From a virus: a DNA stretch of 36,087 nt. Below, piece after piece: positions 1 through 36,087 of the stretch. The DNA is taken from positions 1-36,087 of the IMG/VR virus record IMGVR_UViG_3300032222_000102. One strand, given 5' to 3'. How positions within the stretch are numbered: position 1 is the stretch's first letter; every line of letters starts with the position of its first letter. The translations under genes and the position numbers were made by a program. Under the pieces are notes generated by a model. It was not told the origin of the DNA. It saw nothing but the letters and a program-made list of their open reading frames with translations, and made no database searches.

Positions 1-123
1 GATGATGTATCATATGTTAATTGACCAGTTGCAGTACTATATCTTGCAGCGTTTGTACCAGCACTTGCCGATAAATTATATAAAAATATTTGACCATCAC
101 TTGTAATTTTCATTCTGTCGGAA
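1..123. repeat. Terminal direct repeat, left copy (circular assembly overlap)
   Basis: Bases 1-123 are identical to bases 35965-36087. The tail-fibre reading frame continues correctly when the copies are merged (4331 + 271 = 4602 nt = 1534 codons). The repeat is therefore best read as the overlap left when a circular or circularly permuted molecule is assembled as a linear contig. The unique length is then 35,964 bp. It lies inside a coding region, which argues against a physical terminal repeat such as a T7-type end. Confidence 0.95.
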
Positions 124-3100
124 AGACCTGTGCCAGTTCTAAATGTAATAAATCCAGAATCTATATACATTGCTGCATTAGCACTTGTTGTAGCATATTG
201 AGACCTTATTGTTGTTGTTGTATTACCTGCATTGTTATAATCTAAAGTTAATCCTACTCCTGATGATGAACCTCCGACTCTAACTTGTCCATTACCACCT
301 GAATTTGTTACTTGTAATAAAGTTAATGATGTACCAGTAATATTAGATACAACTGGTGTATTCGTACCCATCCCAATATTACCAGTTGACAATATTACCA
401 TTCTTGTAGTAGTAGTAGAACCATTTGTAGAAGTTAGAAAATCTATTTCTGGTAAAGAGTTTATTGTATCAACGGCAAGTATGTTTAATGAACCACCTTG
501 ATAGTTTATAGTCCCATATTGATTTGTACCAGAATTTCTTGTAAATCTTACACCATCTGTAAATATGTTATTGTTAGCACCTATAATATGCAATTGAGTT
601 AATGGAGTTGAATTATTTATACCAACATAACCACCACTACTATTTAATAATAAATTAGATGAATCATCTGCTAAAATTGATGCTCTTGCAGCACTACCAT
701 CACTACTTCTAAATCCAATACCGCCAGTATAAGGTAAATATAAATAGCCATTGTTTAAAGTGCCAAGAGCAGTCATATTACCAAGATTGATACCAGTAGT
801 TCCTAAACTTGATGTAAATCTACCAGTACCAGTAACATCAAAAGTATAAGTAGTGTTTGTATTTCCTATACCTACATTAGTTCCATTATCAAATATTAAG
901 CTATTACCTAACACCCCAGATGCAGTCCACTTAGAGATGTAATTAGTAGTACCACTACCACCGATACCTCCACCAGTTACAGATACCACCGCTTGTACTA
1001 TATCATTAGCTTGACAAGCAGTAGCTAAAACAAATGTAGTGCCATTAGTAGCAGTAAACTCATTAGATGCTAATTTAGATCCATTATAAAATACTGCTAA
1101 TTGGCCTAATGTATAGCCACCACTTACACTAAATGTAGTCTGGCCAGCAGTAGCAGTATAATCTTGAGTATTAGTAGCATTTACATTTGGTGTAATAGTC
1201 CAGCTTCTATCTGCACTTAAATCATATGCAGTGCCATTAATAGTCAAAGTTCTAGTAGTAGGCACACCACCTAATCCACTTAAAGTATATGTAGGTACAT
1301 TTAAAGTACCAGCACTAAATGTAGCAGATCCACTTGATCCAGTAGTAGTCAATGTGATAGCATTTTGCTTACCATTGAATGTACTCCAATCTGTGCTACT
1401 TAAAGCACCAGTAGTAGATGAGCTAGCTAATCCTAGAGATAATTGCTGCGTACTTAAACTTAAACCATTAGCAGTACCAATAGTTACGGCAGCATGTCTA
1501 GCAGCAGTATTTGCAGCTACATCTGTATTCGCACTTACTCTAGCCTCTGTATAATATAAATTTGTACCCTCTGTTAAATTTGTAGTAGTCTTACCACTAA
1601 ATGCAGTATCAAATCTTGCACTTGTATAGTATAAGTTTGTACCTTCTGTTAAGTTAGTAGTAGTCTTATTACCAAAGGCAGTATCAAATCTGCTTTGTGT
1701 ATAATATAAATTTGTACCCTCTGCAAGATCAGTAGTGCTTTTACCACTAAATGCAGTATTGAATCTTGTAGCAGTATAATATAAGTTTGTAGATCCCTCT
1801 GTAACTTGATCAGTATTATAGTCACCACTTTGCGCAGTCACTGCACCAGTACGGCTAAATACACTGCTTACACCAGTTACTAAAGATCCTATATTTCCGT
1901 TTAATTTTTGTATTGCAGTTAAGATGCTATCACTTGAACTGATCGTACCAGCACCGCTAGTATAGCCAGTTAATGTAGATCCTATTGATCTAGCATTTGT
2001 AAAGTATAGATTACCACTCTCAGCTATATCATTTGTAACCAAACTCACTGCACCAGTATAGCCATTCACTGAGCTTACTGCATCTGTGTTATCTACTTTA
2101 TCCCATGTAGATCCGTTAAAGATGATCCAGTCACCCACTTTCCAATCTGTGATACCATTAATGTTAGTGCTACCAGCTACAGATACGATATAATAATATC
2201 CTTTTGTACCTACGCTAGATGTAATGCTAGGACTATTAGTACTTGCATTCCATGTACCCTGGTACATCACTCCACCTACTAAAGCACTAATCTGATTTTG
2301 CACCTTACCAAATGCACCTAAAATAGTATCAGTATCTGCAATAGTACCACCACCGCTTAAATTTAAACCAGTTAGGACCTTACCAGTCACTGCACTATTA
2401 ACTAATGATGGATTAGGATATGTACCACTTAATTCACCGCCAGCAAATATGCCACTGATTGTAGTCAAGTAAGTATTTGTATCATAGCTGATCACACCAG
2501 CAGTAGATTTAACAAAGCCAGTGCCATTTAGAGCATCTTGCTTAGCTTTAAATGTATTATAGTCTGTGCTTGTAAGTAAACCAGTAGTACCACTTGCAGC
2601 AGTAGGGATCGCAGTCTGAGATGCAGCAGTCACTAATCCTTTTGCATTCACTACGATAGTAGGCACATTTGTGCTATTACCATATGATCCTACATTAGTA
2701 TTCACATTCTTTAAAGTCAATGTAGTATCTGATCCAGTATTACCAGTACCAGTTACATCACCTATAAAGCTCAAAGCACCAGATGGAATAAAAACTGCAT
2801 CTGTAGTCACACTTGTAACTAAGCCTTTTGCATTTACAGAGATAACTGGGATAGCAGTAGATGATCCAAAAGTACCTACATTTGGATTCACATTCTTTAA
2901 AGTTAAGCTAGTACCAGATCCGATTACGGCAGCAGTGCCACCGCTCACATCCATATCTCCACTTGATAAATTACCAAATGTCAAAGCAGACTGCTTATTA
3001 TTAAATGTATTAAAATCTGTGCTAGATAAATATCCATTTGTGATAGTAGATGATTGTGTAATAGATAATGTCCTATTATCACTCAAATCACCTCCACCAT

Positions 3101-4331
3101 TTAAAGGTGCAGTAGTGCTAATTGTTCTAGCACTTGTTACTGGTGTATAACCTAATAAAGTATTAATAGTAGCTGATTTCCATAAATTAGTAGCAGTATC
3201 TCTATATAATACCCCCTTATTAATGTATGGCAAAGGTGCTACATCATGTAACTCCTCAAGCTCATATCCATTCTGTACCTTAGCATATATCTTACCATTA
3301 TTTTGGTGAGCATACTCTACATATCCTACCACCACCATATGATATGGAGCGGATGGCTTAATGTTTGTGATTGCACCAGCAGTAGTAGGACTTAAATATA
3401 ATACATCTCCATCTACCCATGTTTCACCCTGGAGAGATCCAGTTGTATTAATTCCTTTTACTTGACCTAAAATAGTGATAAAACCTTCTTGATTATTTGC
3501 TATATTCTCAGTAACTATACCTAAAGTATCTGCACTATTATTATCATTATTTGCTTGAGCTAATTGTACTGCCAATCTTTGGCCCTGGGCAGATGATATT
3601 TTCACCACTCTATATTGGCTCTCTAACAGATCAGCGCCAGTCTTATTCACCACTCTAGCCACCATCTCCTGGCCTACTTGTAAGGTAACATTACCACCCT
3701 TTAAGCCTACATCTAATGTACCATCTGTATCATTCCATCTCATCACACCAACACCAGCAGCGCCAGTAGGTGTCTGATCAAATGTAACTTGCCCAGCACT
3801 TATTTGATGCTCTCCTAAATTAACATTTCCAGTAGCACCAGTATATGGCACTTTAGCATCTAGAGATGCTTGAGTAGGGATAACATACCCACTAGTCAAA
3901 CTAAAAATACCACTAGCGCTAGAATATTCCATACCAGTTATATTCTCGCTAATAGCTGCTCTTGATCTAGCATTAGTGTAGTATTGATTGATCAATCCCT
4001 CACCTACTTGATCAGTATTATAATCACCAGTCTGCGCAGTTACCACACCAGTTCTACCAAAAACGCTAGTTACTGGATTATCTTCTGTGCTATTTACCCA
4101 CGCTGATCCGTTATATTTTAACACTTGCCCACTTACTGGACTAGCAATAGTTACTCCGCTTAATTGATCTAAAGTATAATCACCCTCTGTAGCTACCACA
4201 TTACCTACTCTACCAAATACTGAGTACACATTATTAGGCAAAGGATAAGCACCAGTTTGAGCTATTATATTTACAATGTCATTAGTGACATTTATCTCTA
4301 TAATCTGATCTGCTACATTTATTATTTCCAT
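1..4331 (-). CDS. Giant tail fibre with S74 autochaperone end (N-terminal part; gene crosses the window ends)
   Basis: An open minus-strand frame starts at the ATG at 4329-4331 (TAATG overlap with the upstream gene) and runs off the left edge. Through the 123-bp overlap it continues in frame to the stop at 35694, giving 1533 aa. I translated it by eye. It has no stop and is rich in Gly, Ser, Thr and Asn. Near the N-terminus it carries collar-type motifs of the form SVFGRxGxVxAxxGDYxxDQ (around 4195-4250 and 4010-4080, again around 1800-1880). Four 25-aa units containing TNLYYTxxRF follow at about 1549-1850. Phage side fibres commonly have such repeats and trimerise. The C-terminus is an S74 chaperone domain. 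Role: receptor-binding fibre at the end of the structural operon. Product call is strong; receptor unknown. Confidence 0.9.
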   Translation of the reverse strand, partial: MEIINVADQIIEINVTNDIVNIIAQTGAYPLPNNVYSVFGRVGNVVATEGDYTLDQLSGVTIASPVSGQVLKYNGSAWVNSTEDNPVTSVFGRTGVVTAQTGDYNTDQVGEGLINQYYTNARSRAAISENITGMEYSSASGIFSLTSGYVIPTQASLDAKVPYTGATGNVNLGEHQISAGQVTFDQTPTGAAGVGVMRWNDTDGTLDVGLKGGNVTLQVGQEMVARVVNKTGADLLESQYRVVKISSAQGQRLAVQLAQANNDNNSADTLGIVTENIANNQEGFITILGQVKGINTTGSLQGETWVDGDVLYLSPTTAGAITNIKPSAPYHMVVVGYVEYAHQNNGKIYAKVQNGYELEELHDVAPLPYINKGVLYRDTATNLWKSATINTLLGYTPVTSARTISTTAPLNGGGDLSDNRTLSITQSSTITNGYLSSTDFNTFNNKQSALTFGNLSSGDMDVSGGTAAVIGSGTSLTLKNVNPNVGTFGSSTAIPVISVNAKGLVTSVTTDAVFIPSGALSFIGDVTGTGNTGSDTTLTLKNVNTNVGSYGNSTNVPTIVVNAKGLVTAASQTAIPTAASGTTGLLTSTDYNTFKAKQDALNGTGFVKSTAGVISYDTNTYLTTISGIFAGGELSGTYPNPSLVNSAVTGKVLTGLNLSGGGTIADTDTILGAFGKVQNQISALVGGVMYQGTWNASTNSPSITSSVGTKGYYYIVSVAGSTNINGITDWKVGDWIIFNGSTWDKVDNTDAVSSVNGYTGAVSLVTNDIAESGNLYFTNARSIGSTLTGYTSGAGTISSSDSILTAIQKLNGNIGSLVTGVSSVFSRTGAVTAQSGDYNTDQVTEGSTNLYYTATRFNTAFSGKSTTDLAEGTNLYYTQSRFDTAFGNKTTTNLTEGTNLYYTSARFDTAFSGKTTTNLTEGTNLYYTEARVSANTDVAANTAARHAAVTIGTANGLSLSTQQLSLGLASSSTTGALSSTDWSTFNGKQNAITLTTTGSSGSATFSAGTLNVPTYTLSGLGGVPTTRTLTINGTAYDLSADRSWTITPNVNATNTQDYTATAGQTTFSVSGGYTLGQLAVFYNGSKLASNEFTATNGTTFVLATACQANDIVQAVVSVTGGGIGGSGTTNYISKWTASGVLGNSLIFDNGTNVGIGNTNTTYTFDVTGTGRFTSSLGTTGINLGNMTALGTLNNGYLYLPYTGGIGFRSSDGSAARASILADDSSNLLLNSSGGYVGINNSTPLTQLHIIGANNNIFTDGVRFTRNSGTNQYGTINYQGGSLNILAVDTINSLPEIDFLTSTNGSTTTTRMVILSTGNIGMGTNTPVVSNITGTSLTLLQVTNSGGNGQVRVGGSSSGVGLTLDYNNAGNTTTTIRSQYATTSANAAMYIDSGFITFRTGTGLSDRMKITSDGQIFLYNLSASAGTNAARYSTATGQLTYDTS
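1549..1850 (-). repeat. Four tandem 75-bp units within the tail fibre gene
   Basis: The same AT-rich segment (plus strand gtataatataaatttgtacc or close) recurs with starts at about 1549, 1624, 1699 and 1774, an exact 75-bp (25-aa) period. Each unit encodes a TNLYYTxxRF block followed by a Thr-rich spacer. Such blocks are typical of trimeric fibre shafts. They may allow length change by recombination. Confidence 0.8.
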
Positions 4332-4702
4332 TACGGCTTAGTTATATCTTCTTGAACAAAAAAAGTACCCCACAAATAAGTCTTTACCTCATTACTTGGG
4401 AATCTTACATTCATATCATATACATAAGATCCAGCAGCTATATCTACTACCTTATTCAATGTAATCTGATTACTATTAATACCTCCAATAGTTACACCTC
4501 CGCTAGTAGTGCTTAATGTCAAAGCAGCAGTAGGTGCATCTGCGCTAGTCCTTACTTGTACCACTATGGTACATCCAGTTAAACTTATAGGTGTATCATC
4601 TGCCAAAAGAGCAAATGTTTGCATCCAGCTATCATTTCGCCAGATCTTTATGTTATATTGCGCTGGTCTTAAATCAGCGCTTGTACTTGTATTGCAGCTC
4701 AT
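4331..4702 (-). CDS. Small beta-rich tail/baseplate protein
   Basis: The 123-aa product contains the pattern (W-x-Q-T-F, then PISLTGCTIVVQVR, then SYVYDMNVRF and a Gly-x-F-x-V end before DIT) seen in small phage tail or baseplate proteins that resemble the N-terminal domain of BppU-type proteins. This is a fold-level resemblance read by eye, not a search result. It sits directly before the giant tail fibre, and the last base of its TAA is the first base of the fibre ATG. Translation coupling is likely, and a role in attaching the fibre is plausible. No signal peptide or membrane segment is visible. Confidence 0.6.
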   Translation of the reverse strand: MSCNTSTSADLRPAQYNIKIWRNDSWMQTFALLADDTPISLTGCTIVVQVRTSADAPTAALTLSTTSGGVTIGGINSNQITLNKVVDIAAGSYVYDMNVRFPSNEVKTYLWGTFFVQEDITKP

Positions 4703-4720
4703 AGTAATATATATAATTTT

Positions 4721-5155
4721 TTAGTTAGTAGGCATGTCACATGCATCAAAATCAGAATATGTGGTCATCTGGAAGGTTACCTCTACACCACTTAAATAGT
4801 CCTCAAATTTATCCAGGATTAGATTATAGGTGATGTTATCATCAATGGTCCATGGATTCGCTCCGTTTCTTAGCTTGCTGATAATATCAGCGCATACTTG
4901 CAGTCTATCACTAGCCACATCTGCCTCAAATTCTGCCTCCATGCCAGCCTTATCTAAAAACCATAAGCTAATGCTATACACTTGCTCTCTGCCTACATTT
5001 AATGATCCACTATTGATCGCAAAGCATGACACTGGGTACACTGGCTGCTCATCTACGGATAGCCACTCCCTGGGTGTCGCATTTTTTACGCTTTTGATCA
5101 TTGCATGCGATTCCAGCAATGTCCTTAGCTCCTTTATTACTTGATTGTAAGTCAT
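4721..5155 (-). CDS. Conserved phage head-tail/tail-completion-like protein
   Basis: The 144-aa protein starts with a helical segment (residues 1-25). A beta-rich part follows, with a LWFLDKAG block near residue 64 and an acidic helix leading to CADIISKLRNG near residue 100. I recognise this as a family common in Bacteroidota siphophages, where it lies just after the connector protein and is usually left without a function. Its position between the connector (5191-5760) and the small tail protein suggests a tail-terminator or completion role. That role is inferred from position only. Confidence 0.6.
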   Translation of the reverse strand: MTYNQVIKELRTLLESHAMIKSVKNATPREWLSVDEQPVYPVSCFAINSGSLNVGREQVYSISLWFLDKAGMEAEFEADVASDRLQVCADIISKLRNGANPWTIDDNITYNLILDKFEDYLSGVEVTFQMTTYSDFDACDMPTN

Positions 5156-5190
5156 AAAATTTCTGTTTTACTTTGTCTAAGAATTCTCTT

Positions 5191-5760
5191 TTATAACTTC
5201 TTGATTTCACATGGGTAATCATAATTTGATACTATTCGTTTACCTTTACGGCCTAAAAATATAGGAGATGTATAAGCTTGCATTTGAGGAGCAATCGTAT
5301 CTAGCTCAGCTACACCGCTTAAATATTGTGGGTAGTCTTGCTCATTTGCTCTTAAAAAGTCTATTAATCTTTGCTTGTAAAATTCACCATTACTGATATA
5401 TCTACGCTCTAATAACTCAAGCTGGCCTTTTGATGGCGCATTGCTCTCCTCACTAGTCTTTTGAAATACACCTTTGCTAAAGAATTGGAAACTAGTCATG
5501 GTTACAAGTTCACCCATAGTAAACCACAATAATGCATCTGCTATGTAGTTATTCATCAAATCTATCTCTTTTAGATTTAGATCATCATTCTCTACACCAG
5601 CTTGCAATCTATTATAAAGATTAGATCCTAGCGCTGGTAAGATGTACTTATCCTGGGCCAATTTAATTACTGGCTTTAATTGCTTACCATCTATGCCTAC
5701 GCTAACCGCAGTTCTACTTTTTATAAACTCTTCGTTTATAAAGTTTATGTTTAAGCTCAT
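5191..5760 (-). CDS. DUF6712-like head-tail connector protein
   Basis: The 189-aa mostly helical product has an N-terminal FINEEFIKSRT segment and a helix with KPVIKLAQDKYILPALG. Its middle holds LNLKEIDLMNNYIADALLWFT. This layout matches the DUF6712 family, a helical protein placed after the portal in Bacteroidota phages and thought to be a head-tail adaptor. It starts 4 bases after the portal stop, so the genes are probably coupled. Role: joins the portal ring to the tail. Family call is by eye; function is inferred from position. Confidence 0.65.
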   Translation of the reverse strand: MSLNINFINEEFIKSRTAVSVGIDGKQLKPVIKLAQDKYILPALGSNLYNRLQAGVENDDLNLKEIDLMNNYIADALLWFTMGELVTMTSFQFFSKGVFQKTSEESNAPSKGQLELLERRYISNGEFYKQRLIDFLRANEQDYPQYLSGVAELDTIAPQMQAYTSPIFLGRKGKRIVSNYDYPCEIKKL

Positions 5761-5764
5761 TTTA

Positions 5765-7786
5765 TTACTTTTTTCTTGTTACTATTTTTACATCCCATCT
5801 ATGGCGGCAATAAGGTCTGTGAGTACCATCTGGCTCAGTAAACCATCCACCTCTACGATCCCATACAGAATAGCCTAATCTCTCACTGATATTCTCAATA
5901 TCTGCTCTGCTCCAAAGCTTTGTCTTAGCAAGCTTTAACATCCTAGCACAAAATGGTCTATTACGATCATCTTCTGGCCCAGCATATGTATATCTTAATA
6001 AAACCTCTGTAGTAGTAGTCTTATCCCCACCAGGGATCTTTCTCAAAGGCTTTGTTAATTCACTTACTAAAGGCTTGTATTTAGGACTTAGTATGCTTAA
6101 CTCTGTACCTAATACTTTTAAATATCCCTCAGCTTGTAAAGCAGATATAGTAGTATTTATCACTTCTACATCTCTATTCAAAACTTTTGCCAGTACCTCT
6201 GGTGTGATCCTTTTATCTTTACTTATTAAGTCTAAGATATTTGCCTTTAACTTATCCAGCTCAGCATCAGCGAAAAAATGAAAATCTTTTGCCTCATGAG
6301 TACTCACTACCTCAAAATCTTCTACATTATCACCACACGCTCCAAACTCATTTAATAGGATCTCATCTTGCTCTGCCGCAAATGCTGCAAATTCAGTCTG
6401 TGGATCTTCATCAATGCCTAAAAATGTATTTACATCATTATCACTGAATCCAAAACCACTCTTTAGCATTAGGCTAGCTTGCTGCTTATTGATTTTTCCA
6501 GATCCAAACTGGCGCACTATACGCATTACATTTTGATATTGTCTGCCAGTCAAATTCTTAATAGAATCATTAGCCTCTGCCATTGGTGTAGCTTGAGGCA
6601 CACCGCTAGCTGGTAAAGCATTCTCTGGCTGCAAACCTAGCTTCTCTCTGATCTCATCTCTAGTCATGTTAGCAGACATAATAGCCTCGCTAAATTCAAA
6701 GCTTAATGGCTCTACTGGCACTATTTTCCATTCACCAGCAATACCAGCCATATTCATTAAATTGCTAAAGTTTCTCTCATGCTCTTGCTGGCGCTCGTTC
6801 ACATATGTATTCTGGAATATTTGATAAGCATCTCTGATCTCATTTCTTGCACCTAATTGGCCCTCAGTTTTGATACCAAATAAGGTAGGAGAGGTAACCT
6901 GGTGACAAGCAAAGATCTCTTGCTGGATCAAATTATTAATATTAGTAAAATCTTCTTTTGTTAAATTCGTATCACCTAGATCCACAATATCTACTGCATT
7001 CTCTTTTGAAGGATTAAATGCAATTACCACTCTATCCCCATCATGGTTAGCGAATTTACGCTTGAGATCCATCTCTACCTCTGCTTGCTCCTCTTCTTGA
7101 GGTAAGCCATTATTAAAATTGATAAGCTTAGTAGCTACAAAGTTTTTCTTAGCATTACCTAAGATATGGCGGCTTACTTGAATATCACTCTCAATGTAGT
7201 TTAAACCCTGGAAATATGAAGGCAAAGGATATACATCACTCTTCGGATTGTATTGCTTTACAAATAAGATTTGCGCTCCCTTTGGATTGCTAGGATCAAA
7301 TCCTGGATATTCTCTAGGCTTCTCTTTAAAGTCTGATTTGCTCCAATCATCTTTAATATAAAAAGTTGTCTGATCTTTACTTACTCTTACCTTCTGGAAT
7401 TCAATATGATATACATCTGCGATCTTGCCTAATGCATTCCAGATCACTTGAAGATAATAGCCACCATGTAGCTCATCATCAAGTATTGATCTCTTCATGA
7501 TCTGATTCCAGCTTTCACCTTTAGTATTAGCTGCCTTAGGCACATCATCAAAACCTTTACCATAAATATAGTTAAGCTTTCCTTTAATGATAGCGCCATG
7601 CTTTGGTGATTCACCATACAAGCTAATAAGATAATTAGAGTAGTCATTATTTTTCCCAAACTCTATATAGTTGCGGCCTTTTTTCTCTTCAAAAACTGGC
7701 TGCTCTGCCTGGTCAAATTCTACTCTTACAAATTGATATTTACTGCTCACAATTATATGATTTAAATTCGTTACAATTTCCAGCAT
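5765..7786 (-). CDS. Portal protein fused to a winged-helix and MuF-like minor head tail
   Basis: The 673-aa product opens with a portal core (about residues 1-400): KHGAIIKGKLNYIYGKGF, a central GLNYIESDIQVSRHILGN helix and the conserved NNLIQQEIFACHQVTSPTLFG region. Portals form the dodecameric DNA gate at one capsid vertex. After about residue 500 there is a helical, winged-helix-like part (RITPEVLAKVLNRDVEVINTT). The last 90 residues carry RPFCARMLKL and end in PYCRHRW, a Cys/His-rich block like MuF-type minor head proteins. The fusion is larger than a standard portal of about 450-500 aa. The ATG at 7786 overlaps the upstream gene by 47 nt; a GTG at 7750 (11-nt overlap) is an alternative start. 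Confidence 0.85.
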   Translation of the reverse strand: MLEIVTNLNHIIVSSKYQFVRVEFDQAEQPVFEEKKGRNYIEFGKNNDYSNYLISLYGESPKHGAIIKGKLNYIYGKGFDDVPKAANTKGESWNQIMKRSILDDELHGGYYLQVIWNALGKIADVYHIEFQKVRVSKDQTTFYIKDDWSKSDFKEKPREYPGFDPSNPKGAQILFVKQYNPKSDVYPLPSYFQGLNYIESDIQVSRHILGNAKKNFVATKLINFNNGLPQEEEQAEVEMDLKRKFANHDGDRVVIAFNPSKENAVDIVDLGDTNLTKEDFTNINNLIQQEIFACHQVTSPTLFGIKTEGQLGARNEIRDAYQIFQNTYVNERQQEHERNFSNLMNMAGIAGEWKIVPVEPLSFEFSEAIMSANMTRDEIREKLGLQPENALPASGVPQATPMAEANDSIKNLTGRQYQNVMRIVRQFGSGKINKQQASLMLKSGFGFSDNDVNTFLGIDEDPQTEFAAFAAEQDEILLNEFGACGDNVEDFEVVSTHEAKDFHFFADAELDKLKANILDLISKDKRITPEVLAKVLNRDVEVINTTISALQAEGYLKVLGTELSILSPKYKPLVSELTKPLRKIPGGDKTTTTEVLLRYTYAGPEDDRNRPFCARMLKLAKTKLWSRADIENISERLGYSVWDRRGGWFTEPDGTHRPYCRHRWDVKIVTRKK

Positions 7787-8114
7787 ATTCTACTGGTGTC
7801 TCTGTGCATGCTTCATGTAAATACATAAAGCCTTCCTCTACTATTCCCCCACTTAGGGCCTCATCTACATTTGTGGCACTTGCTTGCTCTCTTATCTTAT
7901 ATCTCCATGTGCCAGGCTCACTTCTATTAAACTTTGCCTTTGCTACCACTACCTCTTGAAATCTATTATCTGTGCTTATATTCGTTCCTACAAATTTAAC
8001 TATTTTCTCATTAGCACTGGTGAAAATGAATAAATATTTTGGATTAGTCAAAGTAGCCAGTTCTAGGCCAGTGAAAATTATATTTTGATCTGCTCCCTTT
8101 GTTATATGTATCAT
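7740..8114 (-). CDS. Small conserved Bacteroidota phage structural protein
   Basis: The 124-aa product has an early ITKG motif, a strand block NPKYLFIFTSANEKIVKFV, and a central EPGTWRYKIREQ block. Its end reads IVEEGFMYLHE plus a Cys-rich tail. I recognise the overall form as a small beta protein common in Bacteroidota siphophage structural operons and generally annotated as hypothetical. It lies between the tail-tube terminator and the portal. A neck or tail-associated role is possible, but nothing in the sequence decides it. Confidence 0.6.
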   Translation of the reverse strand: MIHITKGADQNIIFTGLELATLTNPKYLFIFTSANEKIVKFVGTNISTDNRFQEVVVAKAKFNRSEPGTWRYKIREQASATNVDEALSGGIVEEGFMYLHEACTETPVEYAGNCNEFKSYNCEQ

Positions 8115-8127
8115 CTTCTATAAATTT

Positions 8128-8157
8128 AAAAACCCTACCCACATCTAGTAGGTAGGG
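8128..8157 (-). terminator. Rho-independent terminator after the tail-tube gene
   Basis: On the minus strand, stem CCCTACC (8157-8151) pairs with GGTAGGG (8139-8133) across an 11-nt loop and is followed by TTTTTAAA. It sits 37 bases past the stop of the putative tail-tube gene and before the next gene, so it should limit transcription into the portal region. Confidence 0.8.
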
Positions 8158-8194
8158 CATAATAAATAACTGCTATCCAGGATGTACCCTAAGA

Positions 8195-8713
8195 TTAACC
8201 AGCAGTCTCTAGCGCTGCACCTACACTAGCGCTAACTTGTAAGAAATCATCTGGCTCTACACCAGTCAAAGTAATATTGTATCCGTTACGATCGCCAGCA
8301 GCAGTACCAGATCCACTTTCAGTAGATGCTAAGTATAAGCCACGATCAGCTCCGTACATTCTATAATTGCCATCCATATCTAAAGTTACTACCATTAACT
8401 TATTCTTAGCTAATGTTCTTACTACATTTGCAGTAGTGCTATCTCTCTTGTTAAGAGGTAGTACCACTTGATGAGTATAGAATACAGATCCATTCTCCTC
8501 AGATGCAGTAGCATTAGAAGATGTATTTGCAGTTGCTCTAGGCACTTCAAACTTATAAAAACGCTTTCCAGCAGCTTTAGTGATACCAGTAACCAAACCG
8601 CTCACCTCTGCAATGCTAGTAATGTTGCCAAATTCGGCAACATAAACGGCAGTTACACCACCGATATTTTCACGACAATCTATTGAATAGCCGCTTGTTA
8701 TTGCACATGCCAT
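8195..8713 (-). CDS. Putative major tail tube protein
   Basis: The 172-aa product begins MACAITSGYSIDCRENIGGV, a start I associate with tail-tube-like proteins of Bacteroidota siphophages. The rest is beta-rich, with a strand block HQVVLPLNKRD in the middle and an ITLTGVEPDDFL block near the end. Size suits a siphophage tube subunit. It is bracketed by two strong terminators, one directly upstream after the capsid gene and one directly downstream. This points to high, separately tuned expression, as expected for the second most abundant virion protein. The assignment rests on sequence form plus context. Other head or neck proteins are not excluded. Confidence 0.6.
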   Translation of the reverse strand: MACAITSGYSIDCRENIGGVTAVYVAEFGNITSIAEVSGLVTGITKAAGKRFYKFEVPRATANTSSNATASEENGSVFYTHQVVLPLNKRDSTTANVVRTLAKNKLMVVTLDMDGNYRMYGADRGLYLASTESGSGTAAGDRNGYNITLTGVEPDDFLQVSASVGAALETAG

Positions 8714-8724
8714 GTTAAAAAAAT

Positions 8725-8757
8725 TTTAAAAAAAAGGTGGTGTTTTTTTCACCACCC
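8725..8757 (-). terminator. Rho-independent terminator after the major capsid gene
   Basis: On the minus strand, GGTGGTG (8756-8750) pairs with CACCACC (8742-8736) around a 7-nt A loop and is followed directly by eight T residues. It lies 21 bases beyond the capsid stop and ends just before the ATG of the tail-tube gene. There is no TAnnTTTG box between terminator and that ATG, so the downstream genes probably depend on read-through. Confidence 0.9.
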
Positions 8758-8777
8758 TTTCTTGATTAATATTATAA

Positions 8778-9737
8778 TTAGATCGCTGATTTAAACTTCA
8801 CACATAATGATGTGTAAGCTACACCAACACCTAATTTGAATGCTACTCTGTATCTAACTTCGTTAAAATCTTGAGAGTACCAAATCTTGTAGTTCTCTTC
8901 TTCTGCTTCTAAATCAAATGCCATAGCGATATTTGATAAAGTTGTAGCGTAGATGTCACCAGTACCATTCAATCCGTTTACTGCTACTAATTCTACATTA
9001 GTACCTGGGATGATGAAAGTTTGTGTAGCATCACCATCTACTTTATAGTTGTATAAGTTTAATGCTTGATAAGCTAATACTGCTAATCTGTAAACATCAT
9101 TACCTACAAATACTTTTAAATCTTCTGCATCAATGATTTCTACTGGGATAGCTTTGTACACACCATTCAATACACTTACTACATTTGCAGCAGTAATAGT
9201 AGAGATAGGGCCACCAGATACATAACCAGATACATTCGCATTTACTGGAGATCCAGCATCAATGATCTTGATTAAACCATCAAAACGCTTTAAATTCTCA
9301 CTTGTAGAATCTGTATCACCTTGCCATAAACCAATCTCTAATTGCTTAGCGATCATCTTATTTTTTTGCTCTGTAAACTTTGTAGAGAATTCTGCCCATC
9401 CGAAATCTTCATAAGTAGATCCAGCTTTCAAAGCTTCTTGAGTAAAGTAAGCTTCAAAATCTTTAGTACAGATTGCCTCTTCTACTTTAATCTTACCTAC
9501 ATTGATAGTAGCTTGAGAGATAGTAGTAGTACCAGATGCATTCCAACCACAAGCATCAGCTTGAAAGTTTGCTAAAGTAGCTAATTTTGGAACTGCTACG
9601 CTTGATTTTGTCTTAGGTAATAAGATACCACCAGACTTGATCAAAGATTGTGTTTTTGCAGCAAATACTGCTTCGGTCAATAAAGGCGCAATGTCTTGTT
9701 TGGTATATGCGCTTATGCCTGAAAATGATAATGCCAT
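8778..9737 (-). CDS. Major capsid protein
   Basis: The 319-aa product follows a protease and an acidic scaffold and precedes a strong terminator, the usual setting for a major capsid gene. Visible features are an N-terminal helical segment (YTKQDIAPLLTEAVF), a strand region with IKVEEAICTKDFEAYF, a long helix with FTEQKNKMIAKQLEIGLWQG near residue 140, and a beta-rich C-terminal half. This is compatible with an HK97-type fold, which I cannot prove by eye. The leader before the ATG is AT-rich with no Shine-Dalgarno site, as in other well-expressed Bacteroidota genes. Capsid identity is confident; fold class is inferred. Confidence 0.85.
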   Translation of the reverse strand: MALSFSGISAYTKQDIAPLLTEAVFAAKTQSLIKSGGILLPKTKSSVAVPKLATLANFQADACGWNASGTTTISQATINVGKIKVEEAICTKDFEAYFTQEALKAGSTYEDFGWAEFSTKFTEQKNKMIAKQLEIGLWQGDTDSTSENLKRFDGLIKIIDAGSPVNANVSGYVSGGPISTITAANVVSVLNGVYKAIPVEIIDAEDLKVFVGNDVYRLAVLAYQALNLYNYKVDGDATQTFIIPGTNVELVAVNGLNGTGDIYATTLSNIAMAFDLEAEEENYKIWYSQDFNEVRYRVAFKLGVGVAYTSLCVKFKSAI

Positions 9738-9753
9738 TTTATTTAATTTTTAA

Positions 9754-10362
9754 TTATGAACAAATTGATTTTGAAAATTCAGCAAATTCTGCTCTTACAT
9801 CTTTTTTATCTGTAGCAAAAGCATTACTTGTCTTTACACTTGCATCTGGTGCAGCTTGAGGTGCTTCTACAAGCATCTTGCTAATCTGCATCAAGCCTTC
9901 AATAACTTTATTAGCTTGAGTAAGCTTGCCTTCATATTGTGCAAACTTCTCTTCATATGCTTGAAATTTCTCATTAGTAGCTGATTCAAAAGCAGCAAAT
10001 TTTGCGCTCATTTCATCTTCTACTTTAGAAGCTTCTACTTCTACCTCTACTTTTGCCTCAGATTCTGCTGGCTTGATCTCCATGATCACACCATTATCAC
10101 CTAAAACAATCATAGTGCCATCTTCTAGCATATGTTCTCCTACTGGAGCTGGAGCGCCAGCGATAGTTACTACACCACCTACTGCCATCTCTGTAACTTC
10201 TACCATTGTGCCATCCTTTAATTTAGCCTCCATCATTTTTACTGGAGCTGCTTCTGGTGTACCAGAAACTGGTGGCATGGTATCAGCAAAGTTCTCTTCG
10301 CCTTTAACTAATTCTGCAAAGAATTGTTGTACTTGGCTTAAAATTGTTTGTGCATCTTTCAT
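9754..10362 (-). CDS. Capsid scaffold protein
   Basis: The 202-aa product has a central beta-like part (KLKDGTMVEVTEMAVGG), then a Glu/Lys/Ala-rich coiled-coil stretch (about residues 105-165, with KFAAFESATNEKFQAYEEKF), and a short basic C-terminus. Charged helical proteins of this kind between protease and capsid act as internal scaffolds and are removed by the protease during maturation. It starts 21 bases after the protease stop. Assignment is from composition and gene order. Confidence 0.75.
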   Translation of the reverse strand: MKDAQTILSQVQQFFAELVKGEENFADTMPPVSGTPEAAPVKMMEAKLKDGTMVEVTEMAVGGVVTIAGAPAPVGEHMLEDGTMIVLGDNGVIMEIKPAESEAKVEVEVEASKVEDEMSAKFAAFESATNEKFQAYEEKFAQYEGKLTQANKVIEGLMQISKMLVEAPQAAPDASVKTSNAFATDKKDVRAEFAEFSKSICS

Positions 10363-10383
10363 ATTGATTATATATTAAATTGT

Positions 10384-11298
10384 TTAATAAGGTACTTTTA
10401 ATAATTCTGCTAACTCTGCTAGCTTCTGCTCTGCGTATGTTTTCTCTCTATTATCTGGTAAAGCATAATCAAAAAATCCCTCCACGCTGAATCCTTTTAC
10501 TTTACCCTCTTTAATTAATTTCCATGCTTGAGGATTCTCTACATAGAATGATCCAAACCAGCTACCATCCTTTGCATCTTCAAATCCCTCCATAGGTAAT
10601 ACACCTCTAGAGCGATCTACTATAAAACTTTCAAACATTACCAGACCATCTAATCTCATGTCACTATCATGCATCAAGTTTACATTTTGCTGATAGCCTT
10701 TCTTTGCAAATTTGATAGATATATCCTTAATTGTCTCTGGCTTGAAGATCACATAATGCTCACCAAATTTGCTATTATTTCTGTAGATAGGCTCATCTGC
10801 TAACATCAAAGGTCCAGATATAATATGCTTATCTTCATCCTGGATTGCAAAGCTCATGTTAAGGCTTGCAAAATCCTCGTTATTCATTTTACTCTCACAC
10901 CATCTTAGCATAGAATCACCACCCCATAATAAGTAGCTAATAGTGCCACATGCCTCTTTATCATCTGGCTTATAGTATGCCTTTGCTCTACTTAAAAATG
11001 AGTATGTTCTCTTGATAGTCTCTTTAGATAAAGGCTCACCATTCATGATCTGCTGCGCTCTTACTTTGCCTACTTGAGTAGCACATTTATTATTAAGCTC
11101 CTCATTTAATCTGATCCCACGCTCAGCAGCATTCTTTGCAGATTCTGGATAGTCAGTATAGCTATTCTCAGCAAAATCTTGATTAAATACTACAAAATCC
11201 TTTTGAATAGCTGGCTTATCCACCAATGCAATGTATGATACCTCAGCGCTATCACCTAGATCCTCTTGTATTTTTAATTCGTAAATAGGTAAATCCAT
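10384..11298 (-). CDS. XkdF-like prohead protease with an inserted helical domain
   Basis: The 304-aa product starts with a strand pair containing SYIALVDKPAI, a hallmark of XkdF-type prohead proteases. It resumes after residue about 140 with the protease core, including NLMHD (His210), the FESFIVDRSRG strand (222-232) and KVKGFSVEG (Ser271). His210 and Ser271 are reasonable catalytic candidates by family analogy. Residues about 46-138 form an insertion beginning YPESAKNAAERG, with CATQVGKVRA and LLWGGDSMLRW, a helical module also seen in other Bacteroidota phage head proteins. Role: cleaves scaffold and capsid during head maturation. Directly upstream of scaffold and capsid. Confidence 0.75.
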   Translation of the reverse strand: MDLPIYELKIQEDLGDSAEVSYIALVDKPAIQKDFVVFNQDFAENSYTDYPESAKNAAERGIRLNEELNNKCATQVGKVRAQQIMNGEPLSKETIKRTYSFLSRAKAYYKPDDKEACGTISYLLWGGDSMLRWCESKMNNEDFASLNMSFAIQDEDKHIISGPLMLADEPIYRNNSKFGEHYVIFKPETIKDISIKFAKKGYQQNVNLMHDSDMRLDGLVMFESFIVDRSRGVLPMEGFEDAKDGSWFGSFYVENPQAWKLIKEGKVKGFSVEGFFDYALPDNREKTYAEQKLAELAELLKVPY

Positions 11299-11332
11299 AA
11301 TATTAAATATAATTTTTGAGGTATGTGTACTT

Positions 11333-13027
11333 TTAGCTTATTCTAGCTGCTCTATTTAATCTTCTGATTCTCTCCTGGTTACCAGTTACATCACTCTCTA
11401 CCACATATGCTTTAGCTGCAATATTACCAATCTGATTAACTTGAGCTTGATTTAAAGTAGTTACAGATGCTTGAGGTGATAATGGCGCTGCAAAATTGCT
11501 ATTAATATTTTGACCTCCACCTCCACCAGATGATCCTGGCACTTGCACAGATGTGATAGATTTAACTGCCTTTAAACCAGTAGCCACAATAGCTGCTACA
11601 TTGGCAATCTTAGAAATAGTACCAAATGGCTCTGGTAATACAGACTTTGCTCTAATTACCTCAGATGCTCCAATATAAGTATTAATTAAAGCAGATGCCA
11701 CACCTAATGCCTTACCAGCAGCAGTTTGCTCACCTATGATAGATCCTAAAGATTGCATAGCACTTGAGATGTCTAATGCTGCTCCTACTCTGTATTTCTT
11801 TTCATCTTCTGCTAGTTTTATTTTAGCATTAGTAGTCTCCATGTCACTTATTAAAGTGGACTGGTTAAGCTTTATAGTACCATTTTCAAGTTTTTTATTT
11901 AGATCCTCTGTTAGTTCTACTTTTTTCTTTTCATAGAATGCCTTTCTATCAGCATCCATTTTTTCTTTTTCCTTTCTTTCTGTATCAGTTAAACCATCTG
12001 TACCTATGGTTTCTGTACTTAATTTTTTACGCTCTTTTTGTCTTTTTTCATATGCAGCTATCTCTTGTTTTAATAGCTCATCTTGTACTCTTTGCTCCTC
12101 TGCTAGTCTTTCCTCATTAAGCTTTTTTTGCTTTTCTAAAGCTTCTTTTCTTGCTTGATTTCTTTTCTCTAGCTCCTCTTTCTCTTTATCTGTTAATTGC
12201 TGAGCGCCAGATATAAATCCCTTTTGAGCTTCATTATAATTTTTACTAAAATCTGTTACTGAGCTTTTAGCACTTTGCCACGCACCAGCAAAATCACCTT
12301 TTAATATTTTGCCTACTGCCTCACCTACTTTGCCTAAGCTTTGTAAAAAAGCAGACAATGAGCTATAGGCTACCTCAAATGCTTTGCTTACATAAGGCAT
12401 AGCTTTAGTAGCTAGATTTATAAAGCTATCTATTAAAGGCTTCATAGCTCCTAAAATACCATTTAAGATCCTACCAAATTGAGTAGCGATAGGCTCTAGT
12501 TTTTTCATTGCTCCTTCATTCTTTGCAAATGCAGCAGCTAAGCCTCCTACTAATCCTACAAGCAATCCTATACCAGTAGCTTTTAAAGCAGCGCTCCATG
12601 ATGATGTAGCAATCTCTAATTGTCTAATACCTTTACCTAGCATGCCCACTGGTCCATCTGCTTGCTCTAATGCACCAGCAAAATCATTAGCACCAGCTTT
12701 AGCATTTTCAATGCCATCTTCTACATCTCTGATTCTGGCAGATAATTCCTTAAACTCAGCAGATCCAGCAGCAGTTAATTTTAACTGAGCCTTTAACTCT
12801 TTTAATTCTTTAACTGATCCAGCAGCAGCCTTAGTAGTACCATTTAAATAGCCAGATAATTGCTCTATCTCAGTATTTAATCTATTAAATTCATCTGATC
12901 CTTTGGTGGTTTTATCAATCTCTTTTTTGAGATCTTTCATCTCTTCTTTTAACTCACCTATAGTTTTGCCAGAATACTTAGTATTTACTTGTATCTCTGC
13001 TGCTATCGTTGTCTTTTTATTTGCCAT
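11333..13027 (-). CDS. Tape measure protein
   Basis: The 564-aa product is mostly helical. Residues 20-120 are coiled coil with repeated LKEL and KELSARI heptads. Residues about 145-170 form a hydrophobic segment (KATGIGLLVGLVGGLAAAF), and a second weakly hydrophobic stretch follows. Residues about 270-400 are a highly charged Lys/Glu coiled coil. The C-terminus is Ala/Gly-rich with a Gly run. This is the standard make-up of tape measure proteins, which set siphophage tail length and enter the membrane during DNA delivery. At about 0.15 nm per residue it predicts a short tail near 85 nm (inference). It follows the tail-tip gene. Confidence 0.85.
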   Translation of the reverse strand: MANKKTTIAAEIQVNTKYSGKTIGELKEEMKDLKKEIDKTTKGSDEFNRLNTEIEQLSGYLNGTTKAAAGSVKELKELKAQLKLTAAGSAEFKELSARIRDVEDGIENAKAGANDFAGALEQADGPVGMLGKGIRQLEIATSSWSAALKATGIGLLVGLVGGLAAAFAKNEGAMKKLEPIATQFGRILNGILGAMKPLIDSFINLATKAMPYVSKAFEVAYSSLSAFLQSLGKVGEAVGKILKGDFAGAWQSAKSSVTDFSKNYNEAQKGFISGAQQLTDKEKEELEKRNQARKEALEKQKKLNEERLAEEQRVQDELLKQEIAAYEKRQKERKKLSTETIGTDGLTDTERKEKEKMDADRKAFYEKKKVELTEDLNKKLENGTIKLNQSTLISDMETTNAKIKLAEDEKKYRVGAALDISSAMQSLGSIIGEQTAAGKALGVASALINTYIGASEVIRAKSVLPEPFGTISKIANVAAIVATGLKAVKSITSVQVPGSSGGGGGQNINSNFAAPLSPQASVTTLNQAQVNQIGNIAAKAYVVESDVTGNQERIRRLNRAARIS

Positions 13028-13050
13028 TTCTTATATAAATATTATCTTAA

Positions 13051-16000
13051 TTAACAATCTCCGCACGCTTCTATAGGTACTGCACTATTTGCTGATCCGT
13101 TTCTCCTAAACTTCCTATATTTAAATACACCGCTTATTCTTTGATTTAACCAGAATTCATCATCTGGTAGCATATCTGCCCAAACTGCACTAGGCATACT
13201 AATTACTTGAGTACAATCGCACATATTAGTACCTACTACTTGTACTGAAATTGCACCATACTCACCACCAGCGCAAACCTCTGCTGATCCTATAAGAGAT
13301 GCTCTAGCAGTAAAAGTAGCAGTAGTATAGCCACATGATGGTGAATTAGCCTGGATCAATGCACCTACACCAGTAAAGCCATAAGTAGAAGAGCATGGAT
13401 TATTATCTATAGTTCTTTGATGTAGATCATATCCCATACATATAGTATTTGATCCATCATTAACATAGTTAGGTGCAGTATTACATGGTACACTTGATGG
13501 CGCAGTATTGCCTACATTAGTACCATTTACTTGGTAATTTAAGTAAGTAGCTGAGCATATATTCAAATCTCTATATACTATATAATTCGTACATCCTATA
13601 CAAGTAGTAAAGTTTTGATTAACCCAGTTAGCACTATAATTACAAGAATCATCTACTGGTGCAGTTGTACCCTGGTCCTCACCACCTACATAGTAATGCA
13701 AGTAAGTAAGAGAGCATGGATTAGTATTTCTATAAACGATATACTCAGTACATCCCCAGCATGTAGTGTAACCCTGGCTAGTTAAGATAGGTGATCCATT
13801 ACAATCACCACTAGCTGGCGCAGTATTACCCACATTCACACCACCTCTAAAATAATTATTATAAGTAGCAGAGCATGGATTAGTATCTCTATAAACTAAG
13901 TAATTTTGACATGCATAGCAAGTATAATAACCCTGGCTTGTTAAGTTTGCAGTATAATTACATGCACCATTGCTAGGAGCAGTATTACCTACATTAATAT
14001 TATTTACTCTGTAATTATTATAAGTAGCAGAGCATGGATTAGTGTCTCTATACACTAAATAAGTCACACACCCAGAGCATGTATTATACCCCTGGCTAGT
14101 CCATTGAGCAGTAGTTACACACGCACCATTTGATGGCGCAGTATTGCCTACATTCACTCCATTCACTCTATAATTATTATAGCTTGGAGAGCATGGATTA
14201 GTGTCTCTATAAACTAAGTATGTATTACAATTTGAGCATGTATTATACCCCTGGCTAACCCAGTTAGGTACAAAATTACAAGTGCTTTCTAATGGTGCAG
14301 TATTACCTACATTCACTCCGTTTACTCTGTAATTATTATAGGTAGGAGAGCATACATTAGTATCTCTATACACTAAAGAATCCACACAATTATAACAGCT
14401 ATAATAACTTTGGCTGGTCCATTGTGCAGCAGTATTACAAGCTCCGTTTGTAGGAGGTGTAAGGCCCACATTTACCCCATTAACTCTATACTCATTAAAA
14501 GTAGCAGAGTAAGGATTCACATCCCTATAAACTATGTAAGTATTACAAGATACACAAGTATTATAGTTTTGAGATGCAAATATAGGAGTACTATCATAAG
14601 TAGCTATATTTTTCTCTATTACTCTTAATAACTCAACCTTTGTAAGATCATTAGCCTCTGGTGTAAAATCTACCACTTTGCTTAATCTGTATAAGCCTCC
14701 ATCTATATGCACATATCTACCAAAGTCAAGATCGAAAATATCTTGATCTGTAAGCTTAAAATATCCAGTTAATAATCTACTATCCTTATCTGTGATCTCA
14801 GCTAAATAAGTAGAGTAGTATGTATTAAATAAGTTATTACTTAGATCACCAGTAGCCAATGTAAAATAAAGCTGCTGAGGCGCACCAAAGTTAATATCTT
14901 GAGTAGGAGCATCTGGATCATCTAAATGTCCAGCATAAAGATAATCTGTTCTAGATGTCAAGCTTGTAGCTCCGTTATAAATAGTCCATGATGTAACACC
15001 AGTTTGATATGATGTCTGCATGATACGCACATTATGATCCATTGGATCCTCTTTAGTATTCTCATTAGACTTTTTATAAATCGCTGGAAATACTTTATCT
15101 TGACCAGTTGCACCATATAATACAGATGCACTAAAGATAACCTCTACTTGTTCAGTATCCTTAACAAATTCAAGACCATTATCGTAGATCCTATCACCAT
15201 ATCCCTCACTATATTTTTTACGATATTCTTCATTGTAGTAGTCGTTATCTTGTTTATATTTTAAATTGTAATATCTAGCATTTATCTCACTCATTGGCTT
15301 TTGCTTGATCACCTTCTCTCTATCAAGCTTATTACTCCAATCTACCTGGCTACCATCCCAGAAATCCACATAAGGTGAGATAATTAAATGATTAGTTTTA
15401 TATTTATCCTCAGTCACCAAAAGATTAAACATCTTCAATATAGAGATAAAGAAATCTTTTTGAAATATACCTTTAGGAATAGTATTATTGATCTGTAATG
15501 ATTCACCATAGTTAATAGGCACTAAACTACTTGTAGTAGTCGTAATATCAAAAGCACCATCTAGCACCTCCATCTGATAGCTTACTGATCCGCTCCATTC
15601 TACAGATACTTGCAAAGTATCGCCATTATTTAATGTATTATTTGTAACTGATAAAGTAGCACCAAAATAGTTAGTGCTAAAACCAGTACCAATAAAATAA
15701 CTAGCTATGGTAGTGCCATTCTTTTTAAGCTTTATAGTAGCTGGATTACCTAGCACCCAAATACCATTTAATCTAAAATTTAAATTTACTGCTTTAGATG
15801 TACCAGTATAAGTAAATAAAGTATTTGAGCTGGTCAAAGTAAAACTACCTAATGTAGTAGCTACAAAGCTTAAATTAAAAGCAGATCCAGATGCAGCATA
15901 TTGCTTTAGCTCTGGTGTAGCTTCTAATTGAGTATTACTATTCTTTTGCAGAATAGCCTGGTTATTTGGTATAATTAATCTCTTGAATTTTGCCTCGCTG

Positions 16001-16644
16001 AAAAATGGGCATTCGTATGTATATCCAGATCCAGCAAAAATCTTATCTAGATATTCTTTTACATATAAGGCTGGCTTAAATGTATTGAATTGAAAGTCTT
16101 TTTTTGCAGTACCATATGCACCAGTACTTACATTACCATAATCTATCAATGGATAGCAGTACCCAGATCCTGGTGTATTAGTCCAGCTACCAACAATGCT
16201 AGATACATTATAGGTATGATCATATGCACTAAAATCTAGATCCTCTAGTCTCTTATTACCTAATGCAGTAACAAATCCACCTAGCTCACCAAATATCGCA
16301 CATTCATACTCCACTGCATCACCATTTTGTATGATCTCTATTAATCTTAATACTCCCTTCATAATTTGCAGGCCATTTAATTCTATTCTAGCATTTGCAT
16401 TAACGGCAGCATTAAAATTATATAATACATTATCAGCAGTAGGATTATAGAAATTAGCACTATTAAACTCAAAAATGTTACCTAATAATTTATTATTATT
16501 AGTAGTGCCAGGTAGTACGATAGTCTTAGTAAATGATGTACTCTTGCTATCTAGATTTTGTAGATCATCAATAGCATAAGTAATCTGGTTACTAAGACCT
16601 TCTGTTAAATCAAGCTCATATCCCTCTATAAATATTCTAGTCAT
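13051..16644 (-). CDS. Tail tip / baseplate protein with Cys-rich C-terminal repeats
   Basis: The 1197-aa product begins with a domain (MTRIFIEGYELDLTEGLSNQ) and a KSTSFTKTIVLPGT motif, typical of a Bacteroidota phage tail-tip family that acts like Tal or a baseplate hub. Residues about 1-680 are mixed beta structure. From about residue 688 seven 53-aa repeats follow, each with TSQGYxTC, CxxYLVYRDTNPCS, NNYRVNGVNVGNTAP and a closing Cys, then one decayed repeat and a unique Cys-rich end (stopping in ACGDC). The repeats look like extracellular adhesion modules; four or so Cys per repeat suggest disulfides or metal. It lies between the distal-tail-like gene and the tape measure gene. Confidence 0.8.
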   Translation of the reverse strand: MTRIFIEGYELDLTEGLSNQITYAIDDLQNLDSKSTSFTKTIVLPGTTNNNKLLGNIFEFNSANFYNPTADNVLYNFNAAVNANARIELNGLQIMKGVLRLIEIIQNGDAVEYECAIFGELGGFVTALGNKRLEDLDFSAYDHTYNVSSIVGSWTNTPGSGYCYPLIDYGNVSTGAYGTAKKDFQFNTFKPALYVKEYLDKIFAGSGYTYECPFFSEAKFKRLIIPNNQAILQKNSNTQLEATPELKQYAASGSAFNLSFVATTLGSFTLTSSNTLFTYTGTSKAVNLNFRLNGIWVLGNPATIKLKKNGTTIASYFIGTGFSTNYFGATLSVTNNTLNNGDTLQVSVEWSGSVSYQMEVLDGAFDITTTTSSLVPINYGESLQINNTIPKGIFQKDFFISILKMFNLLVTEDKYKTNHLIISPYVDFWDGSQVDWSNKLDREKVIKQKPMSEINARYYNLKYKQDNDYYNEEYRKKYSEGYGDRIYDNGLEFVKDTEQVEVIFSASVLYGATGQDKVFPAIYKKSNENTKEDPMDHNVRIMQTSYQTGVTSWTIYNGATSLTSRTDYLYAGHLDDPDAPTQDINFGAPQQLYFTLATGDLSNNLFNTYYSTYLAEITDKDSRLLTGYFKLTDQDIFDLDFGRYVHIDGGLYRLSKVVDFTPEANDLTKVELLRVIEKNIATYDSTPIFASQNYNTCVSCNTYIVYRDVNPYSATFNEYRVNGVNVGLTPPTNGACNTAAQWTSQSYYSCYNCVDSLVYRDTNVCSPTYNNYRVNGVNVGNTAPLESTCNFVPNWVSQGYNTCSNCNTYLVYRDTNPCSPSYNNYRVNGVNVGNTAPSNGACVTTAQWTSQGYNTCSGCVTYLVYRDTNPCSATYNNYRVNNINVGNTAPSNGACNYTANLTSQGYYTCYACQNYLVYRDTNPCSATYNNYFRGGVNVGNTAPASGDCNGSPILTSQGYTTCWGCTEYIVYRNTNPCSLTYLHYYVGGEDQGTTAPVDDSCNYSANWVNQNFTTCIGCTNYIVYRDLNICSATYLNYQVNGTNVGNTAPSSVPCNTAPNYVNDGSNTICMGYDLHQRTIDNNPCSSTYGFTGVGALIQANSPSCGYTTATFTARASLIGSAEVCAGGEYGAISVQVVGTNMCDCTQVISMPSAVWADMLPDDEFWLNQRISGVFKYRKFRRNGSANSAVPIEACGDC
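13471..14583 (-). repeat. Seven tandem 159-bp units encoding Cys-rich modules in the tail tip gene
   Basis: The coding DNA for the tail-tip C-terminus contains seven repeats of 159 bp (53 aa) plus a decayed eighth unit below 13470. The core YRDTNPCSxxYNNYRVNGVN recurs with few changes, and units 3 and 4 are most alike. Divergence rises toward both ends, as expected when arrays expand from the centre by unequal recombination. Confidence 0.9.
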
Positions 16645-16645
16645 A

Positions 16646-17779
16646 TTATCTTAATTGGCTATATCTTTTAGTATTCATCTTTACATCTAACTCTAATACT
16701 CTTAATCTATTATTCACATACTTGCTAATCTCAAAGTTATTTAATGCGATAGTTACTGGGTAATAATATCCATCTATCTCCATATAAATCTGAGGTGAGT
16801 AGATTAACTCTTCTAGCCATTCATACTCTGCATCTGTAGGTGCATCCATAGTCAATCTCCACACATAATCACGCTGATTCAAGTAATTAACTTTACCAGC
16901 ATTATATTTATTATTTGTGTTATAATATGTCACACTATTAGATCCTAATGTATAGTCTCTCTTCTCAAATTCTTTCCTATCTACATTAAGATTCAATCTG
17001 CTTGCCAAACCAAATTTAGCAGTATCAAACATGCCTAATCTATTCATAAAATGTAGATTATAGCTAGTGTACTTTGGATTGCAGTCTAAGTAAATAGTAA
17101 ATACAGATGTACCAATAGTAGCAGTATAATACTTAACGCTACTGGTAATAATTGTAGTAGATTTATTTAATGCTGGTGATCCTATATTAAGCTCAGCAAA
17201 TGGCTTAACACCACCTAGATTAAATGTAGTGCTAGTGATCTGTGTATTATTATGGTTATATGTTACAATAGTCAAACCAGATACATCCTTAGCACCAATG
17301 AATATATTATCACCTATGCTTGCATTGATCTTAGATGGTCTGGTAGTCATTGCTTTATTGTTATATGCAGTAATATCTGATACTCTTCTCTTTAATAAAG
17401 GAGCGCTCCAATTATATGCAGTCACATTGCCACTTACTAAGTTTAAATATGTTACACCGCTATATTCTTCACCGATTCTATATTGATAAGTCTGAGCTGC
17501 CTGGCCACTTACATTAGGCTCAGATGTCAATATGTTATCTGTAGGCTCAAACCATTCATAGGTCATTGTATTACGCACAATAGGTCCAGCATCAAAGTAC
17601 CCCTGGTTATTAGATGGCTCTGGGTAAATCTTGACCCTAGATTGCTGCACACCTCCTACAAATACATCAAATACATATCTAAAATCTGTTACACCAGTTA
17701 CGCTCGTATTAAATACATGCCATAAGGCATCCTGGCATGTCGGTGTACCAGATGGATATGCTAAATTACTTATTGCCAT
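16646..17779 (-). CDS. Distal-tail-like structural protein
   Basis: The 377-aa product is rich in beta-type sequence with Asn, Thr and Tyr. It starts with a module containing WHVFNTSVTGVTDFRYVFDV and ends with a compact part (DAEYEWLEELIYSPQIYMEI, then YYPVTIALNNFEISKYVNN) that looks like the strand-rich belly of distal tail (Dit) or baseplate proteins. Its stop lies one base from the ATG of the tail-tip gene, and Dit-like genes normally precede tail-tip genes. The function is inferred from this position; I do not recognise a named domain. Confidence 0.6.
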   Translation of the reverse strand: MAISNLAYPSGTPTCQDALWHVFNTSVTGVTDFRYVFDVFVGGVQQSRVKIYPEPSNNQGYFDAGPIVRNTMTYEWFEPTDNILTSEPNVSGQAAQTYQYRIGEEYSGVTYLNLVSGNVTAYNWSAPLLKRRVSDITAYNNKAMTTRPSKINASIGDNIFIGAKDVSGLTIVTYNHNNTQITSTTFNLGGVKPFAELNIGSPALNKSTTIITSSVKYYTATIGTSVFTIYLDCNPKYTSYNLHFMNRLGMFDTAKFGLASRLNLNVDRKEFEKRDYTLGSNSVTYYNTNNKYNAGKVNYLNQRDYVWRLTMDAPTDAEYEWLEELIYSPQIYMEIDGYYYPVTIALNNFEISKYVNNRLRVLELDVKMNTKRYSQLR

Positions 17780-18422
17780 TTCTCTTATTTATTCTTTCAA
17801 ATGTTATTACTATATCAGTCTCTAAGGCTTCCGCCATTTTGACCTCAAAATCTCTAAATGTCTCATTAAAGGCATCTGTGAAATAGTTAGTAGTCTTGAT
17901 ACCAAAACGCTTAATAAGATAAGCTAGCGTATCTACTTGCCTATCTATTAATGTCTTTTTTTCTGCAAATCTCACACCCTTCCTCTCACCACCTATTCCT
18001 AATGCTTTGTCATTCATCACACTACTCACCTTAGCCTTTCCACTTAATATATATCTTTTTAGTGATGCTCTGCCTGATTCTGGCATGCCATAATTCTTAT
18101 ACTGATAAGGTGATCCTGGCGCATTGGCACTTGATCTTACACCTTTTACCCCTTCATTTGGATAATCATAATAATCCAGCATCCTTAATCTAAAGATAGT
18201 AATGCCATTCTCATTAACTATCTCTGGGATCATATTGCTCAATAATTCACCAGATGCAGTTAATGATTTTGCCTTAGCGAATTTGTCTATATTAGTCAAT
18301 AGAGTAGCGCCATACTGCTCTATAACTCCATTTACTACACCAAATTCGGTTATATCTTCACCACCAAAATCAGCTCCACTAGCTAAAGCTTCTCTTTGCG
18401 CTCTGTTGATATTGATACTCAT
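17766..18422 (-). CDS. Conserved phage protein, possibly gp10-like tail completion
   Basis: The 218-aa product belongs to a family I recognise from Bacteroidota phages. It has an early EFGVVNGVIEQYG block and a central MLDYYDYPNEGVKGVRSS block. An NAPGSPYQYKNYGMPESGR block follows, and the end reads LIKRFGIKTTNYFTDAFNETF. The APGSPY plus FGIKTTNYF layout resembles HK97 gp10-type proteins, where a C-terminal helix contacts the tail end. It overlaps the frameshifted chaperone end by 44 nt and the distal-tail gene by 14 nt. Role in neck or tail completion is tentative. Confidence 0.55.
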   Translation of the reverse strand: MSININRAQREALASGADFGGEDITEFGVVNGVIEQYGATLLTNIDKFAKAKSLTASGELLSNMIPEIVNENGITIFRLRMLDYYDYPNEGVKGVRSSANAPGSPYQYKNYGMPESGRASLKRYILSGKAKVSSVMNDKALGIGGERKGVRFAEKKTLIDRQVDTLAYLIKRFGIKTTNYFTDAFNETFRDFEVKMAEALETDIVITFERINKRNGNK

Positions 18423-18666
18423 CTACTAGTCTTTTTTGTTTTAAATATGCCAAATCATTTAGGAACTGAATCACCGATAGATCATAAACTGCATCTAAAG
18501 GAATGCCCTCCATCTCAGCTACTTGCTTTGCTGAGTATATCCATCCGAAATTTTCTGTGAATACACTCTCAGCATTTTTAGTCTCTTTTTGTTCTGCCTC
18601 ATCATTTTCATCAGCAAGTCCGAATAAGCCTCTGTATTGTTCGTTAAATCCGCTAAGAGTATGCAA
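18379..18666 (-). CDS. Tail chaperone frameshift extension (gpGT-like C-terminus)
   Basis: This 95-codon frame has no ATG in its first half; its only near start is a TTG inside the U9 slip run. It lies in the -1 frame of the preceding 212-aa gene and overlaps it. Read as a -1 frameshift product, it adds 95 residues after Phe164 of that gene, giving a 259-aa fusion. The segment is acidic early (DENDEAEQKETKN) and contains a helical EGIPLDAVYDLSVIQFLNDLAYLK part. This matches the gpG/gpGT scheme, where the fusion brings tube subunits to the tape measure. It is not likely to be an independent gene. Confidence 0.75.
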   Translation of the reverse strand: MHTLSGFNEQYRGLFGLADENDEAEQKETKNAESVFTENFGWIYSAKQVAEMEGIPLDAVYDLSVIQFLNDLAYLKQKRLVDEYQYQQSAKRSFS

Positions 18667-19157
18667 AAAAAAACCATTGCATTATAGCCATGTCTAAAAT
18701 CAGCTTGCCTCATATCATCTGCATACTGCTCATGCTTATCTACATCAAACGGCATAGGTACATAGGTCATTTTCCACCAGCTCCACTTCATAGGTGTGCA
18801 TATACTAGCCAGGATATTATGCATATCATTGATAGGATCAGATTTGCTAAATGTCAATACCTCAATATATCGGCCAGTATTAAATGGCTTCTTAATCTCA
18901 AAGTTTAAGCTATATACTTTGCCATTTGCCTCTATTAAGTTTTTAGGCGCTTTCATTGTCTCTACTTGCACCTTTAGATCAAATGCCTTTTGTAGCTTAT
19001 CACAAAGCTTAGCAAACTTCTTTAATGGCATCTTATCTATCTCCTCACTAGATTTATCTAGCAATATTTGCACCATCTTAGCTGCTTTTTCTAGCTCATC
19101 CTCTTCAAGACTAGCTATGGCATTAAGCCTCTGGAATTTGTCAATAGTTAATTTCAT
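18519..19157 (-). CDS. Tail assembly chaperone (gpG-like), site of -1 frameshift
   Basis: The 212-aa, mostly helical protein begins MKLTIDKFQRLNAIASLEED. The middle part has MKWSWWKMTYVPMPFD and the end is basic (MMRQNKKRLKML). Residues 161-164 (Met-Val-Phe-Phe) are encoded over a U9 run that allows a -1 slip into the 95-aa frame at 18379-18666. A short protein plus a minor frameshifted longer form is the standard arrangement of tail assembly chaperones in siphophages. It lies directly after the large terminase (20-bp gap) and upstream of the tail genes. No sequence homologue is recognised by eye; the call rests on architecture. Confidence 0.7.
   Translation of the reverse strand: MKLTIDKFQRLNAIASLEEDELEKAAKMVQILLDKSSEEIDKMPLKKFAKLCDKLQKAFDLKVQVETMKAPKNLIEANGKVYSLNFEIKKPFNTGRYIEVLTFSKSDPINDMHNILASICTPMKWSWWKMTYVPMPFDVDKHEQYADDMRQADFRHGYNAMVFFCILLADLTNNTEAYSDLLMKMMRQNKKRLKMLRVYSQKISDGYTQQSK
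18665..18673 (-). other. Programmed -1 frameshift slippery run (U9)
   Basis: Nine T residues on the minus strand are read as GTT TTT TTT TGC in frame 0. The heptamer T TTT TTT fits the X XXY YYZ rule, and slipping back one base yields TTT TTG CAT, which enters the 95-codon frame. No in-frame ATG is needed in the second frame. Confidence 0.8.
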
Positions 19158-19176
19158 ACTCTATTAAATATATTTT

Positions 19177-20343
19177 TTATATAACATGGTATTTACCTAC
19201 CAGCTTATGATCGTTTCTGCATTTATTTGCCAATGCCAAAGCTATCACGCAGTCATCATGGAATCCCTGGGGAGCTGAGTACCTAACCCCAGTAGGAGTG
19301 AAGGTGTACTCAAATACCTCAAGCTCACCCTTTATAGTCCCTTCTGGAAAGCTTATCTGCTTTGTATGGATGGCACTAGCCAAACCTTCTAAAAGCTGCT
19401 GCTTACTCACGCTGGTAAACTTAAAGCCATGCATTTGGTTAAACTTCTTTTGTAGATCCTCTACTATGGCATCACCCACACCAGTACTATCAATTACAAT
19501 AGGCACATTCTTAGGCAGCCTTAAAATAGTCTCTTTTGTTTGCATCCAGTCTTTTTGGAATCTATCAAAATGCACCACATTGCCATTCTTATCTAGTCCT
19601 ATGATGACAGACCAGTCCACAGACTTAGCCAGGTCAATTCCGTAATAAGCAGCCACCCCAGATGATGATCTGGTACAAGCCTGGATAAATTCAGATCCAA
19701 ACGGATTAGAGGCATTCTCCATAGGATCTGCAAGATACTCTTGCTTAAATACCACACTAGGGAGCTGAGCTTTGGCAGCATCAATCTCAGATGGATCAAT
19801 GAAAGGATTATCATAAGTGCTAAATTTAAATGATTCCCAGTCTGGCTCACCACCACGCATAAATAGGCTATAAAAGTAATTTTTGCCTCTAGGTGTGCTT
19901 AAAAAGATAGCCTTTCCTTTATAGTCTGTTAGTGTAGGTCTAATACTATTATTCCAGCCTTCCTCTAGATTAGAGATAAAGCTGGCCTCATCAATGATCA
20001 CCAGGTGGAACTTCAAACCTCTCAGCGCATCCAATCTCTCACCAGTAAAGAATCTAATAGATCCACCAGTAACAAAATTGATCATTAGATCAGTCTCATT
20101 CTTTTTGTATATCTTCTCTGGTAGTAGTTTGCATATTTCTTTAAAGAATGTCTTACCTAGCTGATAGGTAGGTGTGATATATGCAATGCTCTGTTTATGC
20201 AGTGCGCACTCTATTGATACATTCTGGCTAATTAATGATTTCCCAAATCTTCTACCACACATCATCACTCTGAATCTGGCATCACTATCTAATACTGCCT
20301 TTTGTGCCTGGTGTGGCTTAGGTAACTTAATCTGGAGATTCAT
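19177..20343 (-). CDS. terL: Terminase large subunit
   Basis: The 388-aa product has an N-terminal ATPase with Walker A GRRFGKS (residues 30-36), Walker B LVIIDEA (114-120) and motif III LSTPRG (149-153). The C-terminal nuclease shows GIDLAKSVDW (Asp237), IVIDSTGVGD (Asp285) and HDD (363-364), the acidic residues expected for the RNase H-like packaging nuclease. It drives DNA into the prohead through the portal and cuts the concatemer. The start overlaps the small-subunit gene by 17 nt. Length is at the short end for TerL (usually 400-550 aa), but all key motifs are present. Confidence 0.95.
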   Translation of the reverse strand: MNLQIKLPKPHQAQKAVLDSDARFRVMMCGRRFGKSLISQNVSIECALHKQSIAYITPTYQLGKTFFKEICKLLPEKIYKKNETDLMINFVTGGSIRFFTGERLDALRGLKFHLVIIDEASFISNLEEGWNNSIRPTLTDYKGKAIFLSTPRGKNYFYSLFMRGGEPDWESFKFSTYDNPFIDPSEIDAAKAQLPSVVFKQEYLADPMENASNPFGSEFIQACTRSSSGVAAYYGIDLAKSVDWSVIIGLDKNGNVVHFDRFQKDWMQTKETILRLPKNVPIVIDSTGVGDAIVEDLQKKFNQMHGFKFTSVSKQQLLEGLASAIHTKQISFPEGTIKGELEVFEYTFTPTGVRYSAPQGFHDDCVIALALANKCRNDHKLVGKYHVI

Positions 20344-20761
20344 ACTTGATTGTGATAGTATCTATGTTTGTATTTTCAGTTACTGCTCTATCAGTCATGC
20401 CTAAAGCATTCTTTGCATAGAAGATAGCCTTACCTTCATTCGCTACTATATCTGTAGCCAATGCCTTAAACATATCTACGATCTTATTGCAGATGTCATG
20501 ATAAGGATGCGTAGGATCTTGTCTCACTTTCCAAAGGCCCATCTTAGTGTAAAATTCAAACTCATGCTTTCTTAGCCAGTGATGTAAGAAATAATCTATC
20601 GTTGGCACAAACCTATCTCTAATAGATACGATCTTACCAGATCCAGTAGCCACTTCTTTAGTACCACTCATGCAATCATCACAATATGCATAGGCTAGAT
20701 CCATTAGCTTCTCTTCATCTATATCCTTAAATTTTCTTGTTACATGTTCTCTTACTTCCAT
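20327..20761 (-). CDS. terS: Terminase small subunit
   Basis: The 144-aa helical product precedes and overlaps the large subunit. Its N-terminus has a helical segment ending in LAYAYCDDCMSG. The middle (DYFLHHWLRKHEFEFYTK) and the KNALGMTDRAVTENTNID tail before the stop are like small terminases of Bacteroidota phages, where a helical core is followed by a strand that meets TerL. It recognises phage DNA to begin packaging. The gene overlaps the upstream glycosyltransferase by 10 nt, so it is read from the same message. Confidence 0.75.
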   Translation of the reverse strand: MEVREHVTRKFKDIDEEKLMDLAYAYCDDCMSGTKEVATGSGKIVSIRDRFVPTIDYFLHHWLRKHEFEFYTKMGLWKVRQDPTHPYHDICNKIVDMFKALATDIVANEGKAIFYAKNALGMTDRAVTENTNIDTITIKYESPD

Positions 20762-21351
20762 ATCTTTAAATTTTTTGATCCGTTTCTATAAGCAGTAATA
20801 TCATCCACATGCATCTGCCAGTACTTATTCACCAGCTCACCTTTATCCCAGCCATACTCATTACCAGTTGCATGTGATCCGATATGCTCTGCCATGCAGT
20901 CTATCACATAGTATGTATAAAATCCAGCTAGGTTAGCACGCTCACAATAATCCAGGTCTATTGGCCCATATGGGAACATCTGCTCATTGAATATACCAAT
21001 CTTATCTACCACCTTCATGGATAGTAACCAGTTTGATATGATATGCTCGCTCTGTGCAGTATATCTCACATTGTCTAAGCTGCTTGCTACGATCCCAGCA
21101 AATGGGTAGCTTTTTAATGCCTCCACCTTTTTAGCTAGCCAGTTCTCTGGCTCTTTGATGTCATTCGCTAGATAGGCTATCGCATCATACCCATCTGCAC
21201 CAGCTATGTCTATGGCTTCATTTAATGCATTAGCTATGCCTTCTCTATTGATCAGTACATAGTCTGCCACATAACCAGCGCTCTTAATGTTCTCTGCTAA
21301 TATATCTAGCGGCCTATTGCCATATACCAGACATGCTATTAGTACTTTCAT
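20752..21351 (-). CDS. GT-A fold (family 2-like) glycosyltransferase
   Basis: The 199-aa product has the start of a GT-A nucleotide-sugar fold (MKVLIACLVYGNRPLDILAE), a strand ending in AYLANDI (Asn63-Asp64, at the position of the DxD region) and a GPIDLDYCERANLAGFY block (129-145) typical of GT2 enzymes. A GSHATGNEYGW loop follows near residue 160. It probably transfers a sugar from a nucleotide-activated donor. It is shorter than most GT2 enzymes (about 250-300 aa), so it may be a minimal form. Its ATG overlaps the end of the acyltransferase gene by 4 nt. Substrate unknown: either a host surface glycan or a virion protein. Confidence 0.75.
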   Translation of the reverse strand: MKVLIACLVYGNRPLDILAENIKSAGYVADYVLINREGIANALNEAIDIAGADGYDAIAYLANDIKEPENWLAKKVEALKSYPFAGIVASSLDNVRYTAQSEHIISNWLLSMKVVDKIGIFNEQMFPYGPIDLDYCERANLAGFYTYYVIDCMAEHIGSHATGNEYGWDKGELVNKYWQMHVDDITAYRNGSKNLKIWK

Positions 21352-21836
21352 TTTACCTCATTTGGGCCTAGCCACTTTGCTGGATTGCCAGCATATTTTT
21401 GGTAAGGCTTAGTTATTAATTTTTTAGTTACCACTGCACCCATACCGATCATGCAGCCAGCAGCTATTATTTGTCTCTGGTGGATGACTGCATTTAATCC
21501 AATATTGCATTTAGATCCTATGATAGCATGGCCTCCAATTTTTGCACCACATGATATAGTGGTATATTTACCTATCCATGCATCATGGCCTACATGAGAA
21601 TGTTTTAGCATCCATACACTATGATCTAAAATTGTATTATTCTCTGTACCAGAATCAATAGTGACATGTCCAGTTAATACGCAATTACTAGATATAATAA
21701 CTCTACCACTTACTTTATAATCCCAAAAGCCTCTATGCTCTCCTGGCGCACCTATAATGCAATATGGCCCAATATAGATATTATCTCCTAATTCAACATT
21801 GTCGTAAATAATCGCAGTCGGATGTATATAATTCAT
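21348..21836 (-). CDS. LpxA-like left-handed beta-helix acyltransferase
   Basis: The 162-aa product is built of hexapeptide repeats ([LIV]-G-x4 turns), starting MNYIHPTAIIYDNVELGDNI and running through about residue 135. The HSHVGHDAWIG block (79-89) puts His84-Asp85 where LpxA has its catalytic His125-Asp126, and VIHQ (117-120) matches the LpxA VHQ site. LpxA proper is about 260 aa and has a helical C-terminal domain, which is lacking here. An O- or N-acyltransferase acting on a sugar nucleotide or glycan is the best reading. It is flanked by glycosyltransferases and coupled to both neighbours by 4-nt overlaps. Confidence 0.8.
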   Translation of the reverse strand: MNYIHPTAIIYDNVELGDNIYIGPYCIIGAPGEHRGFWDYKVSGRVIISSNCVLTGHVTIDSGTENNTILDHSVWMLKHSHVGHDAWIGKYTTISCGAKIGGHAIIGSKCNIGLNAVIHQRQIIAAGCMIGMGAVVTKKLITKPYQKYAGNPAKWLGPNEVK

Positions 21837-22075
21837 AGCGCTATTTGATCTTTAAATGTTTTATAGACATTCACTAAGAATGTACCCACGCATGCGCCAC
21901 ATCTGTTATTATAAGTATAGATAGGATCTACCAGCTTATAAATTTCTAGCAGCTCATTCTGGATCTCATGCGTAAATCCTACCAGCTCACCGCTTTTAAT
22001 AAATAGATCATAAAAATGCTTATGCTTTAATAAGGTCTGCATATGCTTCTCTTCTAAGTTTACTGATATGCTCAT
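21833..22075 (-). CDS. Small conserved phage protein with CxxC
   Basis: Starting at the ATG at 22073-22075, the product is 80 aa: mostly helical, with HKHFYDLFIKSGELVG in the middle and NNRCGACVGTFLVNVYK near the end. The Cys-Gly-Ala-Cys pair could bind metal or form a disulfide. A later ATG at 22042 would give 69 aa with a smaller overlap with the upstream glycosyltransferase. I recognise the form as a small protein found in Bacteroidota phages, without known function. It lies inside the sugar cassette and may only be a passenger there. Confidence 0.6.
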   Translation of the reverse strand: MSISVNLEEKHMQTLLKHKHFYDLFIKSGELVGFTHEIQNELLEIYKLVDPIYTYNNRCGACVGTFLVNVYKTFKDQIAL

Positions 22076-23135
22076 AGTTGTATTTTGTTTTTGCCCAGTT
22101 GTAAAGATCATTACCCATCTTGATCCTTTCCTCTGGATTGTTAATTAAATATGTTAAATGTTTGTACCAATCTTTTTGGCTCTCCACCCATAGCACTGGC
22201 GCATCTGCATCCATGCTATATGGCTGCACCTTACTCACTATGCATGGTATTCTCTTACTTGCTGCCTCTAATATCTTTAGATTGCTCTTGCATGCATGCC
22301 AGTCACTTTCTTGCAAAGGTATGAGCATAATGTCTGCCTCTTCAAAATGGCTCATGTATGCATTTGGCAAAGTGCTTGCAAGCTTTTTATTTGGTAGTCT
22401 GCCACCATCTGTAAATAAGCTCCATAGCTGATCCCAGTACTGCTTACTCACTGGATCACTATCTGTGTAGCCACCTAGCACCATCTCTATATTATCAAAG
22501 TGATGCAGCCTCTTTACTGGACCTTTCAATAGCTTGATGTCATCCATATGCGTAGATCCACCAGCCCAGAATATTCTCACCTTATCACTAGGCTTCTTAT
22601 CCTCTGTGTATTGATGCTGGCCCAATGGTATGCAGTTAGGTAGGATTACCACATTATCATGATACTGCCTAAGCTTCTGCGCTAGCCTTTCATTAGTGCA
22701 TGTCACCAGATCAGCATAGTTAATGTTATTGATCACTCGCTCTCTTTGAGGTGCGTAGAATTTATGTAATGGATGATTATATGGTAGATCCCAATCATCA
22801 TCCATATCCATCACTATTTTAAAGTGCTTCTTTGTCTCATCCCAGTTCTGATCAAATGGAGAGAATCTGTTATACAATAGTATATCAAATTGCCTTTCTT
22901 GTAGGATCTCTTCTGTAGGTACATTACATACATGATTATATGAATCTGGTAAGAATGCTAATGGTAATAGCACCCTATGCCATCCACATCCGCTCACCTT
23001 CTGCGTAATGCCCAGTACTTGTATTGTGTTATTTTCCCTGGCCACGATATGCTTTTGGTTTTGGTGTATGTTTGTTATAACTCTTTTTTGGTGATCCACA
23101 TTTGCGCTTTCCAAATGTTTGCTTTTTTGAATCAT
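22020..23135 (-). CDS. GT-B fold (family 4-like) glycosyltransferase
   Basis: The 371-aa product shows a two-domain GT-B layout: an N-terminal half with FDILLYNRFSPF and VMDMDDDW, a linker near residue 180, and a C-terminal domain with RIFWAGGSTHMDD and KSNLKILEAASKRIPCI (Glu290 in the expected EX7E region). The C-terminus ends in a helix (KTKYNYEHISKLRREAY). It probably transfers a sugar from a nucleotide donor. The first ATG at 23135 overlaps the 41-aa basic gene by 107 nt, which is unusual. The true start may be a non-ATG codon near 23030, just before the conserved ITQKVSGCGW. Role in the sugar cassette is inferred. Confidence 0.75.
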   Translation of the reverse strand: MIQKSKHLESANVDHQKRVITNIHQNQKHIVARENNTIQVLGITQKVSGCGWHRVLLPLAFLPDSYNHVCNVPTEEILQERQFDILLYNRFSPFDQNWDETKKHFKIVMDMDDDWDLPYNHPLHKFYAPQRERVINNINYADLVTCTNERLAQKLRQYHDNVVILPNCIPLGQHQYTEDKKPSDKVRIFWAGGSTHMDDIKLLKGPVKRLHHFDNIEMVLGGYTDSDPVSKQYWDQLWSLFTDGGRLPNKKLASTLPNAYMSHFEEADIMLIPLQESDWHACKSNLKILEAASKRIPCIVSKVQPYSMDADAPVLWVESQKDWYKHLTYLINNPEERIKMGNDLYNWAKTKYNYEHISKLRREAYADLIKA

Positions 23136-23154
23136 TGCCTTTTGCCTTTGCCAT
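23029..23154 (-). CDS. Small Lys-rich phage protein
   Basis: This 41-codon gene starts at the ATG at 23152-23154 and ends in TAA at 23029-23031. The product is highly basic, with MAKAKGNDSKKQ at the start, PKKSYNKHTPKPK in the middle and YRGQGK at the end. I recognise this C-terminal form from short hypothetical proteins in Bacteroidota phage genomes. It could bind nucleic acid. Its frame conflicts with the annotated N-terminus of the glycosyltransferase, so one of the two starts must be weak or wrong. Confidence 0.6.
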   Translation of the reverse strand: MAKAKGNDSKKQTFGKRKCGSPKKSYNKHTPKPKAYRGQGK

Positions 23155-23158
23155 ATAT

Positions 23159-23398
23159 TTATTTAATTTTTTGTCCTAAAAAACCAGCGCCAAATATGAT
23201 CGCCACAAACTGGCTCACCTCAAATGGCAAGAAATAAAACACCACAGACATCCACACGCTTAAGCATGTCACACAATCAAATGGTTTCATCCTTTGCTCA
23301 AATGGAATGTTCCATACCTTTTTTATAAAGTAAATTATTTTGGCCACATTCACAAAATAATAAGCAAAAAAGAATCCAGCTAATGCTATTGTTATCAT
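23159..23398 (-). CDS. Small membrane protein with CxxC
   Basis: The 79-aa product has one membrane span near the start (ITIALAGFFFAYYFVNVA) and a second near the end (QFVAIIFGAGFL), with a loop holding MKPFDCVTCLSVWMSVV (Cys41 and Cys44). Similar small proteins with a PFDCxxC block occur in Bacteroidota phages without known function. It sits at the head of the sugar cassette and could anchor a membrane step, but this is speculation. Confidence 0.6.
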   Translation of the reverse strand: MITIALAGFFFAYYFVNVAKIIYFIKKVWNIPFEQRMKPFDCVTCLSVWMSVVFYFLPFEVSQFVAIIFGAGFLGQKIK

Positions 23399-23401
23399 AG
23401 G

Positions 23402-23644
23402 TTATTTGTTTTGGTTATAATGTTTATAATACCACATTTCAGCATTTAATTGCCAATATTCAGGTTTGATATTTTGCATATCTTCATTTGGTGCATTATT
23501 AATAGATGCAATTCTATAAGCATCTATTATCTGCTCTTTTTCTTTTTCAAATGCCTCTTGAATAATGCCAAGTGATAACAATCCAATATAGCATTCATTA
23601 TGTCTAATTCTTATTTCTTCAATTAATTCTTGCATTGCAGTCAT
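23402..23644 (-). CDS. Hypothetical helical protein
   Basis: The 80-aa product is charged and helical (MQELIEEIRIRHNECY, EKEKEQIIDAYRIA) and ends with an aromatic stretch (EMWYYKHYNQNK). It has the make-up of a small protein common in Bacteroidota phages near sigma-like genes, with no known role. It starts one base after the stop of the sigma-like gene, so it is likely co-translated with it. No motif points to a function. Confidence 0.55.
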   Translation of the reverse strand: MTAMQELIEEIRIRHNECYIGLLSLGIIQEAFEKEKEQIIDAYRIASINNAPNEDMQNIKPEYWQLNAEMWYYKHYNQNK

Positions 23645-23645
23645 C

Positions 23646-24194
23646 TTATAAAGTTTTAGTTATACAAATATGTTTTAATTCTGCTCTGGTCTTTCTGATA
23701 ATATCTTTAACATGCTTCTCTGGTATATTATAAAACTCAGCTACTTTCTTGCATGATCTTACCTCCACATACTTAGTAAATAATATAGCCTCATGTGCAT
23801 GCATCTCATCCTCAGCATGCTTATCATATAATCTCTGGCTTGCTATGGTAGCAAATTTAGGATTTAATTCTGGTAATTTAGTTTGACATCTTAAATATTC
23901 TATAGCCTTATCATAATCAGATTGCCTAAATTTTTTATAGAATCTGCTGGTAGAACTAAATGCCATATTAGTAATAATCTTAATAGAAAAACCTATCAAG
24001 CCATTAGAATCATAAATAGTCTTAATCTTATCACAATCCATGTTAAGTAGCGCTAATGCCATCTCTTGCTTTAGATCATCTTGCAGATCCAGAGGATGCA
24101 CAGACTTGATCAGCCTACATATTTCTGGGTGATTATAGATAAATTCTATCATCTCATTGCATGTACTCGGTTTATTTTTTTCTATCTTATTCAT
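23646..24194 (-). CDS. Sigma-factor-like protein
   Basis: From the ATG at 24192-24194 (a TTG two codons earlier is the other option) the product is 182 aa. The first half resembles sigma region 2 (LQDDLKQEMALALLNMD, then GFSIKIITNMAFSS with STSRFYKKFR). The last 40 residues hold a helix-turn-helix like sigma region 4 (SCKKVAEFYNIPEKHVKDII). It may direct host RNA polymerase to late phage promoters. It is the first gene after the repeat-rich gap, and one of the three 13-bp repeats lies in its start region, so it may regulate itself. A terminase-type or other HTH protein is the alternative. Confidence 0.5.
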   Translation of the reverse strand: MNKIEKNKPSTCNEMIEFIYNHPEICRLIKSVHPLDLQDDLKQEMALALLNMDCDKIKTIYDSNGLIGFSIKIITNMAFSSTSRFYKKFRQSDYDKAIEYLRCQTKLPELNPKFATIASQRLYDKHAEDEMHAHEAILFTKYVEVRSCKKVAEFYNIPEKHVKDIIRKTRAELKHICITKTL

Positions 24195-24394
24195 TATCAA
24201 TCATTTAACCTATATTTTGTACTAATGTACTCACTTAACCCTAAAAAAATTGAACTAATAAAAACTTTATCTCTTAAAAAAATGAGGACCAACAAAAAAT
24301 CTACTTAAATTAAGTACACCGCGTACAGACCTTATAACTAATTGATTATCATTTAGTTTGGATGTACTCGGTTTGTACTCAATGTACTCGGTTT
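24161..24394. repeat. Iteron-like 13-bp repeats and palindromes (candidate origin or operator)
   Basis: ATGTACTCGGTTT occurs exactly three times, at 24161-24173, 24362-24374 and 24382-24394. A partial copy (ATGTACTCACTT) begins at 24225. The core GTACTC is also present at 24375 and 24424, giving six copies in about 265 bp. There is a perfect palindrome ACTTAA-A-TTAAGT at 24303-24315 and an imperfect one GTACACCGCGTAC at 24314-24326. The 178 bases 24201-24378 hold no gene I can support and include an AT-rich stretch at 24241-24300. No exact DnaA box (TTATCCACA) or TAnnTTTG box is visible. Origin or operator role is inference. Confidence 0.7.
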
Positions 24395-24480
24395 TTAGGC
24401 TTAATAATGAATTTTTGGCCAAAGTACTCAAAAATCCCTCCGTTTGGATTCTTACTTAGCCATTTCTCAAAAGCTGCCAT
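24379..24480 (-). CDS. Possible 33-aa peptide after the primase
   Basis: An ATG at 24478-24480 opens a 33-codon frame that overlaps the last 14 nt of the primase gene and stops at 24379-24381, next to the repeat array. The product has PNGGIFEYFGQKFIIKPKN, a strand-like stretch with a basic end. The overlap suits translational coupling. Nothing else supports function, and chance remains possible in such AT-rich DNA. Confidence 0.4.
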   Translation of the reverse strand: MAAFEKWLSKNPNGGIFEYFGQKFIIKPKNRVH

Positions 24481-26962
24481 CGGATCTAGATAAGATTTTA
24501 AACTCATGTTTATTATTATTTTGTCTGTTTCTTCTTGTTTCTATTTTGTCTCCTAATATGTCTGCTGCCACAGATAGGCCTTTCTTAAACCTTACTTGGC
24601 TATAATCCTTTTTATCAAGATCGTTAATATTAAGAAAGCTGGTGTACTCTGTACCAAACTCTCTCCATTGATCTCTCACCAGATCATCATAGTAAGCTAA
24701 GAAATCCTCTCCAAAGTTAAGCTTTATATTCTTACGATTGATAGTAAATGTATTCTCAAGTTGTGGAATACCATTCTCAAGATAAATTTGCACACATTCT
24801 ACCATAAAATTGTAAAAACGATTCCATTCATCACGATCCCAGTCATTAAATAAAGCATTACCAAAATAGTCCAGAGGTGTATTCTTATGATTAAAGAATG
24901 AGCTAAATTCTATAATGCGTACTCTTCTCTTACCATGACCACCGCTATAGTTAATAGTGTAGTTAGTAGTGAATCCAAACTTAGGCGCATCATTATAGTT
25001 TATATATATCTCATCCTTATTCTTTTTTTCAATGGTGACACCTTCTGTGATCTTAGAATAGAATCCCTCAAAATCTACATTTTTACGGCAATCCTCAATC
25101 ACTATAAGCTGAGTAGATAACTCCACACGCTGGAAAGCAAATGACTTATCTAGTTTAAAGTTCTTACCATCTATAGACACCAGGTTAATCATCTTACCAA
25201 TAGCCTTAAAGAAAATACCCTTACCAGCTCCACCACCTTCTGCCTCATTCTCAGTCTCTTCTGCCAGGATCACTGCATAAGACTTTGTAGGATCTTTATA
25301 GGTGTGCAGTAGATAGCCTATAAGTGCAATGCAATAAGCCACACGCTCTGGATCATCATTAGATACCTTCTCTATAAACTTAGTGTATTGGACATAATTA
25401 AAATCTATATCATTTTCAATGTCTATATTAAAGTCTATCACTTGATCTTTCCAGACATGCGCTCCAATCTCTCCATACTTTAAAAGCTCCTTTTTATTCT
25501 TAGTAATCTTTACCACACCATTTTTAAATGGGTAGTAAGCAGCTTGCTTAGTATGCTTTAAAAGATTTAATTTGATGTTAGGCATAAACTCAAACAGAGA
25601 CTTATTAAAATAAGCATCTGCGCCTTTGTATATGATCTCTCTAAGCCTTCCTGGTGTGATGCCATCAAACTGGCTAGGCAGTCCATCAATGTAATTATTA
25701 ATAAACTTTTTAATTTGCTCTGTGTTAGTCTCAGATACAAATCCATCTTCTATCTTCACTAGCTTATAGTTCAGCTTATTATCATAATAGTAGATATAAA
25801 AGCCACCATAATCTGATAGGAACGATAGGAACTTATTACGCTCTATAGTGATGATGCCTTTATCATTCACATTCCAGAATGCTAGGATCTTCTCAGACTT
25901 ATCATTCTCTAATTCATTTACTATCTCCTCAGCTTTATCAATATCTATATTATGCCTGGATGCTATATGCACTGCTATATTCCTGGCATCTAGGCCTTCA
26001 TCCTTTTTTTTTATGTAGTCACGCTTTATATTTGCTGATACTCTGGTGCGCTGCTCTCCATAGCCATCCTTAATTAATTGCTTTGCAGCCTCACTAAAGT
26101 TATTATTATGCTCAAGTAAAGCATAGATAGCAAATGGCTTATAGCCTTTATTAGTCTCAAATTCTGTGGAGGTGCTAAATACTTTAAATAGGCCCAGGCC
26201 TCTGTGGTAGTCTGCTGAGATGTGGCTATCAGTCTTACCTGGTCTCTTTAGGAAATCACGCTCACCTCTGGTTTCTATCCAGGTCCAGCCATGATTCTCT
26301 AAAAGCTTTACCACATCACATTTAGCATTATAATCATCCCAGGGTGTGAGATTAAATGTATCACTATCATTCACTACTTGAGTAGTGCGCACCTCTTTGA
26401 TCACTTCATTAAATGATCTACAAATAGATAGGATGGATTCTCTTTGCTCTATGGTGATTACATTCACCTCAAACTCTTTCTCTTTAGTGTACCCATCACT
26501 AGGAGGCGCTAGCACATAGCCACCCTCACCTCTGGTCTCTATTAGTACGATCTCTTTTGCATGTGGTGTCTCTTTAAGCTCCTCTTTGGTAGCATGGCGC
26601 ATGGCTAGCTTTTGATTACCTTCTACTACCTCGCATCTATAATACAGATGGTAGCCACCAGACTTAGTGCGTACAATATAAAGTAAAGGCAATAGATCAG
26701 ATAAAGCATCTTGCAGCCTGGTCCAAAGATTACCAGACACATCATATTTTAAATCCACATCTATGATCTCCAATCCACCAGAGACTGCGCCACCTATGAT
26801 GGCTATATTTTTGCAGCGCTCGTTTGTGAACTGGTGCTTTAGTGTGGCATCATCCATTATCTTACTTTGGTACTCAGTCCAGGGAAATATGGCCCTTTTA
26901 TTATCTCCTATTGGTATTACAGAGAAATTTTTGTTGGTGTAAAATTTAGCAGCTTTTAGCAT
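24467..26962 (-). CDS. Bifunctional primase-polymerase / SF3 helicase
   Basis: The 831-aa product begins with a PrimPol (AEP) domain: IIDVD (Asp68, Asp70) and RTKSGGYHLYYR (98-109, with the SGGYH site), plus a GEGGYVLAPPS block (145-155). The C-terminal part is an SF3-type helicase: Walker A EGGGAGKG (575-582), Walker B QLIVIEDC (618-625), the polar FTTNYT (Asn667) and the HGKRRVRIIEF Arg pair (679-680). Such proteins open and prime the phage origin. The overlap with the nuclease gene upstream is 7 nt. The repeat-rich gap lies just downstream, as often seen for a replication initiator and its origin. Confidence 0.9.
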   Translation of the reverse strand: MLKAAKFYTNKNFSVIPIGDNKRAIFPWTEYQSKIMDDATLKHQFTNERCKNIAIIGGAVSGGLEIIDVDLKYDVSGNLWTRLQDALSDLLPLLYIVRTKSGGYHLYYRCEVVEGNQKLAMRHATKEELKETPHAKEIVLIETRGEGGYVLAPPSDGYTKEKEFEVNVITIEQRESILSICRSFNEVIKEVRTTQVVNDSDTFNLTPWDDYNAKCDVVKLLENHGWTWIETRGERDFLKRPGKTDSHISADYHRGLGLFKVFSTSTEFETNKGYKPFAIYALLEHNNNFSEAAKQLIKDGYGEQRTRVSANIKRDYIKKKDEGLDARNIAVHIASRHNIDIDKAEEIVNELENDKSEKILAFWNVNDKGIITIERNKFLSFLSDYGGFYIYYYDNKLNYKLVKIEDGFVSETNTEQIKKFINNYIDGLPSQFDGITPGRLREIIYKGADAYFNKSLFEFMPNIKLNLLKHTKQAAYYPFKNGVVKITKNKKELLKYGEIGAHVWKDQVIDFNIDIENDIDFNYVQYTKFIEKVSNDDPERVAYCIALIGYLLHTYKDPTKSYAVILAEETENEAEGGGAGKGIFFKAIGKMINLVSIDGKNFKLDKSFAFQRVELSTQLIVIEDCRKNVDFEGFYSKITEGVTIEKKNKDEIYINYNDAPKFGFTTNYTINYSGGHGKRRVRIIEFSSFFNHKNTPLDYFGNALFNDWDRDEWNRFYNFMVECVQIYLENGIPQLENTFTINRKNIKLNFGEDFLAYYDDLVRDQWREFGTEYTSFLNINDLDKKDYSQVRFKKGLSVAADILGDKIETRRNRQNNNKHEFKILSRSDGSF

Positions 26963-27207
26963 ATATCTTGTATTTTATAAATTGTGCGCACTTCAAATCC
27001 ATGCTCTTGTAATTGTTCGTGTCTATACTTTTGCAGTTCAGATAGCCTTCCTTTCTCAGTCTTGCACTCTATAAAGAATGTCTTACCATCTTTTAGTAGC
27101 ATGAGGTCTGGCATTCCATTTTTATTACATTGTATGATCTTGACTACAAGATAGCCTTTTAATTCAAAATGCTTAATGGCTTTACTTTGTATTATACTCT
27201 CTCTCAA
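26956..27207 (-). CDS. VRR-NUC family nuclease
   Basis: The 83-aa product is a stand-alone VRR-NUC module: KAIKHFELKGYLVVKI, then GMPDLMLLKDG (Asp34 of the PD pair) and FFIECKTEKGRLSELQKYR (Glu-x-Lys motif plus the helix with Gln). These match the PD-(D/E)XK fold of VRR-NUC enzymes, which cut branched DNA such as Holliday junctions. It starts at TTG (27205-27207); no ATG occurs before GMPD. The gene overlaps its upstream neighbour by 26 nt and the primase by 7 nt. Likely job: resolve replication branches before packaging. Confidence 0.85.
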   Translation of the reverse strand: MRESIIQSKAIKHFELKGYLVVKIIQCNKNGMPDLMLLKDGKTFFIECKTEKGRLSELQKYRHEQLQEHGFEVRTIYKIQDIC

Positions 27208-27322
27208 TTTCTTTAAGTTTTGGTTTAACTTCTTTTACAAACTTACCTTTGATCATAATAAAGATAGGCTTTTTCTTTTCTTTGTCTGGTAGTGGCTTAC
27301 GGCCTCTGGTTTCTTTTTTCAT
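27182..27322 (-). CDS. Small basic protein, first gene of the minus-strand unit
   Basis: A 46-codon gene starts at the ATG at 27320-27322, 22 bases from the -7 box at 27344. The product is basic, with an N-terminal TRGRKPLPDKEKKKP that resembles AT-hook or ribbon-helix-helix arms, a short strand (PIFIMIKGKFV) and a charged helix (KPKLKEIEREY). A strand followed by a helix with a basic arm suits a small DNA-binding regulator, but length allows only one helix pair, so dimerisation would be needed. Function is not recognised. Confidence 0.6.
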   Translation of the reverse strand: MKKETRGRKPLPDKEKKKPIFIMIKGKFVKEVKPKLKEIEREYNTK

Positions 27323-27343
27323 TATATTATATTTGATGAGCTA

Positions 27344-27351
27344 CAAATATA
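27344..27351 (-). promoter_or_regulatory. Bacteroidota-type promoter, -7 box, minus-strand unit
   Basis: On the minus strand the box reads TATATTTG, a full match to TAnnTTTG. It lies 22 bases upstream of the ATG at 27322, in the divergent gap. I see no clear -33 TTTG. The position is right for the promoter of the replication-structural unit. Confidence 0.65.
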
Positions 27352-27399
27352 ATTTATAAAAACTTTAAAAAAAATTTTTTTTTATTAAATAAATAATCT

Positions 27400-27407
27400 T
27401 ACATTTG
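27400..27407 (+). promoter_or_regulatory. Bacteroidota-type promoter, -7 box, plus-strand unit
   Basis: TACATTTG is a full match to TAnnTTTG, 34 bases before the SSB-like gene. Upstream is an A8T10 tract followed by ATTAAATAAAT. A similar tract precedes the box at 32045. The leader holds a short inverted repeat GTAGT (27413-27417) with ACTAC (27427-27431), then the AT-rich TTTTTAATT before the ATG. Confidence 0.75.
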
Positions 27408-27441
27408 TTCTCGTAGTATAAAACAAACTACATTTTTAATT

Positions 27442-28035
27442 ATGGCTCTAACAAAATCAGTAGGTACTAACACTATTTACCTATCAGTTGCAGATGGCAA
27501 CCTAGTCCGCCAGCACAAAGAAGCAAACCAGTACACCACGCAAAGAATCACAAAGACTGGCAAATTGGTGAATGAGGAATTTTTTAAGGATCTAACTGCT
27601 ACCATTAAAAGCATCTCTACAAGAGAGAATGATTATGGTAAGCAATGGCAGATCACTTTTGAGGATGGAGATTCTACATATGTTATTAGCTTAGGCTATA
27701 GCAGTAGATACGCTGCATCATTCTTAAAGGCTTTGCCAAATCTTAATTTATCTAAGCCAGTAAGATTCATGCCATGGGCCATGAAGGATAAAAATGATCC
27801 TACTAAAACTATCACTGGTGTAACATTATACCAGGATGGCAATAAGATCGCACCTTACTACACTAAAGAAGATCCAAATGGATTACCTCAAATGCAAAAG
27901 ATTAAGGTGAAAGGTAAGGAGCAGTGGGATGATTCAGACATGATGGCATTCCTAGAAAATATGGCTTTAAACATTTTCACATCTTTAACCGCTATGGAAT
28001 TAGAAGATGATGAAGATGATACTGCACCTTTTTAG
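27442..28035 (+). CDS. Single-stranded DNA-binding-like protein
   Basis: The 197-aa product begins with a Lys/Arg-rich beta part (TNTIYLSVADGNLVRQH, then GKQWQITFEDGDSTYVISLGY), compatible with an OB fold. It ends in an acidic tail closing with DDEDDTAPF. Acidic tails ending in Pro-Phe mark bacterial SSB and T7 gp2.5-type proteins and bind partner enzymes. The core does not match classic SSB by eye, so it is likely a phage-specific SSB. It is the first gene after the plus-strand promoter, with the best leader in the unit, as expected for a protein needed in large amounts. Neighbours are nucleases and a helicase. Confidence 0.6.
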   Translation: MALTKSVGTNTIYLSVADGNLVRQHKEANQYTTQRITKTGKLVNEEFFKDLTATIKSISTRENDYGKQWQITFEDGDSTYVISLGYSSRYAASFLKALPNLNLSKPVRFMPWAMKDKNDPTKTITGVTLYQDGNKIAPYYTKEDPNGLPQMQKIKVKGKEQWDDSDMMAFLENMALNIFTSLTAMELEDDEDDTAPF

Positions 28036-28061
28036 TTTGGTGGTAAATGAAGCACCAGTTA

Positions 28062-28088
28062 GCCTTCTGGACAAAAAGGCGCTTTTTT
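28062..28088 (+). terminator. Weak terminator or attenuator after the SSB-like gene
   Basis: GCCTT (28062-28066) pairs with AAGGC (28076-28080) over a 9-nt loop and is followed by GC and six T. The stem is only 5 bp, so partial termination is more likely than a full stop. It would favour high SSB output relative to the genes downstream. Confidence 0.5.
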
Positions 28089-28107
28089 ACACCATAAAAT
28101 ATTTAAC

Positions 28108-28299
28108 ATGCCTAATAATTATAGAATAGAAAGAGATACAAACTTAGCAGATGATTATGTACGCTACTTTTTGTATGTAGATGATAGATTCATCACTGGA
28201 TCTGATACATTAGAAGATATAGAGCGCATTGCTCATCTTGTATGGCTTAATGATGGTAGCCTACATGTCAAAGAAACTATTAAAGAATATACTAAATAA
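28108..28299 (+). CDS. Hypothetical small protein
   Basis: The 63-aa acidic product has a strand-like start (NYRIERDTNLADDYVRYFLYVDD), a turn with RFITGSDT and a helix (LEDIERIAHLVWLND). No family is recognised. It follows the weak terminator after the SSB-like gene and ends 6 bases before the nuclease gene, so it is probably read with it. Confidence 0.55.
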   Translation: MPNNYRIERDTNLADDYVRYFLYVDDRFITGSDTLEDIERIAHLVWLNDGSLHVKETIKEYTK

Positions 28300-28305
28300 A
28301 AACCT

Positions 28306-29070
28306 ATGTTAGTAAAAACACACCCTAATCAATTAACCTTTGTAGATGGCAGATTCTACACAGATGACAATGGCCAGCATTACCCTAGTGCTACCACAAT
28401 TTTAGAGGCTTATCCTAAGCCTTATCAGTTATTGCAATGGATGAAAGAGGTAGGTAGCAAAGCAGATGAGATAAAGACTGCTGCTGGCAGAAGAGGATCA
28501 AATGTCCACCAGCTTACAGAGGATTATGATAATGGCATTGAATGTAATTTATTAGATGAGAATGGCAGTCCTAAGTATAGCCTAGAGGAATGGAGCATGT
28601 TTGAACGCTATGTGGATTTTAGCAAGATGTATAAGCCAGAGCATTTATTAATAGAGCAAACCTTTGTTAATGGATCATTAGGCTTTGCTGGTACTTTGGA
28701 TCGCATATGTAAAATAGATGGCAAAAGCTATGTGCTTGACATCAAGACAAGTAATGGAATATATAATAGCTACTGGCTGCAATTAGCAGCATATGAGATG
28801 TTATATCTTAATGCATTTCCTAGCTTAGATGCAGCGCAAAAGTTAAAATTGCCTCCTACTATAGATGGTGTAGCTATCTTATGGCTAAATGCTAAGACTA
28901 GGACCTATGGCAAAAATGGTGCAATCCAGGGACCAGGCTGGCAAATGGTGATTAAAGATGATAGGTCTAAAGACTGGGATTTATTCCAATCTGTGCAAAA
29001 GTTATGGCAAGCTGAGCATGAAGATGATAAGCCTAGAGAATTTTCTTATCAATTATCTCATAAAAAGTAG
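28306..29070 (+). CDS. PD-(D/E)XK nuclease (RecB/Cas4-like exonuclease domain)
   Basis: The 254-aa product has RRGSNVHQL (His68), a GFAGTLDRICKIDGK block (Asp132), VLDIKTSNG (Asp145-x-Lys147) and WLQLAAYEML (Gln159, Tyr163). These are in the order and spacing of RecB-like and Cas4-like PD-(D/E)XK nucleases. No four-Cys cluster is present, so it is not a typical iron-sulfur Cas4. In phages such proteins serve as recombination exonucleases, and the SSB-like, exonuclease and helicase genes nearby fit a recombination or replication module. Start chosen at the ATG 6 bases after the previous stop. Confidence 0.8.
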   Translation: MLVKTHPNQLTFVDGRFYTDDNGQHYPSATTILEAYPKPYQLLQWMKEVGSKADEIKTAAGRRGSNVHQLTEDYDNGIECNLLDENGSPKYSLEEWSMFERYVDFSKMYKPEHLLIEQTFVNGSLGFAGTLDRICKIDGKSYVLDIKTSNGIYNSYWLQLAAYEMLYLNAFPSLDAAQKLKLPPTIDGVAILWLNAKTRTYGKNGAIQGPGWQMVIKDDRSKDWDLFQSVQKLWQAEHEDDKPREFSYQLSHKK

Positions 29071-29082
29071 TAATTTTATCCC

Positions 29083-29814
29083 ATGGCTACCAAAAGAAAA
29101 CGATTATACTTTGACATAGAGACAAGTCCAAATATCGGATTCTTTTGGCAGTCTGGGTATAAATTAAATATTGGCTATCAAAACATCTTAAAAGAAAGAG
29201 CGATCATTTGCATTTGCTATAAATGGGAGGGAGAGAAAGATGTGCAAGCATTGACCTGGGATAAAAAGCAAAGTGATAAAAAGATGCTGCAAGATTTTAT
29301 AAAGATAGTAGATAGCGCAGATGAGCTGGTAGGGCATAATGGAGATAAATTTGATCTTGCATGGATTCGCACTAGATGTTTATTTCATGGCATTCAAATG
29401 TTCCCTAACTACACTACCATAGATACTTTAAAAGTAGCTAGATCAAAATTTAAATTCAATAGCAATAGGCTAAATTATATAGCAGACTTTTTAGGCATTG
29501 GCCAGAAGATCAAAACAGACTTTGATCTCTGGAAAGATATAGCTTTAAAGAATGACATGAAGGCGCTAGATAAAATGGTTAAGTATTGCAAGATGGATGT
29601 AGTATTATTACAAAAAGTGCATGAGCATTTGAGTACACACATACCAGCTAAAACCCACTATGGTGTGGTGTTTGGTGAGGATAGAGGTACATGCGCTAAT
29701 TGTGGATCAGATGATTTGATCAAGCATTCAAATAGAGTACTAGCATCTGGATCAAAAAGGATAGTTTATAAGTGCAAGACTTGTAATCATTACACCACTA
29801 AAACAGATAAATAA
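29083..29814 (+). CDS. DnaQ-like 3'-5' exonuclease with C-terminal zinc ribbon
   Basis: The 243-aa product shows ExoI YFDIETS (Asp11, Glu13), ExoII ELVGHNGDKFD (Asp91) and ExoIII KYCKMDVVLL (Asp172), the DEDD residues of the RNase H-like exonuclease fold. The C-terminal 45 residues carry CANC (Cys204, Cys207) and CKTC (Cys231, Cys234), a four-Cys zinc ribbon. The ribbon may guide it to DNA or a partner. It could trim replication intermediates or act as a proofreading nuclease; a polymerase domain is not present. It shares its last base with the start of the next gene. Confidence 0.8.
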   Translation: MATKRKRLYFDIETSPNIGFFWQSGYKLNIGYQNILKERAIICICYKWEGEKDVQALTWDKKQSDKKMLQDFIKIVDSADELVGHNGDKFDLAWIRTRCLFHGIQMFPNYTTIDTLKVARSKFKFNSNRLNYIADFLGIGQKIKTDFDLWKDIALKNDMKALDKMVKYCKMDVVLLQKVHEHLSTHIPAKTHYGVVFGEDRGTCANCGSDDLIKHSNRVLASGSKRIVYKCKTCNHYTTKTDK

Positions 29815-30233
29815 TGTTAGTAGGAAAATTATATAAAAGTGTATTTAATGATACAATAGTAAGATGCACTGGTATTATTGATTGTGATCAATTTGCTGGG
29901 TATGTAGTAGATAAAGGTAAATCAGCTATTGATGATGTAGGTGATTATGCTACATCATGGCAAAAAGATATGTTTGAATTATGTGTAGGTAAAATAAGTT
30001 TTAATTCTAATCCTACTCCTACTAGTGATCAAATAGGAGGCAGCCATTATAAAAATTTAAAGATCCAGCCTACAGAATTTATACATGCTAATAACATAGG
30101 ATTTATAGAAGGTAATATCATTAAGTATGTAGTAAGACATAAGGATAAAAATGGAATAGAAGATTTAAAGAAGGCTAAACATTATATAGATTTACTAATA
30201 AAATTTGAGTATGAAGATCCCAAAAAACTTTAA
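29814..30233 (+). CDS. DUF3310 (SaV-like) phage protein
   Basis: The 139-aa product has a beta-rich N-terminal half (residues 1-65) and a C-terminal DUF3310 domain. That domain shows IGGSHYKNLKIQPTEF, then NIIKYVVRHKDKNGIEDLKKA and a closing HYIDLLI helix. DUF3310 occurs in many phages near nucleotide and replication genes; its activity is not established. The N-terminal part is not recognised and may be a separate small domain. The gene overlaps both neighbours, so it is translated as part of the early message. Confidence 0.75.
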   Translation: MLVGKLYKSVFNDTIVRCTGIIDCDQFAGYVVDKGKSAIDDVGDYATSWQKDMFELCVGKISFNSNPTPTSDQIGGSHYKNLKIQPTEFIHANNIGFIEGNIIKYVVRHKDKNGIEDLKKAKHYIDLLIKFEYEDPKKL

Positions 30234-30402
30234 CAAGATGAAGGCAACAGAGCAAGAGGCATGGTTAGTTAAAAAGTATGCAGAAGTAGTGAATCTAGAG
30301 CAGCATATAAAAAAACTTTTAGCAATGGTGAGAGGTGGGCAAGCTATATTTTTCCCAGATAATATTGATAGACCAGATGAGGCTATGTTAAAAGATGCTT
30401 AA
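30211..30402 (+). CDS. Hypothetical small protein
   Basis: The ATG at 30211 gives a 63-aa product; the only earlier in-frame start is a TTG at 30205. The protein is helical and basic at first (KIPKNFNKMKATEQEAW, then VNLEQHIKKLLAMVRGG) and ends with an acidic stretch. No family is recognised. It overlaps DUF3310 by 23 nt and the metallopeptidase-like gene by 8 nt. Confidence 0.55.
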   Translation: MKIPKNFNKMKATEQEAWLVKKYAEVVNLEQHIKKLLAMVRGGQAIFFPDNIDRPDEAMLKDA

Positions 30403-30667
30403 AATTAAGATCATATATCGCAAGCTGGGCAGAGAGAAGGCCCATGGCATGGCATCTAGTGATGGCATAGTGGAGCTTGATGAGCGCCTAAAGGGAAAGA
30501 AGCATCTAGAGATTCTGATCCATGAGGTGCTACACTTATTATATCCCAGAAACTCAGAAGAGACTATAGTGCGTAATTCTGTGACATTAACCAGGATTCT
30601 CTGGAAAGAAGGCTATAGAAGGATAGATCAAAAAGAAGATGAGCCATTACAAGATGGTCAAATATAG
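30395..30667 (+). CDS. Minimal HExxH metallopeptidase-like protein
   Basis: The 90-aa product has a strand-rich start and a central helix LIHEVLHLLYP with the HExxH zinc site (His43, Glu44, His47). Glu55 or Glu56 in the following NSEETIVR helix could be the third ligand, as in gluzincin-type sites. An upstream IVELDERLKGKKHLEIL block resembles ImmA/IrrE or SprT-like minimal proteases. Possible jobs are cleavage of a host regulator or replication protein; a non-proteolytic zinc fold is also possible. It is co-translated with its upstream neighbour and followed by a structured leader. Confidence 0.6.
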   Translation: MLKIKIIYRKLGREKAHGMASSDGIVELDERLKGKKHLEILIHEVLHLLYPRNSEETIVRNSVTLTRILWKEGYRRIDQKEDEPLQDGQI

Positions 30668-30786
30668 TACTGCATTACCTCTGAGCAGTATAATATGATG
30701 AGGTCATGGCTGGGAATAAATTATCAAATAGGGGTGTTTGGTTATGTTTAAACGATCCCAGCCATTTTTTACATTAAATTTTACCA
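30668..30786 (+). promoter_or_regulatory. Structured leader: candidate pseudoknot plus terminator before the helicase
   Basis: TACTGC (30668-30673) pairs with GCAGTA (30685-30690). ACCTC (30677-30681), in that loop, pairs with GAGGT (30700-30704), an H-type pseudoknot topology or a pair of competing folds. Next, ATGGCTGGGA (30706-30715) pairs perfectly with TCCCAGCCAT (30756-30765) over a 40-nt loop and runs into five more T. The last element looks like a Rho-independent terminator 21 bases before the helicase ATG. An attenuator or small RNA is possible. The 10-bp stem is solid; the pseudoknot could be chance. Confidence 0.55.
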
Positions 30787-32013
30787 ATGCAATTAAGAGA
30801 TTATCAAGTAGATATTGCTGATCAAGCTATAGCTATACTTAAAGAATTTGGCCTAGTGTATTTAGCCATGCAAGTGCGCACTGGTAAGACTATTACCAGC
30901 TTGCATATTGCTAGCTTAATGAATGCAAAAAAGGTATTATTTGTTACTAAGAAAAAAGCTATTAGCAGCATCCAGGATGATTATGATCAAAGCTTATGCA
31001 TATACGATATTGATATAATTAACTTTGAGCAAGTACACAAAGTAATACAAAGCTATGATGTGATCATAGTAGATGAGGCACACTCTTTAGGGCAGTACCC
31101 TATACCATCTGAGCGCACAAAAGCTTTAAAGGTTATATGCGAAGGCAAGCCAATTATTTATTTATCTGGCACACCCAGTCCAGAATCTTATGCGCAGATG
31201 TATCACCAGTTTTGGATCAGCAGTTATAGTCCATTTAATGGATATGCTAACTTTTACAAATGGCATAAAGAGTATGGCATCCCAGCTAAAAAGTATGTTT
31301 TTAATAGGGAGCTTGCAGATTATAGCAAAGTAAAGCAAGAGAGGATCAGTAGCGAAATCTCACATCTTATGCTGACATATACTCAAGAGGAAGCTGGCTT
31401 TGAGAGCCTGGTGCATGAGGTGATATTATATGTGCCTATGTCTGATCGCATTAAATGGGCCATAGATAGGATTAGAAAGGATAAGTTATTTAGGACCAAA
31501 GATGGCCAGCTAATTCTGGCAGATACGGCAGTAAAAGAGATGCAGAAGATCCACCAGATATGCTCTGGATCAGTCAAGACTGAGGATGGCAATGCAGTGA
31601 TATTTGATGATACTAAGGCTAACTTTATCAAAGAGCGCTTTAAGGGCCAAAAGATAGCCATATTTTACAAATACATAGCAGAAGGTATGCAGCTTAGGGT
31701 GACATTTGCTGGGCGCATTATAGAGGATCCTATGGCCTTTAATGAGGCATCTGGTGATGCAGTCTTTATATCCCAGATCCAATCTGGCAGAGAGGGCATT
31801 AATTTAAGCTCAGCAGATGCTTTAGTGATGTACAATATTGATTTTTCGGCAGTTAGCTACTGGCAGTCCAGGGCCAGAATGCAGACAAAGGATCGCACAG
31901 AGGCATCTAATGTGTACTGGATATTTACCCAGGGAGGCATAGAGGAGCGTATTTTCGGCATGGTCCAGAATAAAAAAGATTACACTTTAAGCCATTTTAA
32001 AAAATATATTTAA
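30787..32013 (+). CDS. SF2 (SNF2-like) DNA helicase
   Basis: The 408-aa product shows an N-terminal LRDYQ Q-motif, Walker A MQVRTGKT (28-35), DEAH (96-99), motif III SGTP (127-130), a motif V-like QIQSGREGINLSSAD block and motif VI QSRARMQ (360-366) with the Arg finger pair. This is an SNF2-type SF2 helicase or translocase, compact and without extra domains. In phages such enzymes help replication restart, recombination or strand separation. It stands after a structured leader and before the second plus-strand promoter. The RTGKT loop lacks the first Gly pair of a full GxGKT, as in some phage homologues. Confidence 0.85.
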   Translation: MQLRDYQVDIADQAIAILKEFGLVYLAMQVRTGKTITSLHIASLMNAKKVLFVTKKKAISSIQDDYDQSLCIYDIDIINFEQVHKVIQSYDVIIVDEAHSLGQYPIPSERTKALKVICEGKPIIYLSGTPSPESYAQMYHQFWISSYSPFNGYANFYKWHKEYGIPAKKYVFNRELADYSKVKQERISSEISHLMLTYTQEEAGFESLVHEVILYVPMSDRIKWAIDRIRKDKLFRTKDGQLILADTAVKEMQKIHQICSGSVKTEDGNAVIFDDTKANFIKERFKGQKIAIFYKYIAEGMQLRVTFAGRIIEDPMAFNEASGDAVFISQIQSGREGINLSSADALVMYNIDFSAVSYWQSRARMQTKDRTEASNVYWIFTQGGIEERIFGMVQNKKDYTLSHFKKYI

Positions 32014-32044
32014 AAAAATTTTTTTTAATTAAATTAAAATACCT

Positions 32045-32052
32045 TAGCTTTG
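32045..32052 (+). promoter_or_regulatory. Bacteroidota-type promoter, -7 box, small-gene cluster
   Basis: TAGCTTTG matches TAnnTTTG and lies 21 bases before the ATG at 32074. An A7T8 tract followed by AATTAAATTAAA stands upstream, much like the tract before the 27400 box. It should give the cluster 32074-33109 its own transcript. Confidence 0.7.
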
Positions 32053-32073
32053 ATTTATCAAAACAAACAAAGC

Positions 32074-32250
32074 ATGAAAACATTTAAAGCTGGCAGAAAT
32101 GAATGGAGAGAGAAAGTATTAAATACTCTTAACATTGAATACACTATCGTAAATGATATGATAGTAGTAAAAGGATCTATAGGACAATATAAAACATTAA
32201 TTGATTTATTAGTAAGTGAGAGAATTAAATTAGGTATTTTACCTTATTAA
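32074..32250 (+). CDS. Hypothetical small protein
   Basis: Starting at the ATG at 32074 the product is 58 aa; an earlier TTG would lie inside the promoter box and is rejected. It has a basic start (MKTFKAGRNEWREKVL), a strand pair (EYTIVNDMIVVKG) and a helix (YKTLIDLLVSERIKL). No family is recognised. First gene of the second plus-strand transcript. Confidence 0.55.
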   Translation: MKTFKAGRNEWREKVLNTLNIEYTIVNDMIVVKGSIGQYKTLIDLLVSERIKLGILPY

Positions 32251-32319
32251 ATACTTTGCGTTTGGGTAGCTATCGCCAATGGAACAAGCTACATACTTTT
32301 TTAATTTTAATTTTTAATT
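32251..32319 (+). promoter_or_regulatory. Leader with a short inverted repeat
   Basis: GTAGCT (32266-32271) pairs with AGCTAC (32287-32292) over 15 nt, and the sequence then becomes T-rich up to the AT-rich start context TTTTTAATTATG. The layout (short hairpin, then AT-rich leader) repeats that before the SSB-like gene. It may protect the RNA or mark a processing site. No exact -7 box is present. Confidence 0.4.
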
Positions 32320-32448
32320 ATGAACACGCTGAAAACACCACAACAAAAAGCAAATGAGCGATATCGCTCAGAGAGTATTAATCCGCTATATGCTGGCATC
32401 ATCCTGGCAGTAGCTTTTATCTTAACTGCTATAATTGAAAACCTATGA
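32320..32448 (+). CDS. Small single-span membrane protein
   Basis: A 42-codon gene with the ATG at 32320 and TGA at 32446-32448. The first half is charged (NTLKTPQQKANERYRSE) and the rest is a membrane span (YAGIILAVAFILTAII). The strong AT-rich leader suggests real expression. Its stop overlaps the next ATG (ATGA), so the two small membrane proteins are likely coupled. Function unknown; host membrane or takeover roles are possible. Confidence 0.5.
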   Translation: MNTLKTPQQKANERYRSESINPLYAGIILAVAFILTAIIENL

Positions 32449-32561
32449 TAAAGACTATCTTAACCTTTATAAAGTTTTTTTTATTAGCAGTGCCACTGGC
32501 ATGCTTCTTATATGTAACATTATTTTTAATCGCAAAAATGAAAGAATATGGCAAATCATAA
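32445..32561 (+). CDS. Small single-span membrane protein
   Basis: A 38-codon gene with the ATG at 32445 (ATGA overlap with the previous stop) and TAA at 32559-32561. The product is a long hydrophobic span (FFLLAVPLACFLYVTLFLIA) with short basic ends. It overlaps the next gene by 14 nt. No family recognised; the tight coupling on both sides supports it as a gene. Confidence 0.45.
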   Translation: MIKTILTFIKFFLLAVPLACFLYVTLFLIAKMKEYGKS

Positions 32562-32733
32562 AGCATGGATGGATTTACCTATAGTACATAAAATTGCATT
32601 AGTAGGTAAGATCACACACCTTTTACAGAATCAATACCCTTATTACTTAGAGATGCTGGACATGATCAGCAAAGCAGAGGATGATGGAATTTTTAGTGAT
32701 GTAGTAATAAATAACACAGATGAGCAGATTTAA
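32548..32733 (+). CDS. Hypothetical small protein
   Basis: The 61-aa product is helical at first (AWMDLPIVHKIALVGKITHLL), with an aromatic YPYYLEML segment and an acidic C-terminus. No family is recognised. It overlaps both neighbours by 14 nt, so it is part of the polycistronic small-gene cluster that ends in the DnaA-like gene. Confidence 0.55.
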   Translation: MANHKAWMDLPIVHKIALVGKITHLLQNQYPYYLEMLDMISKAEDDGIFSDVVINNTDEQI

Positions 32734-33109
32734 AGATGTACTTAAATATATCCAGCTATACACTGGATGCAATGATCACGCATTAAAAAGAATTGATGTG
32801 ATGCTGCAAGAGAAGATCAAAGCAGTGCCAGATAAAATAGTAGAGGTAAGATATGTGGAGAAATTCTCTAGGAAGGGAATAGATCCAAATTTAACTCTTG
32901 CGGATTTTACTGAGCAATACTGCGCAGCAAATAACACTAGCTATAAAATGCTTTGTGATAGATCCAGAAAAACTGAGATAGTAATAAATAGGAATAGATT
33001 TGTAACATCTGCCTATAAAGAAGGCTATTCTGCCAGTGAGCTGGGTAGATATTTAGGATTTTGTCATGCTAGCATATTGCATGCATTGCATGAATCTAAG
33101 AAAAGGTAA
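32720..33109 (+). CDS. DnaA domain IV-like DNA-binding protein
   Basis: The 129-aa product ends in a helix-turn-helix (residues 92-127) with RFVTSAYKEGYSASELGRYL and GFCHASILHAL, close in form to the DnaA C-terminal domain signature (SxxxIGxxFGxxHxTVxHA). There is no AAA+ ATPase domain. The middle (LADFTEQYCAANNTSYKML) also resembles the DnaA domain IV helices. It could bind iterons such as those at 24161-24394 and act in initiation, or titrate host DnaA sites, or regulate transcription. It is the last gene of the plus unit and overlaps the endolysin gene tail to tail by 14 bp. Confidence 0.7.
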   Translation: MSRFKDVLKYIQLYTGCNDHALKRIDVMLQEKIKAVPDKIVEVRYVEKFSRKGIDPNLTLADFTEQYCAANNTSYKMLCDRSRKTEIVINRNRFVTSAYKEGYSASELGRYLGFCHASILHALHESKKR

Positions 33110-33557
33110 TATACTTCCCCCCATCTAAAGCCTTTAAGATTTCATTTCTTAGAGGCTTTTTTGTTGTATAAGAAACATGCACCCACGCTGGATTTTTGTC
33201 TGTACCAAATTCCCAGATGAGCTGGTCAAATTGTAACCTTTGCTTGATAAAATTAAATATATCAGCATTGGTGATATTATGGCTATGCCCATCCATATCT
33301 ATGTCTATAGCCTCTCCTCTGGAATGCTGGCTATTTTTAGCAGCACCTTTGATCAAAGCTGATACCTCTGCTGATCTAAAGCCACTGGAAATATAAATAG
33401 GCGCTCTAAAGTGATTACGGATTGGCTCAAAGATATTCTCTGCTAATGCCTTTAAATTCTCTATTTGCTCAGCATTAGGCATATTAGATAGGCCAGCTCG
33501 CTTAGCTGATTCAGAGCGTATAAGCTCACCTAGTGTTAAATGCTCAGATATGATCAT
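33096..33557 (-). CDS. Endolysin, M15-family peptidase
   Basis: The 153-aa product is a single M15-type (D,D- or L,D-carboxypeptidase-like) domain: SSGFRS (57-62), QHSRGEAIDID (His78 and Asp85, spaced as in the family) and WVHVSY (His127). These are the zinc ligands. The enzyme cuts the peptide part of peptidoglycan. No signal peptide is present, so it needs a holin to leave the cell. Its ATG overlaps the spanin stop (ATGA), and the lysis genes lie in one message. The last codons contain a terminator for the opposite strand (33127-33162). Confidence 0.85.
   Translation of the reverse strand: MIISEHLTLGELIRSESAKRAGLSNMPNAEQIENLKALAENIFEPIRNHFRAPIYISSGFRSAEVSALIKGAAKNSQHSRGEAIDIDMDGHSHNITNADIFNFIKQRLQFDQLIWEFGTDKNPAWVHVSYTTKKPLRNEILKALDGGKYITFS
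33127..33162 (+). terminator. Rho-independent terminator of the plus unit, inside the endolysin gene
   Basis: AAAGCCTTTAAGA (33127-33139) pairs with TCTTAGAGGCTTT (33147-33159) across a 7-nt loop, a 13-bp stem with one G-U pair. The T run reaches 33162. It works only on the plus strand, since the minus strand has no T run after the stem. It lies 17 bases past the last plus-strand stop, antisense to endolysin codons for KKPLRNEILKALD. Confidence 0.9.
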
Positions 33558-34012
33558 AATTTAACCTTTATAATGATATATGCTAAAATAGCTATTACAA
33601 GCAAAATGAGCCACTTTTTATACTCGTATGATGTCTTACTAGCAATATCTAGAGATGTCTTATAAAACCTAACAGAATCAGCTAGGATGCCTAGCCTTCT
33701 GGTATCTACTATGTAGCCAGTTTTTACCTCTACTACTTTCTTAGTTTTGTAGATGGTTTTACCTTTCTCAGTCAATGTTATAACATTGTTTATTGTATCT
33801 CTCTTATAGTCTGTGATAGTGTCTATAGTCACTAATGTATCTAGCAAAGTGATAAAGCTAGTATCATTAGCGCATGGCCTAGTTTTCTCTAATTCTCTGA
33901 ATATGCGCTCAGATGCATCTGGTGAGGCTAATACTCTGCGCTCTGCCTTTCTTAGAGGATTGCATGAGGCAAGTAATAAAAGTAAGAATAGTATTTTAAC
34001 CTTTATTGCCAT
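33554..34012 (-). CDS. Unimolecular spanin candidate
   Basis: Starting at the ATG at 34010-34012, the product is 152 aa (an earlier ATG at 34024 would add four residues). It has a lipoprotein signal (MAIKVKILFLLLLLASC, lipobox LAS-Cys17) for outer-membrane anchoring and a C-terminal membrane span (WLILLVIAILAYIII). The space between is charged and strand-like or helical. An outer-membrane lipid anchor plus an inner-membrane span is the topology of unimolecular spanins such as T1 gp11, which fuse inner and outer membranes in the last lysis step. It sits between holin candidates and endolysin. Confidence 0.75.
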   Translation of the reverse strand: MAIKVKILFLLLLLASCNPLRKAERRVLASPDASERIFRELEKTRPCANDTSFITLLDTLVTIDTITDYKRDTINNVITLTEKGKTIYKTKKVVEVKTGYIVDTRRLGILADSVRFYKTSLDIASKTSYEYKKWLILLVIAILAYIIIKVKL

Positions 34013-34193
34013 ATCTAGGATCATGAGGATTCAAGTAGTTAATGATAATGGGCAGCAATGAGATGACTGCTGCGCTGATACACTCTTCTAAGGTGATCTC
34101 AAAGATATTCCCTTTAGAGATGATCATAGTGATAATGGCAGAGATGGCTATTTTTAGCCAGCTACCCCACATGCTATTTAGGAACTTCATCAT
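33996..34193 (-). CDS. Small membrane protein, holin candidate
   Basis: I choose the double ATG at 34188-34193 (MMKFLNSMWGSW), which overlaps the upstream gene end by 20 nt. An earlier frame start at 34259 would lie inside that gene. The 65-aa product has two spans (WLKIAISAIITMIIS and ECISAAVISLLPIIINYL) and ends in NPHDPRYGNKG. I recognise this small two-span protein from lysis regions of Bacteroidota phages. Next to the spanin and endolysin, a holin or its partner is likely. Experimental proof is absent. Confidence 0.6.
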   Translation of the reverse strand: MMKFLNSMWGSWLKIAISAIITMIISKGNIFEITLEECISAAVISLLPIIINYLNPHDPRYGNKG

Positions 34194-34368
34194 CTTTTTG
34201 TACTTTTTTTGTGGCATTGTAATAGTAGCGGATTGCCATAATTCCAGATACAATAGCAACCAGTCCAGCTATTAAAGTTACTATAGGCTGGATAGTGGTA
34301 ATAGATACTATTGCACTTAATACGCTTAATCCAGCTCCAAAATCTGCCTGGCTGCTATTGTGTGTCAT
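34174..34368 (-). CDS. Small two-span membrane protein, holin candidate
   Basis: The 64-aa product has a short polar start (THNSSQADFG), two adjoining spans (LSVLSAIVSITTIQPIVTL and AGLVAIVSGIMAIRYYY) and a charged end (KKVQKDDEVPK). This is class II holin-like topology. The next gene encodes another two-span protein, so the pair could be holin and antiholin. The start lies 3 bases after the stop of the 55-aa gene. Confidence 0.55.
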   Translation of the reverse strand: MTHNSSQADFGAGLSVLSAIVSITTIQPIVTLIAGLVAIVSGIMAIRYYYNATKKVQKDDEVPK

Positions 34369-34371
34369 GGT

Positions 34372-34539
34372 TTAATCTTCTTTTTTTAGGTCCACTACTG
34401 GTGTCTCAATTTGAGGACCAGGATTCTGTTCTTGTTGTAACTTACCAAAAAACTCTAATAATGGCAAGCCAATCTCAGTAGGGATCTTGTTAATGAATGC
34501 TTTTAAATCTGCTAGATTTTGCTCTGATAATGTGATCAT
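34372..34539 (-). CDS. Small hypothetical protein before the lysis genes
   Basis: A 55-codon gene with the ATG at 34537-34539 and TAA at 34372-34374. The product is helical (SEQNLADLKAFINKIPTEIG, then LLEFFGKLQQEQNP) with an acidic end (VVDLKKED). No membrane span and no family recognised. Tight spacing to the holin candidate (3 bases) supports it as a lysis-operon member. Confidence 0.55.
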   Translation of the reverse strand: MITLSEQNLADLKAFINKIPTEIGLPLLEFFGKLQQEQNPGPQIETPVVDLKKED

Positions 34540-34559
34540 AATATATATTTTTTACAAAT

Positions 34560-35687
34560 TTAGGATTTATTCTCTAATGCTGATACTTTAGCAGAAAGTT
34601 CTTGTACGGCTTTAAGTAATATGATATTTAATTTTTCATATTCAACACCAGCTAATTTTTTAGTACCATCTTCTTTAATATCATAAAATACAAAATCTGG
34701 ATGAACTGCCTCAACCTCATCTGCTATTAATCCATAATCTTGGTTTTCATATATTTCATCTGTATAATTACCATAATTATCTTTTTTACGCTTATTAAAC
34801 TTAACTGGATTTAAATTATATATCCAAGATACATCTATTAAACTTTCTATGTTCTTTTTTGATTCTCTAACAGATGCATTATAACCTAAAATACCAGCAT
34901 CATTTGAATAAATTGCTCTTAATGTTCCACCCATACCATAATTATAAGGTGAATTAGCAGCAGAGCCAGTTAAAATAATTCCATCATTTCTAACATAAAA
35001 TAAATCTGTTACTGCATTATCAATAAGAAAGCTATAATTTGCACTTGTTTGATTAATACCTCTAATTTTTAAAGATATATTTGTAGCACCAGAAGTTTGA
35101 TTAATTAATACATTACCCCCACTTGTAATACGCATTCTTTCGGAGCCACCTAAAGTAAATGTTAATGGTCCATATCCAGTACCAGTATAATAACTTAAGT
35201 TAAAATCAGCTCCATCTTGACCATTAGTTCCTGGAACGATGTTAAAAGATGCACCACCATTATCTGTATAAGTAAATTGTGCACCACCAGCAACAGTTAA
35301 TTTTCTTCCACTTGCTGGACTACTTGTACCAATTCCTACATTACCAGAAGTAGAAATCATAAATGGAACTGTTCTTGTGCCACTTAAGAAGTCACCAGTA
35401 TATTTTGCAATCCAAAATTCTCCAGTATTTCTTCTACCAATACCCCATCCGTTAGCAGCAGAGCCACTATTAGAAAATCCTAATAAAGCATCTGAACCAG
35501 CAGTAGTTGAAATTAATTCTCCATAAGCATCAATTGTATTAGTTATATTTAGTTTGCCACTAAATCTACCAGTACCAGTAACTTCAAACTTATAGCTACC
35601 AGAAGGAGAGCCACCTATACCTATGTTATTAGATGCGTCTTGCCATAAACCGTTCGTTAGTAAGCCAGTTGAGAAAGTTTTTCCCAT
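34560..35687 (-). CDS. Second tail fibre with S74 autochaperone domain
   Basis: The 375-aa product opens with a short shaft of GIGTSS-type strands (NIGIGGSPSG, then NVGIGTSSPASG) and ends in a peptidase S74 intramolecular chaperone (about residues 272-375). Ser272 and Lys277 keep the spacing of the S74 Ser-Lys pair. GLIADEVEAVHPDFVFY and the final heptads (ILLKAVQELSAKVSALE) complete the domain. S74 domains help trimer folding and then cut themselves off. It follows the giant fibre by 6 bases and could be a separate tip or side fibre. No enzyme domain is visible in the shaft. Confidence 0.85.
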   Translation of the reverse strand: MGKTFSTGLLTNGLWQDASNNIGIGGSPSGSYKFEVTGTGRFSGKLNITNTIDAYGELISTTAGSDALLGFSNSGSAANGWGIGRRNTGEFWIAKYTGDFLSGTRTVPFMISTSGNVGIGTSSPASGRKLTVAGGAQFTYTDNGGASFNIVPGTNGQDGADFNLSYYTGTGYGPLTFTLGGSERMRITSGGNVLINQTSGATNISLKIRGINQTSANYSFLIDNAVTDLFYVRNDGIILTGSAANSPYNYGMGGTLRAIYSNDAGILGYNASVRESKKNIESLIDVSWIYNLNPVKFNKRKKDNYGNYTDEIYENQDYGLIADEVEAVHPDFVFYDIKEDGTKKLAGVEYEKLNIILLKAVQELSAKVSALENKS

Positions 35688-35693
35688 AATATT

Positions 35694-36087
35694 TTATTTT
35701 ACTAATTGTTTTAATGTATCTACTTCTGCCTTTAATTCTTGGATTGCTTTGACTAAGACTGATACAAATCTATCATAAGAAACAGAGTTAGGTAAGCCAT
35801 CTTTATCCAATCCAACAAGTTCTGGTATTACTTCATAAACCTCCTCTGCTATTAATCCAATATCTGTTCTTTCATCTTCTTTATATTCAAACATAGTTGA
35901 ACGCAATTTCATAACATCATTTAATCCATAAGCTGAATCTCTAATATTATTTTTATAACGAGCAGATGATGTATCATATGTTAATTGACCAGTTGCAGTA
36001 CTATATCTTGCAGCGTTTGTACCAGCACTTGCCGATAAATTATATAAAAATATTTGACCATCACTTGTAATTTTCATTCTGTCGGAA
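35694..36087 (-). CDS. Giant tail fibre, C-terminal S74 part (continuation of the gene at 1-4331)
   Basis: This is the end of the 1533-aa fibre, joined through the terminal overlap. It holds MKITSDGQIFLYN, then the S74 domain with SSARYKNNI (Ser1443 and Lys1448 of the joined protein, spaced as in the S74 Ser-Lys pair), DIGLIAEEVYEVIPELVG and a closing coiled coil (LVKAIQELKAEVDTLKQL). An ATG at 36077 is internal (matching base 113), not a start. Self-cleavage before Ser1443 would leave a shaft of about 1442 aa. Confidence 0.9.
   Translation of the reverse strand, partial: SDRMKITSDGQIFLYNLSASAGTNAARYSTATGQLTYDTSSARYKNNIRDSAYGLNDVMKLRSTMFEYKEDERTDIGLIAEEVYEVIPELVGLDKDGLPNSVSYDRFVSVLVKAIQELKAEVDTLKQLVK
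35965..36087. repeat. Terminal direct repeat, right copy (circular assembly overlap)
   Basis: Identical over 123 bases to positions 1-123. See the left copy: it marks where a circular map was opened inside the tail fibre gene. Confidence 0.95.

Follow-up and report, generated by a model that had tools for sequence, protein, structure and literature searches.

Glycans on the capsid and tail tube have been reported for mycobacteriophages (Che8, Rita; Freeman et al. 2023), and in the accessible parts of PMC12619734 and PMC11256854 the phage-encoded glycosyltransferases are thought to act on structural proteins. Here, we analysed a putative sugar cassette in IMG/VR record IMGVR_UViG_3300032222_000102, the whole of which (positions 1 to 36,087; 36,087 nt) is referred to as the window. 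The cassette resembles the mycobacteriophage system in that its glycosyltransferases are phage encoded and may act on structural proteins; however, the hosts are different, and the glycan here is a predicted one. A second comparison is offered by A197 of STIV. The accessible part of PMC10551542 describes it as a GT-A enzyme that the virus cannot do without, with the glycosylated coat protein as its possible target, and mentions no partner acyltransferase. A197 is similar in size (191-residue chain) to the GT-A enzyme of the window and matches its fold (TM 0.57/0.59) at 17% identity; however, STIV is an archaeal virus, and no sequence family link between the two was found.

Glycosyltransferase clusters are also present in two larger phages. 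The GT-B enzyme of the window is 31% identical to gp164 of the phi92 cluster gp163-gp166, and gp164 has two GT-A-type neighbours. However, phi92 is a 149-kb E. coli phage with four transferases, and there was no acyltransferase or terminase within the 11 kb examined. The sugar cluster of Flavobacterium phage immuto contains glycosyltransferases, a methyltransferase, an acetyltransferase and a protein annotated 'pilin glycosylation protein', a 28% match to the acyltransferase of the window. In contrast to the window, immuto is a 160-kb phage whose sugar cluster is larger and which has its own sugar-nucleotide genes (transaminases, epimerase). A limited literature search found no published description of the phage group to which the window belongs.

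Genome context and gene layout

The window carries an identical 123-bp repeat at its ends (bases 1-123 and 35965-36087), and thus it appears to be a complete genome that was assembled as a circle. The initial annotation had described three carbohydrate enzymes in overlapping frames directly upstream of terS, and all of these ORFs were found as described: the cassette genes form a single overlapping run ahead of terS/terL, and the three enzyme genes are intact (Table 1). The enzymes and the CxxC gene lie within 20752-23135, while the gene of the small membrane (TM) protein lies outside that span.

Table 1. Features of the cassette and its surroundings in the window
Feature	Coordinates	Strand	Remarks
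Sigma-factor-like gene (context)	23646..24200	-	Upstream of the run; Pfam Sigma70_r4 E 0.002, below cut-off
Small membrane (TM) protein, KPFxCxxCxxxW motif	23159..23398	-	79 aa; two hydrophobic stretches
GT-B glycosyltransferase, GT4-like	22020..23135	-	371 aa; PHROG 7162 and predicted fold
Small CxxC protein	21833..22111	-	92 aa; between enzymes; 92-nt overlap with GT-B
Left-handed beta-helix (hexapeptide) acyltransferase, LpxA-like core	21348..21836	-	162 aa; 4-nt overlap
Acyltransferase inner stretch, apparently swapped for divergent allele	21419..21778	-	Borders to nearest 60 nt
GT-A glycosyltransferase, GT2-like	20752..21351	-	199 aa; 4-nt overlap; predicted fold
TerS, terminase small subunit (context)	20327..20761	-	10-nt overlap; PHROG 606 E 0.017 (weak), adjoins TerL
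TerL, terminase large subunit (context)	19177..20343	-	PHROG 2 E 5e-46; Pfam Terminase_6N

Identity of the enzymes

The GT-B transferase named in the initial annotation was recovered in several ways. It matched PHROG 7162 'glycosyltransferase' (E 7e-61), its predicted structure showed a two-domain GT-B fold (pLDDT 88.5), and the top PDB fold matches of this model were MshA, GlgM, BshA and PglA (E 2e-13 to 1e-11). K283 and E290, which by analogy we take to be the conserved Lys/Glu of the nucleotide-sugar site, were kept in 59/59 sequences. Because its best Pfam score was below the curated cut-offs (21.7 bits vs 25; Glyco_trans_1_2 and related GT4 models), the enzyme is named GT4-like and is not filed as GT4.

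By sequence, the GT-A enzyme was weak (Pfam GT2 E 0.002; PHROG 2456 E 1e-4), and since it scored 18.5 bits against a Pfam GT2 cut-off of 23.3, it is likewise named GT2-like and not filed as GT2. A tblastn search of phage records at E 1e-3 gave no match. Its fold was clear (AlphaFold2 model, pLDDT 92.1), and N63, D64, D132, R138 and H156 were kept in 69/69 sequences, in agreement with its earlier designation as a GT-A transferase. N63-D64 is presumably the acidic metal/nucleotide motif and D132 the catalytic Asp, by analogy. The PDB fold matches included the WrtF fucosyltransferase, polypeptide GalNAc-T2 and STIV A197, and the protein glycosyltransferase Gtf3 was found among the GT-B/GT-A fold matches. 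In the aligned set, the GT-A of one relative (L097) has an odd N-terminus.

The acyltransferase contains Hexapep repeats (Pfam E 3e-15), and its family profile matched PDB 8e62, a 'UDP-N-acetylglucosamine acyltransferase' (E 4e-58), as well as LpxA entries. Like LpxA (UDP-GlcNAc O-acyltransferase), it has a left-handed beta-helix with aligned HD and HQ sites, and H84 (the putative catalytic His), D85, H119 and Q120 were kept in 63/63 sequences. Of the His-Asp and VHQ sites of LpxA that had been assigned to it, the first was borne out by the alignment of H84-D85 with the HD of LpxA entries; at the second, residues 118-120 of the window read I-H-Q, with V-H-Q in some relatives. In LpxA, a helical C-terminal domain follows the beta-helix, and the earlier statement that the window enzyme lacks it was upheld by a sequence alignment in which all 162 aa aligned to the beta-helix; the listed UDP-GlcNAc O-acyltransferase entries are 257-305 aa long, and 8e62 has 189. 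The sugar acetyltransferases PglD/NeuD possess an N-terminal Rossmann-like domain ahead of the beta-helix. This type of domain is absent from the window enzyme, in which the 8e62 match begins at residue 3 and the PglD chain 3bss matches solely at 3bss residues 111-197.

The initial annotation had named loss of catalytic residues in homologues as a refuting outcome, and none was seen: the residues above are invariant across 59-69 distinct sequences per family, genes cut by contig ends having been dropped.

Linkage and variation in relatives

A survey of linkage in relatives had also been proposed. Of the related TerL loci, 50 had 4 kb or more of upstream sequence. Among these, GT-B was present in 49, all three enzymes in 45 and the sigma-like gene upstream of TerL in 48; from the sigma-like gene through terL, 31/35 close loci shared a single gene order. 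Judged from gene content, the cassette belongs to the core of this phage group. Using strict cut-offs, the cassette enzymes were found in 0-1 of 195 related bacterial genomes, and by these searches they are phage families. A similarity search with the cassette DNA found no match in 50,697 phage records. Overall, the enzyme names, catalytic residues and linkage of the earlier reading stood, while its description of the set as 'not ordinary' is weaker than stated: the set is the core of a phage group, and phi92 and immuto carry glycosyltransferase clusters.

The exceptions are of several kinds. In a Chitinophagaceae MAG contig (L148), the set is kept and its order shuffled. Four of the 50 loci (L095, L096, L118, L121) carry GT-B only, with the acyltransferase and GT-A both missing, as they are in L094 and L011, which lie outside the 50-locus count. 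In L096 and L121, a methyltransferase-like gene of 175-180 aa occupies the place of the two enzymes; its protein scores above the Pfam Methyltransf_23 cut-off in L096 and below it in L100, where the same protein occurs. In L023 and L109, a 195-aa gene lies between the acyltransferase and GT-A, with a Pfam methyltransferase match below cut-off in L023 and no Pfam match in L109.

Two small genes accompany the enzymes. C71 and C74 of the CxxC protein were kept in 49/49 sequences, and the cysteines in 19/19 of a wider set, in which the gene lies on either side of GT-B. This gene stays with GT-B where the acyltransferase and GT-A are missing, and among the regions scanned its family profile matched only L148, which has the enzymes, and not the enzyme-free regions. 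Against PHROGs, the family gave single weak matches only, and its membership in the cassette is undecided. In the TM protein, P39, C42, C45 and W49 were kept in 48/48 sequences, and the family had a weak Pfam DUF1360 match in 2/22 members (best E 0.008). This two-span protein had been placed at the head of the cassette, a placement that was not supported, as its family profile matched ORFs near the terminase in three enzyme-free Mucilaginibacter regions, L151, L153 and L155 (E 3e-9 to 8e-7); the TM protein is probably a neighbour. A tblastn search at E 1e-3 found neither the CxxC nor the TM gene in L155, and a CxxC-like gene is visible there by eye.

Proposed function and alternatives

We tentatively propose, as a reading that falls just short of an even call, that the cassette makes a short glycan within the cytoplasm of the host and caps it, a virion protein being the most likely acceptor. 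GT-B would transfer the first sugar, donated by a nucleotide sugar of the host, to a structural-protein side chain, and GT-A would add a second; being GT4-like and GT2-like, they would probably be retaining and inverting, respectively. The beta-helix enzyme would acylate a sugar before or after transfer, and acetylation is probable because the LpxA helical domain is missing. In some relatives, methyltransferase-like genes would take over the last steps or add to them, so that the glycan carries a different cap. The enzyme activities, sugar, acceptor, step order and timing are those that we infer. A glycan on the virion would extend virion glycosylation beyond mycobacteriophages to small phages, probably of Bacteroidota, and would offer a compact three-gene study system with natural cap-loss and cap-swap variants.

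This reading is favoured by the linkage in relatives, the invariant active sites, the core with a variable cap, the run leading directly into terS/terL, the lack of lipid-carrier, flippase and polymerase families in the scan described below, and the glycans reported for mycobacteriophages. Two further observations also favour it. First, the gene order of a 179-kb phage contig (L026) offers a parallel: a GT2 protein (Pfam E 1e-12) and a PHROG 4417 protein precede an acyltransferase with 43% identity, and immediately before this group stands a 504-aa protein that has a long run of Ser and Thr. L027 has the same arrangement and represents one phage type with L026. The neighbours, the 504-aa protein included, had no PHROG match; by eye they appear to be virion genes. 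Second, the fold matches include the protein glycosyltransferases GalNAc-T2 and Gtf3, in addition to STIV A197, although these are few among more than 200 matches with E <0.001 and do not determine which acceptor is used. For the tail fibre, a possible target, the Ser+Thr content is 25%. On the other side, no capsid or fibre gene adjoins the cassette, only terS/terL, and retention of neighbours is also expected from the collinearity of a compact genome.

A serious rival, possible though on the unlikely side, is that the enzymes instead alter a host surface glycan (lipopolysaccharide or capsule), so that progeny and other phages are not bound to infected cells and debris. Surface-glycan pathways typically include glycosyltransferases and acyltransferases like these. 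The fold of GT-B resembles PglA and that of GT-A resembles WrtF, whose structure was solved with an acetylated trisaccharide acceptor. In a comparison with three near relatives, the window ORFs that were clearly different from all three were two at the tail-fibre tip, the acyltransferase and a DUF3310 gene, as expected if the acyltransferase answers to receptor chemistry; this pattern suits a role at the host surface no less well than a virion glycan. The coupling is not strict, however, and a strict form was rejected, since the acyltransferases of G001 and G003 are 98.8% identical and their fibre genes differ. In temperate phages, gtr cassettes combine a multi-span flippase with a bactoprenol transferase, and the phage carries an integrase. 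Among the 40 window proteins scanned against PHROGs, many of which matched nothing, there was no lipid-carrier, flippase, polymerase, ligase, undecaprenyl enzyme, bactoprenol transferase or integrase family, and the only membrane candidate nearby is the TM protein. Moreover, the place among packaging genes suggests, from position only, late expression, which would leave little time for a surface change. The set is also absent from six related phage regions in Pollutibacter and Mucilaginibacter contigs, presumed prophages, where a lasting change would pay. If host-surface action were true, a small phage would remodel host glycans with dedicated enzymes, and either acceptor would explain the strict retention of the genes in genomes of ~33-36 kb.

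It is improbable that a compact, collinear genome is all that keeps the three genes together and that they belong to separate pathways. The single order in close loci, with small neighbour genes travelling along, is what this would predict; however, L148 keeps the set despite its shuffled order, and the acyltransferase and GT-A are missing jointly in the four of the 50 loci that carry GT-B only, and also in L094 and L011.

Hypermodification of phage DNA bases by the glycosyltransferases is very unlikely. In its favour, the slot separating the sugar genes from terS holds genes for DNA modification in some relatives (a dioxygenase of the Tet/JBP type in L119 and L056, TAGT glycosyltransferase in L148, deazaguanine-type genes, by eye, in L099), and TAGT is matched elsewhere in the L023 record. 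However, Tet/JBP and TAGT each occur in 2/19 records tested, neither glycosyltransferase of the window matches TAGT in Pfam, and the acyltransferase has no evident role in such a process. A DNA-base glycosylation system would include a base hydroxymethylase or a Tet/JBP enzyme, and the window has no match to thymidylate synthase-type proteins (9/14 control genomes positive in the same search), to Tet/JBP (0/14 controls and two related records positive) or to TAGT.

Divergent inner stretch of the acyltransferase

The acyltransferase of the window is 74-75% identical to those of relatives in which the genes on either side show 96-99% identity. Within its inner stretch, six 60-nt steps are 52-85% identical to L058, L061 and L062, while the steps just before and after it are 93-100% identical. 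The inner stretch of the window gene looks replaced by a divergent allele. Under the proposed virion glycan, two transferases might build a short sugar coat whose terminal cap is switched independently of the backbone enzymes, as in serotype switching, by exchange of acyltransferase alleles or replacement with a methyltransferase; we regard this extension as doubtful.

Among 177 TerL pairs at least 97% identical, which are not independent, identity was <85% in 5/149 pairs for the acyltransferase, 28/164 for GT-A, 28/137 for CxxC, 8/131 for GT-B and 0/161 for TerS. Four of the five acyltransferase pairs involve the window, and the fifth is by inference the pair of the window and L060 (75%). With only these five, the acyltransferase was rejected as a general divergence hot spot. 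Beyond the acyltransferase stretch, the GT-A of L062 is divergent too.

Gene order and conservation of the sugar genes

Since the first 123 bases of the 36,087-base virus record are identical to its last 123, the window appears to be a complete phage genome, circularly assembled and ~35,964 bases long. Read from 24200 to 19177, the minus strand encodes a sigma-like protein, an 80-aa protein, a 79-aa membrane protein, GT-B, the CxxC protein, the acyltransferase, GT-A, TerS and TerL. ORF reading confirmed the overlapping frames before terS described in the initial annotation, with overlaps of 92 nt (GT-B/CxxC), 4 nt (CxxC/acyltransferase and acyltransferase/GT-A), 10 nt (GT-A/TerS) and 17 nt (TerS/TerL). 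A Shine-Dalgarno-like motif was found at 3 of the 35 start sites examined, and this low number would fit a Bacteroidota host. A comparison with 28 loci of named genomes gave the highest TerL identity for a Chitinophagaceae MAG (61%), followed by Pollutibacter soli (56-57%) and Mucilaginibacter (52-54%); identity was 47% for a locus in a MAG labelled Sedimentibacter and 23-38% for 19 others from mixed phyla.

Scanning IMG/VR for TerL yielded 113 confirmed relatives, from which 79 loci were kept, and the 50 loci with TerL identity >55% and at least 4 kb upstream, some of them near-identical, were used to count linkage. GT-B was present in 49, GT-A in 46, the acyltransferase in 45 and all three in 45, so the set proposed from the window is kept in most of these relatives. 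Four loci (L095, L096, L118 and L121) possessed GT-B without the acyltransferase and GT-A. The remaining exception, L097, has GT-A but may be a chimaeric contig, its upstream part reading like the portal and capsid genes of another phage. Another locus that offers 4 kb upstream has a TerL of 33% identity and none of the three enzymes. The genes of L148, a contig of a Chitinophagaceae MAG, run sigma-like, membrane protein, CxxC, acyltransferase, GT-A and GT-B. In L096, L100 and L121 the acyltransferase and GT-A are replaced by a methyltransferase-like protein of 175-180 aa; Pfam Methyltransf_23 scored above the cut-off for the L096 protein and below it for that of L100, with which the L121 protein agrees on reading. 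In addition, L023 and L109 encode a 195-aa protein between the acyltransferase and GT-A, with a methyltransferase match below the Pfam cut-off in L023 and no Pfam match in L109.

Positions of features in the window and in related loci (L-numbers, found around TerL or enzyme relatives)
Record	Position	Feature
Window	13499-14565	repeat family, period 159 nt (53 aa), within the gene of a 1197-aa protein
Window	20752-21351	GT-A, minus strand
Window	21348-21836	acyltransferase, minus strand
Window	~21419-21778	divergent stretch within the acyltransferase gene
Window	21833-22111	CxxC protein, one of two small Cys-motif families near the terminase
Window	22020-23135	GT-B, minus strand
Window	23159-23398	KPFxCxxCxxxW membrane protein, the other such family
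Window	34560-36077 and 3-4331	fibre tips
L023 record	2549-3187	TAGT (Tet-associated glycosyltransferase)
L026	4755-6269	504-aa protein containing a very long stretch of Ser-Thr dipeptides
L056	9990-10862	Tet/JBP-type dioxygenase, between GT-A and TerS
L097	1-4000	joins apparent foreign portal/capsid genes to GT-A and terminase of the window's phage group
L099	7317-9633	7-deazaguanine-type run by eye (QueC-, QueD-, QueE-, FolE-like), between GT-A and TerS
L119	7690-8604	Tet/JBP-type dioxygenase, between GT-A and TerS
L148	8871-9605	TAGT

As controls, we searched six loci with TerL identities of 52-57% (L149-L153 and L155; presumed prophages on Pollutibacter or Mucilaginibacter contigs). Neither tblastn nor family profiles against ORFs detected any of the three enzymes within ~10 kb to either side, and in the same profile search L148 was matched by all three. 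The membrane protein family matched ORFs of L151, L153 and L155 (E 3e-9 to 8e-7), where the enzymes are absent; therefore, this protein is probably a general neighbour, rather than the head of the cassette that it had been supposed to be. The CxxC profile matched only L148 among these seven loci, and this protein may thus be a partner of GT-B; L155 has a CxxC-like gene by eye.

Predicted enzymes

The three genes form a real and conserved sugar cassette of the phage, and its enzymes are probably active. In distinct but related sequences from the collected loci, window included, none of the predicted active-site residues was lost: D110, D112, D113, K283 and E290 of GT-B (59/59), H84, D85, H119 and Q120 of the acyltransferase (63/63), and N63, D64, D132, R138 and H156 of GT-A (69/69) are invariant.

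GT-B matched PHROG 7162 (E 7e-61), and its model (pLDDT 88.5) has a GT-B fold nearest to MshA, GlgM, BshA and PglA. Its tblastn matches comprise 140 phage records, and Escherichia phages by name account for 104; among the 40 matches listed, identity was 30.7-33.2%, phi92 and a phAPEC8-type phage included. The available text of the BASEL papers (PMC8594841, PMC11990801) contains nothing on the phi92 glycosyltransferases. The GT-A model (pLDDT 92.1) gave 287 PDB matches with E <0.001, including WrtF, GalNAc-T2 and STIV A197, and in the viral library it best matched an uncultured phage's protein labelled 'glycosyltransferase 2-like', with 35% identity. The acyltransferase looks, from its sequence, like a bare left-handed beta-helix. 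Its family profile matched PDB 8e62 (4e-58), a protein of 189 aa named UDP-N-acetylglucosamine acyltransferase by its depositors, and LpxA entries from 4e-30 onward.

Divergence of the acyltransferase and fibre genes

The 39 window ORFs were compared one by one with three near relatives, and 27 reached 93% identity or more in every relative. Clear divergence from all three was seen in the two fibre-tip ORFs (32-44%), in the acyltransferase (74-75%) and in the DUF3310 gene, where identity was 63-81% and some alignments covered half of the gene. For the 80-aa gene the three relatives gave 38% identity, no counterpart, and 92% identity over 61% of its length, respectively; alignments of the large fibre extended over no more than 25%, 31% and 80% of it, and several further genes diverged in one or two relatives. 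The low identity of the tips, set against that of the 27 conserved ORFs, suggests a recent fibre exchange. The four phages carry three acyltransferase alleles, and because one allele is common to two phages whose fibre genes differ, strict coupling of allele and fibre is ruled out. No donor of the window's allele was found.

Origin of the enzymes

We searched 195 genomes from the family to which Pollutibacter soli belongs at strict cut-offs (1e-15 for GT-B and GT-A, 1e-40 for the acyltransferase). GT-B matched once and the others not at all, while the genome with L148, a positive control, was matched by all three profiles. Because it adjoins sigma-like and TM-like genes at one end of a 27-kb contig, the single GT-B match is probably phage too. 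Weaker matches to bacterial genomes (GT-B 6e-4, GT-A ~1e-7, acyltransferase 1e-23) are expected of broad enzyme folds. With at most one of 195 related genomes matching, the enzymes are phage families rather than genes recently taken up from the host family that was sampled.

Possible targets

Glycosylation of virion proteins is our tentative first choice, mainly because the acyltransferase recurs beside transferases or a terminase, which is suggestive of a virion target. On the 179-kb contig L026, and likewise on L027, a GT2 protein (Pfam E 1e-12) and a PHROG 4417 protein precede an acyltransferase of 43% identity, and L028 encodes a 42% identical relative ~1 kb before TerL. The surroundings in L026 read by eye as a virion-gene region; none of the neighbours tested matched PHROGs. 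The 504-aa Ser-Thr protein encoded directly before these transferase/acyltransferase genes is a candidate heavily glycosylated protein. According to the accessible text of the sources, mycobacteriophage capsid and tail tube glycans have been reported (Freeman et al. 2023, as cited in PMC12619734 and PMC11256854), and STIV A197 is an essential GT-A glycosyltransferase, possibly glycosylating the coat protein (PMC10551542); a paper on Flavobacterium phages (PMC7077304) contributed nothing to the question. The second choice, a change of the host surface by the enzymes, we consider a serious but less likely alternative.

DNA modification is an unlikely role, as the window had no match to thymidylate synthase-type proteins, Tet/JBP or TAGT. 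The slot that separates the sugar genes from TerS does gain genes, since DNA-modification genes occur there in some relatives; the core enzymes are also present without them. Tet/JBP was found in 2 of 19 records tested and TAGT in 2 of 19, and neither TAGT record had a Tet/JBP match. ParB-like genes lie near the Tet/JBP-type genes of L119 and L056, with an FkbM methyltransferase gene in L056, and DNA hypermodification is possible in these two relatives.
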